A stretch of DNA of 55,580 nucleotides, taken from assembly GCF_016919725.2 (NCBI RefSeq), contig NZ_JAJERH010000024.1, positions 1 through 55,580 of the forward strand. Reading direction: 5' to 3'. This stretch comes from Virgibacillus sp. AGTR (GTDB lineage Bacteria; Bacillota; Bacilli; Bacillales; Amphibacillaceae). The stretch's first letter is position 1, and every line of letters begins with the position of its first letter. A program made the position numbers and the translations under genes. A model generated the notes under the pieces. It did no database searches. It was not told where the DNA came from and saw only the letters and a program-made list of their open reading frames with translations. Below, piece after piece: positions 1 to 55,580 of this stretch.

Positions 1-197
1 GCGGAAAGCGAAGTAATTAGTCGGAGCATTGCCAATATACATCAAACATTTCAAAATAATTACTTGGCTTAACGCAGTCATTGCACTGATTTTATACTTT
101 CTTAACTTTTTAAAAAAAAGCTAGGTACCATAAGATCCAGTTTGTATCTACTGAAATGCCGACCACATTGACGATCATACTTAACTAAGCATGAAAA

Positions 198-953
198 TCA
201 GCGTTTCTTTACCAAGCTTTCTAAGATTTCCATTCCCTTACTCTTTGTCATTACATTCTGAACATATGTGTTAACAAACGCTTGAGCCTGCGGATCATTA
301 CTAGCACCTATCTCTTTGGCAGCTGCTTCCTCGTCATATGGCGTACGTCGAAATTCATATCCCTGAGAACTGAGTAAGAGCCAATAAGCACCACGTTCAT
401 CTGCAAATGGCATTCCTACACTTCCCGCGTTAAGAATACATAGATCCCCAACCTCTGCCTTAAATTGTATATGTGTGTGTCCACATACTACAATTGGTTC
501 GTTCACATCATTAAAAATGGCTTCGAGGCGTTCCTTTGATGTATGGGGTGTAAATATCTCTTCATCGCTAGTTGGGGTAGCATGACAGAATAAAATATTA
601 CCTAACCCCTTAATATAAAGCGTTTTCTTTGTTGGCATTTTAGATAAAAAATCGCGTTGGGAGCTAGTTAGTTGATTGGCGACCCATTGTTGCTTCTCAC
701 TACCTTTTTCAGACATATGTTCGAGCGACTCACCGTCAAAGGCCATCACCACTTCTCGATCGCCATTCCCACGAATGTAGCGAGCCTTATCACCCAACTG
801 AATCAAGCGTTCTAACGTTTTTTCTGGCATAGGACCAGAAACAATATCTCCTCCAATGAAAATCAAATCCGGTTGTACCTCTTTAAGCTCGTTCAGCACT
901 GCATTGAGTGCTGGTAAATTCCCATGAATATCATAAAGAGCAGCAATTTTCAT
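198..953 (-). CDS. Calcineurin-like metallophosphoesterase (YfcE/MJ0936-like)
   Basis: A 251-residue cytoplasmic protein with the dinuclear metal motifs of the metallophosphoesterase superfamily: D8-x-H10 in YDIHGN, GGD ending at D36, a GNGDRE block near residue 63 and a CGHTHIQF block in the C-terminal half. No signal peptide or membrane segment is visible. Family members hydrolyse phosphodiesters or phosphoprotein bonds; the substrate cannot be read from sequence. The start is an ATG behind AGGAG. It stands alone on the minus strand. A clear paralogue lies at 15087-15794, sharing the same motifs and length. Confidence 0.88.
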   Translation of the reverse strand: MKIAALYDIHGNLPALNAVLNELKEVQPDLIFIGGDIVSGPMPEKTLERLIQLGDKARYIRGNGDREVVMAFDGESLEHMSEKGSEKQQWVANQLTSSQRDFLSKMPTKKTLYIKGLGNILFCHATPTSDEEIFTPHTSKERLEAIFNDVNEPIVVCGHTHIQFKAEVGDLCILNAGSVGMPFADERGAYWLLLSSQGYEFRRTPYDEEAAAKEIGASNDPQAQAFVNTYVQNVMTKSKGMEILESLVKKR

Positions 954-1091
954 TTTAACACTCCTATATCTAGTGTTCTTATATATTTCTACAGTCAGAT
1001 TGCAGAACCCTCTGTCATTTTTATGTATATTTTTTCTTAACTATTTCATTAATGGAGAGATAAATGTTAGAACAGAGCAGTAGATACAATA

Positions 1092-1119
1092 GCCTCCCCA
1101 CTTTTCCAAGTAAGGAGGC
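1092..1119 (-). terminator. Probable terminator of the MMPL operon
   Basis: A GCCTCC/GGAGGC inverted repeat with an extended stem lies just past the stop of the coiled-coil partner gene. The T-run after it on the minus strand is weak, so termination is likely but not certain. Confidence 0.5.
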
Positions 1120-1129
1120 TTATTATCTT

Positions 1130-2953
1130 TTATCTAAAAAGATCTAAAAATCGTTCCCAAATCCCCTTTTCCTCTTTTACCGGTGCCTCGGTTATTTCAG
1201 GTTCTGGAATTTTAATGCTTTCTGTTTGCAAGACAAACTGAACAACTTCGACATTCTTATTTTGGTCAGATACAAAAGACTTTGGCTCAAAATCGGAGTT
1301 ATCATATTCCTCCATCATCTCATCTGTCTCTTGTTTAATTTGTCCTGGTAAATCATTCGTCGCCTCCTGTAACTCGTTGGTGCCTTTATGCAGTTCATTT
1401 GCACCATCACTGGTTGCAGCGGTTCCTTTTTCCAGTTCTTGTATACCAGTATCTAGCTTTCCGTACGAAGATGCCAGCTTACTTACACCATCTGTATAGC
1501 TTAATAGCCCATTATGGAAAGATTGGTATTCGGAAGATAGAGAAGAAAATCCTTCTTGAAGCTGAGCCATGGCATCCATTCCATCCATGTTTTTAAGAGC
1601 CTTCTCTAATTCTGATGCCATCGCTTCTAAATTAGCTGCCATTTCCCTTGTGCCGCTAGCAGATTGATTTAGTGAATCTGTCACACTTCCAAATGCGCCT
1701 TTAACTGCATTATATGTTTGTTTTGCAGCATTTGCTGCTCTATATGTCTCTACTAATTGATTAACTACTTCCTTATTTGCATTACTTTCATATAACTTGT
1801 TTATCTGTGCTTCACTAATATTATAGGAAGGAACATTGGCGATTGCTTCATCCAACTTATGATATGCTTTGCTATAGTTTTCTTTTAACGTGTCAATACC
1901 TTGAGCGTTTTTTTTCAAGCCTCCAGCAACTTGACGGAGCCCTGCTGGTAATTCTTGAAGCTGACTAAGATCTAAATTCCCAGTACTCGCTTGAACAGAT
2001 TTATTTATCTTTTTTATTGCATCCTGAATGGAAGAAGACCCATTAACTAATACGCTAGAGGATTGATCTAGCTCTTTGATACCGCTTCGATATTCACTTG
2101 AACCATTACTTATTTCCTTTGCCCCTTGATTGAGTTCATCAATTCCAAGACTTAACTCACCAACACCTGAATTAACTTCACTAATCGCTCCAGCTAAATC
2201 CTGCATTTTCCCAGTCATGCCACCGATATCTGGACTTTCAATAGACATGGAATAAGGCGCTGCGTTTATTTCAATTGGCTGCATTTCAAAATTGGTGACA
2301 TCTGCTGATACAATTACCTCTTCTTCTTGTTCAGGCATTACCGAAAAGGTAATTTGCTTATTTTTAGCATTAGCTTCCGTTCCCTCTGGAGCTTGGATGT
2401 TATTCGCTTTTGCCGGATCAAGTGTAATGGCAATTTGTAGTATATAATTCTCAAAGAATACAGGATCTACCTCTTCATTTTTTGATGTCGATAATTGGAT
2501 TTCCAAAGATCCACTTTTTCCAGCTAAATCATTTGGTTCGATTTCTTTTCCATCCAGCAAATAGGTGATAGAAACATCCCATGGCAATGGCTGGTTTTCC
2601 ATTTTTCCCTGATAATAAAATTCTTCTTCATCTGCTTGAAAATGCACGGTATTATTCTGTTTTTTTTCCATTTCGTGCAAATTACTTAAATTCCTGATAG
2701 CTGTATAATCCCCATGATCTATCATTTTTCCTGGCTCTGTTACACGAAATGTATTCACTACATACAAATCCTGCATCATTCCATTTGCATCCATATTTCC
2801 ATATATGACTTCATCCTTGGAAGAGAACGCTCCATCGTTTTGAGTAGTAGCATCTTCCTTATCTGACTTTTCAGTGGCGAGCGTAACTGGCGGAAAGGAA
2901 GCTAATACAAGAATTGCGCTCCATATCACAAGACTTACTTTTTTTGTTCGCAC
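1130..2953 (-). CDS. Exported coiled-coil protein, YhgE/Pip-like partner of the MMPL exporter
   Basis: 607 residues from a GTG start at 2953, preferred because AAGGGG lies at good spacing and the upstream stop is only 4 nt away; a longer in-frame ATG start would overlap the exporter gene. The N-terminus is a signal sequence (charged residues, then a hydrophobic stretch to about residue 25). The middle is a predicted beta-rich extracellular part, followed by many heptad-like repeats of the type ELxxGxxEL seen in YhgE/Pip proteins, and a basic/aromatic tail. It is co-transcribed with the MMPL gene upstream, and a TetR gene is divergent, which suggests a cell-envelope export or lipid-handling system. 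The exact substrate is unknown. Confidence 0.72.
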   Translation of the reverse strand: MRTKKVSLVIWSAILVLASFPPVTLATEKSDKEDATTQNDGAFSSKDEVIYGNMDANGMMQDLYVVNTFRVTEPGKMIDHGDYTAIRNLSNLHEMEKKQNNTVHFQADEEEFYYQGKMENQPLPWDVSITYLLDGKEIEPNDLAGKSGSLEIQLSTSKNEEVDPVFFENYILQIAITLDPAKANNIQAPEGTEANAKNKQITFSVMPEQEEEVIVSADVTNFEMQPIEINAAPYSMSIESPDIGGMTGKMQDLAGAISEVNSGVGELSLGIDELNQGAKEISNGSSEYRSGIKELDQSSSVLVNGSSSIQDAIKKINKSVQASTGNLDLSQLQELPAGLRQVAGGLKKNAQGIDTLKENYSKAYHKLDEAIANVPSYNISEAQINKLYESNANKEVVNQLVETYRAANAAKQTYNAVKGAFGSVTDSLNQSASGTREMAANLEAMASELEKALKNMDGMDAMAQLQEGFSSLSSEYQSFHNGLLSYTDGVSKLASSYGKLDTGIQELEKGTAATSDGANELHKGTNELQEATNDLPGQIKQETDEMMEEYDNSDFEPKSFVSDQNKNVEVVQFVLQTESIKIPEPEITEAPVKEEKGIWERFLDLFR

Positions 2954-2957
2954 TTCA

Positions 2958-5015
2958 TCACTTCCCCTTATAAAAATTTGGTTTCCATATGGTTTTTTCA
3001 ATTATTCGGTCAAAAACGAGTAACAATGCCGGAAGGAGTAAGACAACCATTACAAATGCTAATAACGCACCTCGTCCCAGCAATAGTCCAATGGACGATA
3101 CGATCGGATTCGTTGACGTAAGCCATAAAATGAATCCAACACTGGAAAGAATGGAAGCAGAAACTCCAATGGAAAATATCTTTTCATTAATGGTCTTTCG
3201 GATGGCATCCTTAGCGGTCATTTGCTTGCGGTTTTCTTTATATGCTTCCGTTAATAAAATAGCGTAATCAACTGTTGCCGCAAGCTGTACCGTACTAATA
3301 ATCAAGTACCCTACGTATACGAGAGATGTATTTGTAAAGTATGGAATGGATAAATTAATCCATACAGCCGACTGAATCGTTACTAATAATACTACTGGAA
3401 GTGAAATCGACCGGAACGTAACCAGTAAGACAATTGCTATCATCATAACCGTCAGTACGTTTACGACTGTATTATCTTTTTCTACGATATGCTTCATGTC
3501 ATACAGAGTTACACTTTCTCCTAGCACATGATAATCATCACCATAATAGTCTGCTGCCGTTGCTTTTACTTCATCAATAAAATCAAATGTTTCTTCACCT
3601 TCAGCATCAATAGTCGAATTTAAGATAATCCGGCTATAGTTTTCTGAGTAGAACTGATCTGTTACCGATTCATCTAAATATTCAGGTGGTATAGCAGCAC
3701 TAACTGAATCAACATAGGATACAGTACTTTTTACAGCATGTAATTCATTTAAATCATCTACCAGCTTTTCCTCTTTGGCAAGATCTCCTTTCGGAACTAA
3801 TAGAACCATTGGTGTATGTTTGCCAAAACTGTCTTCAATTTTTATCGAATCACTCCCCGCACGGGTCGATTCTGGCTGATCACCAACTCCATACATGAAA
3901 TTAGTCTGACTTTGTCCTAAGAAAGCTGGGATAATCAAAACCATGACAATAATTAGCGCTGGAATACGTAGTCTTATCAGCGACTTCCCGACATTAGGAA
4001 TGCTCGGCAATAATTGTTTATGCTGTGTTCTGTCAATCCATTTATAAAACATTACGGTTAGTGCTGGTAAAAAGACCATTACACTAATGAAGCTAAGTAA
4101 GATACCTTTTACTAAATTGAGACCTAAATCTGCACCGATTTCGAAATCCATAAAGGTCAATGCAATAAATCCAAAGAACGTTGTAGAAGCACTTGCTGCA
4201 ATTGCAGGGAAAGATTGCTTCATCGCTAGTTGCATCGCTTTTTCTGGACTATTTACTTCCCTTCGGTGATCAGAAAAACTATGCAGCAGAAATATAGCAT
4301 AATCGAGCGATACGGCAAGTTGCAAAATTGGTGCAACAGATTGTGTAACAAAGGATATTTCAGAAATAAATACATTGGTACCCAAGTTAATAAGTACAGA
4401 AACTCCAATTGCTGTTAAAAAGAATACCGGCTCAGCCCATGATCTTGTGGATAGGATAAGAATTAAAATAATAATTGGTATTAGCAATGCTGCAGCATAC
4501 ATCGTCTCTTTCCCAGTCATTTTCTGTGATGTTGCTGTATCAAGTGCCTCACCAGACATCGCGTTGTCTTTACCAATTAATTGGTAGATTGCATCTGTCG
4601 TATCTACTTCTTTTCCTTCAGCAATATGAAAAGAAAACAGTGCATTCCCGTTCTTGTAATAGGATTCCACCGTATCTTCGTCTGCCATTTCTACTGGTGT
4701 TTTTATATCGATTACATCATCCAGCCACGTTACTTCTGAGACGCCATCAATGGCTTCTAGATCTTTTTTTACTGCTAAAGCCTCTTGAATACTAACATTT
4801 TTCATCATCACACGGGTATTTGCAACCGCCCCATCAAATTCTGCATCCATCGTTTCCATGGCAACGGTAGACGGTGCATCCTCCGGGAGATAATCTACCA
4901 TATTGTAGTTAACTGATACGGCAAACTGGGCAACAACACAAATAGCTGCCAATATCACAAATGTAAGTACAACCGATTTTTTATGCCTTAGTATCTGCGC
5001 TGTCCATTCAATCAG
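2958..5015 (-). CDS. MMPL/RND-family membrane exporter with a non-AUG start
   Basis: A large polytopic protein with the duplicated RND layout: TM1, an extracellular loop carrying VNYNMVDYLPEDAPS, five TM segments, then a second copy of the same plan. MMPL proteins export lipids or drugs by proton motive force. The only ordinary in-frame start (GTG at 4958) would cut off the start of TM1 and has no ribosome site. The reading frame continues upstream through a typical cytoplasmic head (LIEWTAQILRHKKS) to a CTG at 5015 placed 7 nt after AGAGAGG, with an ATT at 5012. So either CTG/ATT initiates, or one base has been gained near an ATG at 5022. It is first in an operon with the coiled-coil gene. 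Confidence 0.8.
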   Translation of the reverse strand: MIEWTAQILRHKKSVVLTFVILAAICVVAQFAVSVNYNMVDYLPEDAPSTVAMETMDAEFDGAVANTRVMMKNVSIQEALAVKKDLEAIDGVSEVTWLDDVIDIKTPVEMADEDTVESYYKNGNALFSFHIAEGKEVDTTDAIYQLIGKDNAMSGEALDTATSQKMTGKETMYAAALLIPIIILILILSTRSWAEPVFFLTAIGVSVLINLGTNVFISEISFVTQSVAPILQLAVSLDYAIFLLHSFSDHRREVNSPEKAMQLAMKQSFPAIAASASTTFFGFIALTFMDFEIGADLGLNLVKGILLSFISVMVFLPALTVMFYKWIDRTQHKQLLPSIPNVGKSLIRLRIPALIIVMVLIIPAFLGQSQTNFMYGVGDQPESTRAGSDSIKIEDSFGKHTPMVLLVPKGDLAKEEKLVDDLNELHAVKSTVSYVDSVSAAIPPEYLDESVTDQFYSENYSRIILNSTIDAEGEETFDFIDEVKATAADYYGDDYHVLGESVTLYDMKHIVEKDNTVVNVLTVMMIAIVLLVTFRSISLPVVLLVTIQSAVWINLSIPYFTNTSLVYVGYLIISTVQLAATVDYAILLTEAYKENRKQMTAKDAIRKTINEKIFSIGVSASILSSVGFILWLTSTNPIVSSIGLLLGRGALLAFVMVVLLLPALLLVFDRIIEKTIWKPNFYKGK

Positions 5016-5055
5016 TGTTCATCCTCTCTTGCATCGTTAATTCAAATCTTTTATT

Positions 5056-5085
5056 ATTATAATATACACCGTGTTGGATTAACAA
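5056..5085 (-). promoter_or_regulatory. Promoter of the MMPL operon with a palindrome in its spacer
   Basis: Reading the minus strand, TTGTTA (5080-5085) and a perfect TATAAT (5056-5061) are 18 bp apart. Between them lies the near-palindrome ACACGGTGT (5066-5074), a good place for the divergent TetR repressor to bind. Two more palindromes, GTTTATAAAC (5092-5101) and ATACGTAT (5102-5109), lie towards the tetR gene. Confidence 0.6.
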
Positions 5086-5169
5086 CAAACAGTTTATAAA
5101 CATACGTATAAAAAGCAACAGATTTTTTTGAAATGTTGGATATCAATGTAAAGAAAGTGTGAACAATGT

Positions 5170-5736
5170 ATGAACCCGAAATTAGATCGACGAAAGAAAT
5201 ATACACGCATGGTATTGAAGGATAGTTTAATTAGTTTGTTAAGCACGAAGCAAATCGCAGCAATTACCGTTAAAGAAATTTGTGAGCAAGCCGATATTAA
5301 CCGTTCTACCTTTTACACACACTACAAAGATCAATTTGATTTACTTAGACAAATAGAAGAAGAAATCATTGCAGATATGAACACCTATTTAAGTCAACAT
5401 AATTTTAGTGAAATCGAGAAGTCGTTACAAACAACAGAAAGACTATTGGAGTATATCGTTTCAAAGTCTGATATCTGTAACGTCCTATTAAATGAAAATG
5501 GGGATACTTCTTTTGAGCGAAGAGTAATGGAAGTAGCACGTAGCTTTCTCATTACTACGTGGATGGATTGTCAGGAAAATGATGCGGCTGTATCTGAATA
5601 CATAAGTACATTTATTATAAGCGGAAGTATTCACGTCATTAAACATTGGCTTGCCAACAACATGGATAAAACACCTCAGCAAATTGCCCAAATCATTAAC
5701 AGCATTGCCATTAATGGAATAGATCAAAACTCTTGA
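5170..5736 (+). CDS. TetR/AcrR-family transcriptional regulator
   Basis: 188 residues. The N-terminal 60 residues hold a TetR helix-turn-helix (ITVKEICEQADINRSTFYTHYKDQFDLL); the all-helical C-terminal part would be the ligand and dimer domain. It starts at an ATG and is divergent from the MMPL operon with a 154-bp gap that contains three short palindromes. By context it most likely represses the exporter operon and itself until a ligand binds; this is inferred, not shown. Confidence 0.88.
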   Translation: MNPKLDRRKKYTRMVLKDSLISLLSTKQIAAITVKEICEQADINRSTFYTHYKDQFDLLRQIEEEIIADMNTYLSQHNFSEIEKSLQTTERLLEYIVSKSDICNVLLNENGDTSFERRVMEVARSFLITTWMDCQENDAAVSEYISTFIISGSIHVIKHWLANNMDKTPQQIAQIINSIAINGIDQNS

Positions 5737-5803
5737 TCTATAACGTACGGAAAAACACACATCATTTCGTTCAGTTTTCAAATACAGATAAACCAAGACT
5801 TTC

Positions 5804-5842
5804 AAAAGATGATTACGACATAAATTCGTGGTCATCTTTTTA
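5804..5842 (+). terminator. Terminator of the tetR gene
   Basis: AAAAGATGA pairs with TCATCTTTT around a short imperfect inner stem and is followed by a T-run, about 65 nt after the tetR stop codon. Confidence 0.75.
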
Positions 5843-5897
5843 TGCATTTTAGTCATAGCATATTTTCAAGCTTAAATTCATTAACAATAAGAAACCC

Positions 5898-6090
5898 GAT
5901 AAAGTGAAACATCAATCAGTTAAAGGGTTTGGTTTATCCCCACTGATTGTTCGTGCCACAAGGGTATGAACTAAAGGTCCTAAAACCAATTCGACATTTA
6001 CTGGCAGTTGCCCCCCTCTTATCCATATTGGTTCACTTTATTGCTTGAAGTGGGAGCTTACTGCAAGTTATATGCGGGATAAAGTGAAAT
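5898..6090. repeat. Non-coding repeat family R1, copy A
   Basis: About 190 bp, bounded on both sides by GATAAAGTGAAA. An inner GGTTCACTTTATTG (about 6030-6043) is the inverted form of the left end. The core carries CCACAAGGGTATGA and CGACATTTACTGGCAGTTG, shared with copies at 8662, 39311 and (inverted) 41745. The right part, CTTGAAGTGGGAGCTTACTGC, resembles the right end of IS200/IS605-type elements, and the core could be an omega-RNA-like remnant without tnpB. That assignment is inference; the repetition is seen directly. Confidence 0.7.
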
Positions 6091-6095
6091 TTCAA

Positions 6096-6407
6096 TTATT
6101 TGAACTGATTATAGTACTCTTTCGGATTAGAAATATGGTTCTCAACAAAAAATCTAGCTTCGGCTTTAATCATGCTTGTATAAGCGTTGTTGTCCATCGT
6201 ATTATTTTCTAATCCTTCCACATTCCCCTTTACATGGACTCTATTTGCCTTTAAATCTACAAGCACGGTTAAATAAATTTTGTCATGAGATGATACAGTT
6301 CCAGTTACTTGTTTTTTCTCTAAATCGACAATAGGATATTCTACCTTCACTCCTATTGGTTTAAATATAGTATATCCCTCATTTGATTTCTCCTTTTTAT
6401 GTTTCAT
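6096..6407 (-). CDS. Hypothetical protein
   Basis: 103 residues, ATG start behind GGTGAGGG. The N-terminus is lysine-rich and no membrane segment or known motif is visible. The middle has alternating hydrophobic residues typical of beta strands (KIYLTVLVDLKANRVHVKG), and the C-terminus ends in HISNPKEYYNQFK. I do not recognise the family. It is isolated between two non-coding repeats, so acquisition by transfer is possible. Confidence 0.55.
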   Translation of the reverse strand: MKHKKEKSNEGYTIFKPIGVKVEYPIVDLEKKQVTGTVSSHDKIYLTVLVDLKANRVHVKGNVEGLENNTMDNNAYTSMIKAEARFFVENHISNPKEYYNQFK

Positions 6408-6454
6408 CTGAAATATTCCCTCACCTTTACCATTGTTAAACGAGTCTTATACGC

Positions 6455-6565
6455 CCATAAGGTGAAATCCCTTCCACCAACCTACAATAATGACTCGCAA
6501 GCGTGAACTACTCCCACCACTAACCACCCTTACGGGTTGCTTGAAGTGGGGGGTTTCTCGGGTAA
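6455..6565. repeat. IS200/IS605-like end remnant related to repeat R1
   Basis: Starts with CATAAGGTGAAAT, a variant of the R1 end. It contains CCCACCACTAACCACCC, which folds back imperfectly on GGGTTGCTTGAAGTGGGG. This hairpin with CCCACTTCAAGC on the minus strand looks like the end of a tnpB-type insertion element. No transposase is left nearby. Confidence 0.5.
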
Positions 6566-6735
6566 TCGCCACTTTTGGTAGCTGACGAACCGCCAGTCGT
6601 CAACAAACAAAAACTTCTTGACCAAAACATTTCTTTCCATAACTTTTTACGAACAGGAGGAAAATCCCTCTTGATAAGTCTTGAACTGGCACTTTTATAG
6701 GCATTGATGAATTTCGACCTTTATAGAACCAAAAA

Positions 6736-7338
6736 TTAATGATTATTGCGTTGCTCATGATTTAATATTAGCTCATACATGCTACATTCATGGACTCTGT
6801 TAAATCTATTCAAGATTTCTTCGTTGTTACCTGTATAGTGGGCGCATGCGGAAACTGGTGTTAATTGTAATACTTCTGATTTCAGCGTGCCTTCTACCTC
6901 TTTCCCCTCTATATAAACATGAAAATAAGCATCCTTTTTTATAAAATGATTTGATTCATACCAGCTGTTCACCCATCTATCATCCCGTGTCCATGCTTCG
7001 ATTCGACGAATCCCCATATCTCTAAGATATTTAATGGCTTTGTCTAATAGTGCTGTAGCAACTCCCTTTCTTTGAAAGTCTGGATGAACTGCAATATGCC
7101 AAATCATTCCGCTAATTATATTTTCATTAGAACAGATTGTATTTGGTTTCTGCTCACATTCAATATCCATGATACCTATAATCTGGTTACCCTCTTCTGC
7201 AACTAGTTCAACAGATGGATGAGCATAATTTTCCTTCTCTCTTCGTACATCATCAAAATAAGCAGTATCCAGGAATGATAATACTCGACATCGCAACCAG
7301 CCTTTCTCATCATTATCTTCGTATGTCCTAATTACCAT
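6736..7338 (-). CDS. GNAT-family N-acetyltransferase
   Basis: 200 residues. The acetyl-CoA-binding motif A is clear at about residues 88-105 (HPDFQRKGVATALLDKAIKYL, with the Q/R-x-x-G-x-A signature), preceded by the strand IWHIAV and followed by a motif-B like GIRRIEAWTRDD. Such enzymes move an acetyl group from acetyl-CoA to an amine; the substrate is unknown. The start ATG follows GGAGTG by 5 nt. It lies 29 nt downstream of the TPR gene on the same strand and may be co-transcribed with it. Confidence 0.85.
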   Translation of the reverse strand: MVIRTYEDNDEKGWLRCRVLSFLDTAYFDDVRREKENYAHPSVELVAEEGNQIIGIMDIECEQKPNTICSNENIISGMIWHIAVHPDFQRKGVATALLDKAIKYLRDMGIRRIEAWTRDDRWVNSWYESNHFIKKDAYFHVYIEGKEVEGTLKSEVLQLTPVSACAHYTGNNEEILNRFNRVHECSMYELILNHEQRNNH

Positions 7339-7367
7339 GTAATCACTCCAAACCTACATGTTCTAAT

Positions 7368-7856
7368 CTACTTCCAAATGTTATCTAATTGATTAGCATA
7401 GAAATTAATTGCTTTTTTGTAGCGTTCTATCTTTTCATCAGTTGTCGTATCTACTAGACAGTTTAGTAATATCTCCATTGCTTTACTATGTTCACTTAGA
7501 TTATATAACGTCATTGAATAGAACGTTTGAATGGCTCGATTATCAGGAAATAACTCGATAGCCTTTAGAAATGTATCTTTTGACTTTTCATATTCGCCTA
7601 ATGTTCTATACGTACTCCCTAGCCCCAATAATGCGTCTTCCAACTCCTCTGATGATAACCCTAATTGAATCGCTTTTTCATAATAAGGTACAGCTTGTAT
7701 TTCTACTCCTAGTAAGTCAAAACTCCAAGCACATTGATAATTTATCGATGCATTTTCAGGAAATTGCTGTACCAGTTTGATGAGCAATTCATTCGATTCT
7801 TTATGGTTTCCATTTTTACGTAAGTGAATCGCTTTTTCTAATTCTCTTTTCATCAT
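7368..7856 (-). CDS. Tetratricopeptide-repeat protein
   Basis: 162 residues made almost wholly of helical TPR units: about four repeats with the W/L-G-x-Y-A/F-P spacing, for example YYEKAIQLG, LGLGSTYRTLGEYEKSKDTF and KAIELFPDN. No catalytic motif is visible, so it probably acts as a protein-binding scaffold in the cytoplasm. The start is one of two adjacent ATGs behind GGAGC. Its partner is unknown; the acetyltransferase gene follows directly. Confidence 0.75.
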   Translation of the reverse strand: MMKRELEKAIHLRKNGNHKESNELLIKLVQQFPENASINYQCAWSFDLLGVEIQAVPYYEKAIQLGLSSEELEDALLGLGSTYRTLGEYEKSKDTFLKAIELFPDNRAIQTFYSMTLYNLSEHSKAMEILLNCLVDTTTDEKIERYKKAINFYANQLDNIWK

Positions 7857-7942
7857 TTTCAGCTCCGATGTTTTTATTAGATTGGATTCCGTAACTCGAT
7901 TATTGATTAAATTATCTACAATCCAAGTCGGTGATACATAGG

Positions 7943-8503
7943 TTATACGTTTGCTTCCAAAGTTACTATTCTTTGAATAACAGACTGAACTTCTGTCTCT
8001 TTTTTGATTACAAATAAATGATCTGCTTCGTCTATCAATGGTGCTTTTATATCCTCCTTATCCGTTTCCGCTTGTTGTCGCGTAAGCACTTCTTCAAAAT
8101 TGGAAACAAACCTAAATATAGCTGTACTGCGCTGACTTTTAATCACTCGCTCTTGCAGAATAGGATCAGGGATATCAAAATTAACAAGAATGCTAGTAAA
8201 ACCGTTACGTTGAAAATACGAAAGCAGTTCTAAACGATCCTTGCGAGAACGATTTGAGTTACAAAGAATGAGATGTAAATTAGTTTGTTGAACAGCATAA
8301 CTAACAATTGATTGTGTGATCGTGTATTTAATAGCATTGGGCCCTTGTTTTGGTAGTAAGGGTTTGTAATAGGTGTTGATGAATTCAGCATGGTTATCTT
8401 GGTCGATCACCAATGAATGATGTAGCTGTTGCTCAAGGGCTTTAGCAAATGTAGTTTTCCCGCTATGTGTTTTACCAACTGTAATAATTACTAATCTTTT
8501 CAA
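7943..8503 (-). CDS. P-loop ATP-binding protein (kinase/zeta-toxin-like)
   Basis: 186 residues. A Walker A motif sits at the very N-terminus (VGKTHSGKTTFAKAL), followed by an aspartate-rich strand (LVIDQDNHAEF) and an arginine lid region near residue 125 (RVIKSQRST). This is the layout of small nucleoside/shikimate-type kinases and zeta-toxin-like proteins. The substrate is not clear. I prefer the TTG at 8503, because AGAGGA is 8 nt upstream; a GTG at 8509 is too close to that site. No antitoxin-like gene is adjacent. Confidence 0.72.
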   Translation of the reverse strand: MKRLVIITVGKTHSGKTTFAKALEQQLHHSLVIDQDNHAEFINTYYKPLLPKQGPNAIKYTITQSIVSYAVQQTNLHLILCNSNRSRKDRLELLSYFQRNGFTSILVNFDIPDPILQERVIKSQRSTAIFRFVSNFEEVLTRQQAETDKEDIKAPLIDEADHLFVIKKETEVQSVIQRIVTLEANV

Positions 8504-8661
8504 TAGCACATTCCTCTTCTAAATTTTTATGCTGAAAATTTAGAATTCGATAGATTATTACTAATTTCCTTCTTCTCATTTATAAATGAATTATAGAAAG
8601 GCATAGAATAACATGTTACCCATTTTAAAATCTGGATATAAAAGAGAAAAATGACATCCCT

Positions 8662-8817
8662 CATTAAAGTGAAACCTCAAACAGTGGGGGTTTGTTTTAT
8701 CCCACACAGATTGTTCGTACCACAAGGGTATGACCTAAAAGCCTTCGAACTAATCGGACATTTACTGACAGTCGATCCCCCACTTCCCCATATTGGGGAT
8801 GACGTTTCACCTTATGA
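8662..8817. repeat. Non-coding repeat family R1, copy B
   Basis: About 156 bp with ends that are inverted repeats of each other: CATTAAAGTGAAAC on the left and GTTTCACCTTATG on the right. The core has CCACAAGGGTATGA and CGGACATTTACTGACAGTCGA. It lacks the IS605-like tail seen in copies A and C, so it may be the minimal unit. The 22-nt piece at 18480-18501 is identical to part of this copy. Confidence 0.7.
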
Positions 8818-8861
8818 GAAATGATTACAAAAATAACAGCTATCAAATAATAAGGTAAAGA

Positions 8862-8894
8862 CAAAAAAATAACGATTCCTCTGTTGAAGAATCG
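8862..8894 (-). terminator. Terminator of the XRE/membrane-protein pair
   Basis: On the minus strand CGATTC and GAATCG pair around a short loop and are followed by a run of seven T. A second hairpin, AGCTTGTA/TACAAGCT with six T on the plus strand (8897-8936), lies beside it. Confidence 0.65.
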
Positions 8895-8978
8895 CCAGCT
8901 TGTAAATAAACCCCTATGTTTTCTACAAGCTTTTTTGTACTGGTAGGCTGCTCGCTCTTTTTTAGTCTGTAAAATGAA

Positions 8979-9443
8979 TTATAACAATTCTTTATTCTTT
9001 TTATAGGAGATCTTTAAGGAAATAAAACTTATAATAAACCAAATGAGGCAAATACTTAAAAGTAATCCCAAAAGCTCTCCCCATTCATTTTGCTTACTTG
9101 GGATACCGACAAAAATGAAATAGAGCAACATATAAATAATCCCAAAACTACATGTCCTGCTAAAAATATGCTTTAGCTCTTTCTTGTAGGCATGTTCTGT
9201 AGCAACATCTGTATATTCCATACCAGATATAATATACCTTAATAGAACATATCCTAAAAAAATGAATATAGAAGCAAACAAAGCAAATTCTATATCGAGC
9301 TGAAAATTGAATACGTACCGACTACTGATAAATATACTAAATAACGCTATCAGTAGAACAATGGATCCTTCTGATAAAAAGTAAAGAATCTTTTTTTCTT
9401 TATATTCGTCATTTGGTAATAAAAACGATAGCCATGACTTCAT
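8979..9443 (-). CDS. Small polytopic membrane protein paired with an XRE regulator (DUF3278-like)
   Basis: 154 residues with four hydrophobic segments, at roughly residues 28-43, 53-71, 99-112 and 124-146, and charged ends. Its ATG overlaps the stop of the upstream XRE gene in TAATG, and GGAGGTG lies inside that gene, so the two are translationally coupled. Pairs of a YozG-like XRE regulator and a DUF3278-type membrane protein are common in Bacillales. I assign the family from this layout and a GMEYTDVATE motif, not from a search. The function is unknown. Confidence 0.7.
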   Translation of the reverse strand: MKSWLSFLLPNDEYKEKKILYFLSEGSIVLLIALFSIFISSRYVFNFQLDIEFALFASIFIFLGYVLLRYIISGMEYTDVATEHAYKKELKHIFSRTCSFGIIYMLLYFIFVGIPSKQNEWGELLGLLLSICLIWFIISFISLKISYKKNKELL

Positions 9444-9640
9444 TACATTTCCACCTCCCAGAATAATTCATCTAACGTTTTATGAAGTTCTTTTGCTATG
9501 GCAATGCAAAGTTGGAGACTCGGATTATATACTCCCTTCTCGATTAGTCCTATTGTCTGCCTTGTTACGCCTACTTTTTTGGCTAATTGTGCTTGCGTCA
9601 TCGATAATTTTATTCTTGCTATTTTCACATTGTTTTTCAT
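9443..9640 (-). CDS. XRE-family helix-turn-helix regulator (YozG/Cro-like)
   Basis: A 65-residue protein consisting only of a Cro/C1-type HTH: KLSMTQAQLAKKVGVTRQTI, then GLIEKGVYNPSL and IAKELHKTLDELFW. This is the compact YozG-like form. ATG behind AGGTG. It forms a two-gene unit with the membrane protein that follows, and probably represses that unit. Confidence 0.9.
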   Translation of the reverse strand: MKNNVKIARIKLSMTQAQLAKKVGVTRQTIGLIEKGVYNPSLQLCIAIAKELHKTLDELFWEVEM

Positions 9641-9904
9641 ACATTCACCTACGCAATGTAAATTATATATTACTTTTGCAATTTATATATTACATTGTAA
9701 TTTAAAAGAAGTCAACCTAAGCCGATTAGTTACATAAAAAAGCGATCCCTCCTAAAGGACCGCATGATTATCACCAATATAGCTTAATAAATAGGCTATA
9801 CCATTGGCGATAGTCAAAATCTTAATCATTTTACTTTAAAAGCACCATTTTCTTTACTAACTATAGTGTACAACTTTTTGCATTCCAATATAGCCTGCAA
9901 ACAA

Positions 9905-10102
9905 CTATTCACTAGATTTGCTATTAGCCATTTTTATAGCCATCTTTATTCCTGTTGCAATCAACATACCAATTAATCCAGCGATACTCATTGTCATAAT
10001 ATGATCCCAATCTATCTCTTTTTTATTCCACAAGCTTATTGCAACTACTGCTACGATTACACCTAGCACCCAAGGTAGCCAGAACCTCGATAAGCTCTTC
10101 AT
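9905..10102 (-). CDS. Small two-helix membrane protein
   Basis: 65 residues from the second ATG (10102), which has the better spacing to GGAGG; an ATG two codons earlier is also possible. Two transmembrane helices are separated by a short charged turn (WNKKEIDWDHIM), and the tail is basic and hydrophilic. No family recognised. A short hairpin with a T-run on the minus strand at about 9735-9762 may terminate it. It lies 50 nt beyond the MccF-like gene, whose transcript may include it. Confidence 0.6.
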   Translation of the reverse strand: MKSLSRFWLPWVLGVIVAVVAISLWNKKEIDWDHIMTMSIAGLIGMLIATGIKMAIKMANSKSSE

Positions 10103-10158
10103 ACCCATTCCCTCCTCCTTCCTTCATTTCTCTTACCGTCATCGCTTCCAGTTTATTT

Positions 10159-11187
10159 TTATTTAAAATGTATATCTATTTTCCCAGCACCTTTTTCATA
10201 GAATACCTGTGCCAAAGCACCATTGACTAAGGTGAGTTGTGGAGGTAAGTGACCTGTATCTACATCGTAAATAAATGAGATATTCTCCTTAGAGAAAATA
10301 TCGATCAATACATCCTTTAGTTGATAATCCTTTGTAGGAGTATATCCACTTAATCTACCGATTAGGACACCATTTGTATTTTTAAACCATCCATTCGCTT
10401 TCATTTGCCACAAAGCACGATAAATCTCAGCTGCACTCATATCAACACTTTCAAGATACCAAATCGTCCCTTCATTTTCTGTATACGTATCTAGGTAATT
10501 TTCCACTTGATCAAATGGTGTACCATGAATATTTTGAAGTGTATTAATGACACCACCTAACAATCTTCCAGAGAAAGTTTCCTTCGTATTGAGACTTTTC
10601 CATTCCGTTTGGCTATCCAAATAGAAGCCAGTTGCCGGGTTTTTAAACACCTTCTCCCATGAAGACTGAAATTTAGAAGATGATTGCTGTGTAACAATTT
10701 CTTTCTGATTAGCTGTTAATACACGCTCCCAACCACTACTTGTTTCATCTAAAGTTGGTGCAGACATCTCCACAAAATTTATTCCATGGGCTGATGCATT
10801 GCCAGTAATTGTTGTATACACAAAGTTCATTGTACTAATATCGGAATATCCTAGTATCCACTTTGGAGGCATCTTCTTGATTTTCTCCCAATCTAACAAT
10901 GGAAAAATTTCTAATGAAAATTGTCCACCCCACGGTGGAATAATTGCTTTAACTGTCGGGTCCATATAGAGATCCATAAATTCTTTTGCTCTTTTTTCTT
11001 TTGTTGCACTTCTTGCTTTTTCTTCAGTCCATACGGTTTCTGCCAATTCCACTTGATACCCAAGGGATTCCATATTACTTTTTGCTTCCTCTAATAAAAT
11101 ATGTAACGGTCTTTCTACACCACTTGAAATAGCAGTAACAGCAATTTTATCCCCTTTTTGTAGGGGAGTTGGATATTGTATTTTCAA
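10159..11187 (-). CDS. MccF-like S66 serine carboxypeptidase
   Basis: 342 residues, a full-length member of peptidase family S66. The catalytic residues fall where MccF has them: S115 in the nucleophile elbow GYSD, E246 in YLESVD and H313 in TGHLPPQ. The length and the Glu/His positions fit MccF better than the shorter LD-carboxypeptidase LdcA. MccF cleaves the aminoacyl-nucleotide toxin released from microcin C, which blocks aspartyl-tRNA synthetase; LdcA trims murein tetrapeptides. The start is TTG behind GGAGGG. The gene is expressed from a T-box leader (11205-11475) whose likely specifier is GAT (Asp), which favours the MccF role. Confidence 0.85.
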   Translation of the reverse strand: MKIQYPTPLQKGDKIAVTAISSGVERPLHILLEEAKSNMESLGYQVELAETVWTEEKARSATKEKRAKEFMDLYMDPTVKAIIPPWGGQFSLEIFPLLDWEKIKKMPPKWILGYSDISTMNFVYTTITGNASAHGINFVEMSAPTLDETSSGWERVLTANQKEIVTQQSSSKFQSSWEKVFKNPATGFYLDSQTEWKSLNTKETFSGRLLGGVINTLQNIHGTPFDQVENYLDTYTENEGTIWYLESVDMSAAEIYRALWQMKANGWFKNTNGVLIGRLSGYTPTKDYQLKDVLIDIFSKENISFIYDVDTGHLPPQLTLVNGALAQVFYEKGAGKIDIHFK

Positions 11188-11204
11188 TTGTACTCCCTCC
11201 TTAT

Positions 11205-11475
11205 CATATAAAAAAGCCCATCATCCCATAAGAGACGACAGGCTTTACTTTCGTGGTACCACTCTTTTTGATTCATTTACAAAACAAATCCACTTCATTA
11301 ACCAATTACTGAGTTAACCGTTAAGACCTACATATCAGCCTTACCACTCCAGGGCGAGTTGGGGTTATATTGACTACCTTACACCAACCGGCAGCTCTCT
11401 TAACAATAATAATCCTTAATACTCCCTATCATCGTGTTTCCTTTTATGAAATTTCCAATAGTTTATAATTGATAC
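11205..11475 (-). promoter_or_regulatory. T-box leader of the MccF-like gene, probable Asp (GAT) specifier
   Basis: The minus strand shows the T-box bulge sequence AGAGTGGTACCACGA (11252-11266), the stem I motifs AGAGAG and GGTTGGTGTAAGG, and a terminator stem (AAGCC to GGGCTT plus T6) just before the ribosome site. The specifier loop can be placed between TTATT/GGTAA and TTAAG/CTTAA pairings. There GTAAGGCT (11337-11344) is followed directly by GAT (11334-11336) and then A. The metG leader has the same GTAAGGCT followed by ATG-A, which supports the register and so an aspartate codon here. Confidence 0.88.
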
Positions 11476-11488
11476 ACATTTTTGTCAA
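11460..11488 (-). promoter_or_regulatory. Promoter of the MccF-like T-box transcript
   Basis: A perfect TTGACA (11483-11488) is followed after 17 bp by TAAACT (11460-11465) on the minus strand. A TATAAA two bases earlier is an alternative -10. Confidence 0.6.
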
Positions 11489-11527
11489 GTTTAGAACCCA
11501 AGAATTCGATTAGAAAAAACATCCGCT

Positions 11528-12161
11528 TTAACTAATTTCCTCCTCGAATGATAGGTTTACTGGCTCATCCAATAATTCTGTTTGTATTTCCAAATTAGTT
11601 GTTGCCACATTTTTATCCACTTCTTCAAAACGAAATTGGTCTGCCCATATAATGCCTTGACCCGTTAATATAACTCCAAATGATATGACCGAGCTTTCAG
11701 AAGGAACATCCAAAACAATCGTATATCGGTTCCATTGCGTAGTCCCTTTGATAGGGCGATTACTCATATTATCAAACTGTAAAACATCATCAAAAGCATT
11801 ATCTACTCTCATCCACATACCAGAAAAAGTGTCTACATCTTTTGTTTTTAAAAAACAAGATAGTCTCATTCGTTTTCCGATAAATTTATCTGCTTTGAAT
11901 TGCTGCATCATCGTAGCAAAGTTTGAAGAATCAATCACCGTTTTAGCTTAAATAGCCTGATGATTTTCCACAATGTACGACCTCCCGATCCATTCCCATC
12001 TCATAATTAAACGGGTCCGACCCACTTAAAAACCAACCTTTCACTTGATTATCCATATAAGATTCCTCCTTATTTTTCAGTACATCCGACATTAATTTTC
12101 GATACTTCCCAGGAGGCAAATGATAAGCCTTTTTAAAGACCCTAGATTTATGATATAAAAA
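11528..12161 (-). pseudogene. Remnant of an AraC-family regulator (C-terminal part, frameshifted)
   Basis: Directly after the metG stop the minus strand encodes the end of an AraC HTH (KSRVFKKAYHLPPGKYRKL), then a Bacillus-type C-terminal domain beginning MDNQVKGWFLSGSDP. The frame ends at a stop after GYLS near 11950 and resumes in another frame as TVIDSSNFATMMQQF up to 11528, consistent with loss of two bases. The N-terminal two-thirds of the regulator is missing. The longest intact piece (136 codons, 11528-11938) should not be taken as a gene. The junction with metG suggests that metG with its leader arrived by insertion or deletion here. Confidence 0.72.
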
Positions 12162-13799
12162 TCACAACGAAGCTTGTTTATGCAACTTTTCAATTTCCAT
12201 TGTGATCGTTTTAACATCAATTCTTTCAAATAGAGGACTAACGTGCTTTACAGCAGTTGCATATTTATCCGTTGGATTCCAAGTAAAGTTTGATATTCCT
12301 AACATTACCTTGACCTCATTACTGGAAAATGGCAGGAATGGGCTCAATAGCTGCGCTAAATTTGCAATGATATATATACAGGTTGCTAATGTATGTTTAC
12401 ATGCATTAGGTGATTCATTTATTTGAATCCAAGGTTGTTGAGCATCAAAATATTTGTTCGCTCTTCTTATAAAATGGAATAGTAATTCTAACGCTTGTTT
12501 GAAATGTGCTCCTTCAATAAGTGACCCTATTTGTTTATAAAGATCTTGAATCTCATTCATTATGCTTTTATCAACTTTTCCATCTGGAACAAATCCCTTA
12601 AATGATTTCTCTATAAACTTTAATGTCCTATTCACAAAGTTACCATAGGCTCCTAGCAATTCACTATTATGACTATATACAAACTCTCGCCACGAAAAAT
12701 CGGAATCTCTATTTTCTGGTGCATTTATGGTTAAGAAATACCGAATGGAATCAGGATGATATTTTTCAATCATATCTGGTACCCACACTGCCCAATTCTT
12801 ACTTGTTGAAAGTTTCTTTTTTTCAACTGTTAAATACTCATTCGAAACAATATGAGTAGGTAAACAATCCTTTTCAATTCCCATTAATATAGATGGCCAA
12901 ATGATAGAATGAAATGGAATATTATCCTTTCCGTGAATATAATATGTTTTTGTATCATTACCCCAAAAAATGGAATCCTCCACGTTATTTTTCTCTGCCC
13001 ATTTTTTACTGGCTGCATAATATCCGGAAACAGCTTCGATCCATACATAAATCTTCTTCTCCTCATATCCCTTTACTGGAACTGGAACACCTATTGGTAA
13101 ATCTCTTGAAACTCCTCGATCGGGCAATCCTTCCATTAAATATCTTTCCGATAATTGAATCGCATTTTCTCTCCATAAGTTCTTCACTTTCGCATTAGTT
13201 ACGTACTGCTGTAGTTCTTTTTGGAATGCACTTAACTTAAAATAGAAATGTTCTGTCTGTTTCGTAGTTGGAGAATCACCACAAATCTTACATTTCTTAT
13301 TTATAAGGTCTAGTGGTTCTAATATTTTTGAGCAGTGGTCACATTGGTCACCACGAGCATCCTGTCCACATTGTGGACAAGTTCCTTCGACAAACCGGTC
13401 GGGTAAAAATTGTTCACACCTATTGCAATACGCCTGTTCAATTTCCTTTTTATAGATTTTTCCATTATCAAATAGCTGCAAAAATATATTTTGCACAATT
13501 CTATGATGATGGGCACTATCTGTCCTTGTATAGCAATCATAAGTAAAACCCAACTTTTCAAAACACGCACAAAACTCTTTATGATACCTATCAGCAATCT
13601 CCTTAGGTGTTACATCTTCTTGCTTTGCTCTAATCGTAATTGGAGTTCCATTGCAATCACTTCCTGATACATAAAGAACATTTTCTCCTTTCATTCTATA
13701 ATACCGGGCTAAAACGTCACCTGATAATAAACTAGATATGTGGCCTAAATGTAGTGAACCATTGGCATAAGGCCATGCTCCTCCGATAAATACATTCAT
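12162..13799 (-). CDS. metG: Methionyl-tRNA synthetase, short MetRS2-like form
   Basis: 545 residues. Class I signature HLGH at residues 17-20 and a KLSTSK loop (the KMSKS equivalent) near residue 330. The connective peptide has four CxxC pairs (CNRC, CPQC, CDHC, CKIC), enough for two zinc knuckles. The C-terminal tRNA-binding/dimer domain of the usual ~660-residue Bacillus MetS is absent. It charges tRNA-Met in the cytoplasm. The architecture is that of the second, archaeal-like MetRS carried as an extra copy by some Gram-positives and linked to resistance against MetRS inhibitors; that it is extra here is inferred. It sits behind its own T-box leader with an ATG specifier. ATG start behind GGGAGG. 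Confidence 0.92.
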
Positions 13800-13837
13800 C
13801 TTATTTCCTCCCTTACTATTTTCATCTCTTGAAAATA

Positions 13838-14140
13838 AAAAACCTCGTCCAAAGACAAAACAACTGTCTAAGGACGAGATTATTCTCGTGTTACCACCTT
13901 AATTTGCTAACCACTCACATGATTAGCCTCAATAAGTACGGAACGATAAAGTTCTTATACCCTGACATTTATAACGAGTGCCAAATCTCGTCATAGCCTT
14001 ACGCTCAATAGAACGTTCAACTATGCAGCTCAGAGACCATATTCAATCAAATAATTCCATGCTTCTTTTCAGCCAACGAAGCTCTCTGTAACGGAATAAA
14101 AATGATTTACTCTTCTCATCATTGCTTTTACATTTAACTT
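13838..14140 (-). promoter_or_regulatory. T-box leader of metG, Met (ATG) specifier
   Basis: The T-box sequence AAGGTGGTAACACG (13887-13900) precedes a strong terminator, CTCGTCCTTAGACA pairing with its partner (13844-13878) and then T6. Upstream are AGAGAGC and a GCTTC/GAAGC apical stem. The specifier loop lies between TTAC/GTAA and AAATC/GATTT pairings and reads GTAAGGCT (13995-14002), then ATG (13992-13994), then A. Uncharged tRNA-Met would favour the antiterminator and switch metG on. Confidence 0.92.
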
Positions 14141-14407
14141 ATTATTACATTTCATATTCATAAACACAATAGGAAATTATATTTCTACTTTGATCAACGG
14201 TACAATTTAACCTCTCCTCAATATTCCACCCAACAGCATTTCACGGCCACTGTATATATGCAAATCTCATATTTAGCATGTAAACTTCAATTACTCTTTT
14301 AATAAAATATATTTTATACATCCTTCAGCATCTTACAATAAAAACAATTTATTTTAATAGTAAAATTAATACGTTCATCCACATGCTTATTTAAGAATTG
14401 CAGAAAC

Positions 14408-14863
14408 TTAACCAAACACCTTAAAAAACACTTTAAATAGTGAAATTTTAAATCGAGAAACGGTTATTGAATCTTTTATTACTGTATTTTTATGTCTAAG
14501 AAAATTTTTAATTTGCTTTCTTCTATTGGGAATCATAAACATAGGTAATTTTTTTGGATGAAACCAATCCACTTTATCTGTTTCAGGACCATTTTTAATT
14601 AGCGTACCACCTAGCAATTCCCCTAAAAATATGTGTTGTAAATCATCAAATTGAGGTTGATAATATTCTCCTATTTTTCGTTTAATCGAAATGATATACC
14701 CCGTTTCCTCTTTAGCTTCTCGTATAGCACAATTCTCTAAGTGTTCATCTTTTTCTAACATTCCCCCAGGTAAATCCCAGACAGGATAATCCTTTCTCTT
14801 CACTAACAATATGTAACCCTTTTTATTAAAAACGATGGTAAAACAGCCTGAAGTTTTTGCCAT
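14408..14863 (-). CDS. Nudix hydrolase
   Basis: 151 residues from the ATG at 14863 (AAAGGAG upstream). A longer frame to 14908 begins inside a promoter-like TGGTAAAAT and is unlikely. The Nudix box is complete: GGMLEKDEHLENCAIREAKEETGY, with the catalytic REAKEE core, in an alpha/beta domain that starts GCFTIVFNKKGYILLVKR. Nudix enzymes cut nucleoside diphosphates linked to another group; the substrate is unknown. The C-terminus is strongly basic and hydrophobic (FKISLFKVFFKVFG), which could touch membrane or nucleic acid. Monocistronic by appearance. Confidence 0.88.
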   Translation of the reverse strand: MAKTSGCFTIVFNKKGYILLVKRKDYPVWDLPGGMLEKDEHLENCAIREAKEETGYIISIKRKIGEYYQPQFDDLQHIFLGELLGGTLIKNGPETDKVDWFHPKKLPMFMIPNRRKQIKNFLRHKNTVIKDSITVSRFKISLFKVFFKVFG

Positions 14864-15086
14864 ATCAATTATTGCTCCTTTTTGAAATAAAAATATACAT
14901 TTTACCATAAATTCAAAATATTTTAACTGGATTATCTTTAGGTTAATAATTTTTTAATCATCTCTTCTAAACTCCCCATTTTCTATAGTGGTGTTAAGAA
15001 TTTTTTCTCTTCTGCCTCTGTAATTTTAATAAGGAGAAGTTACATCTTGAGTATTTTAGATGAATTAAAAGTAATAACTTATTGAA

Positions 15087-15794
15087 TTATGGACCAATAT
15101 TTGGAGGGTTTCGTATATGTTCAGCAAAATCTTCTTTATATGGACAGGTACCTTGGAGTATTTCCTTCACAGCTTTTTCTATGTCATACTGCGTTTCCTT
15201 ATGTTCTATTTCATCATCATGAATAAATAGCCAACAAGCCCCCTTAGCTTTACTCTGTAGACCAACACTACCAGCATTGACTATTCGCCTACCAGCTACT
15301 AATCTGTCAAACTGAATATGCGTATGGCCGCATACTATAATATTCGCTTCAGTATCCTTTACCATCTCATTAATTTCTCGTTCATCGGTATCAGCTCTTA
15401 TTGCTTCTTCGTCATTCCTTGGAGAACCGTGTACAAACAATACATCGCCTAACCCGTTAATAGCCATCCGTTGTCTCTCAGGCAATTCTTTCAAAAAACT
15501 CAAGTGCTCCCTTGTTAATTGATCTGCACACCAGTAATTTATTTCTGCTACAAAATCCTGACAGCCATCTTCTATGCTATATCGATGCGCTACCTCTCTA
15601 TCTGCATTACCCATTATAAATAAAAATGTATCCTTATATCTCATTAAAGTTTCCATGACTTCTCTAGGCTGCGGTCCCCAGACTAAGTCCCCACCAACTA
15701 TAACTTTTTCAGCCTTTTCATTTGCCACTTCAGTTAAGACAGCTTCTAATGCAACGTTATTACCGTGAATATCATAAATTGCTGCTATTTTCAT
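15087..15794 (-). CDS. Calcineurin-like metallophosphoesterase, second copy
   Basis: 235 residues from the ATG at 15794, chosen because GGAGG lies 8 nt upstream; a GTG five codons earlier overlaps that site. Motifs match the copy at 198-953: YDIHGN, GGDLVWGP, GNADRE, VHGSPRNDEE and CGHTHIQFD. The two proteins are full-length paralogues about 15 kb apart. The role is unknown; phosphodiesterase activity is expected from the metal ligands. Confidence 0.88.
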   Translation of the reverse strand: MKIAAIYDIHGNNVALEAVLTEVANEKAEKVIVGGDLVWGPQPREVMETLMRYKDTFLFIMGNADREVAHRYSIEDGCQDFVAEINYWCADQLTREHLSFLKELPERQRMAINGLGDVLFVHGSPRNDEEAIRADTDEREINEMVKDTEANIIVCGHTHIQFDRLVAGRRIVNAGSVGLQSKAKGACWLFIHDDEIEHKETQYDIEKAVKEILQGTCPYKEDFAEHIRNPPNIGP

Positions 15795-15917
15795 AACAAA
15801 TACCTCCACGTATTAACATTTTCAGATACTAGATTAAGATGATAATCAATCATTTTTGCTAAAAGGTATATAGTGCCGTTCACACAAGATATCAATGTTC
15901 TTCAACACTCGCGGTCA

Positions 15918-16810
15918 TTAATAGCTATTTTTATATTTTTTATATGCTAATGGTGTCATGTTCATCGATCTGCGAAACTGAGCAATGAAATAGCTTGTAC
16001 TATTAAAGCCTACTTCATAGGCAACATCCGTGACATTGGATTCTATTTGTTGTAGTAAAATTAAGCTTTTTTGAATTCGATAATCGGTTACATAATTCAA
16101 TGGTGTTTTCTTTAAAATTCGTTTGAAATATCTACAACATTCGGATCGACTCAATTGACCAGCACGTGCAATATCGTCTAAAAGAATTTTTTTCGCATAA
16201 TGTGTGTGTATCCAATTTAACATTTGCTTCATTCGATGACTCTTTAGCTTTTCTACCTGTTCGTACTCTAAATCAAAACCATTTATGATTAAATTTTTCC
16301 AAATTATCGTTAGCTGCATGCTAATATCGATTTCATAACATGAGGGATTTTGTTGTATCAGTTGATTGATGTTTACAATAGCAGCTAAAATATTTTTCTC
16401 CCAAACTTCCTCTGTATCCAAGTGAAGGTAAGGCAAATTAGTGGCTTGCGTATACGGACTTACATGGGTTGTATAAAGCTCTTGAGATAAAATAAAATGT
16501 GGAGATACATTACATTTAAACAAATATAAATACAGCCCGAATCATTTTCATCTGTTGCCATGTGCAAACACCCACTATTTATAAACAGTCCCTCGCCCTC
16601 TCGAACAGTTATTTTTTCTTCATTAACTTGGAAGATTGCTTCTCCTTTTATAATGAGAACAAATTGAATTTCATCATGCCAGTGCAGTGGTATAAAGCCA
16701 TGTATGTTTTTAGTAATCATCGTTTCGTAACATGCAAGCGGTAATACAACCGTGCGATGTTCCGTTAATTCTTTTAAATTTTGGTCAACGATAAAATTTT
16801 TTATTTGCAT
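15918..16810 (-). pseudogene. AraC-family regulator broken by one frameshift (YdeC-like)
   Basis: Two frames together make one AraC regulator. 16460-16810 encodes the N-terminal cupin sensing domain (FIPLHWHDEIQFVLIIKGEA). 15918-16523 encodes the rest and two C-terminal HTH motifs (DDIARAGQLSRSECCRYFKR and VTDVAYEVGFNSTSYFIAQF). Around 16520 the text changes from CIYIC to FKCNVSPHF, as expected from loss of one base in TATATTTG-TTTAAA. The gene is divergent from an EamA exporter, like B. subtilis ydeC-ydeD, so the intact form probably controlled that exporter. A sequencing error would look the same. Confidence 0.75.
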
Positions 16811-16928
16811 AGCAAAACCTCAATATAATTATACTTTTTGATTCGATTTACGTATTATTCCAAGAATTCTCCTCTTATTATTATCCATATGATAACACTA
16901 TTTTTATCATAAAGGTGGAGAATTCATC

Positions 16929-17843
16929 ATGAATAGAGGGAAAGGAATGTTTCTTGTAATAACGGGAGCAGCATTTTGGGGGATTGGTGGCACAGTTGCA
17001 AAAAAGCTATTTCAAGAATTCTCTATTGATGTAGATTGGCTTGTTGCGACCAGGTTACTACTGGCTGGTTTATTACTATTAGCAGTTCAATTTTTTGAAA
17101 AAGACCGTTCCCAAATAATTGCTGTTTGGAAAAACAGAAGGATCGCTATTCATTTACTTATTTTCGGGTTACTTGGTATGCTTGCTGTTCAGTACACATA
17201 TATGGCTTCGATTGAACATGGCAATGCTGCGGTAGCAACACTATTACAATATTTAGCACCAGTAATGATTATTCTTTATCTCATTTTAAGCAGACAATCT
17301 GTTCTAACAAAAAAAGATGTGTTAACTATTTTGCTAGCTTTCGTTGGATGCTTCTTCTTATTAACCAATGGCTCATTCTCACAACTATCTGTACCGTTAC
17401 TAGCAATCGTTTGGGGTGTTTTATCTGGGATAGCTTTAGCATTTTATACGTTGTATGCCATTCCTTTGCTAAAGCAATACGATTCGCTTGTCATTGTTGG
17501 CTGGGCTATGATTATCGGAGGTACTGCATTAAGCTTTATCCACCCACCTTGGGAACTTAACAATAGCAGCATAACGCTAGAAGCATATTTATATATAGTC
17601 TTCGTTATCATTTTCGGAACGATGATTGCATTTTGGTTTTATATAGAAAGTTTACAGAGCCTGTCACCTAAAGAAACGAGTCTTATAGGTAGTATTGAAC
17701 CCCTAGCAGCTGTTTTAACAACTGTTTTCTGGTTAAAACAACCCTTTGGCATTTTCCAATGGGTTGGTACAGCTTGTATCATTATCATGATTTTAATAGT
17801 AGCTTTACATAAAGATTCTTCAGCAAAAAATCACGCCGTCTAA
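16929..17843 (+). CDS. EamA/DMT-family transporter (YdeD-like)
   Basis: 304 residues with ten predicted membrane helices in two EamA halves; the first begins [16 protein letters not shown] and the second contains [18 protein letters not shown] and [14 protein letters not shown]. Members of the drug/metabolite transporter superfamily export small molecules such as amino acids. ATG behind AAGGTGGAG. It is divergent from the broken AraC regulator, with a 118-bp gap that includes a TATAAT-like box, so control by that regulator is likely. A GC-rich hairpin (AAAGCCC/GGGCTTT, about 17852-17897) follows the stop. Confidence 0.9.
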
Positions 17844-17995
17844 TTAGAAAAAGCCCCCCAGGATTAACTAGTTTCGTTTTTCGCTGAGAGGGCTTTGCGT
17901 CTCTAATCTGAACTAAGTAAACAAGGATATATTCGTTGTTTTTTAGTAACAATTAAGGGGAGCTCAAATTTTCACTAAAGGTAAAGGTCTATTTG

Positions 17996-18391
17996 TTATT
18001 CTTTTCTAGGTTCGAATAAATCAAGATTATTCCCATATAAATCTTTAAATACTACCCCTTTACCTCCTGGTACCCCTTGTATCTCTCCTTGAAAAACTAC
18101 TCCTCGCTCCTGCAAATCACTAACATCTCTTTCAATATGATCGGATTCAAACATTAGCATGACCGTATCGCCGCCTTGTTTGCCTATCAATTGTTCTTGT
18201 TTAGGAGTTTTAGCTTCAGCTAGTTCAATCATGGTTTCGTTACCATTCTCAGGGGAAACAGCAAGATAACGCCACCCTGGTTCGAACTCCTCTTCTTCCC
18301 GTACTACAAATCCTAACTTGTTCACGTAAAAATCTTTCGCTTCTTTTAAATCATGGACGAACAATGTCAGTTGAATCGCCTTTTTTATCAT
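17996..18391 (-). CDS. VOC-superfamily protein (glyoxalase/bleomycin-resistance fold)
   Basis: 131 residues with the paired beta-alpha-beta-beta-beta units of the vicinal oxygen chelate fold: LTLFVHDLKEAKDFYVNKLGF at the start and KGVVFKDLYGNNLDLFEP at the end, the latter holding the usual Glu metal-ligand position. VOC proteins act as glyoxalases, dioxygenases or antibiotic-binding proteins; the substrate cannot be deduced. ATG behind AAGGAGG. Single gene. Confidence 0.88.
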   Translation of the reverse strand: MIKKAIQLTLFVHDLKEAKDFYVNKLGFVVREEEEFEPGWRYLAVSPENGNETMIELAEAKTPKQEQLIGKQGGDTVMLMFESDHIERDVSDLQERGVVFQGEIQGVPGGKGVVFKDLYGNNLDLFEPRKE

Positions 18392-18418
18392 AATTATCCT
18401 CCTTCTAGCAAATTACTA

Positions 18419-18682
18419 CTAGGTTAGCATAACAACAACCGGCAAACTTCTTTTCAATTGCTCCATATAACTTTTTTTGAGGACATTTACTGACAGTCGA
18501 TCAATATGTAGACGCTTTAAAAACAAGATTATTTTAATTGCTTCAATTTTGTCATAATCATAATAACGATAATTCGTTTCAACTTCTATTTACGAAGGCT
18601 TTAATAAGTCAATTTCATCATAATACCGTAATATTTTAACAGACACATTACATATTTTTGAGAACCTTTCTATGGTATATCA
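18419..18682 (-). pseudogene. MerR-family regulator remnant
   Basis: The minus strand reads YTIERFSKICNVSVKILRYY, then DEIDLLKPS, a stop codon, then IEVETNYRYYDYDKIEAIKI and ILFLKRLHID. This is the N-terminal HTH of a MerR regulator with the start codon lost and an in-frame stop where a tyrosine codon is expected. At 18480-18501 it runs into 22 bp identical to repeat R1 copy B, after which the reading frame no longer resembles MerR. Confidence 0.65.
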
Positions 18683-18807
18683 TTTTATTCTTTCAATCAT
18701 TTTAATGTTCTGTATAAATAGTATTAACTATTTATTTTATAATAAACAATATTTTTTTAAATTATCATAATTTTCAACGTATTCCCCTTCACGGTAATAA
18801 TGAAGGG

Positions 18808-19425
18808 TTATTTCATATAGTCTTCAACTAATTCAAAACACTTTTCTTCGGTAAGATTGTTCTGGACCGTTACATATTCTAACTGTTCCATCGTGCCACC
18901 TTTATATTTTAGCGATGCCTCTTTTGCAGTATGATCTCGGTACGCTATCCATTCACGCTGTTCCTTCCTTAGTTGATCCATCTCTTCTTTAGGTAGTTGC
19001 TCCTTTAGGGCTCCATAAATTTCATTTAACAATTCATCCCAAATATCGTATGCATCTCCTTCAACTTTTTTCAACGCATATGTTGTATCGTCTATCGGAT
19101 TTTTTCGCATCTCCTCCACTTCATTCTTCGTATCATTTAATTTCTTAAGGTACTGATCCTTCAAACTAGCTGTATCTTTTGCTGGTACATTGTTTGTCGT
19201 ATCTCCCTTTTCATCGGTACCATTACTTCCAGTATCTGTGTTCGTATTGTTGGTATTTGTGTCATTATCTGTCGAAGCTGCACTTGCAGAATCGTCATTT
19301 GTATTTTGACTAGAGTTTTTATTTGGTGACTGATTGTCCAATGTAGACTCGTCAGATGAGGTTCCACAAGCAGTCAATATTACTAAAACTACTGTTAACA
19401 TGCCTAATAAGAATTTGCGTTTCAT
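18808..19425 (-). CDS. Lipoprotein with LprI-like (DUF1311) domain
   Basis: 205 residues. A signal peptide ends in a lipobox LTAC (Cys20), so the protein is probably lipid-anchored outside the membrane. Residues 20-90 are a low-complexity linker rich in S, N, T and D. The C-terminal 100 residues hold the LprI-type helical domain, with EVEEMRKNPID, DAYDIWDELLNEIY and the family hallmark KEQREWIAYRDHTAK. LprI domains inhibit lysozyme in some bacteria; that function here is unproven. ATG behind AAAGG. Confidence 0.82.
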   Translation of the reverse strand: MKRKFLLGMLTVVLVILTACGTSSDESTLDNQSPNKNSSQNTNDDSASAASTDNDTNTNNTNTDTGSNGTDEKGDTTNNVPAKDTASLKDQYLKKLNDTKNEVEEMRKNPIDDTTYALKKVEGDAYDIWDELLNEIYGALKEQLPKEEMDQLRKEQREWIAYRDHTAKEASLKYKGGTMEQLEYVTVQNNLTEEKCFELVEDYMK

Positions 19426-19928
19426 TGAAATACTACCTTTCTTCTCATTATTCTTCCTCGTGACTACATTTAATTTATCAAAAAAGATGCTCTTCCTAAA
19501 TTAATCTACCTAAAACTTTCCCGAAAGCCATCCATTTTTGTTTTTGTAACCTATTGAATTTGGTTTACTTTGTTCAACTCTACTAATTCAATGGCTTCCA
19601 TTATTTAACCCCCGTCACATATTAAATCCTATTACTGAAGTATCTGGTTATCACTATTTAACAATCTTCGTTATGTTTTTTTATTTTATCATATTTTAAA
19701 ATTACTTATGATCTAGATCTATCCTTACACTTCTCATTTCAATTAAATTCAACTTGGATTGATATTGATTTTAGGATTGAATCTAAATAAGTACTATTGC
19801 TCACTCTCTTCTTTTTCCTCCCTCTTTCTTCTTTAGACTATACCAACTTTTTAACAGAAAAAACTAGATGAAAGACCAACGATAAGTTTATAACAATAAG
19901 GTAACCACTTTATGATCCCCAACCATTA
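19426..19928. other. Intergenic stretch, no gene seen
   Basis: About 500 bp of AT-rich DNA between two convergent-looking minus-strand units. I see no coding frame with family resemblance, no repeat shared with the rest of the window and no RNA gene. Confidence 0.5.
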
Positions 19929-19960
19929 GAAAAGGAACGAGGTCTAATGAACTCCGTTCC
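19929..19960 (-). terminator. Terminator of the PadR-pentapeptide operon
   Basis: On the minus strand GGAACGGAG pairs with CTCGTTCC (one bulge) and is followed by TTTTCT, about 23 nt past the stop codon. Confidence 0.65.
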
Positions 19961-19982
19961 AACTAATAATGCTTTATTTAGT

Positions 19983-20714
19983 TTAAATTACTGTAACATT
20001 GGTCAAATCTGCTTTATTCTTCTTCAGTACTGCATATGTTACCTTATCCATTGTTGCACCATCAAAATTCGCTTTGTTACAAGCGTATGCATACTTGAAC
20101 GAAGCATTTTTAAATACAGCATTTTTAAAATTCGTACCCTTTAATCCCGAACTATAAAAATTCGTGCCATTGAAAATTTGATTTTCGAATGGAACACCCG
20201 ATAAATCAGAATAGCTTAAATCTGTATTATTCAACTTGGCATGTTTAAAACTTGTCTTGGATAAATCCGACTTTGATAATTTAGCTCCTGTAAGATTTGC
20301 ACCATCGAATATTACATTCCTTAAATCACAAACGATAAATGAGCTATAAGATAAATCGGCTTCAGTAAAATCGGCATCTCTTAGATCGCTTTTGCTAAAC
20401 TCTGCTTTTTTTAAACTTACCCCTTTAAAATCAGCTTCACGAAGATCCATTTTAGTGAAATCCATTTCCTTTTCCTGCTGCTGGAGCATAGTTTGCTTTT
20501 CTGCATTAGAATCCAACATTTCGGATATATTCCCAATAGATTTTATCGTCATGCTAAAAGCAGTTTCATCATCATGTCCCTGTTCTCTTAAATCATTTAA
20601 TTTCTCTTGCAAATTATTCATTATTTCTTCTTTTAATTCCTTAACTGAGTTTGTCTCCACATAAGGTGAAAACTCATTATCCAGATATTTACTTAACTTT
20701 TCATTCATTTCCAT
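19983..20714 (-). CDS. HAAS-domain protein fused to pentapeptide repeats
   Basis: About 243 residues. Residues 1-75 form a HAAS-like helical domain (NEKLSKYLDNEFSPYV, VKELKEEIMNNLQEKLNDLR and TAFSMTIKSIGNISEML), the module usually coupled to PadR regulators and fused to membrane domains. Here it is joined to some 25 pentapeptide repeats of A(D/N)Lxx type from about residue 90 (LREADFKGVSL, LRDADFTEADLSYSSF and so on), which fold as a right-handed beta helix. No membrane segment is present. The start is one of three codons (GTG 20720, ATG 20714, ATG 20708), all overlapping the end of padR, so the two are coupled. Confidence 0.82.
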   Translation of the reverse strand: MEMNEKLSKYLDNEFSPYVETNSVKELKEEIMNNLQEKLNDLREQGHDDETAFSMTIKSIGNISEMLDSNAEKQTMLQQQEKEMDFTKMDLREADFKGVSLKKAEFSKSDLRDADFTEADLSYSSFIVCDLRNVIFDGANLTGAKLSKSDLSKTSFKHAKLNNTDLSYSDLSGVPFENQIFNGTNFYSSGLKGTNFKNAVFKNASFKYAYACNKANFDGATMDKVTYAVLKKNKADLTNVTVI

Positions 20715-21054
20715 ATCCACCTTTCTCTAATAATTGATCTAAAATCCGTTTAGTGTTCTCCCAGTTCTTTATATTTTCGATATACGTGTCTTTCCCTTTT
20801 TCTGTAATTTTATAATATTTCCTTCTTCCACCAGAGGTCTCATCTCCCCAGTAGGACACGATATGGCCATCTTTTTCAAGCCTTTTCAGACTTGAATACA
20901 TGGTAGCCTCTTTTAATTCATATTCCCCAGCTGAGTTCTCTACTATTAACTTGGTTATTTTATACCCATATTTATCTCCAGTCATCAACAGGTTCAAAAT
21001 TATTGTATCGGTATGTCCTCTTAGTAGATCCGAGGAAACTTTCTTATTTACCAT
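20701..21054 (-). CDS. PadR-family transcriptional regulator
   Basis: 117 residues from the ATG at 21054, 7 nt after GGAGGTG; a GTG two codons earlier overlaps that site. It shows the PadR winged helix: LRGHTDTIILNLLMTGDKYGY, then LKEATMYSSLKRLEKDGHI, SYWGDETSGGRRKYYKIT and a C-terminal dimerisation helix. It overlaps the HAAS-pentapeptide gene and should autoregulate this two-gene operon. Confidence 0.92.
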   Translation of the reverse strand: MVNKKVSSDLLRGHTDTIILNLLMTGDKYGYKITKLIVENSAGEYELKEATMYSSLKRLEKDGHIVSYWGDETSGGRRKYYKITEKGKDTYIENIKNWENTKRILDQLLEKGGYGNE

Positions 21055-21514
21055 ATTCACACCTCCTATACCATACCTACAATACTTCTAACTTCAGTGT
21101 ATTGGCAGTTGTATCGTTGATCATCGCCCCACTTCCTTATAATTATAATATACATCATATTACTATGGTCGTCAATGTACTTTTACGATAATTATACTTT
21201 TCCAATTAAAATGATGTCTCGATATAGGAAACTATAAAAGATCCTTCCCAGTCTAAATCGTCCTACATCTCTCCTTAATCAGAGATTCCCCCTATTGTTA
21301 ACCTAAAGTCAGTGTACTAAGTTCTCATTTAGAAATCGAAAGAAGAAAGATTATTATGTTAAATGTAGAAGCATTAGGATGACGTTATAGTTGGGAATTA
21401 TACTGCGTATAAATTGAAAAAATCGTGCAGATTGATATAGTGAGGACTGCAATTGGAATGGGTGGATACTGCCCAAAACACTATTGATAAGGATTGAGGG
21501 GGTATTAGGGAATA
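21055..21514. other. Intergenic stretch, no gene seen
   Basis: About 460 bp upstream of padR. The first 120 bp should hold the padR promoter (TATAATATACATC on the plus strand near 21140 reads as a palindrome-rich AT tract). Beyond that nothing recognisable appears before repeat R2; a 69-codon frame on the minus strand here looks non-coding. Confidence 0.45.
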
Positions 21515-21715
21515 ACAAAAGCGTAAGCACCCGATTAGAAACAGAGCGAGTCAACGGAGACAACGAAATTACGGTGTGCTTGTGAGCCGATGATGACTTT
21601 TGCGTAGGGGGTCGTGAAGTCGCCTCGTTTCTGGGTGCTGGAGCTGGACGCGGCCCAATACGCCCATATTATATAGGCTCAAATTTCATCATTTCCTAGT
21701 CTATGAAAAGAAACT
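21515..21715. repeat. Structured repeat family R2, copy 1
   Basis: About 200 bp that recurs at 41882-42085. Shared blocks include GATTAGAAAC, GAGCCGATGAT, TCGTGAAGTC, GAGCTGGACGCGGC and CTCAAATTT. Its arms are inverted repeats of each other: AGCACCC-GATTAGAAAC on one side and GTTTCTGGGTGCT on the other, so the whole unit could fold as a long cruciform or RNA hairpin. It resembles the intergenic GCGCAAGCGCC...GCTGGAGCTGGAC repeats scattered in Bacillaceae genomes. No coding frame. Confidence 0.75.
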
Positions 21716-21926
21716 GGATCACTTGGATTCAGCCCCGGATTAGAATGGATATTATATTGCATCATAATTGAGTTGAGTACCTATTATTTCGTCACCGCTG
21801 CTTTTTTACATAATAGTAGAAAGAAGCGTTTAGGAGATTGGAATAAGCGTACTCTGGGTAATCAAGCTCTTATTGGAGTAATTTAAGTATGCCATCATTT
21901 AGCGAAACAAAAGGTTTTTTATTAAA

Positions 21927-21975
21927 AAGCGTCAAGTGCTCACGCAATTCTGAATTACGTAAGTACTCGACGCTT
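21927..21975 (-). terminator. Terminator of the cupin gene
   Basis: AAGCGTC and GACGCTT form the outer stem with an inner AATTC/GAATT stem; on the minus strand TTTTT follows. It lies 35 nt past the cupin stop. Confidence 0.7.
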
Positions 21976-22009
21976 ATTTTAACTGCCAACAGACATTAGA
22001 TGCTTATTA

Positions 22010-22327
22010 TCAGTCTATTTTCCTTTTAGGCTCCACCAGCATGATGTGTGATTCCTTTTCGGCGAAAGGCTTATGCTCGACGCCTCCTGGGACAATACAC
22101 ATCTCGCCCTTAGAAATTTTTACTTGCCCATCACGAAAATCGATGAACATCTCCCCTTCAAGCACGATAAATAGCTTATCTGTATCAGGATGCTCGTGCC
22201 ATATAAAATCTCCATCAATTTTAACAAGCTCAATTTGATCGTCATTCATTTCACCAATAACTTGTGGGGACCAATAATCGTTAATTTTAGATAACTCGTC
22301 CTTTAGTTTTATAGGTTGGTAATGGAT
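22010..22327 (-). CDS. Small cupin protein whose start codon appears to be ATC
   Basis: The cupin core is clear: FIWHEHPDTDKLFIVLEGE (motif 1, metal His/Glu) and KGEMCIVPGGVEHKPFAE (motif 2). The first ordinary start, ATG at 22249, has no ribosome site and would remove the family's N-terminal strand. The frame continues upstream as HYQPIKLKDELSKINDYW and SPQVIGE, matching the usual ~110-residue small cupins. It reaches an ATC codon (22325-22327) 7 nt after a perfect AAGGAGG. So either ATC is used or an ATG has mutated and the protein is made poorly. The ligand is unknown. Confidence 0.7.
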   Translation of the reverse strand: MHYQPIKLKDELSKINDYWSPQVIGEMNDDQIELVKIDGDFIWHEHPDTDKLFIVLEGEMFIDFRDGQVKISKGEMCIVPGGVEHKPFAEKESHIMLVEPKRKID

Positions 22328-22497
22328 AATAATCCCTCCTTATTTTGACTTCCGCTATACCGTTACAGTAATGAGTAAAAAAATAGTATGCATTAGTAAA
22401 GCTCTTTACGTTTAAAAAGAAGATGCTCAGGCCAAACCTTGTCGTTCGGTTGTTACAACTGAGTGATTTCAATAACTTTTATCTCCACCTTTTAGAA

Positions 22498-23475
22498 CTA
22501 ACGTAAAGAATTTATTATATTTTGTAACGCATATTCGATAGCCAATGGACCACCAGTAATAGCGGAAGTATCCATTAAATAGACATTGCTTTTCTTCACA
22601 GCATTCAGGTTGTTCCATACATTACTTTGTTCTAATTCGTTCATCAATTTATCCTCTTTTGTAATGTCGCCTATAAGGAAAATATGATCTGCTTGAATCG
22701 TTGAAATTCCTTCAAACGTAATAAACTCATTATTAGTACCTTTAAATGTCTTATCTGGTGTAAGCCCCAGCCCCCTACTTTTATCAAACGCTAGTGTATA
22801 GACAGGATTTTCTTCACCTAGAACATTAAACGTTTTTCCATCCCAAGATACTATAAATGCTACTGACTCTCCTTCAATTGCCTTTAATGCTTCACGACCC
22901 GTTTCAATCGCTTTCATCATATGATCGATTACTTTTTCCGCTTCGTCTTCCTTTCCAATAATCTCGGCTACTGTACGAAGACCGTATTGCCAATCTTCAT
23001 AGATGTCATTGGAGTTTAGTGTAATGACAGGCGCAATTTTTTCTAAAGAGTCATGTATCTCTTTATGATGTTCTGTGGCTATAATATAATCAGGCTCAGT
23101 AGATAGAATCTTTTCAATATTAGGGGACAGTTTATCTCCTAATTCTTCAGTTGAATCCAGCTTTCCTTTTAAATAAGATAGAGAAGATAGATATTCTTTT
23201 TCTGTAGAAGCAGTAGGTGGTTCACCTAGTGCAACTAATATTTCAGGATAAAAATACCATAGCGTGGCCAATTTTTCAGGTTTCTTCTCCATAATAATTT
23301 CTTTACCAGATGCATCCTTAAACGTTCTCGGCCATTCCGTTTCATCTATATTAACTTCTGTTTCAGGTTCAACTTCTGAGACTGATCCATTATTATTTTC
23401 AGTAGGCGTTTTATTACAACCAGCTAGTATGCCTACTAATATTATTAAGAACAGAAGTCCTTTCATTTTTTGCAT
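22498..23475 (-). CDS. Siderophore/iron ABC transporter substrate-binding lipoprotein
   Basis: 325 residues. A signal peptide ends in a lipobox LAGC (Cys19), followed by an acidic linker. The rest is a FepB/BtuF-type fold: FKDASGKEIIMEKKPEKLAT, then STEPDYIIATEHHKEIHDSL, a long central helix and VYLMDTSAITGGPLAIEYAL at the end. It would hand an iron chelate to a membrane permease. No permease or ATPase gene is adjacent, so it must use one encoded elsewhere. It lies 86 nt after an AraC-type regulator on the same strand, the same pair of modules found fused in B. subtilis Btr. Confidence 0.88.
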   Translation of the reverse strand: MQKMKGLLFLIILVGILAGCNKTPTENNNGSVSEVEPETEVNIDETEWPRTFKDASGKEIIMEKKPEKLATLWYFYPEILVALGEPPTASTEKEYLSSLSYLKGKLDSTEELGDKLSPNIEKILSTEPDYIIATEHHKEIHDSLEKIAPVITLNSNDIYEDWQYGLRTVAEIIGKEDEAEKVIDHMMKAIETGREALKAIEGESVAFIVSWDGKTFNVLGEENPVYTLAFDKSRGLGLTPDKTFKGTNNEFITFEGISTIQADHIFLIGDITKEDKLMNELEQSNVWNNLNAVKKSNVYLMDTSAITGGPLAIEYALQNIINSLR

Positions 23476-23561
23476 ATTAATTTCCCCCTATACCATGTTG
23501 CCTGTGGCTTTCCATTAGTATAGTACATTCATTTTCAGTTAAGAATGGATGCTTGTTGAAA

Positions 23562-24389
23562 TTAGCATGGATTATTGATGAACTTCTCGCGATATTTAGT
23601 AGGAGAAATGCCAACTTGCTTCTTGAACACTCTACTAAAATAGAAGGGGTCAGTGATTCCAACAGCTTGTGCAATTTGTTGTATAGACACATTTCTTGTA
23701 AATAACATTTTTTGTGCCATCTTTATTCGATAGTTTAATAGATATTCTGCCGGTCCCATCCCTGCATGTCTTCTAAATACGTAAGAAAGTCGATTTCGAT
23801 TAACGTTATATTGTTCTTCAAGCGATGCTATTGTAAGGCTTTGATAATAGTTTTCATGAATATAATTAGATACCCGTTCGAATAAAGTATGTGATTCACA
23901 GCTATTTTGCCTATTAATAACAGATAATAAGACTTCATTCAGTGCTTCGCGAAACAGCATTTCGGTCTGAAACATTGAAATGCCTCCACGCTGATTATAT
24001 ACTTGCCACAGGCGCATAAGTAATTCGACAAGTCGAGGGGATTGCCCTGTTGATAATTCAAAATGCTGTTGAGAAAAGCTAGTGTCTTCTAGTTTTGAGT
24101 TACCTATCCGATATAGAACTAGAATATATTCCCAGTTTGTGTCACCAAACATTTTTTGAGCCAGTTCCATTTTTGCACCCCCATGGATAATTTTCCCTGG
24201 GGAAAGGATATAAGGTGTACCATTAAATTGAAATTGTGTCCTCCCTGCAAGTGGAAAGACAAATCCAGGAAAAGAGTCTGTATAATCAGCGTCAGGTACA
24301 CCTGGGTTTTTAGCATAACGATATATTCCTTCTACTTGAAAAGGATTGTCTGCGAGATACTCTGCTAATTGATGAACGTCCATTTTCAA
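23562..24389 (-). CDS. AraC-family regulator, probably of iron-siderophore uptake
   Basis: 275 residues. The N-terminal half is an AraC cupin-like sensor (GFVFPLAGRTQFQFNGTPYI and PGKIIHGGAKMELAQ). The C-terminal 100 residues carry two HTHs: LTIASLEEQYNVNRNRLSYVF, and VSIQQIAQAVGITDPFYFSR followed by VFKKQVGISPTKYR. The likely start is TTG at 24389, behind GAGG, with ATG two codons on as an alternative. Because a siderophore-binding lipoprotein follows in the same direction, it probably activates iron uptake in response to the chelate. I could not find a Fur box upstream. Confidence 0.82.
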   Translation of the reverse strand: MKMDVHQLAEYLADNPFQVEGIYRYAKNPGVPDADYTDSFPGFVFPLAGRTQFQFNGTPYILSPGKIIHGGAKMELAQKMFGDTNWEYILVLYRIGNSKLEDTSFSQQHFELSTGQSPRLVELLMRLWQVYNQRGGISMFQTEMLFREALNEVLLSVINRQNSCESHTLFERVSNYIHENYYQSLTIASLEEQYNVNRNRLSYVFRRHAGMGPAEYLLNYRIKMAQKMLFTRNVSIQQIAQAVGITDPFYFSRVFKKQVGISPTKYREKFINNPC

Positions 24390-24541
24390 AATGCTTGCCT
24401 CATTTCACTAATAATTTGCCTGTAAGCTGTGAAATCAACCGATGTACATGCTGTACCACTCTACACCTAAGTATTACATACACTTCAACAAGCACGGTTG
24501 GGTTTCCCATAAGCCGTGCAACTTACCATAAATTTCTTCAT

Positions 24542-25030
24542 TTAATCCATTACACTCTTTTGTTGTCCCTGCCTGCGGTTAGTGTATATGCTAATGGGTA
24601 GATACCCTAATATTCCTCCGAGTGTATTCAAAATAACATCATCAACATCAAAACTACCAAAGCCGAAAATAAGTTGAATTAGTTCGAATGTTAAACTTAA
24701 AGAAAGAGCTGCAATTGTAATCTTTTTAAACCTATGGAACTTGCTTGATAACAGTGGAAGAATAAATCCGAATGGCATAAACCCAATAATATTTCCAGTT
24801 AGATTTTCAACCCGTATGTTGATGTTTATATCATTCGCCAAGAACAAATAATACGTAATCGTCTTAAATGGAATAAAATTGTGGTTATTCCAGTAATAGC
24901 CATCAAAATTAAATGTAAAATGGCTCATAATGTCTGGAATGGCAAGGTGTTTGAATAGAATTAGTTTTGAAAGAATGAACAAATAACAGCATAATACAAC
25001 TGTTAATCCTACTTTCAATAAAATTTTCAT
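24542..25030 (-). CDS. VanZ-family membrane protein
   Basis: 162 residues from the ATG at 25030 (AGGGGA upstream); an upstream in-frame ATG at 25114 would overlap the previous gene. Four to five membrane helices with the VanZ signature: a first helix, an extracellular loop with NFIPFKTI, then LTGNIIGFMPFGFILPLL and FDVDDVILNTLGGILGYLP. VanZ proteins lower binding of lipoglycopeptides such as teicoplanin at the cell surface. It follows a HAAS-VanZ fusion with the same motifs and looks like a tandem duplicate that lost the HAAS part. Confidence 0.82.
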   Translation of the reverse strand: MKILLKVGLTVVLCCYLFILSKLILFKHLAIPDIMSHFTFNFDGYYWNNHNFIPFKTITYYLFLANDININIRVENLTGNIIGFMPFGFILPLLSSKFHRFKKITIAALSLSLTFELIQLIFGFGSFDVDDVILNTLGGILGYLPISIYTNRRQGQQKSVMD

Positions 25031-25110
25031 AATCACTATTCCCCTAATTCTCGATATTTCTACAAACCTTTTAAAAAATCTATTGCACTTTGTATGGAAT
25101 GTTAACCGAA

Positions 25111-25878
25111 TCAATTTGTTGTTCTTCGAACGAAACTTCCCTTTGGAAAAGTGATGACACTTTTGGCTATCTTTAAAATCAGAAAACCAATGATACTGCC
25201 AATTGTATTCAAAATGACATCATCAATATCGAATTGCCCAATTTTTAAAGCCAGCTGCAAAGTTTCAATTGAAAAACTAATAACGGTTGAAGCAACAATT
25301 ACCCTAGTAAATCTACTGTATTTTTTAATTAATAAAGGAAGAAAAATTCCCAGTGGCAGAAAAATTAAAATGTTTCCTAATGTGTTATTGATGATGATAT
25401 CCATATTAAAACGGTCAGCTCCAGATATGTATTCGATGGTATTTTTAAACGGAATGAAATTCGAATTGACCTTTATAAATTCAACATAGCCTTCTGAATT
25501 CATTGGAGTAAAAACATATCTGTTAAATGTACCTCCAGTTACGTAGTAATCGTTGATTCGGAAAATGATACGTTGAAAGAGTAACTTAAATAGAATAATA
25601 AATGAGTAAAGACCAAATAAAATCCATGTTCCTATCTTAGTTGCTTTATAGAATGGAAACAGTGACTCCTGTAAACCTTTCGTTAATTGTTTTTGTTCTC
25701 CAAAACTCTCTAACGCCTTTTTTGTTGATTCTTCCTTAGTAAAACCTTGATCTATATATTCATTTTTTAATAAATGTAAATGATCTCTCATTTCATCAAT
25801 TATTTCTCTCTTTTCTTCCTCGTCACAATGTAATTGATTCACAACTTTATCAATATAATTTTCGATTTTTTTATCCAT
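25111..25878 (-). CDS. HAAS-VanZ fusion membrane protein
   Basis: 255 residues from the ATG at 25878 (GGAGGG 6 nt upstream). Residues 1-75 are a HAAS domain (MDKKIENYIDKVVNQL, EEEKREIIDEMRDHLHLL and STKKALESFGEQKQL). The remainder is a VanZ domain with five membrane helices, the NFIPFKNTIEYI loop, NTLGNILIFLPLGIFLPLL and FDIDDVILNTIGSIIGFL. HAAS domains couple such membrane proteins to PadR regulators, and a padR gene overlaps its start. It forms an operon with the VanZ gene that follows. Confidence 0.85.
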   Translation of the reverse strand: MDKKIENYIDKVVNQLHCDEEEKREIIDEMRDHLHLLKNEYIDQGFTKEESTKKALESFGEQKQLTKGLQESLFPFYKATKIGTWILFGLYSFIILFKLLFQRIIFRINDYYVTGGTFNRYVFTPMNSEGYVEFIKVNSNFIPFKNTIEYISGADRFNMDIIINNTLGNILIFLPLGIFLPLLIKKYSRFTRVIVASTVISFSIETLQLALKIGQFDIDDVILNTIGSIIGFLILKIAKSVITFPKGSFVRRTTN

Positions 25879-26201
25879 GCGATACCCTCCGAACATACTT
25901 TAATTAAATTACTTATTTGATTCCATTCCTTTAATTTCTTATCTAACTCTTTCTTCCCATCTTGTGTGATCCTATAGTACTTCCTTCTCCCGCCATTCTC
26001 TGAACTGCCCCAATAAGATTGAAGCCATTCTTTGTTTTCTAATCGCTTCAAAGCGGGATATAACGTCCCTTCACTCATGTTGTATAGTTCATTACTATTT
26101 TCTTTTAATGTTTTTACTATTTCATAACCATACATGTCCCTTTTATTTAATAGAGATAAAAATAAAATATCAATACTACCCTTCATTATCTCTTTGTCCA
26201 T
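25839..26201 (-). CDS. PadR-family transcriptional regulator
   Basis: 120 residues from the ATG at 26201, behind GAGGTG; the open frame goes further upstream without a ribosome site. PadR winged helix: MKGSIDILFLSLLNKRDMYG, YEIVKTLKEN, MSEGTLYPALKRLENKEW and SYWGSSENGGRRKYYRITQDG. Its stop lies 40 bp inside the HAAS-VanZ gene, an unusually long overlap. The last dozen residues look unlike other PadR tails, so the original stop may have been lost. It heads a padR-HAAS-VanZ-VanZ operon and probably senses cell-wall stress or drugs. Confidence 0.9.
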   Translation of the reverse strand: MDKEIMKGSIDILFLSLLNKRDMYGYEIVKTLKENSNELYNMSEGTLYPALKRLENKEWLQSYWGSSENGGRRKYYRITQDGKKELDKKLKEWNQISNLIKVCSEGIAWIKKSKIILIKL

Positions 26202-26441
26202 AAACGACACCTCACTTTCAAACGAATTATATTTACATCGTAACACAATAGTACATCGCATTACAAGGTTAAAAAAAATTGACCTATCAAATTCACACTT
26301 TACAGACGAATTAGTCCCAAAATAGAGAAACAACAGCCAGTGAAGACAATTCTATTTCTATTTTTGAAAAGAGGGATAAAAAATATAATTATAAAAAAGG
26401 AGCCCCAGAAAAGAGTAAAGTCAGCAATGAACAAGAGGTAT

Positions 26442-26490
26442 GAAAAAGACCCGAAAATCGGAAAAGATTATTTTCACGAAAAACGGGGTC
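26442..26490. repeat. Hairpin repeat R3, copy 1
   Basis: GAAAAAGACCCG pairs with CGGGGTC around ATTATTTTCACGAAAAA. The same unit recurs at 33189-33237, where it acts as a terminator for rlmCD. Here no gene ends nearby on either strand. Confidence 0.6.
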
Positions 26491-26528
26491 ATTGTCATTA
26501 TTAAAATCATTTGTCATAGAGCCCATTA

Positions 26529-26591
26529 CGGACACGATCTATCTTCAAGGCACTTCTCCAATAAGCCGCTCACAATAGGCTATCATGTCCG
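26529..26591. repeat. Nested inverted repeat in intergenic DNA
   Basis: CGGACACGAT (26529-26538) pairs with ATCATGTCCG (26582-26591), and AGCC/GGCT forms an inner stem. Short GCGGACA-type intergenic repeats of this look are common in Bacillaceae. No gene is associated. Confidence 0.5.
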
Positions 26592-26654
26592 CTACTCTCT
26601 GAAAACGCAAATATTGAATAGTAAAGTATGTCATTCTATGAAGCAAAAAATTGC

Positions 26655-26862
26655 ATATTATTATTTGCTTCCTCAACTCTAACATTGAATTAAACTTTTC
26701 AAATTTAACAAATGCCATTAACTATCTATCATTAACTTTAATAGCTTCTCTCTATAATTCAACATTCTTTTCTGCCTTATTCATTTCAAATGCTATAGAA
26801 CCTAGTTTAGCCCGTAAATCCTTTTATAATTTCCTCATTCTTTCAGTGAATTCAGGTGAATG
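26655..26862 (-). pseudogene. Decayed gene fragment with three glutamate-to-stop changes
   Basis: One minus-strand frame reads HSPEFTERMRKL, stop, KDLRAKLGSIAFEMNKAEKN and VEL, stop, REAIKVNDR, stop, LMAFVKFEKFNSMLELRKQ. The amphipathic helical pattern is continuous across all three stops (TAA, TAG, TAG), and each is one base from GAA or GAG. I read this as a former coiled-coil-like gene killed by nonsense mutations. The family is not recognised. Confidence 0.4.
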
Positions 26863-27122
26863 AGTATGTTAATGAATAATATTGCTTGACCGAAAAGGAG
26901 AAATCTAATTTATATAGTTTTCTATTGAATGCATGTCCAATTTAATAGAAAAGCTTATTCTCTTATCATATTATGGGGGGAAATATTATTTCTAAGTAAC
27001 ATTTCACAACTATAAATTGAATTCCAATATGAAATATCGGTTGTTAAACATGTTATACATTTTTACCTTTATTCAAAACATTAATGACCACTCTGCTACT
27101 TATACAAAATTGATTTGTAACA

Positions 27123-28814
27123 TTACAACTTAAACCGCCCTACCAATTCATTTAATTCCTCAGCCAATTTAGCAAGATGCTCAGAACTTCCTGCTACTTC
27201 TTCCATGGACCCACTTGATTGCTGTGCTGATGCTGATGTTTGTTCTACACCCGCTGCAGCTTCTTCAGAAACTGAGGCTATTTCCTCTATAGAACCATTC
27301 ATTTCTTGACTATTAGCCGCAATTTCAGATAAGTGTTCAGATACAGCCTGAATACTTTGAACCATATCTGTAACTGCAGAACTTATATTATTAAACGTTT
27401 TACCTGTGGTTTCTATTTGAGATGTCCCTTGTTCTACCTCTGTATATCCATCTCTTAATGAGTCAGCTACAACACTGGATTCAGTTTGTATGGTGGTTAC
27501 AATTGTCGTAATATCATTTACGGATAGAGCAACCTGCTCCGCCAGCTTTCTTACTTCATCTGCCACAACTGCAAAGCCCTTACCATGCTCACCCGCTCTT
27601 GCAGCTTCAATGGCAGCATTTAAAGCCAATAGATTTGTTTGCTCTGCAACATCTTTAATCACCGAAACAAGTTTTGAGATTTCTTGCGATTGGTTATCCA
27701 AATTTTGCATCTTTTCTACTGCATCTTTTACAATCCGATCAATTTTAATCATTTGCTCAGTTGAAGCATTCATTAGTTGACTTCCTTTTGTTGTCAGCTC
27801 TAATACTTTTCCTGAATTCTCGTGAATACGTTCTCCACTTTCATTTGCTTCTTCAACTCTGTTAGTGAACGTTCCCATAATGGATGCTAACTCACTGGCA
27901 CTATTCGCCTGTGTTTCTGCCCCAGTTGCAAGCTCTTCCATTGTTATTGCAACTTGGTCTGCTCCTGCTTTAACCTCACTGGCTGCCTGCGTTAGCTCTT
28001 CGCTTTGACTTGAAACAGATTCGGATACTTCAGAAATTCTATTTAATAGATTCCGATTATTATCACTCATTATATTCGTTGCTTTAACAAGTTGCGCAAC
28101 CTCATCTTTGTTGTTGGTTTTCAACGGTTCTTGACTTAAATCGCCTTTTGCCAAATCATTCATTCGTTTCATAATTATTAAGATTGGATTAGTAAGAGAC
28201 TTTGCAGTTATTAAAGCTATAATAATACCAATTATTAAAACTAAACCTGATATGATTAAAATAAAGAACACTGTTGAATCACCATACAATATAATTTGTT
28301 TTCCTTGTTTATTGACATCATTTTGACTTCTTGAAGATAATTTTTCATTACTATCCATTATTTCATTGGAAAGTGACTTAGCTTCCAATAATATCTCAAC
28401 AGCCTTATCACGATTACCCGATTCATATTCGGTGATTGAATTAGTTACCATATCTGTCCATTTAGCTTTTTTGTCTATAATGGATTTAATATTTTCTGAA
28501 TCACTTAAAGTCAACATTTCTTTCTCTATTTCTTTACCTTTTTCCAAATTAGCCTCTAATTGTTTCTTTATCTCCTTATCATTATATAGGAAATAGCCAC
28601 GAACCATTGATGCACTCTGTGACATATTATAAGAAAAATTTTCATTAATAATTAGGTATGGAACGTCCTTTTCAACAATTTGCTTTGTATTATTATTTAA
28701 CTTTTCAATAGCAATATAGCTTACCGTTCCTACTATAAATGCTAATGCTATAAGTAACCCAAAACCGAATAACAATTTTGTTTTAATTCTTTTAAATTTG
28801 AGTAGTTTTTTCAT
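27123..28814 (-). CDS. Methyl-accepting chemotaxis protein
   Basis: 563 residues from the ATG at 28814 (CAGGGG upstream); an open frame 22 codons longer lacks a ribosome site. TM1 at about 12-34, an extracytoplasmic four-helix-bundle domain (4HB_MCP type) to about 188, TM2 at 190-212, HAMP to about 265, then a long coiled-coil signalling domain. The hairpin tip is intact ([20 protein letters not shown], then [13 protein letters not shown]), so it can contact CheA and CheW. Glutamine/glutamate pairs typical of methylation sites flank the tip. The chemical sensed is unknown. Monocistronic. Confidence 0.93.
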
Positions 28815-28911
28815 GCTAGTATCCCCTGTCAGTTTATATAATGGTATAAGATTAATTGCAACCAAACCGAATGACATCATTTGTAATCAAGTTTAATACT
28901 TGCACATCCTT

Positions 28912-29055
28912 TTAAACCCCACCAATATTTGATGCAGGTTTAATCTCTATTTCTTCACTATCTACCACGCTTGTAGCTGCAACGAATAGAAAACTAACGT
29001 TATCATTATCTATGCCTACAATTAAAAATACGATTTTCTTCTGTTCTATTTTGTT
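28912..29055 (-). pseudogene. Short coding-like remnant
   Basis: 48 codons between stops, with no usable start, read KIEQKKIVFLIVGIDNDNVS, then FLFVAATSVVDSEEIEIKPA and SNIGGV. The hydrophobic/polar pattern looks coding, but the gene is headless. No family recognised. Confidence 0.3.
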
Positions 29056-29494
29056 TTATCAATCTCTTTTTCCAACCAAAATGAATATGCTATTATTCGT
29101 AAAATTATAATGCTATTTGGCAAATCGAATGATTTACAAATGACTATTAGTTACTTTTAAAACCTTGGATAGATAGGATTTGATACACAATTAATACAGA
29201 AATATGGATCTTCAGCTTACATATAATTATTTTTATAATCCTCTATTTCTTTTCCTCCCTTACAAGTTTATTTTTAAATTCATACTAAAGAACCATCACT
29301 AAATACTCATTACATATATCGGTGAATATTATGAGATTGTTAGTTATTTCACTATTGGAAATATAAGGGATTTATGGAGAAGAGTTTGATTACATTCTTG
29401 CAAAGAATTGGAGGAACGGGAACGATGTTTGAAGTAAATATAAATGGACAACTGTGTTTAGCAAAGGAAAAGTATACAAGATTGTAATGAAATT
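29056..29494. other. Intergenic stretch, no intact gene seen
   Basis: AT-rich DNA. The only coding hint is a 20-codon plus-strand frame starting ATGTTTGAAGTAAAT at about 29425 behind GGAGG, which ends at 29487 and looks like the head of a broken gene. Confidence 0.4.
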
Positions 29495-29665
29495 TTGAAC
29501 TTAATACTTGGTCCTAATCTATACTCCATACTTGGCTTTTTAACGGCATCAATAATATTAGTAATTGCAAACATCATTTATGTGTTTTATACAAAAATAA
29601 AATCAATGCAGAAAGAAATAAACCTTTTGTTTGTCAGGCTTATTCGGAATGTTGCTTTAAAGTAA
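29495..29665 (+). pseudogene. Remnant of a small two-helix membrane protein
   Basis: 56 codons read from a TTG. The text LYSILGFLTASIILVIANII closely parallels VYTTLGFLTAAIILFITDAV in the intact small membrane protein at 32405-32602. Here the first helix is missing and there is no ribosome site, so it is a truncated paralogue on the opposite strand. Confidence 0.45.
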
Positions 29666-29747
29666 TACAAAATCTCCCCCAAGTAAATTCCATATTACAA
29701 TGAAATCAATCTCCGTAATCAGATGCGTTCCTATTAATAATTATTTG

Positions 29748-30121
29748 CTAATTAGTACTCCAATAGCTTTTACCTAATGTATCAATATCTTCCTTAAAAC
29801 ATAACGGACAATACCTTAAATAACTCAATCTAAGTACTTTATTCCCACCAAATCCAACTAGCTTTTCAAAGTTCATTTTTAAACCATTCGACCATTTTTC
29901 AGTCGTCTCGTATATGAAATCCGTTTTCCTTGTGAAATAAAATGGGGATAGAGTATGTTTATCGTTAATTTCCTTAGATGTTACTTTTGAAGTTTGTGGT
30001 AGGCATTTAATAAATGAATCAAAGTATTGAGGAAAATAAGAAGAAGATACTAGAACGTTCCTTCCGAATAAATCTTCTAGAGAGTGTAATACATTGAAAT
30101 AAGAATTGCTATTTCGCATAT
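29748..30121 (-). pseudogene. TniQ/TnsD-family fragment (Tn7-like transposon target protein)
   Basis: The frame reads YFNVLHSLEDLFG, LPQTSKVTSKEINDKHTL, SPFYFTRK and then LRYCPLCFKEDIDTLGKSYW. The KHTL-x-PFY block and the CPxCxxED zinc-site half are hallmarks of the TniQ N-terminal domain. Both ends are missing: the usual N-terminal PxxxELLYS stretch is replaced by the end of the nucleotidyltransferase gene, and a stop follows SYWSTN just before the expected HQ and the second Cys pair. No TnsA, TnsB or TnsC is in the window. Confidence 0.55.
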
Positions 30122-30933
30122 CCAATATTTTTCTTTTGTTCACTAATGTTCAATTTGGGATTATGCTTCTCTACTAACACAATTACCTCTTCAATCAATA
30201 ACTCCAATTCTTGTACAGCATTCTGTGGATCACCTATCATTATACTTGTCATTCTGTCATAAAGATTTTCCGGTTTAATCTGCATACGTTCAATATTGAA
30301 CCGCATCCACTTATAAGCAGGGTGATTTACGTACATATGATTTAAACCAAACAAAACACCAAACAGTTTCTTTTGTACTCCACAGAGGACATCATAAAGC
30401 ATTAACCAGTCTTGTCGTTTTAATAGTGCATTACGGTTACTCCATCGATTACTCAACCAAAGATTTTCAGTAATCATTTGTTTGGTAAGTCCTAACGGAT
30501 ATTTAGCTATTCTATTTTTTAACCCATTAACTATTTCTTCTCCGAAAAGACTAATTCCATCATCAATAGATGCTAGAATACACTGTTTATTAAAATCAGT
30601 TTCGCATCTATCAATTACATCGAAAATAAAACGGTCAACTGTCGTGGACAAAAAGCTACTTATCTCAAACTTAATACCATCTTGATTCATATAAGCTTCG
30701 GACCACTCTTCCTCTTCATAGGGATGATACGATAAAATTGTACCCTTAACTTCTTCGATGGGATATTGGCGATCCTCATCTGTTGGAGAATTTGACCACA
30801 AAATATGCAATTCAATATCTGAATACTCATCCTGTAAATTCTTTGATACCGAACCAGCCAAAATAATGGCTTCCACTTTTTCATTCTCCCTATATATCTT
30901 GGACATGTCTATTGCTTTCTTAAATAAGTCCAT
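30109..30933 (-). CDS. Nucleotidyltransferase-domain protein (DUF4037/ANT-like)
   Basis: 274 residues. The N-terminus has the polymerase-beta type nucleotidyltransferase motif: LAGSVSKNLQDEYSDIELHI (GS, then D/E metal ligands), followed by a third acidic site at FEIS. The C-terminal half is helical, with KRQDWLMLYDVLCGVQKKLF. Aminoglycoside adenylyltransferases and DUF4037 proteins share this plan; whether it modifies a drug is unknown. ATG behind GGGAG. The last codons run into the TniQ fragment, so the C-terminus may have been altered by the junction. Confidence 0.78.
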   Translation of the reverse strand: MDLFKKAIDMSKIYRENEKVEAIILAGSVSKNLQDEYSDIELHILWSNSPTDEDRQYPIEEVKGTILSYHPYEEEEWSEAYMNQDGIKFEISSFLSTTVDRFIFDVIDRCETDFNKQCILASIDDGISLFGEEIVNGLKNRIAKYPLGLTKQMITENLWLSNRWSNRNALLKRQDWLMLYDVLCGVQKKLFGVLFGLNHMYVNHPAYKWMRFNIERMQIKPENLYDRMTSIMIGDPQNAVQELELLIEEVIVLVEKHNPKLNISEQKKNIGYAK

Positions 30934-31022
30934 TTGTGCTAACTCCCAACCAATTCTATTTGTTCCGTAATCTTGCTTTATTCTAAAATAAAGTGTAGAC
31001 GCTTACTCTGTAAATAAACCCT

Positions 31023-31244
31023 TTAATTTAATAACTCTAAAACCACATCTGATCTATGCCTCAATACTAATTGTGTTTTTCTAGCTTTTATATTTAAGTC
31101 TTCAATATCTTCTGTTTGTTCTTCCCAGGATAATTTGGTTTCATTTTCTAATTTAACCACTTCATCCTCTATCCATTTTCTATAATACCTATACATTTTT
31201 TCCTTATCAATATCAAAAGTCAAATCTAAAAGGTATTCATTCAT
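31023..31244 (-). CDS. Hypothetical protein, possibly headless
   Basis: 73 residues, highly charged and helical (EKMYRYYRKWIEDEVVKLEN). No membrane segment. The ribosome site before ATG 31244 is weak. Immediately upstream and in the same frame lies MKRYYIAVMYDIFEPNNQ (31251-31307) with a GGTGA site and a TAA, then GAA GAT ATG. So the native protein may have been about 93 residues and is now split by one nonsense codon. The family is unknown. Confidence 0.5.
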   Translation of the reverse strand: MNEYLLDLTFDIDKEKMYRYYRKWIEDEVVKLENETKLSWEEQTEDIEDLNIKARKTQLVLRHRSDVVLELLN

Positions 31245-31398
31245 ATCTTCTTATTGATTATTAGGTTCGAATATATCATACATCACTGCAATATAATATC
31301 GTTTCATAATATCACCGCTATAATATAATATCTCTATTGATCCTTCTTCAGCTCTTATACCCGTTACTACAGTTACTTTAATACTTTTTAATCATTAT

Positions 31399-31531
31399 TT
31401 AATCATCAGAAGGAGTTAGATATTTCTTTTCTCCTATTGTGAAATCAGCCCCTCGTTCTACTTCAACATATAACTTCCTTAGAAGTTTTTTTCATCATAC
31501 AAACTTTCCCATCATCAAAATTATATATCTT
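31399..31531 (-). pseudogene. Decayed short gene
   Basis: Two frames join to read KIYNFDDGKVCMMKK and then RKLYVEVERGADFTIGEKKY, ending LTPSDD. A frameshift near 31485 separates them and no start codon is left. The family is not recognised. Confidence 0.35.
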
Positions 31532-31580
31532 TAGTTTACTTCTAAAGTTGTAAAGTTAAATACTTTAGTTGTATTTTCCC

Positions 31581-31772
31581 TTAGAAGTCAACGATATTTT
31601 TAAGCATTCTTCCTACACTCTTTATTAGCCAATAAATTAGGCGTATAGGTAAAATTACTAACTCAGGTATCCAACACAATACGTCAAGAATGACATTCCA
31701 AAACGTATAATTCTCTTTTTCTTTTTTTCTCCTCCTTGCTTTCACTTTCTTCCTCTCCCACCATTCTTTCAT
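31581..31772 (-). CDS. Small basic membrane-associated protein
   Basis: 63 residues. The first 20 are extremely basic (KEWWERKKVKARRRKKEKEN), followed by two short hydrophobic helices (ILDVLCWIPELVILPIRLIY and LIKSVGRMLKNIVDF). ATG behind GGGGGTGAT. I believe similar small proteins occur in other bacilli, but no function is known to me. Confidence 0.6.
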   Translation of the reverse strand: MKEWWERKKVKARRRKKEKENYTFWNVILDVLCWIPELVILPIRLIYWLIKSVGRMLKNIVDF

Positions 31773-32316
31773 TCATATCACCCCCATGAATCCTTCTTTT
31801 GAATCTCTATATTTTTTCACATCGTCATTATCTAAATAACCATTATTCAATACGAAAATGATTTAACCTTCCCTTCTAAAATAAATACACTTGGCACTAA
31901 TTGTTTTAGTATAATTACGATGAATCAGTAAATTAGTTCGTCATTTTGACTGATGAATAATATAAAAAGATTAAGAATTATGACCTCCCCCTAAAGTGGA
32001 CAAAAAATACGCTTCAGCTTTAGGGGGGATTTTATATCCAAAGCTCAATTTATTATTTTTTTAACTAATCCTCGACTTAATAGCAAGAGCTATTACCTTT
32101 TTTTAATTCTATTTATCCTATGTAAAATTGATTTAGAAATAAAAGGAGTTTTTCAAAGAATGTTTATTCTTGATATTTATATTGGTGAAACTAGAGGATT
32201 GCATCCAAGTAGGGAGACGAAGCAAAAACCTATTCGAAGAATGTATTGATTTAAAAGGTGGTCTTATAATATGCACTACGATTTAATTTTAAGAAGATTA
32301 TGTTTGAAAAATAAAT
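31773..32316. other. Intergenic stretch holding a strong hairpin
   Basis: No gene is seen. At 31987-32034 CCCCCTAAAG pairs with CTTTAGGGGG and TTTTAT follows on the plus strand, a clear Rho-independent terminator with no intact gene upstream on that strand. That fits a lost gene or an unannotated transcript. Confidence 0.5.
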
Positions 32317-32348
32317 AAAAAGAGCGGATAATGTAACCCGCTTTTTTC
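32317..32348 (-). terminator. Bidirectional terminator after the small membrane protein gene
   Basis: AAAAAGAGCGG pairs with CCGCTTTTTT; T-runs exist on both strands. It lies 57 nt beyond the stop of the gene at 32405. Confidence 0.7.
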
Positions 32349-32404
32349 TAATTTTTCTGCTTGTTATCCATCCAGGATTAAGCTATTTATATCCATAGTT
32401 TTTA

Positions 32405-32602
32405 TTAATTTCCCTCTGTTGACTTCTTTTTTTTATAAATCACACGAACAGCATCCGTAATAAATAATATTATTGCAGCGGTTAAAAAGCCTAGAGTGGT
32501 GTATACATTAAGATCAAATATTAAGGTTAAAACAGCTGCCACAACAAAGGCACCTGTACTTGCTATAGTAAGGTACCACCTCGATAGTTTTTTTGATGAC
32601 AT
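32405..32602 (-). CDS. Small two-helix membrane protein
   Basis: 65 residues from the ATG at 32602, with AAAGGAG 8 nt upstream. Two membrane helices (WYLTIASTGAFVVAAVLTLI and TLGFLTAAIILFITDAVRVI) and a lysine-rich tail. A truncated paralogue is at 29495-29665. No function known. Confidence 0.65.
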   Translation of the reverse strand: MSSKKLSRWYLTIASTGAFVVAAVLTLIFDLNVYTTLGFLTAAIILFITDAVRVIYKKKKSTEGN

Positions 32603-32825
32603 CAAATTTTCTCCTTTCTCCGGTAAGAAGTATACATACCTAAAATTTTACCACTGCAATTAAAATGAATGTTTTGTTACTATTATTAATAATAACAAAA
32701 TATTCATTTTTTTAAATTCGTAATTAATCTAATTTTATCTACTAATTCCAAAAATCAGAACTAGATCAGCTAAATTAATACTTAAAAAATTTTCGCGAAT
32801 AAACAAAACATTACAATATAAATCT

Positions 32826-32839
32826 AGTAAACGTTTACA
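32826..32839. promoter_or_regulatory. CcpA cre-like palindrome
   Basis: AGTAAACGTTTACA agrees with the cre consensus TGWNANCGNTNWCA at all defined positions but the first, and its centre GTAAACGTTTAC is a perfect palindrome. It lies 13 bp before an AGGAGG site of a broken plus-strand gene. Confidence 0.45.
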
Positions 32840-32880
32840 AAGGTGATGAATAGGAGGTTTTCGCTAAAATTTCTAGTTAC

Positions 32881-33137
32881 ATGTTTTTAATTTCGAAAGA
32901 GAAATGGACAATAAAAGGGGTTGTGGAAGGTGAGTAGACTACTTAAAACTAGCCACTGTAGCTATTACGGACAAAACAATTGAAATGGTGGAACCAGTTG
33001 GCAAATATGACTTCTTAATCAATGGAGAATTAAATCACTTCGATGTTACTATCAGTGATGTCTCAGAGGATGACCAAACACTTTCTGTTAATGAATCCAA
33101 TGGTCATCTTTTTTGTTTTAAAATAAAGCTCTCTTAA
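32881..33137 (+). pseudogene. Small gene broken by a one-base deletion
   Basis: From ATG 32881 the frame reads MFLISKEKWTIKGVVEGE and stops at TAG (32935). One base out of frame the text continues as VDYLKLATVAITDKTIEMVE, PVGKYDFLINGELNHFDVTI and on to a TAA at 33137. Adding one G at 32934 restores an open frame. An AGGAGG at 32852-32857 is followed by KISSYM in the same frame but no start codon at the right distance. A hairpin GATGACC/GGTCATC with TTTTTTG overlaps the end. The family is unknown. Confidence 0.45.
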
Positions 33138-33188
33138 AAAGTTGCGTAGGAAAGAAGAGAAAACCGAGACAAGACAAGGGATGAGCAT

Positions 33189-33237
33189 GAAAAAGACCCG
33201 GAAATCGGAAATGTTTATTTTCACGAAATCGGGGTCT
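33189..33237 (-). terminator. Terminator of rlmCD, copy 2 of hairpin repeat R3
   Basis: On the minus strand AAGACCCCG and CGGGTCTTTTT form a strong stem with a long loop about 40 nt past the rlmCD stop. The same sequence unit is at 26442-26490. The 17-mer TCGGAAATGTTTATTTT occurs inside it (33205-33221) and again at 33241-33257. Confidence 0.72.
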
Positions 33238-33275
33238 TAATCGGAAATGTTTATTTTGTGTCGGAAGTTTACTTT

Positions 33276-34661
33276 TTAATTAGACACTTTCCTTTCCAAC
33301 CAAGTAACACACTCCACATGATTGGTCTGTGGAAACATATCAACTGGCTGCACTTCCTTCGTTTCATAGCCACCTTCATCTAATATTTTTAAATCACGAG
33401 CTAAGGTAGAAGGATTGCAAGAGACGTAGACAATTCGCTTTGGCTCCATTTCAATCATAGCTTGAAGGAATTCCACTTCACAGCCTTTTCGAGGCGGATC
33501 AACGACTATGACATCTGGTCGAAGTCCTTGAGCCTTCCACCACGGCATAATTTTCTCAGCTTCACCAACAACAAATTCAGTGTTCGTAATGCCGTTTAAT
33601 TTGGCATTCATTTTGGCATCACTTATTGCTTCTGGAACCACTTCAATACCGTACACCTTCTTCGCCTGCTGAGCTAAAAATAAAGATATCGTTCCTATTC
33701 CGCAATAGGCATCAACAACAATATCATTTGCTCCAAGTTTTGCATATTCCAACGCTTTATCGTATAACACCTTTGTTTGAGGTGGATTCACCTGATAAAA
33801 GGATTTAGCGGAAATAGCAAAGCGAATATCACCTATCGTATCGTATATATAGGTTTCGCCCCAAATTACCTTTGTTTTCTTTCCCAAGATAACATTTGTC
33901 CGTTGGCTATTCACATTGTGAACAATCGATTTTATATGTGGGTACGTTTCCGTTAATTCCTTTATTAGCTTGTCCTGATACGGCAGCTTTTCCGTTCGTG
34001 TAACGATAACGATCATCGCATCATTTGTTTCTCTACCAGTTCGGACCATAATATGTCGTAATACTCCACGGTTTTGCTTTTCATCATAAGCTTTAATCCC
34101 TAATCGATCGGCAATTCTGCGAACAGCTTCTACAAGTCGGTCATTACTATCATCCTGAATGACGCACGTATCCATATCATCAATAATCTGGTGACTTCGT
34201 TTTTGATAAAAACCTGTTATTAATTCACCATGCTTATCCCCTACCGGAATTTGTACTTTATTACGATATCTCCAAGGGTCCTTCATACCAATGGTAGGAT
34301 GTACGGGAACTTGTTCCATATGTGCTATTTTTCGCATAACATTCTTTACTTGATTCTGTTTCATATCCAACTGCATAGCATAGCTCATATGCTGCAGCTG
34401 ACAGCCGCCGCATTTATAATACACATCACATGGGGGCTCGACACGCTCTGAGCTTGCTTGTCTCACCTCTACTAGTTTGCCGAATCCAAAGTTTTTGTTT
34501 ACTTTAACAACTTTTACCTCGGCTTCCTCCCCTGGTAGCCCATAAGGTACAAATAGTGGATACCCATCAATTTTGCCTACACCATTTCCTTCATGGGTAA
34601 GATCTTCGAAAGTGAGCGTGATGGTTTGATTCTTTTTTACTGGTGCTGTTTGTTTCGCCAT
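33276..34661 (-). CDS. rlmCD: 23S rRNA (uracil-5-)-methyltransferase RlmCD
   Basis: 461 residues, full length. An N-terminal TRAM domain (EDLTHEGNGVGKIDGYPLFV) binds RNA. Cysteines in CDVYYKCGGCQLQH bind an iron-sulfur cluster. The C-terminal Rossmann methyltransferase has DAYCGIGTISLFL for SAM, DPPRKGC, and the catalytic cysteine in SCNPSTLARD. It forms 5-methyluridine in 23S rRNA; in bacilli a single enzyme modifies both U747 and U1939. It lies downstream of dgkB, as in B. subtilis. Confidence 0.93.
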   Translation of the reverse strand: MAKQTAPVKKNQTITLTFEDLTHEGNGVGKIDGYPLFVPYGLPGEEAEVKVVKVNKNFGFGKLVEVRQASSERVEPPCDVYYKCGGCQLQHMSYAMQLDMKQNQVKNVMRKIAHMEQVPVHPTIGMKDPWRYRNKVQIPVGDKHGELITGFYQKRSHQIIDDMDTCVIQDDSNDRLVEAVRRIADRLGIKAYDEKQNRGVLRHIMVRTGRETNDAMIVIVTRTEKLPYQDKLIKELTETYPHIKSIVHNVNSQRTNVILGKKTKVIWGETYIYDTIGDIRFAISAKSFYQVNPPQTKVLYDKALEYAKLGANDIVVDAYCGIGTISLFLAQQAKKVYGIEVVPEAISDAKMNAKLNGITNTEFVVGEAEKIMPWWKAQGLRPDVIVVDPPRKGCEVEFLQAMIEMEPKRIVYVSCNPSTLARDLKILDEGGYETKEVQPVDMFPQTNHVECVTWLERKVSN

Positions 34662-34746
34662 GTATATCTTCCTTTACGTGCTAGTCTGTGGTCTTATCTT
34701 AACATAACTCTAACCAATAGTATGAACAAAAAGAAGACTACTGCAT

Positions 34747-35661
34747 TCAGTAATCTTCCCCTTCTTTATCGATAAATTCAGTTGGAACACAAAAGTCGAT
34801 ATGTTGCTGCAAATTTATAAATTCTCCGGGCAACAATCCACCAAATTCCCCATCAATATTTAATTGCATCTTCTCATCTGTCGTAACTGTCACATGCTTC
34901 GCTTTTTCATAAATGACATGCTTGTCTTCTAAATGAGCTCCCCGCAATGCAAGCGTGGCAATACGAATAAACTCTGCTAAGTTCGTTTTGCGCAAAATAA
35001 TTAAGTCAAAATATCCGTCTTGCATATTTGCTTCAGGTGCTAACTTCTCAAAGCCACCAACAGAATTCGAATTGGAAATAAGAAATAACATAATATCCTC
35101 ATCAATAACATTGCCATCATACTCTATTTTTGCTCGAATTGGCTTTAAGGACGGAAGCATCTCGATTCCCTTCATATAATAAGCTAACTGTCCAAGCATT
35201 GTTTTTAGCTTACTCGGAACCTCGTAGGTTAGCTCCGTTAACTTTCCACCACCGGCAATATTTATAAAATAATGTTCATTTACTTTGCCGATATCTAAAA
35301 GCATCGATTGACCATCTACAATAACATCAACCGCTTTTTTTATATCTCTTGGAATGCGTAATGCTCTAGCAAAATCATTGGTTGTACCAACTGGTATAAT
35401 CCCCAGCCTTGGCCGATGTTCCTGTTCGGCAATTCCATTAATCACTTCATTAATGGTGCCGTCGCCTCCAGCAGCAATAACGAGATCATATCCTCGGTCA
35501 ACCGCTGTCCTTGCAGCTGTTATCGCATCTCCTTCACAGGTGGTTGCGTGGGTTGATGTTTCATATCCAGCAATTTCGAGCTTTTCTAGAACTGCCGGTA
35601 ATTCTTTTTTAAAGGCTTCTCTGCCAGATGTGGGATTATAAATAATACGTGCTTTCTTCAT
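34747..35661 (-). CDS. dgkB: Diacylglycerol kinase DgkB
   Basis: 304 residues from the ATG at 35661, preceded by GGAGGG; an earlier in-frame ATG would overlap that site. Lipid-kinase catalytic domain: IIYNPTSGREAFKKEL, AAGGDGTINEVINGIA (the GGDGT nucleotide loop), GTTNDFARAL and a C-terminal beta sandwich ending in DGEFGGLLPGEF. It phosphorylates soluble diacylglycerol released during lipoteichoic acid synthesis, returning it to phospholipid synthesis as phosphatidic acid at the inner membrane face. Confidence 0.93.
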   Translation of the reverse strand: MKKARIIYNPTSGREAFKKELPAVLEKLEIAGYETSTHATTCEGDAITAARTAVDRGYDLVIAAGGDGTINEVINGIAEQEHRPRLGIIPVGTTNDFARALRIPRDIKKAVDVIVDGQSMLLDIGKVNEHYFINIAGGGKLTELTYEVPSKLKTMLGQLAYYMKGIEMLPSLKPIRAKIEYDGNVIDEDIMLFLISNSNSVGGFEKLAPEANMQDGYFDLIILRKTNLAEFIRIATLALRGAHLEDKHVIYEKAKHVTVTTDEKMQLNIDGEFGGLLPGEFINLQQHIDFCVPTEFIDKEGEDY

Positions 35662-35845
35662 TTCATTCCCTCCGCATTGCATGAAATATGCAGGGTCCTT
35701 CAACTATTTAAGTCACTAGGTCTCATGGTTTATTTTTCAGTCCAACATCTATCATAGACCTTTTCCATCATTTTGAAAAGGGGAATTGTTGAATTGTTTC
35801 GTGAATATGCATTATTTTCCAATGTGTAACTGACTGCAAATACGA

Positions 35846-35872
35846 GACTACCAATGCTTTTCATTGGTAGTC
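35846..35872. terminator. Hairpin after gatB
   Basis: A perfect 11-bp inverted repeat, GACTACCAATG/CATTGGTAGTC with a 5-nt loop, 12 nt after the gatB stop. The T-run on the minus strand is poor, so it may be an mRNA-stabilising end as much as a terminator. Confidence 0.6.
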
Positions 35873-35883
35873 TTGCCTCCACA

Positions 35884-37314
35884 CTATTTTTTATTTATTT
35901 CCTCTAATAGGAGCTTATTTACCATAGGTGGATTTGCTTGTCCTTTTGTTGCCTTCATTACTTGACCGACTAAGAAGCCGACTGCTTTATTTTTACCATT
36001 CTTATAATCGATAATCGATTGTTCGTTTTGATCTAGCACACCCGCTATAATTCCGCGTAATTGCCCTTCATCGGAAATCTGCACAAGCCCTTTTTCTTTT
36101 ACTATCTTTTCTGGGTCTCCACCCTTTTCTACTAATTCAGCAAAGACTTTCTTTGCAATTTTCGAAGAGATGGTACCATCTTCAATTAATTGGATCATCT
36201 TAGCTAATGCTTCTGGTGTAATTGCTAATTCATGCAATTCCTTGTAATGCTTATTCATATAAGCAGAGATTTCTCCCATTAGCCAGTTCGACACCTGCTT
36301 CATATCCGCATCATGAGCTATTGCTTCTTCAAAGAAATCAGCCATTTGCTTGGAATTGGTCAATACGGCAGCATCATATTCTGGTAAACCAAGTTCTTCC
36401 ATATAACGTTTTTTACGCGCATCCGGAAGTTCAGGAATTTCTTGACGAATTCGCTCTTTCCAAGCCTCATCAATATATAGAGGTACTAAATCAGGTTCAG
36501 GGAAATATCGATAATCGTCTGATCCTTCCTTCACTCGCATTAGAATTGTTTCTTTTGATTTTTCATCATAGCGGCGCGTTTCTTGGAGGATTTCTCCTCC
36601 GGAAAGCAATACTTTTTCCTGACGCGTTTCTTCAAACTCTAAGCCCTTTTGTACAAAGCTAAAGGAGTTTAAGTTTTTCAGTTCTGCTTTGGTGCCAAAT
36701 TCCTCTTGGCCAAGTGGACGTAGAGAGATATTTGCATCACAGCGCAGCGAACCTTCCTCCATTTTCACATCCGATACACCAGTATATTGAATAATATTTT
36801 TTAATTTTTCTAAGTAGGCATATGCTTCCTCTGGGGAACGCATATCTGGCTCAGAAACAATCTCTATCAATGGCGTACCTTGACGATTGAAGTCTACAAG
36901 CGAATAGCCATCATCACCATGGGTAAGCTTACCAGCGTCTTCCTCTAAATGTAGACGTGTAATTCCGATCCGTTTTTTCTTGCCATTTACTTCTATTTCA
37001 ATCCAGCCATTTTCGCCAATTGGCTGATCAAATTGGGAAATCTGATACGCCTTTGGATTATCTGGATAAAAATAGTTCTTACGGTCAAATTTTGTATTTG
37101 TAGCAATGTCACAATTAAGAGCCATCGCTGCCTTCATTGCGAAATTAACAGCTTCCTCATTTAATACTGGTAATACACCAGGGTATCCCAGATCAATTGG
37201 GTTTACGTTGGTATTTGGATCTGTACCAAATTCATTCGTACTTGGACTGAATATTTTGGATTGTGTTTTTAATTCAACATGTACCTCTAAGCCAATAATT
37301 GTTTCGAAATTCAT
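35884..37314 (-). CDS. gatB: Asp/Glu-tRNA amidotransferase subunit B
   Basis: 476 residues, full length. N-terminal GatB kinase domain ([40 protein letters not shown] and [13 protein letters not shown]) that activates Glu or Asp on mischarged tRNA, and a C-terminal YqeY-like helical tail ending in [20 protein letters not shown]. With GatA and GatC it makes Gln-tRNA-Gln (and Asn-tRNA-Asn). The ATG overlaps the gatA stop by four bases, and its GGAGGTG lies in gatA, so translation is coupled. Confidence 0.97.
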
Positions 37315-38780
37315 GCGTTGGCACCTCCTAATTGAGGGCGTTGTTTATGATGATCTGTCGCTTGTTCATATGCATGGGCTGCACGGAATACGGTGTTTTC
37401 ATCAAAATGCTTCCCAATAATTTGCAGTCCGATTGGTAAGCCTTGATCAGAAAAACCGCAAGGAACAGAAATTCCTGGAACGCCTGCAAGGTTGACTGGA
37501 ATGGTTAAGATATCATTTGCATACATCGTTAATGGATCATCCACCTTTTCCCCAACCTTAAATGCTGGCGTAGGCGTAGTAGGTCCAATAACAACATCAT
37601 AGTCTTCAAAGATTTTATCAAAATCATTTTTAATTAATGTCCGTACTTTTTGAGCCTTTTTATAATAAGCATCATAGTAGCCAGAACTAAGCGCAAAGGT
37701 TCCTAACATAATACGACGCTTAACCTCTTCTCCAAAGCCTTCACTACGTGATTTTTTAAACATATCAATCATATTATTAGCATTTTCCGAACGCACGCCA
37801 TAACGGACACCGTCAAACCGAGCTAGGTTCGCAGAAGCTTCAGATGATGAAAGTAAATAATAAGTTGCCACTGCATATTTGGAATGTGGTAACGACACTT
37901 CCTCCCACGTTGCACCTAATGATTCATATACCTTAAGTGCTTGCAGAACCGATTCCTTGACCTCAGGTGCTACACCTTCAGCAAGGTATTCCTTTGGTAC
38001 GGCAATTTTCAATCCTTTCACATCACCGGTTAGTGCCTCCGTATAAGCTGGTACTTCTACAGCTGCGCTTGTAGAATCCATTGGATCATGTCCAGCGATT
38101 ACTTCCAGAACACGTGCATTATCTTCTACATTACGTGTAATTGGGCCGATTTGATCTAAGGATGAAGCAAATGCAACCAAACCAAAACGTGATACGCGTC
38201 CATATGTCGGCTTTAAGCCTACCACTCCACAGAATGCAGCTGGTTGACGAATTGAGCCGCCCGTATCTGAACCTAAAGAGAATAATACTTCTCCTGCTGC
38301 TACGGCTGCTGCTGATCCACCACTAGATCCACCAGGTACATAATCGGTATTCCAAGGGTTACGAGTTGGTTCGTAACTGGAATTTTCATTTGAAGAACCC
38401 ATTGCAAACTCATCCATGTTCAACTTTCCAATCGTAACTGCTTGCTGGTGATTTAATTTGTTAACTACAGTAGCGTTATACAAAGGGTCATTAAAATTGT
38501 CGAGGAATTGACTTGCACATGTGGTGCGTAACGCCTTTGTGACAATGTTATCCTTAATACCACTAGGCATTCCAAATAATGCGGTATGTTTATCTGCTGC
38601 CTCGTCCAATTCTTTCGCATAGGCATTAGCATTTTCTTCATTTAATGTAAGAAATGCATGAACCTTGTCATCGACTTCTTTAATCCGTTGATAAGAAGCT
38701 GCTACTAAATCTTGAACGGTAATTTCATGATTATGTAGTTTTTGTTCTAATTCTTTAATCGTATGATCAAATAATGACAT
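37311..38780 (-). CDS. gatA: Asp/Glu-tRNA amidotransferase subunit A
   Basis: 489 residues of the amidase-signature family. Catalytic Lys near residue 75 in GMPSGIKDN and the serine-rich loop [15 protein letters not shown] followed by [16 protein letters not shown], supplying the cis-Ser and nucleophile Ser. It releases ammonia from glutamine, which is channelled to GatB. ATG behind AGGAGGG; 11 nt after gatC. Confidence 0.97.
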
Positions 38781-38791
38781 GCTTTTCCCTC

Positions 38792-39082
38792 CTACTCCAA
38801 AATAGATGGTACACGATACTGTCCATCTTGCTGATCAGGAGCATTTTTCATTGCTTCCTCCTGCGTTATCCACTTCTTTGGCTCATCCTTACGAAGCACA
38901 TTCTTAATGTCTAACACGTGCGTCGTTGGCTCAACATCTGATGTATCTAATTCGTTAAGCTGCTCCGCATATGTAATGATCGAGCTTAATTGCTCTGTAA
39001 ACATTTCTACTTCTTCCTCGCTAACTTCCAAACGAGCCAAATGAGCAACATGCTTTACTTGATCCTTCGATATATCTGCCAC
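38792..39082 (-). CDS. gatC: Asp/Glu-tRNA amidotransferase subunit C
   Basis: 96 residues from the GTG at 39082, chosen because GGAGGG lies 7 nt upstream; a TTG five codons earlier would place that site inside the gene. Typical small Gat[58 protein letters not shown] and a C-terminal [16 protein letters not shown]. It wraps around GatA and GatB and stabilises the complex. First gene of gatCAB. Confidence 0.95.
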
Positions 39083-39310
39083 TAGCTTTCCCTCCAAATC
39101 TGTTTCTTCTATATTATATACATCTATTGCTTATCCATAAACTTTGGTAACACTATTGATAATAGCAGAACGACCCAACAATAATCAACTATGAAAGAAA
39201 AGCGAAGGTGTTTGATTTACGGTGCAGGAACTGCATCCATGCCTTACGTACGAAGCAGTGTTATTCAAAATGGCAATTTGCCGTTTATGCTTCTATAGGG
39301 CATCCACAAT

Positions 39311-39490
39311 TTATAAAGTAAAACTTCCATTCATGGGGGCTGTTTATCTCCACGGATGGTTAGTACCACAAGGTTATGAAGGCGTCTGAACCAATCGGAC
39401 ATTTACTGGCAGTTGTCCCCACACTTTTCCTTATTGGATTCACCTTATTGCTTGAATGGGGGGGGTTACTGCCAGTTATATGCGGGATAA
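39311..39490. repeat. Non-coding repeat family R1, copy C
   Basis: Contains CCACAAGGTTATGA and CGGACATTTACTGGCAGTTG in the same order as copy A, and the same tail TTACTGCCAGTTATATGCGGGATAAA cut here to its first part, after CTTGAATGGGGGG. It lies between opuE and gatC, in otherwise gene-free DNA (39083-39517). Confidence 0.7.
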
Positions 39491-39517
39491 AAAAAGGCAA
39501 ATTATTTTAATAAAGAA

Positions 39518-39621
39518 AAAGCCGAACTATTATTCGAATTAATGGTTGCCCCAGAAGATAGATTTTTCACTCTAACTTCTGGGAGCGATACCTACCTTAA
39601 CATTCGAATCTGTTCGGCTTT
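39518..39621 (-). terminator. Long imperfect hairpin downstream of opuE
   Basis: The outer arms AAAGCCGAAC (39518-39527) and GTTCGGCTTT (39612-39621) are perfect; ATTCGAA/TTCGAAT continues the stem and an inner CCCAGAAG/CTTCTGGG forms a second hairpin. On the minus strand TTTTTCTTTATT follows. It may end opuE transcription, but it is about 104 nt long with a three-part shape, more elaborate than a simple terminator. The 46 codons between it and opuE read like a headless protein tail (SINEFKDFIKAATNFRTSKA). Confidence 0.5.
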
Positions 39622-39736
39622 GCTGGTTCTAAAATTTGTTGCGGCTTTGATAAAGTCCTTGAATTCGTTTATACTTTTTTCTATTGTTCTTTCGTTATTA
39701 GAAGCAGCGTTTAAGCCACATCTTATTACTTGTGAT

Positions 39737-41257
39737 TTACTCTTTCAATTTTTCTAAGGTCTCGTCAAAGTCTGATTTTAGCTCAGGATCTGTTTTGCCA
39801 AGAAGACTCACAACGATTGCTACAATCATATTCATAATGAACCCGGGAACAATTTCATATAAATCAAAGATTCCACCAGAAAGTAGATCTCCCCAGATAA
39901 TAACAGTAACTGCACCAACGATAATACCTGCTAGTGCACCATTTCGAGTAATGCCTTTCCAGAATAGTGACAGGATAATGATTGGACCAAACGCTGCACC
40001 GAAACCAGCCCATGCATAACCAACGAGATCAAGAACAGAGCTTTCCGGGTTCATGGCAATAATTAATGCTACAATCGCAATCAATACCGTTGCTATTCTT
40101 CCAACCCAGACTAATTCCTTCGCAGATGCTTTTTTACGGAAAATCGCTTTATAGAAATCCTCCGCTACTGCTGATGAAGATACGAGCAATTGTGAATCTA
40201 CTGTACTCATAATTGCTGATAAAATAGCAGCTAACAGCACACCAGCTACTACAGGGTGGAATAAAATCTGTGAAAATGCAATAAAGATTTTTTCTGGATC
40301 AGCCAACACTTGAAGTCCATCTTGATTAGCCACTTCAATTCCAAATTGGCTTAGAATCGGTACTTCTTGTGTACTTATAAATGCTAATCCAATAAAACCA
40401 GTAAATATGGCACCGTAAAGTCCTAAAATCATCCACGCCGTACCAATAAATTTCGCTTTTGGTACATCTTTCGCTGAACGCAATGCCATAAAACGGACTA
40501 AAATATGCGGCTGACCAAAATAACCAAGTCCCCATGCTAGTGAAGAAATAATTGCCATTATTCCAACACCTTGAACCATATTAAGATGTGATGGATTGAT
40601 TTCTCCGACTGCTTGTACAGCGTCACTCCATCCACCCATTTGGTTTAACGCGACAATTGGTACAATAATGAGTGCAAGAAACATAAGAATACCTTGTATA
40701 AAATCAGTCCAAGATACTGCCAAAAATCCTCCAAGTAACGTATATGATACAACAACGATCGCACCGATCCAAAGTGCTGTCATATAGTCAAGACCAAAAG
40801 ATGCCTCAAATAATTTTGCACCTGCAACTAATCCTGAAGATGTGTAAAAGGTGAAGAATAATAAAATTACTAAAGCAGATATAACACGGAGAATATGTGA
40901 TCTATCCTTAAATCTATTTTCAAGGAAATCAGGGATTGTAATCGAGTTATTTGATACTTCGGTGTAAATACGTAAACGTTTGGCAACAAACTGCCAATTT
41001 AAATAAGCACCTGTTGCAAGACCAATTCCCATCCAAGCTTCTGACATTCCAGATGCATAGATTGCGCCTGGTAAACCTAGTAACAGCCATCCACTCATAT
41101 CAGATGCCCCAGCACTTAATGCTGCAACGCCTGGTCCTAGGTCTCGCCCACCGAGGACATAATCGGATAAGTTATTGGTACGATAATACATGACGACGCC
41201 GATAGCCAGCATCCCAAGTAAATATACAATAAAGGTTATTAATGTTGTAAGATCCAC
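39737..41257 (-). CDS. opuE: Sodium/proline symporter (OpuE/PutP family)
   Basis: 506 residues with about 13 membrane helices, a full-length sodium:solute symporter. Sodium-site and proline motifs are present: LSAGASDMSGWLLLGLPGAI in TM2, the SWTDFIQG block and STVDSQLLVSSSAVAEDFYK. It imports proline with sodium, for osmoprotection or nutrition. The start is GTG behind GAGGAG. In B. subtilis the gene at this place is opuE; putP is the alternative name. It follows a 34-codon mini-gene by 3 nt, so the two are translated together. Confidence 0.92.
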   Translation of the reverse strand: MDLTTLITFIVYLLGMLAIGVVMYYRTNNLSDYVLGGRDLGPGVAALSAGASDMSGWLLLGLPGAIYASGMSEAWMGIGLATGAYLNWQFVAKRLRIYTEVSNNSITIPDFLENRFKDRSHILRVISALVILLFFTFYTSSGLVAGAKLFEASFGLDYMTALWIGAIVVVSYTLLGGFLAVSWTDFIQGILMFLALIIVPIVALNQMGGWSDAVQAVGEINPSHLNMVQGVGIMAIISSLAWGLGYFGQPHILVRFMALRSAKDVPKAKFIGTAWMILGLYGAIFTGFIGLAFISTQEVPILSQFGIEVANQDGLQVLADPEKIFIAFSQILFHPVVAGVLLAAILSAIMSTVDSQLLVSSSAVAEDFYKAIFRKKASAKELVWVGRIATVLIAIVALIIAMNPESSVLDLVGYAWAGFGAAFGPIIILSLFWKGITRNGALAGIIVGAVTVIIWGDLLSGGIFDLYEIVPGFIMNMIVAIVVSLLGKTDPELKSDFDETLEKLKE

Positions 41258-41260
41258 GTA

Positions 41261-41365
41261 CTATTTTCTCCTCTCAGTAAATAAAGTAATGATCGATATT
41301 AAAAGTACAATTGGCATTGGAACAAATAACCAAAACCAGGTAGCACCTCGAATCGCATATTCCAT
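41261..41365 (-). CDS. 34-residue membrane mini-protein encoded upstream of opuE
   Basis: ATG at 41365 with AGAGAGGGG upstream and a TAG at 41261, only 3 nt before the opuE GTG. The peptide is one hydrophobic helix (ATWFWLFVPMPIVLLISIIT) with a charged tail LFTERRK. The opuE ribosome site lies inside its last codons. Short accessory peptides encoded directly before symporter genes are known in other families, so I think this is a real gene and a possible subunit. No experiment is implied. Confidence 0.72.
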   Translation of the reverse strand: MEYAIRGATWFWLFVPMPIVLLISIITLFTERRK

Positions 41366-41744
41366 ACAAACAATGCCCCTCTCTCTAAAAATATAGCATT
41401 ATTATTTTGAGATTCATTTCTCAAATAAGCACATCGACTATGATTTCATATAATTAATTATTTTTCAAGTTACATAGGGCTCACAAATGGCGCCCTATCA
41501 AGCTTCCTACTAAATAGAACTATCATATACAGTGATATGTTATGAAGAATAATCATTTTCATACATGAAAGAGATAAGAGTTCCGTATATGTAAATATAG
41601 TCCAAATCCTTTTAAATAACTCCTAATAACTCAAAATTTCTATATAAAAAATTTTTTCAATAAATTTTTCAATCTGAGCCATATGCTGTAGATTATTCCG
41701 CTAAAGTGCTGGAAGACTTCAACTTTAAGAGCCTGTGTTGGTAC
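41366..41744. other. Promoter region of opuE, no gene seen
   Basis: About 380 bp of AT-rich DNA. It must contain the promoter of the mini-gene/opuE unit, but I cannot single out one -35/-10 pair with confidence. Confidence 0.4.
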
Positions 41745-41879
41745 AAAAGGGACTAAGTGGGAGAAAACGACACCTAAATACCCAATTTGTTCAGAACCTT
41801 TGGGTCATACTCTTGTGGTACGAACATTCAGTAGGGTATGGAAGAAAACTTCTACGGAATGAAGTTTCACTTTATCGGA
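41745..41879. repeat. Non-coding repeat family R1, copy E (inverted)
   Basis: The opposite orientation to the other copies: TGGGTCATACTCTTGTGGTA, then CGAACATTCAGTAGGG and the end GAAGTTTCACTTTATC. More diverged than copies A-C. It abuts repeat R2 directly. Confidence 0.6.
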
Positions 41880-41881
41880 AC

Positions 41882-42085
41882 ATAAGTGCAAGCGCCAGAT
41901 TAGAAACGTAGAGACTGGAGCGAATCAACGAAGATAAAGGAATCACGGTGAGCTTGCGAGCCGATGATAACTTATCCTAGGGCGATTCGTGAAGTCTATC
42001 TGGACGCTAGAGCTGGACGCGGCTCAACACGCCCCTATTTCTCCATAGCCTCAAATTTTATATTTTCCTAGACTACAAAAAAAGT
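41882..42085. repeat. Structured repeat family R2, copy 2
   Basis: Aligns along its whole length with 21515-21715, in the same orientation, sharing GATTAGAAAC, GAGCCGATGAT, TTCGTGAAGTC, GAGCTGGACGCGGCTCAA and CTCAAATTT. The ends CAAGCGCC and GGACGCT plus inner GACT/AGTC arms allow a long fold-back. Confidence 0.75.
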
Positions 42086-42179
42086 CCCGGAATGGGTTCC
42101 ACGCCATCCCAGGAAAATCCATCATATAGTAATAGGGTAAAAAAATTTAAAAACCAGTTTGCGAAAAAATCAAAAATAA

Positions 42180-42323
42180 CTAAAATTGTGATACAGGTTG
42201 CCCAATAGACACAACCTCAGGCTCGAGTTCATGAGCTAATTCTGTTGAATTATTGTCATGAGTATTTAAAAATCCTATCATAAGAAGTGAGCCTAATGCC
42301 ATTGAAGCAAATAACTTCTTCAT
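42180..42323 (-). CDS. Candidate quorum-sensing propeptide (PapR/NprX-like)
   Basis: 47 residues from the ATG at 42323; AAAGGGGGG ends 6 nt upstream, while another in-frame ATG two codons earlier overlaps the spacing. The peptide starts MKKLFASMALGSLLMIGFLN, a signal sequence, and then has an acidic middle with several E and H, ending VVSIGQPVSQF. That is the layout of PapR, NprX and Phr precursors, whose C-terminal 5-8 residues are the mature signal. It begins 14 nt after the stop of an RRNPP-type regulator on the same strand. The identity of the mature peptide (SIGQPVSQF or a part of it) is inferred. Confidence 0.75.
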   Translation of the reverse strand: MKKLFASMALGSLLMIGFLNTHDNNSTELAHELEPEVVSIGQPVSQF

Positions 42324-42337
42324 TAACATCCCCCCCT

Positions 42338-43624
42338 TTAAAGATTAATTAATTCATTATAAGCTGAATTTGCTAGTTTATAATATTTAACAGATTCTTT
42401 ATACTTACCAAGCTTTTCAAAATGGCTGCCAAGCATTTTAGCATAGACAACTAAATTGCTATGGTCGTCATGCTGCTTCAGATAAGGTATAAATTCATCT
42501 GTTACTAATGCCCTGAACTTTTCTTGCTCATTGTTTAATGCATAGGTGTACGTATGAATAATATAGTAATACAGTTGATAATAATGATCATCACTAGCTA
42601 AGTCTAATATTGTTAAAGCTTTTTTAATCATTTCCTTTGTTTTTTCATAATCTCCAATATTATAATATTCTTTTATTAATGATGTTATTGATGCAAGTCT
42701 TTCTTTTATTTTTATCGCTTCATCATCTTCTTCTTCAATAACAAAAACATAGTATTTAATAGCTTCTTCAGTATTGCCAATCTTAGAGTGAGCATATCCT
42801 AAATTTAGATTCGCTAACTGAATTACCTGTTTATTTTTATTTAGTTCACCTAAATGCTTTGCTAAATTATAATTTTTAATAGCTTTATCATACATATCAA
42901 TTCTACGGTAGGAAATCCCTAACAGTATATGGCATTGGGCACAACGGATAAAATTATAATTTCGTTGAAAGACATCCATCGCCTTATTGGCATAATCAAT
43001 AACTTCCAACGTATTTCGTAACTTACTATTTGTGACTGAAATCGTATAATGTAAATCCGCAACTTCCTCTTCATCAAGATCTACCTGATTTATTTTATCC
43101 TCTGCCATCTTATACAATCGCATTGCTTGATTAAATTCTCCAGTAAATGAATAATAATTCCCCTTAAATTTGTACCAATAATAAAGATGGTCATTATCAA
43201 ATGAATTAACCATTTCACTTAATTCATTCATCTTAGATAACGCTTTATCGATTTGTCTTAAGATTATATAGTATCTAATTTTGTGAATCTCAAATAGAAA
43301 AAAGCTATCATTAATGCTTCTGTCCATTAATGCTTGTAAATCCTTATATGTATCGATTATCTCTTTTTTGTCATATACATCAAAAAGCATTGCATACCAT
43401 TGCTTACACTTTTTTTGTAAGTCTGTATCAACTCCATCGATCAATTCGATACCAAGTCGATTACATAGTAATTGAATTATTTCAGGGCTCGCGTCTGTTT
43501 TTTTATTTTCGATCTTGGATAAATAGGATAGTGAAACGATGCCTTCTGCTAACTCTCCTTGTGTCATCTCTTGCTTCGTACGCTGCAGTTTGATAAAGGG
43601 ACCTATTTCTATCAACCTTCCCAC
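42338..43624 (-). CDS. RRNPP-type peptide-responsive regulator (HTH plus TPR, NprR/PlcR-like)
   Basis: 428 residues from the GTG at 43624, or 425 from a TTG at 43615 that has better spacing to GGTGGG. Residues 10-65 form a Cro/C1-type HTH (KQEMTQGELAEGIVSLSYLS then KIENKKTDASPEIIQLL). The remaining 360 residues are TPR-like helices such as QCHILLGISYRRIDMYDKAI, QLANLNLGYAHSKIGNTEEA and MLGSHFEKLGKYKESVKYYK. The length and order match NprR (about 420 residues) more than PlcR (about 285). Such regulators bind a reimported signalling peptide and then change DNA binding. The peptide gene follows directly. Confidence 0.85.
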   Translation of the reverse strand: MGRLIEIGPFIKLQRTKQEMTQGELAEGIVSLSYLSKIENKKTDASPEIIQLLCNRLGIELIDGVDTDLQKKCKQWYAMLFDVYDKKEIIDTYKDLQALMDRSINDSFFLFEIHKIRYYIILRQIDKALSKMNELSEMVNSFDNDHLYYWYKFKGNYYSFTGEFNQAMRLYKMAEDKINQVDLDEEEVADLHYTISVTNSKLRNTLEVIDYANKAMDVFQRNYNFIRCAQCHILLGISYRRIDMYDKAIKNYNLAKHLGELNKNKQVIQLANLNLGYAHSKIGNTEEAIKYYVFVIEEEDDEAIKIKERLASITSLIKEYYNIGDYEKTKEMIKKALTILDLASDDHYYQLYYYIIHTYTYALNNEQEKFRALVTDEFIPYLKQHDDHSNLVVYAKMLGSHFEKLGKYKESVKYYKLANSAYNELINL

Positions 43625-43984
43625 CTACCATCTACTTTTTATTATGCTACTTTATTTTGTATAGTCATATTATAACATAATTTCAGATAATTCATATTGG
43701 GAAAATAATAGAGAAATGAACACTATTTATAGGCGAAACAGGCAAAAAAACTTTCCAATTTTCCTCACAGAGGAAAATTAGTCCTTGTTCGACATGAATC
43801 ATGGTAAGAAACCTGAATTATTTATATGACTATTTTATTATGAATTTACAACTTTTCGGAAGTCTTCGAAAAACACAAGTCACTTTTAGGTAATCTGGTC
43901 TGTCTCTTTCGTATAAGAATTTACGAAAAATTGTACATTATTGTTTAGTTCTCGTTTGTTTTCCTGACTTTCCTAACCAAATAA
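43625..43984. other. Intergenic stretch upstream of the RRNPP regulator
   Basis: No gene is seen. A perfect 10-bp inverted repeat, AATTTTCCTC/GAGGAAAATT with a 3-nt loop (43757-43779), lies about 135 bp before the regulator's start and could be an operator or leader hairpin. I looked for a PlcR-box (TATGNAAN4TTNCATA type) and found no good match. Confidence 0.45.
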
Positions 43985-44019
43985 AGTAAAAGGATGGAGA
44001 CGATCTCCATCCTTTTACT
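43985..44019. terminator. Terminator of the pcrB-pcrA-ligA-camS operon
   Basis: A perfect 16-bp inverted repeat, AGTAAAAGGATGGAGA and its complement, with a 3-nt loop, 15 nt past the camS stop. It can work in both directions. Confidence 0.85.
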
Positions 44020-44033
44020 TATTACTTTCTTTA

Positions 44034-45146
44034 TTAATGGAAAATATGCACCGTCGGCTTATCGGCTCCTGCCTCACGGTATATCATACTTTCTAGTTTA
44101 TCACTGGAAGTAATTTTAATCTCTAAATCATAGTAATCCTTAAACATATCCTGTACTAATCCATAGGCATACTGTGTGAAGCCAACCACTTCACCTTTTC
44201 CGTAGAATTCAATCGGGATTTCAATTGTCATCTTTTGCAATTCTTCATTCATATAGAATCCTTCCCCAATGACTCCTACATAGTTTGGAAAATATGAAGC
44301 AATTTCTTTTCCAAAGCTAGTAACGATCTCTTGATCCTCATAATATTTTTTCTTCCCCTCGTCGGAAGGGAATAAAACATATTCTTCATCAAGCGTATCC
44401 CAATCACCAATGGATGCACTATTACTAGGAACATTAGTCTTTGCAATAAAATTTCCTGGAACTGGGGAAGATTGATCTTCCTCCCTATATAAAGCCATCA
44501 TCACGGGTACTTTTTCTAAGCCCTCGATTTCTCGAATACTTTTTATGACCTTCTGGGCAATCTTATTTCCTTCCTTTAGCATTTCAGACTTGGAAATCGA
44601 TTCATAATAGTAGGGACCACCGGGCTCCGTTTGGAAGCGATAGACGGACTTCATTGCAATTCCAATCGATATTCCGGCTAATTCTACAGATTTATCCTCT
44701 TTTTTTACCAAGTAATTTTGCTCTAAAATATGAGAAAGATAACGTGGATTATCCTCAAAGTATTTTTTCTTGGCCTTTTCCTTTTTAGGCGGGTTTAACT
44801 TATCAATCCACTTAAGCACAGTATCTTCATCAATATACTGACCTTCCTGAAATAAATATTTCTTCGGATCATACACTTCCTTGGATTGACGACGTAATCC
44901 TTCCTCCATCTCATCAATATCTAGTCGATTGGCCACTTGTCCAACGATGACTCCCCTAGCTTTCCCCGGTTCAAAGGGAAGAATCATTTTATAATTTTCC
45001 TCCGATAATTGATAGCTTGGTACGATTGCTGTTTCCTGCTTCGAATCAGACTCATCGTTTTGAACAACTTCTTCTTCATTGACATCGGGAGCACAGCTTG
45101 TCACGAATAAAAGCACGCCCAGTAACCAAATACTTAATTTTTTCAT
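44034..45146 (-). CDS. camS: CamS-family sex-pheromone lipoprotein (YerH-like)
   Basis: 370 residues. The signal peptide ends in a lipobox VTSC (Cys18). The mature part is the CamS domain: YKMILPFEPGKARGVIVGQV, RRQSKEVYDPKKYLFQEGQY, ISIGIAMKSVYRF and so on. In enterococci and staphylococci the cleaved signal peptide of CamS is the source of the cAM373 pheromone; the equivalent heptapeptide here would be VLLFVTS. The role of the lipoprotein itself is unclear. ATG is 3 nt after the ligA stop, with its ribosome site inside ligA, so the genes are coupled. Confidence 0.92.
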   Translation of the reverse strand: MKKLSIWLLGVLLFVTSCAPDVNEEEVVQNDESDSKQETAIVPSYQLSEENYKMILPFEPGKARGVIVGQVANRLDIDEMEEGLRRQSKEVYDPKKYLFQEGQYIDEDTVLKWIDKLNPPKKEKAKKKYFEDNPRYLSHILEQNYLVKKEDKSVELAGISIGIAMKSVYRFQTEPGGPYYYESISKSEMLKEGNKIAQKVIKSIREIEGLEKVPVMMALYREEDQSSPVPGNFIAKTNVPSNSASIGDWDTLDEEYVLFPSDEGKKKYYEDQEIVTSFGKEIASYFPNYVGVIGEGFYMNEELQKMTIEIPIEFYGKGEVVGFTQYAYGLVQDMFKDYYDLEIKITSSDKLESMIYREAGADKPTVHIFH

Positions 45147-45149
45147 GAC

Positions 45150-49398
<4,249 letters not shown>

Positions 49399-49416
49399 TT
49401 TTACACCGCCTAACTA

Positions 49417-50106
49417 TTAACTATCTTTTACCGCTTTTACCGTTTTTAATGCTTGCTTGATATCTGTATATATACGATTGCCAACGATAATTACATCCGC
49501 GTGTTCTTTCATTTCCCGTGCCTGTTGGACTGTTTCAATACCACCACCGTAAAACAATAGTGAATGTTCCAATTGAGCTTTTACTTTTTCGACCAGCACT
49601 GGGTCCCCGTAGGTTCCACTATACTCCATATAAAAGACAGGCAAGTGAAAAACCTTATCTGCCATATAAGCATACGCAATCACATCATCTTCATCCGGTA
49701 AATAACTGTTCGTATGTATGAAAGCTTTTGCGTCCTTATTCAATATACAATATCCTTCAAATAATATCTCACTATACTCAAGCATATCAACAAATTCTTT
49801 AATAGCTTGATGCTGAATATCCATCATCCACTTTTTTTCCTTCGAATTAAGCACCATAGGAATATAGTAATAATCAAAGCCTGGAGTTATTGCATCCATG
49901 GATGAAATCTCTAAAATACAAGGTACTGTATATCTACGTATTCTTGAGAGTAGATCAAGCACGCCATCTAATGTTATGTTATCTGTCCCACCTACAATTA
50001 TGGCATCTGTCCCTGACTCACAAACCATTTCTAAATCTTCATCTGAGATTTCTTTGGCAGGATCAAGCTTAAAAATATGCTGCCAAGCATTCATTGTTTT
50101 ATCCAA
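49417..50106 (-). CDS. pcrB: Heptaprenylglyceryl phosphate synthase
   Basis: 229 residues, a TIM-barrel of the PcrB/GGGPS family: HIFKLDPAKEISDEDLEMV, GTDAIIVGGTDNITLDGVL, YYIPMVLNS, YMEYSGTYGDPVL (phosphate and glycerol site) and YGGGIETVQQAREM then DVIIVGNRIY. It joins heptaprenyl diphosphate to sn-glycerol-1-phosphate, giving an archaeal-type ether lipid in bacilli. The start is TTG behind GGAGG. It sits just before pcrA, as in B. subtilis. Confidence 0.95.
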   Translation of the reverse strand: MDKTMNAWQHIFKLDPAKEISDEDLEMVCESGTDAIIVGGTDNITLDGVLDLLSRIRRYTVPCILEISSMDAITPGFDYYYIPMVLNSKEKKWMMDIQHQAIKEFVDMLEYSEILFEGYCILNKDAKAFIHTNSYLPDEDDVIAYAYMADKVFHLPVFYMEYSGTYGDPVLVEKVKAQLEHSLLFYGGGIETVQQAREMKEHADVIIVGNRIYTDIKQALKTVKAVKDS

Positions 50107-50444
50107 AATAATAGTCCTCCATCATTATAATCCATTAGTTTATTATACCAAAAAACATTCTAGGAATTTAGAGATAAGGATAATCTTTTTACGTAAAACA
50201 TGCGTGAGTCCATATATTTTAACGAAAACGCTGTACACTGCAAACAAGTGGATTTATTATCAACTGTTAAGCAAAAAGTTAACTTCATCGTTTCTTGCTG
50301 TATGTGCTTCTATTCTTGACCTTCATAGGACAGCTTCCTAGAGCACATATAGTGGTCGGGAAACCAGCGTTATCTTACCAAGAAGTTTTTTGACCCACAT
50401 TAAAGCTTCCCAGAACCCTTGGCATAGCTAGGGAGGTTTAAAAC
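50107..50444. other. Intergenic stretch upstream of pcrB
   Basis: About 340 bp, no gene. It should hold the promoter for pcrB-pcrA-ligA-camS. Weak inverted segments near 50385-50440 (TTCCCAGAACCCTTGGCATAG) are seen, but nothing I can name. Confidence 0.4.
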
Positions 50445-50484
50445 AAAAAACTAGAAATGTCGATGATGACATTTCTAGTTTTTT
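50445..50484. terminator. Terminator of the yerA-yerB-yerC operon
   Basis: A perfect inverted repeat, AAAACTAGAAATGTC and its complement around GATGAT, flanked by A-run and T-run, so it may work in both directions. It begins 3 nt after the yerC stop. Confidence 0.85.
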
Positions 50485-50486
50485 GT

Positions 50487-50789
50487 TTAATCGTCTTTGT
50501 CCCCTATGATGCGATCAAGTACTAATTGATACCCTTCACTTCCAAAATTAATGCACCGTCTTACTCGTGATATCGTAGCAGTTGATGCATTTGTCTCCTG
50601 TTCAATTGCATTATACGTACTTCCATCCATTAGCATTTTTGCTACTTGTAATCGTTGGGAAATAGAATGGATTTCTGACATCGTTGCAATATCATCAAAA
50701 AAACGATAGCATTCTTCCCGGTCTTTTAATGAAAGGATTGCATCAAATAATTGATCCAATTGTTTCCCACGTAGTTTATCTATTTGCAC
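50487..50789 (-). CDS. yerC: YerC/YecD-family TrpR-like protein
   Basis: 100 residues, GTG start behind GGAGGG. An all-helical TrpR-like fold with a C-terminal HTH: IHSISQRLQVAKMLMDGSTY, NAIEQETNASTATISRVRRC and INFGSEGYQLVLDRI. TrpR-like proteins bind DNA; the target of YerC is not known. It follows yerB by about 20 nt on the same strand. Confidence 0.92.
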   Translation of the reverse strand: MQIDKLRGKQLDQLFDAILSLKDREECYRFFDDIATMSEIHSISQRLQVAKMLMDGSTYNAIEQETNASTATISRVRRCINFGSEGYQLVLDRIIGDKDD

Positions 50790-50810
50790 ACCAAAGCCCT
50801 CCTGCTTCCA

Positions 50811-51860
50811 TTACTCATTTGATATCATTACGGCTCTCTTTATACCAGGTTCGGTCGGAATCACATTAATCCACGTTTTTCCTGGAGCAAATGCAACTTC
50901 TTTCCCGTCTTTCATTGGAACAATTCTTCCATTTCTATTTTCCCAGCGAAGTTCTTGAACTACACCTTTTTGCAAGAGATAAGCATCTCCACCTGATTGT
51001 AAATCGATAGCCCGACGACCAGCATCATCAATTACTTCATGATGAGTCTCTATTATAAATACATTACTAGCCTGAATAGCTTCCTCTGATTCTAACTCTA
51101 TTGTCTTTTCCTGATCACTGTATCTTGTATATGCTTGCGAACGTTTATTATAATCAAATTCAACAATCTCCGTAGGCGTATCGGAATATACAATTTTCAC
51201 ATGGTTACCAGGTTCACCAGCTACCTGCTCACCTTCTGATAAGAAAGGCAAGGGCTCATACGTTGCTTTCGTATCATAGCCTTTCGCTTCTGCTTTTTCA
51301 TAGACAGATCCAAGCTGTAAATACGAATTATGCGGTGCCTTTCTAAAAGGTTCACGTTTAAATAATACACCATCATTATCATAAAACGAACCATTCAAAT
51401 GGTCAATTCCCCGCTGTTCTATCCTATCATTTACAAATCCAGCAGCCCCATGATAAACATAGATTGCATTATAATCATTTGCTAGTTCGAAATAGTATTC
51501 TCTCGCACTTCGTACAGGTCCTACAACATCTGGCATTTCACTTTGGAAGAGTGCTAAAAACCGAGTAATTTTACCTTCTGCTAGCATTTCAAATACGATA
51601 TCTGCTTTCGATAATCCTGTCTGTGGTCTAGCTTTTGTGTGATTATTAACCATTACACCTACCATTCTATTATTAACGACTTCATCTGTACCTATTCCTG
51701 TTAGTGGATACATATTTTCATATTCTTCCGGGACTTGGAACGAATCGGACTTCTGTTCCAAGCCAGAATCCTTCGATTCATTATCACGAGCTTCCTTTTC
51801 ATCATTACACGCTGCAAGAAATATAAAAGCTAGAAAAACGATACATAATAATTTTTTCAT
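50811..51860 (-). CDS. yerB: YerB-family lipoprotein (DUF3048)
   Basis: 349 residues from the ATG at 51860; the frame is open four codons further up, without better spacing. The signal peptide ends in LAAC (Cys18). The two DUF3048 domains follow: YENMYPLTGIGTDEVVNNRM, VMVNNHTKARPQTGLSKADI, FEMLAEGKITRFLALFQSEM and, towards the end, RYSDQEKTIELESEEAIQAS. It is surface-anchored; the biochemical role is unknown. It lies between yerA and yerC, a conserved order. Confidence 0.92.
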   Translation of the reverse strand: MKKLLCIVFLAFIFLAACNDEKEARDNESKDSGLEQKSDSFQVPEEYENMYPLTGIGTDEVVNNRMVGVMVNNHTKARPQTGLSKADIVFEMLAEGKITRFLALFQSEMPDVVGPVRSAREYYFELANDYNAIYVYHGAAGFVNDRIEQRGIDHLNGSFYDNDGVLFKREPFRKAPHNSYLQLGSVYEKAEAKGYDTKATYEPLPFLSEGEQVAGEPGNHVKIVYSDTPTEIVEFDYNKRSQAYTRYSDQEKTIELESEEAIQASNVFIIETHHEVIDDAGRRAIDLQSGGDAYLLQKGVVQELRWENRNGRIVPMKDGKEVAFAPGKTWINVIPTEPGIKRAVMISNE

Positions 51861-51905
51861 ATTCCACAACACCTTTGAAAAGTTAGTATAGTATTATATT
51901 ATACG

Positions 51906-53648
51906 CTAACACATCGTTGCCGGGAATAGAACTTCTTTTTTCTTCACATCGATAATTCCTTGTTGTGTAATTCGTATATAAGGTAGATGTGTTGACGCAA
52001 GAAAGAAGATGGAATATACCGGATCTTGAAATGGATAGCCAAAATCCTGTAAATAATCCTTTAATTCTTTCTCCTTTTCAATAAGCTCTTTCATATCTCC
52101 ATCAAACATCATACCACTTAGAGAAAGCGGAATTTCTAAAAGGATCTTCCCTTGATGGACGAGGACAATACCTCCACCCATTTCTTTTATCCGTTTCCCC
52201 GCAAGTATAATATCTTGTTTATCCTTACCAATGAACACAAAGTCTCCAGTTGTTGAATACGAGCTGGCAAGTGCACCTAATTTACTAGTAAATCCGCGTA
52301 ATGTTGTATTAACTCGCCACTTTCCTTTTCTGTCCAGCATTAATAAAAAGGCCTCATTTGTTTGCTCAGGAAGTCTATCGACCGTTATATCGATTTCAAT
52401 TGGATAAGGCTTCATAATGACATCATTCACCATTTCTAAACCAATTGGAACGGAAAATTGCAGTTCATTTTTTCCTAGTTCCCAATCTAAATTCAACGGT
52501 TTAAGTCCGTATGCTTGCCAATCAATTTTTTGGTGAACGGTTTCTTCCGCTCCATTTTTTACAATCCATTTTCCTTTAGCAAGGACACTTTCTGGATGCG
52601 GATTATCCTTTGCATATAAAATATTAATATGAGCAAGCCGACCAGGCGCAATACTTCCCAATTGTTCTTCCATGCGAAGATGCTTAGCAGCGTTAAAGCT
52701 CCCCATCAGATATGCCTCCTCCAATGGAATACCTTTTTTGATAGCAATATCAATACAGACATTCATTAAGCCATCTTCATAAAATCCAGGTGTAGCTCCA
52801 TCCGTTGTCATCGTTAAATGATCAAATGACTTTAGGTCAAGCGCAATCAGCTCTGCTAGTATCCTTGGCAAGTCTGGTCGAATGGAGGAGTAGCGTAAAC
52901 CAACTTGATACCCTAGCTGTAAACGCCGGATTACTTCTTCTCCTGTCATCGATTCATGGTCTGCATTAATTCCTAATAATTTCATTTTCGTTAATGTCCG
53001 TTCAGACGCACCCGGAAAATGCCCTTCAACCGGCTTTCCATGTCGCTTCGTCTCTTGTATCCAGTAAAGTAGCCGATCATCCCCAGCTAATAGTTCTGGC
53101 CATGCGGTTAATTCGCCACCCTGTAAAACGGCTGGATGCTTAATCCATTCTAAGACGTCTTCCGTACGAAAGATATCATCTTGCTGCTGCATTTCAGTTT
53201 GAGCGTCAAACCTTGCCCACCAATACATTGACACAGGTAGCTTACGAAATTCATCCAATATAGAAAACGCTTTCTTTTTTTGCAACAAAAAAAGCCATAA
53301 CAGGTTATCATTTACTAATGTCGTTGTACCAGTCCTTCCAGCATGTTTTGCCAATTGTTCTGGATTATACAGTTGGAATGGATGTGCGTGTGGCTCGATA
53401 TAACCTGGCACTGCATACTTTCCCTGACAGTCATAAACTTCCGTACGGTTCATATTTTTAGGAGTTTTGTCTCCAACATATACGATCCGATCCTCATCGA
53501 TCCAAATGTTCGCTTGTAACCATTGTTTTGTATACGCATTTAAATACGTGCAATTTGTTAAAACTAATGTCGGTGACGACGCTTCATCAATCACTCGAAC
53601 ATGTTGCCTAATTTCTCTATTTCTCCAGTGATATCCGTTATTTTGCAT
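51906..53648 (-). CDS. yerA: Adenine-deaminase-like amidohydrolase YerA
   Basis: 580 residues of the adenine deaminase family of amidohydrolases. Composite barrel: YDCQGKYAVPGYIEPHAHPF (HxH metal site), GTTTLVNDN, VEGHFPGASERTLTKM, DHESMTGEEVIRRL, TTDGATPGFYEDG (metal Asp) and FNAAKHLRMEEQLGSIAPGR. The C-terminal half is the adenine deaminase-specific domain. It would convert adenine to hypoxanthine with Mn or Fe, but B. subtilis YerA is described only as a putative enzyme next to the true AdeC, so activity is uncertain. ATG behind GGAGAGAG. First gene of the yerA-B-C unit. Confidence 0.88.
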   Translation of the reverse strand: MQNNGYHWRNREIRQHVRVIDEASSPTLVLTNCTYLNAYTKQWLQANIWIDEDRIVYVGDKTPKNMNRTEVYDCQGKYAVPGYIEPHAHPFQLYNPEQLAKHAGRTGTTTLVNDNLLWLFLLQKKKAFSILDEFRKLPVSMYWWARFDAQTEMQQQDDIFRTEDVLEWIKHPAVLQGGELTAWPELLAGDDRLLYWIQETKRHGKPVEGHFPGASERTLTKMKLLGINADHESMTGEEVIRRLQLGYQVGLRYSSIRPDLPRILAELIALDLKSFDHLTMTTDGATPGFYEDGLMNVCIDIAIKKGIPLEEAYLMGSFNAAKHLRMEEQLGSIAPGRLAHINILYAKDNPHPESVLAKGKWIVKNGAEETVHQKIDWQAYGLKPLNLDWELGKNELQFSVPIGLEMVNDVIMKPYPIEIDITVDRLPEQTNEAFLLMLDRKGKWRVNTTLRGFTSKLGALASSYSTTGDFVFIGKDKQDIILAGKRIKEMGGGIVLVHQGKILLEIPLSLSGMMFDGDMKELIEKEKELKDYLQDFGYPFQDPVYSIFFLASTHLPYIRITQQGIIDVKKKEVLFPATMC

Positions 53649-54156
53649 GGTTAAACAACTCTCTCCATCTTAATATTTCTTTTTCATTTCCTAACCGTAT
53701 ACCTTCTGTAAAGATATAAATACTGTTAACAGCTAACTTTATCCGTAACAACCAAATCCCTTCGTATTTGCTTAGCTAAACCCTGTTCGGCAGGGAAGCA
53801 TAAGTGAACTCATGACTTACAAACCTCTAGCTTACTTGAATAAAGTGGGAGGCTTACTGCGGATAAAAAAGATCTAAGCCGATATTTCCCTTTATTTTAC
53901 CATATTTTTTGCTTTCTCACTGTAATGTTTTTGTAAACTAAAGTGAAATTTTTGTGAAGACAGGAATGGCACTTTTCAAGTGTTACTAACTCTAGGTAAC
54001 GATCACAGTAAACAGTAATAGATAAATTTTCAGTAGGGATTCTTCATTAATAGTTATATGTGGGATATAATTCGAGTTTAACTGATTCTTTCAGGACATT
54101 AAAAAGACTAAACCAACACTAGATTTAGCCATTGTATCAAATTTATGTCCATTCTG
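53649..54156. other. Intergenic stretch with an R1-like fragment
   Basis: No gene is seen. Positions about 53780-53872 resemble the tail of repeat R1: CTTGAATAAAGTGGGAGGCT, then TACTGCGGATAAAAAAG. The part near 53930-53960 may hold the yerA promoter on the minus strand. Confidence 0.45.
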
Positions 54157-55047
54157 CTATACTTGAGTACCGCTATCCATATTCTGCCTTGTTGTCACAA
54201 TTACTCCATCCATATTATTACCTGAGATAGTATATTCACTATCGGTTGGTACCAATATTTTTGGATGGTCTTCTGAAACAGGAAAGAAACAAATAAGGAA
54301 TTTCTCCCCTTGGTATGTGGTTGCTATTTGCTTTTCTTTCTTTAAATAAGTTAAATACTCTTCCAATACGAGATTCTTTTCATACATAATTGCACTATGA
54401 GGCAGACCAACATAACGTAAATGCCATGGCTCATATTCAATACCTGTAATATGCACTTTAGCTTTAGGATAGCGAAGTACAAAACCAAATTTCCAAGCGT
54501 TTTTTTGTATCCAAGCTCCCTCCGCTGCATATTTAATACTTTCCTTTGTAGATCCAACATCTAGAGCCAATCCTAAATTATGCTCACTATAACCTGGTGG
54601 TAAAGCATAATCTTTTCCCTTTTCCTCGTATAACACTTTTTGTTCCTCTTGGTCTCTAAAAGCACTACTTAATAAAAAGTTATGCACATTATCCTTTTGG
54701 GCAGCTTCAACCATGTCCGAGAATTTTCTAGCTACTTTTTCGGATAAACGTAGATCTTGATGGAGCAATCCATAATTTGCGATTAATTCTCGATGGTTAA
54801 TTAATTGGATCATATCTTTTTTAATATATCGTTCCTTTACAGGAAATTCATCATTAACTAATAATAATTCACCCTGATACATTTCTTCCTTATTTATTTC
54901 TTTTTCTTGTAAATCAAATTGTTCCAAATTGATATTTTCCTTTGGAACCATATTTGGTTTATCTTCATTTAATACGGATACAGGGGTAATATATACTATG
55001 CCTATTACAATAGATAAAAACAACAATATGAAAAACCACTTCTTCAT
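54157..55047 (-). CDS. VanY-like D-alanyl-D-alanine carboxypeptidase
   Basis: 296 residues. An N-terminal signal anchor (FFILLFLSIVIGIVYITPV) places the enzyme outside the membrane. The peptidase M15B motifs are complete: LSSAFRDQEEQKVLYEEKG, the zinc site SEHNLGLALDVGS (SxHxxGxAxD) and EPWHLRYVG (ExxWH). It removes terminal D-Ala from cell-wall pentapeptide. In VanA/VanB clusters such an enzyme adds to glycopeptide resistance, but VanY homologues are also ordinary wall-trimming enzymes. The sensor kinase gene lies about 100 nt upstream on the same strand, an arrangement that recalls vanRS-vanY. ATG behind AAGGAGGGG. Confidence 0.9.
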   Translation of the reverse strand: MKKWFFILLFLSIVIGIVYITPVSVLNEDKPNMVPKENINLEQFDLQEKEINKEEMYQGELLLVNDEFPVKERYIKKDMIQLINHRELIANYGLLHQDLRLSEKVARKFSDMVEAAQKDNVHNFLLSSAFRDQEEQKVLYEEKGKDYALPPGYSEHNLGLALDVGSTKESIKYAAEGAWIQKNAWKFGFVLRYPKAKVHITGIEYEPWHLRYVGLPHSAIMYEKNLVLEEYLTYLKKEKQIATTYQGEKFLICFFPVSEDHPKILVPTDSEYTISGNNMDGVIVTTRQNMDSGTQV

Positions 55048-55153
55048 GTAGAACTTCCCCTCCTTGATTTCTTCTCTCTATACACATCTTAGGAAAATAT
55101 CTTTAATAAAAAAGTGGGTAAAATCTTAAATATTTCTTAACTAATTCTGTTTC

Positions 55154-55580
55154 TTACTCATCATCACTGCTAGTAAGACGAACTTCAAATACGGTTTGCT
55201 TCAAATTACTCTTTGCAGTGATTGTGCCGTTATGTTGCTCTATTATATTCTTTGCTATAAATAAGCCCAGTCCGCTTTTATTTTTTTGCATCGTTCGTGA
55301 TTTATCTCCTGTATAAAACATATCAAATATATGTGGTAAATCTTCATCTGCTATGATACTTCCATAATTAATAACTTGGATAATAGCTTCCTGATTTTCT
55401 TGAAAAGCACGAATATCAATAAATTCCCCATCGGACCCATACCGATTGGCATTTGTTAGTAAATTTTCAAATACACGAGCTAGTAAATCACCATCCCCTA
55501 AAGTCATCAAATTAGATTGGATATCCTGTCGTAAATGTAGAGAACTTTTTTCAAAAATTGGATACATTTCTTCTGCTAAT
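55154..55580 (-). CDS. Sensor histidine kinase, C-terminal part (cut by window edge)
   Basis: At least 141 residues; the frame is open to the window end. It holds the HATPase_c domain: N box FENLLTNANRYGSDG, G1/F box DLPHIFDMFYTGDKSR and G2 SGLGLFIAKNIIEQHNG. The catalytic histidine and membrane part are outside the window. It precedes the VanY-like gene by about 105 nt, so it resembles VanS, but nothing here proves a glycopeptide signal. Confidence 0.88.
   Translation of the reverse strand, partial: LAEEMYPIFEKSSLHLRQDIQSNLMTLGDGDLLARVFENLLTNANRYGSDGEFIDIRAFQENQEAIIQVINYGSIIADEDLPHIFDMFYTGDKSRTMQKNKSGLGLFIAKNIIEQHNGTITAKSNLKQTVFEVRLTSSDDE

Follow-up and report, generated by a model that had tools for sequence, protein, structure and literature searches.

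The closest described relative of the system reported here is NprR-NprX of the B. cereus group, in which an NprR receptor of 423 aa, with an HTH and a long TPR region, is encoded beside a propeptide of 43 aa (PMC5641580). The NprX signal is the octamer SSKPDIVG, and the heptamer SKPDIVG has been seen by mass spectrometry (PMC4970707; PMC5641580); NprX propeptides are described as an exception to the rule that the signal lies at the C-terminus (PMC10075063). The Rap-Phr systems of B. subtilis and its phages share the TPR fold and the exported propeptide, and tandem-copy propeptides such as Phr3T and Phr105 are known among them (PMC11343458); Rap itself has no HTH (PMC9765709). PlcR, the receptor of the PlcR-PapR system, is placed in a clan with five TPRs (PMC12700828). 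One survey reports NprR in 21 genera and names Virgibacillus for AimR and NprR; it describes repeats in all 17 of the atypically large NprR propeptides and, across the subfamilies it lists, no more than six copies (PMC9765709). A further 21 candidate subfamilies have been proposed (PMC10075063).

The window, the stretch of 55,580 nucleotides analysed here, carries on its minus strand a gene for an HTH-TPR receptor (42338..43615) of the NprR type. An earlier note on this DNA had read the receptor as a product of 428 residues starting at GTG 43624 (ORF 42338-43624, minus strand). This GTG sits within a Shine-Dalgarno sequence, AGGTGGG (43620..43626, minus strand), that is conserved in the relatives, and comparison of gene starts finds an ATG or TTG at residue 4 or 5 in most of them; for both reasons TTG 43615, giving 425 aa, is more likely to be the start. 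The product matches HTH_3 (PF01381, E=7.4e-11, residues 11-61 of the 428-aa reading) and several TPR families, and its best solved relative is NprR (4gpk), both by single sequence (E=1e-12) and with a 50-sequence family profile (E=8.8e-28), where Rap105 and other Raps follow. A structure predicted from 11 sequences (mean pLDDT 77.9, pTM 0.73) has 18 helices in nine pairs between residues 61 and 424, after an HTH that is itself of low confidence (pLDDT below 50 for residues 1-62), and Foldseek matched this model to RapI (1.1e-11), Rap3T (4.7e-11) and NprR (4.7e-11). The HTH rules out a Rap phosphatase, whose pheromones also differ, and the nine helix pairs of the model do not fit the five-TPR receptor PlcR. 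The domains, the model and the adjacent Sec-type propeptide gene place the protein as an RRNPPA receptor of NprR-type architecture, with an HTH and the nine-TPR kind of repeat region, and the earlier description of an RRNPP regulator of NprR size holds. The same note had likened the arrangement to plcR-papR and nprR-nprX: the gene order and the predicted mechanism class are indeed those of PlcR-PapR, the architecture is that of NprR, and the C-terminal signal is the part that found no support, as set out below. Two more HTH-TPR regulators in the same genome (L015 and L022; 24% identity) have no propeptide-like ORF directly downstream.

The propeptide gene (42180..42323, minus strand) starts 14 nt past the receptor stop and comprises 47 codons from ATG 42323 (MKKLFASMALGSLLMIGFLNTHDNNSTELAHELEPEVVSIGQPVSQF). 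Its Shine-Dalgarno sequence, AAAGGGGGGG (42330..42339, minus strand), lies 6 nt before this ATG; a second ATG at 42329 abuts it and is an unlikely start. The leader, two lysines and a hydrophobic stretch, is Sec-like as judged by hydrophobicity and charge, and the NCBIfam model TIGR04429 (Phr_nterm) scores 13.8 bits on the propeptide (E=0.06), under its curated cut-off of 25. A terminator-like hairpin (42085..42114, minus strand), found by terminator scoring, ends the receptor-propeptide unit. Downstream of the pair, a repeat element of about 170 bases occupies positions 41878-42045; it is dispersed in the genome, where scoring 40 of 367 candidates gave at least 39 more copies at 81-86% identity.

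Relatives of the receptor keep such a gene beside them. Defined by a Shine-Dalgarno sequence, a hydrophobic N-terminus and a start no more than 60 nt after the regulator stop, a propeptide-like ORF follows 97 of the 112 distinct full-length regulators that share 38% identity or more with the window receptor, and another, at L088, runs into masked bases and stands outside the 97. The distance from regulator stop to ORF is 8-29 nt, with the exception of an overlap of 32 at L025; the window enters this count as 8 nt, the script having used ATG 42329. The same definition was applied as a control to 233 other long ORFs. With the product set at 30-60 aa it picked out a following ORF in four cases, one of which is the L057 regulator itself, interrupted by a late stop; with 30-300 aa allowed, it did so in five. 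The propeptide ORF is absent at 14 of the 112 loci. Eleven of these fall in three groups at 38-47% identity (L112, L113, L119, L120 and L125-L131); the others are L020 and L021, with an altered receptor end, and L017, a tandem duplicate with a truncated ORF. In a more distant receptor branch, 11 of 16 loci have a propeptide candidate. The earlier note had pointed to an overlooked ORF of 47 codons, preceded by a strong ribosome site and coding for a signal sequence, which is borne out, and had named lack of conservation beside the regulator as evidence against its reading; the pair is kept in 97 of 112 relatives. By this comparison the window holds an old and conserved NprR-type RRNPPA receptor-propeptide pair. 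The eleven receptors of the three groups, which sit at the ancestral locus described next and also lack the promoter element called site 2 below, may be orphan receptors.

Genes for camS/ligA upstream and gatC/opuE downstream flank the pair at 86 of 143 loci, a count in which duplicate records of one genome were not merged. Another 20 have gatC/opuE downstream alone, mostly with only 1.5 kb of flank, two have camS/ligA alone, and 35 have neither set; of these 35, 19 (counting fragments) belong to this genus and 16 to the distant branch. The earlier note had seen an insertion between opuE and camS, relative to B. subtilis, which we take to lack the pair at this position. Because camS-pair-(opuE)-gatC is the common order, the site of the pair is instead the ancestral one for the family, and it is opuE whose presence varies between loci. 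Receptor matches at E<=1e-40 occur in 115 of 159 family genomes and 33 of 46 sampled genera, figures that take in a second branch at about 31-36% identity, and an order-wide sample gave matches at E<=1e-20 in 169 of 299 genomes. A mobile origin was considered and rejected, with no match in 50,697 phage records (E<=1e-8) and 24 in 72,556 plasmids, the best at 33% identity. Positions 38000-48000 contain no RNA family at gathering score. Within this genus a genome may carry up to five receptor paralogues (five full-length in G001; loci L004-L030 in G001-G004 and others), mostly away from camS-gatC and with diverged peptide cores; the genome of the window has one close copy only.

The receptor is about 20% identical to NprR over the TPR region. 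Of the residues that contact NprX, R126, W167 and H201 align with R120 (R in 19 of 96 receptors, G in 55), F161 (F in 45) and K198 (K in 79), and N306 and D309, aligned by hand, with Glu and Ala. The NprX-binding residues are thus mostly not kept, for which reason we do not file the receptor as NprR itself; the differing contacts are fitting for a different ligand. At Lys198, the counterpart of NprR His201, all 63 receptors that pair with a peptide bearing Glu ahead of the proline have Lys. Receptor-peptide covariation was nevertheless set aside as evidence: on the tree Lys198 comes only tied fifth (p=0.007, uncorrected), and the strongest columns, V80 and D79, lie between the HTH and the TPRs rather than in the pocket. 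The family also differs from NprR-NprX in its camS-gatC locus and in having its own promoter motif.

Comparison establishes the gene pair, the repeated and conserved peptide core, the fold class and the promoter sites. On this basis we think it likely that the pair forms a self-contained peptide quorum-sensing unit of the NprR type. In such a unit Sec would export the propeptide, and extracellular processing at predicted cleavage points would release a Pro-centred peptide of eight or nine residues from its interior, the probable product here being HELEPEVV or HELEPEVVS. The mature peptide would be taken up again by an oligopeptide permease; the same genome encodes eight SBP_bac_5 proteins over the Pfam cut-off, a type of Opp peptide-binding protein that is common in bacteria (11 of 14 control genomes). 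It would then bind in the TPR groove of the receptor encoded by the preceding gene and switch its state, presumably as in NprR. As a DNA-binding oligomer, the receptor would act on two phased sites in its own promoter, and a tetramer could bridge them. Because the receptor would act on its own promoter sites, receptor and signal would be controlled together.

Three elements are conserved upstream of the receptor gene. Site 1 (43757..43779), the palindrome AATTTTCCTC-N3-GAGGAAAATT, is the proposed operator and also terminator-like; site 2, TTTTCCCAATATGA (43692..43705, minus strand), stands at a fixed distance from the extended -10, TGTTATAAT (43669..43677, minus strand). The consensus of the relatives is TTTCCT-N5/6-AGGAAA for site 1 and, nearer the gene, [TC]TTTCCCAATATGA for site 2, followed by the extended -10, which lies 28 or 29 nt from site 2 in 89 of 91 loci. 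An AGGAAA half-site lies upstream of site 2 at 50 bp (57 loci), 49 bp (14) or 60 bp (12), together 83 of the 91 site-2 loci; one more has it at 52, one at 42, and six have none. The 12 loci with the 60-bp spacing include the window, several paralogues of its genus and the nearest relatives outside the genus, so that the step of 10 bp may have been a single event. In eight loci (L033, L034, L040, L050, L058, L059, L060 and L064), all Ornithinibacillus where the genus is known, site 1 is lengthened: its half-sites are doubled, and the palindrome spans 42-48 bases. The arrangement suggests that receptor and propeptide are autoregulated through the two promoter sites.

How much of the receptor's output passes through DNA is a separate matter. 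The same pair could act mainly by protein-protein contact, as a Rap-like block on Spo0F that the pheromone lifts, with DNA binding confined to its own promoter; we regard this as quite possible without thinking it probable. NprR has both outputs (PMC4970707). Its Spo0F contacts E188 and Y223 and its tetramer-interface residue F225 align with E184 (82 of 96 receptors), Y220 (96 of 96) and F222 (96 of 96), equivalences read by hand from the alignments, that of E188 with E184 assuming a one-residue gap shift. The match is incomplete, however, in that NprR D107 and Y118 fall on N102 (next to D103) and K112, with no clean counterpart. The genome-wide search bears on the same reading. Allowing one mismatch, TTTTCCCAATATGA has ten matches in the genome against one in the control, and of these ten the own promoter alone has the other two elements. 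The remaining nine were rejected as targets: seven of them are contained in long ORFs, another (L161) falls in an ORF of 50 codons, and the only intergenic one (L164) carries a mismatch; none is accompanied by AGGAAA within the stretch 30-80 nt upstream or by an extended -10 at a distance of 24-33 nt. No second target promoter was thus found in the genome with TTTTCCCAATATGA at up to one mismatch, AGGAAA and the extended -10. This argument for few targets rests on a strict motif, and targets with a looser one would escape it.

A different objection would assign the two sites to some other regulator or an attenuator instead of this receptor. Conservation by itself names no binding protein, and site 1, which has a T-rich tail on the minus strand, resembles a terminator by its score, the main counter-reading to an operator; in addition, L017 retains site 2 without a propeptide, and eight propeptide-bearing loci lack site 2. 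Against this, site 1 lies upstream of the -10 and keeps a distance of 49/50 or 60 bp to site 2 in 83 of 91 loci, and in 81 of 83 both sites carry the same base at the variable T/C position. Site 2 is present at 90 of 98 loci with a propeptide and missing from 13 of 14 without one (Fisher p=8e-11, kinship ignored). The site 1 motif is also no commoner genome-wide than its reversed-pattern control, TTTCCTN{4,7}AGGAAA and the control having nine sites each. When loosely matched sites are counted as well, L or V at residue 29 of the HTH goes with T in 42 of 44 cases and M, E, S, F or Y goes with C in 49 of 49, a link that is largely one clade split. We think ownership by another factor or an attenuator unlikely, and hold with moderate confidence that sites 1 and 2 are the receptor's putative operator.

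The earlier note had proposed the C-terminal nonapeptide SIGQPVSQF (42183-42209, minus strand) as the signal. The comparison points instead to an internal core, HELEPEVV(S), at propeptide residues 31-38(39) (42207..42233, minus strand), followed by a trailer, IGQPVSQF (42183..42206, minus strand), that is the least conserved part of the propeptide. An unanchored alignment of 86 distinct single-copy propeptides was used to locate the core, since a motif-anchored profile, which was set aside, anchors on the motif itself. In this alignment an internal proline is present in 86 of 86 and is the sole invariant residue after the start, with D-x-A-x-E-x-E-P-S-[IV]-[LF]-S as its majority context. Among the 93 distinct propeptides no longer than 100 aa, 73 fit the pattern [EHQ]Px[IVAF][FLYVI]; of the 20 that deviate, 17 come from this genus, mainly from paralogues (for example QPNPT, PPSPT and HPETT), and three have TPGVL. 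Beside NprX, the window sequence LEPEVVS parallels SKPDIVG in its proline, acidic, aliphatic, valine and small residues, and the internal location predicted for the signal is shared as well; the residue before the proline is Lys in NprX and Glu in 63 of 96 pairs of the window family.

Thirteen propeptides repeat the core in tandem, with 3, 3, 3, 3, 3, 5, 5, 6, 6, 6, 7, 7 and 10 copies. The second-closest relative, L041 (regulator at 70% identity), has a seven-copy array, and the ten copies of L095 exceed the six of the NprR survey (PMC9765709). Within the arrays, positions -4 to +4 around the proline are 93-100% identical, the copies having been located by positions -2 to +1; the flanks fall to 42-69% at -5 to -7 and 34-80% at +5 to +10, with sharp borders of 69% at -5 and 34% at +5. 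Further core copies at L088 run up to the masked stretch, L025 has EPKPTA three times, and two distant propeptides repeat an EEHPDPS- or EEEP-like unit. Across 29 close pairs, which overlap one another and were picked at >=72% identity, dN/dS is lowest in the core, at 0.09, and higher in the leader (0.13), the linker (0.18) and, most of all, the trailer (0.29). The invariant proline, the repeated core and its lowest dN/dS lead us to predict that the pheromone is probably HELEPEVV, perhaps with the following S, and not the C-terminal tail.

That the mature signal is SIGQPVSQF would agree with the common rule (PMC11343458; PMC10075063), as is usual for Phr and PapR, and the last residue is often F, L or Y, with S[IV]xxP[TVS] shared in the trailer by close relatives. 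Even so we consider it improbable. The conservation of C-terminal residues that the earlier note had proposed to look for is low, at 0.7-1.5 bits in the eight trailer columns against 4.3 for the core proline, and the trailer, with a dN/dS about three times that of the core, is the fastest-evolving part of the propeptide. What the arrays repeat is the core, and L104, L118 and L122 have nothing beyond it, their final copy being cut off by the end of the protein at core +3; the exception made for NprX propeptides applies to the nearest described system. The trailer is under purifying selection and often ends in F, L or Y, and so has some role. It is highly improbable that the small ORF has no tie to the receptor it lies behind and encodes some secreted or membrane microprotein, for although the peptide is known here from its gene alone and the ORF is missing in 14 of 112 relatives, the linkage is tight, one short core is amplified in tandem and the core dN/dS is low.

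Receptor-propeptide systems of this kind are already known; the core, locus and promoter of this particular group were not met in the literature consulted. PMC9765709 was the only work found on RRNPP quorum sensing in Virgibacillus, and we met in it no pheromone sequence, locus or promoter for the Virgibacillus members; supplementary lists of this work and of PMC10075063 may hold the pair. Among the matches listed, searches for EPSIF or QPGAF with pheromone or RRNPP found neither motif, and those for the genus names with NprR gave none that mentions NprR.

A small ORF that had gone unnoticed thus becomes a candidate signalling system with concrete predictions, namely a defined pheromone of 8-9 residues and a defined promoter. 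The rule of thumb that takes the C-terminus as the signal would misdirect synthetic-peptide tests here, and the roughly 100 distinct natural propeptides found beside their receptors (86 single-copy, 13 arrays) are a resource on how receptor specificity changes. As a broader and still more tentative proposition, one that is possible but hardly likely as a whole, the pairs might represent a signalling system long rooted in the core genome of halophilic Bacillaceae that uses a pheromone alphabet of its own around [EHQ]-P-x-[IVA]-[FLV] and has diversified through 3 to 10 tandem copies and, in this genus, up to five paralogues per genome; its receptor would directly control its own promoter only, through two sites on the same DNA face 49/50 or 60 bp apart, as a bridging tetramer would, and would reach the rest of the cell by protein contact.
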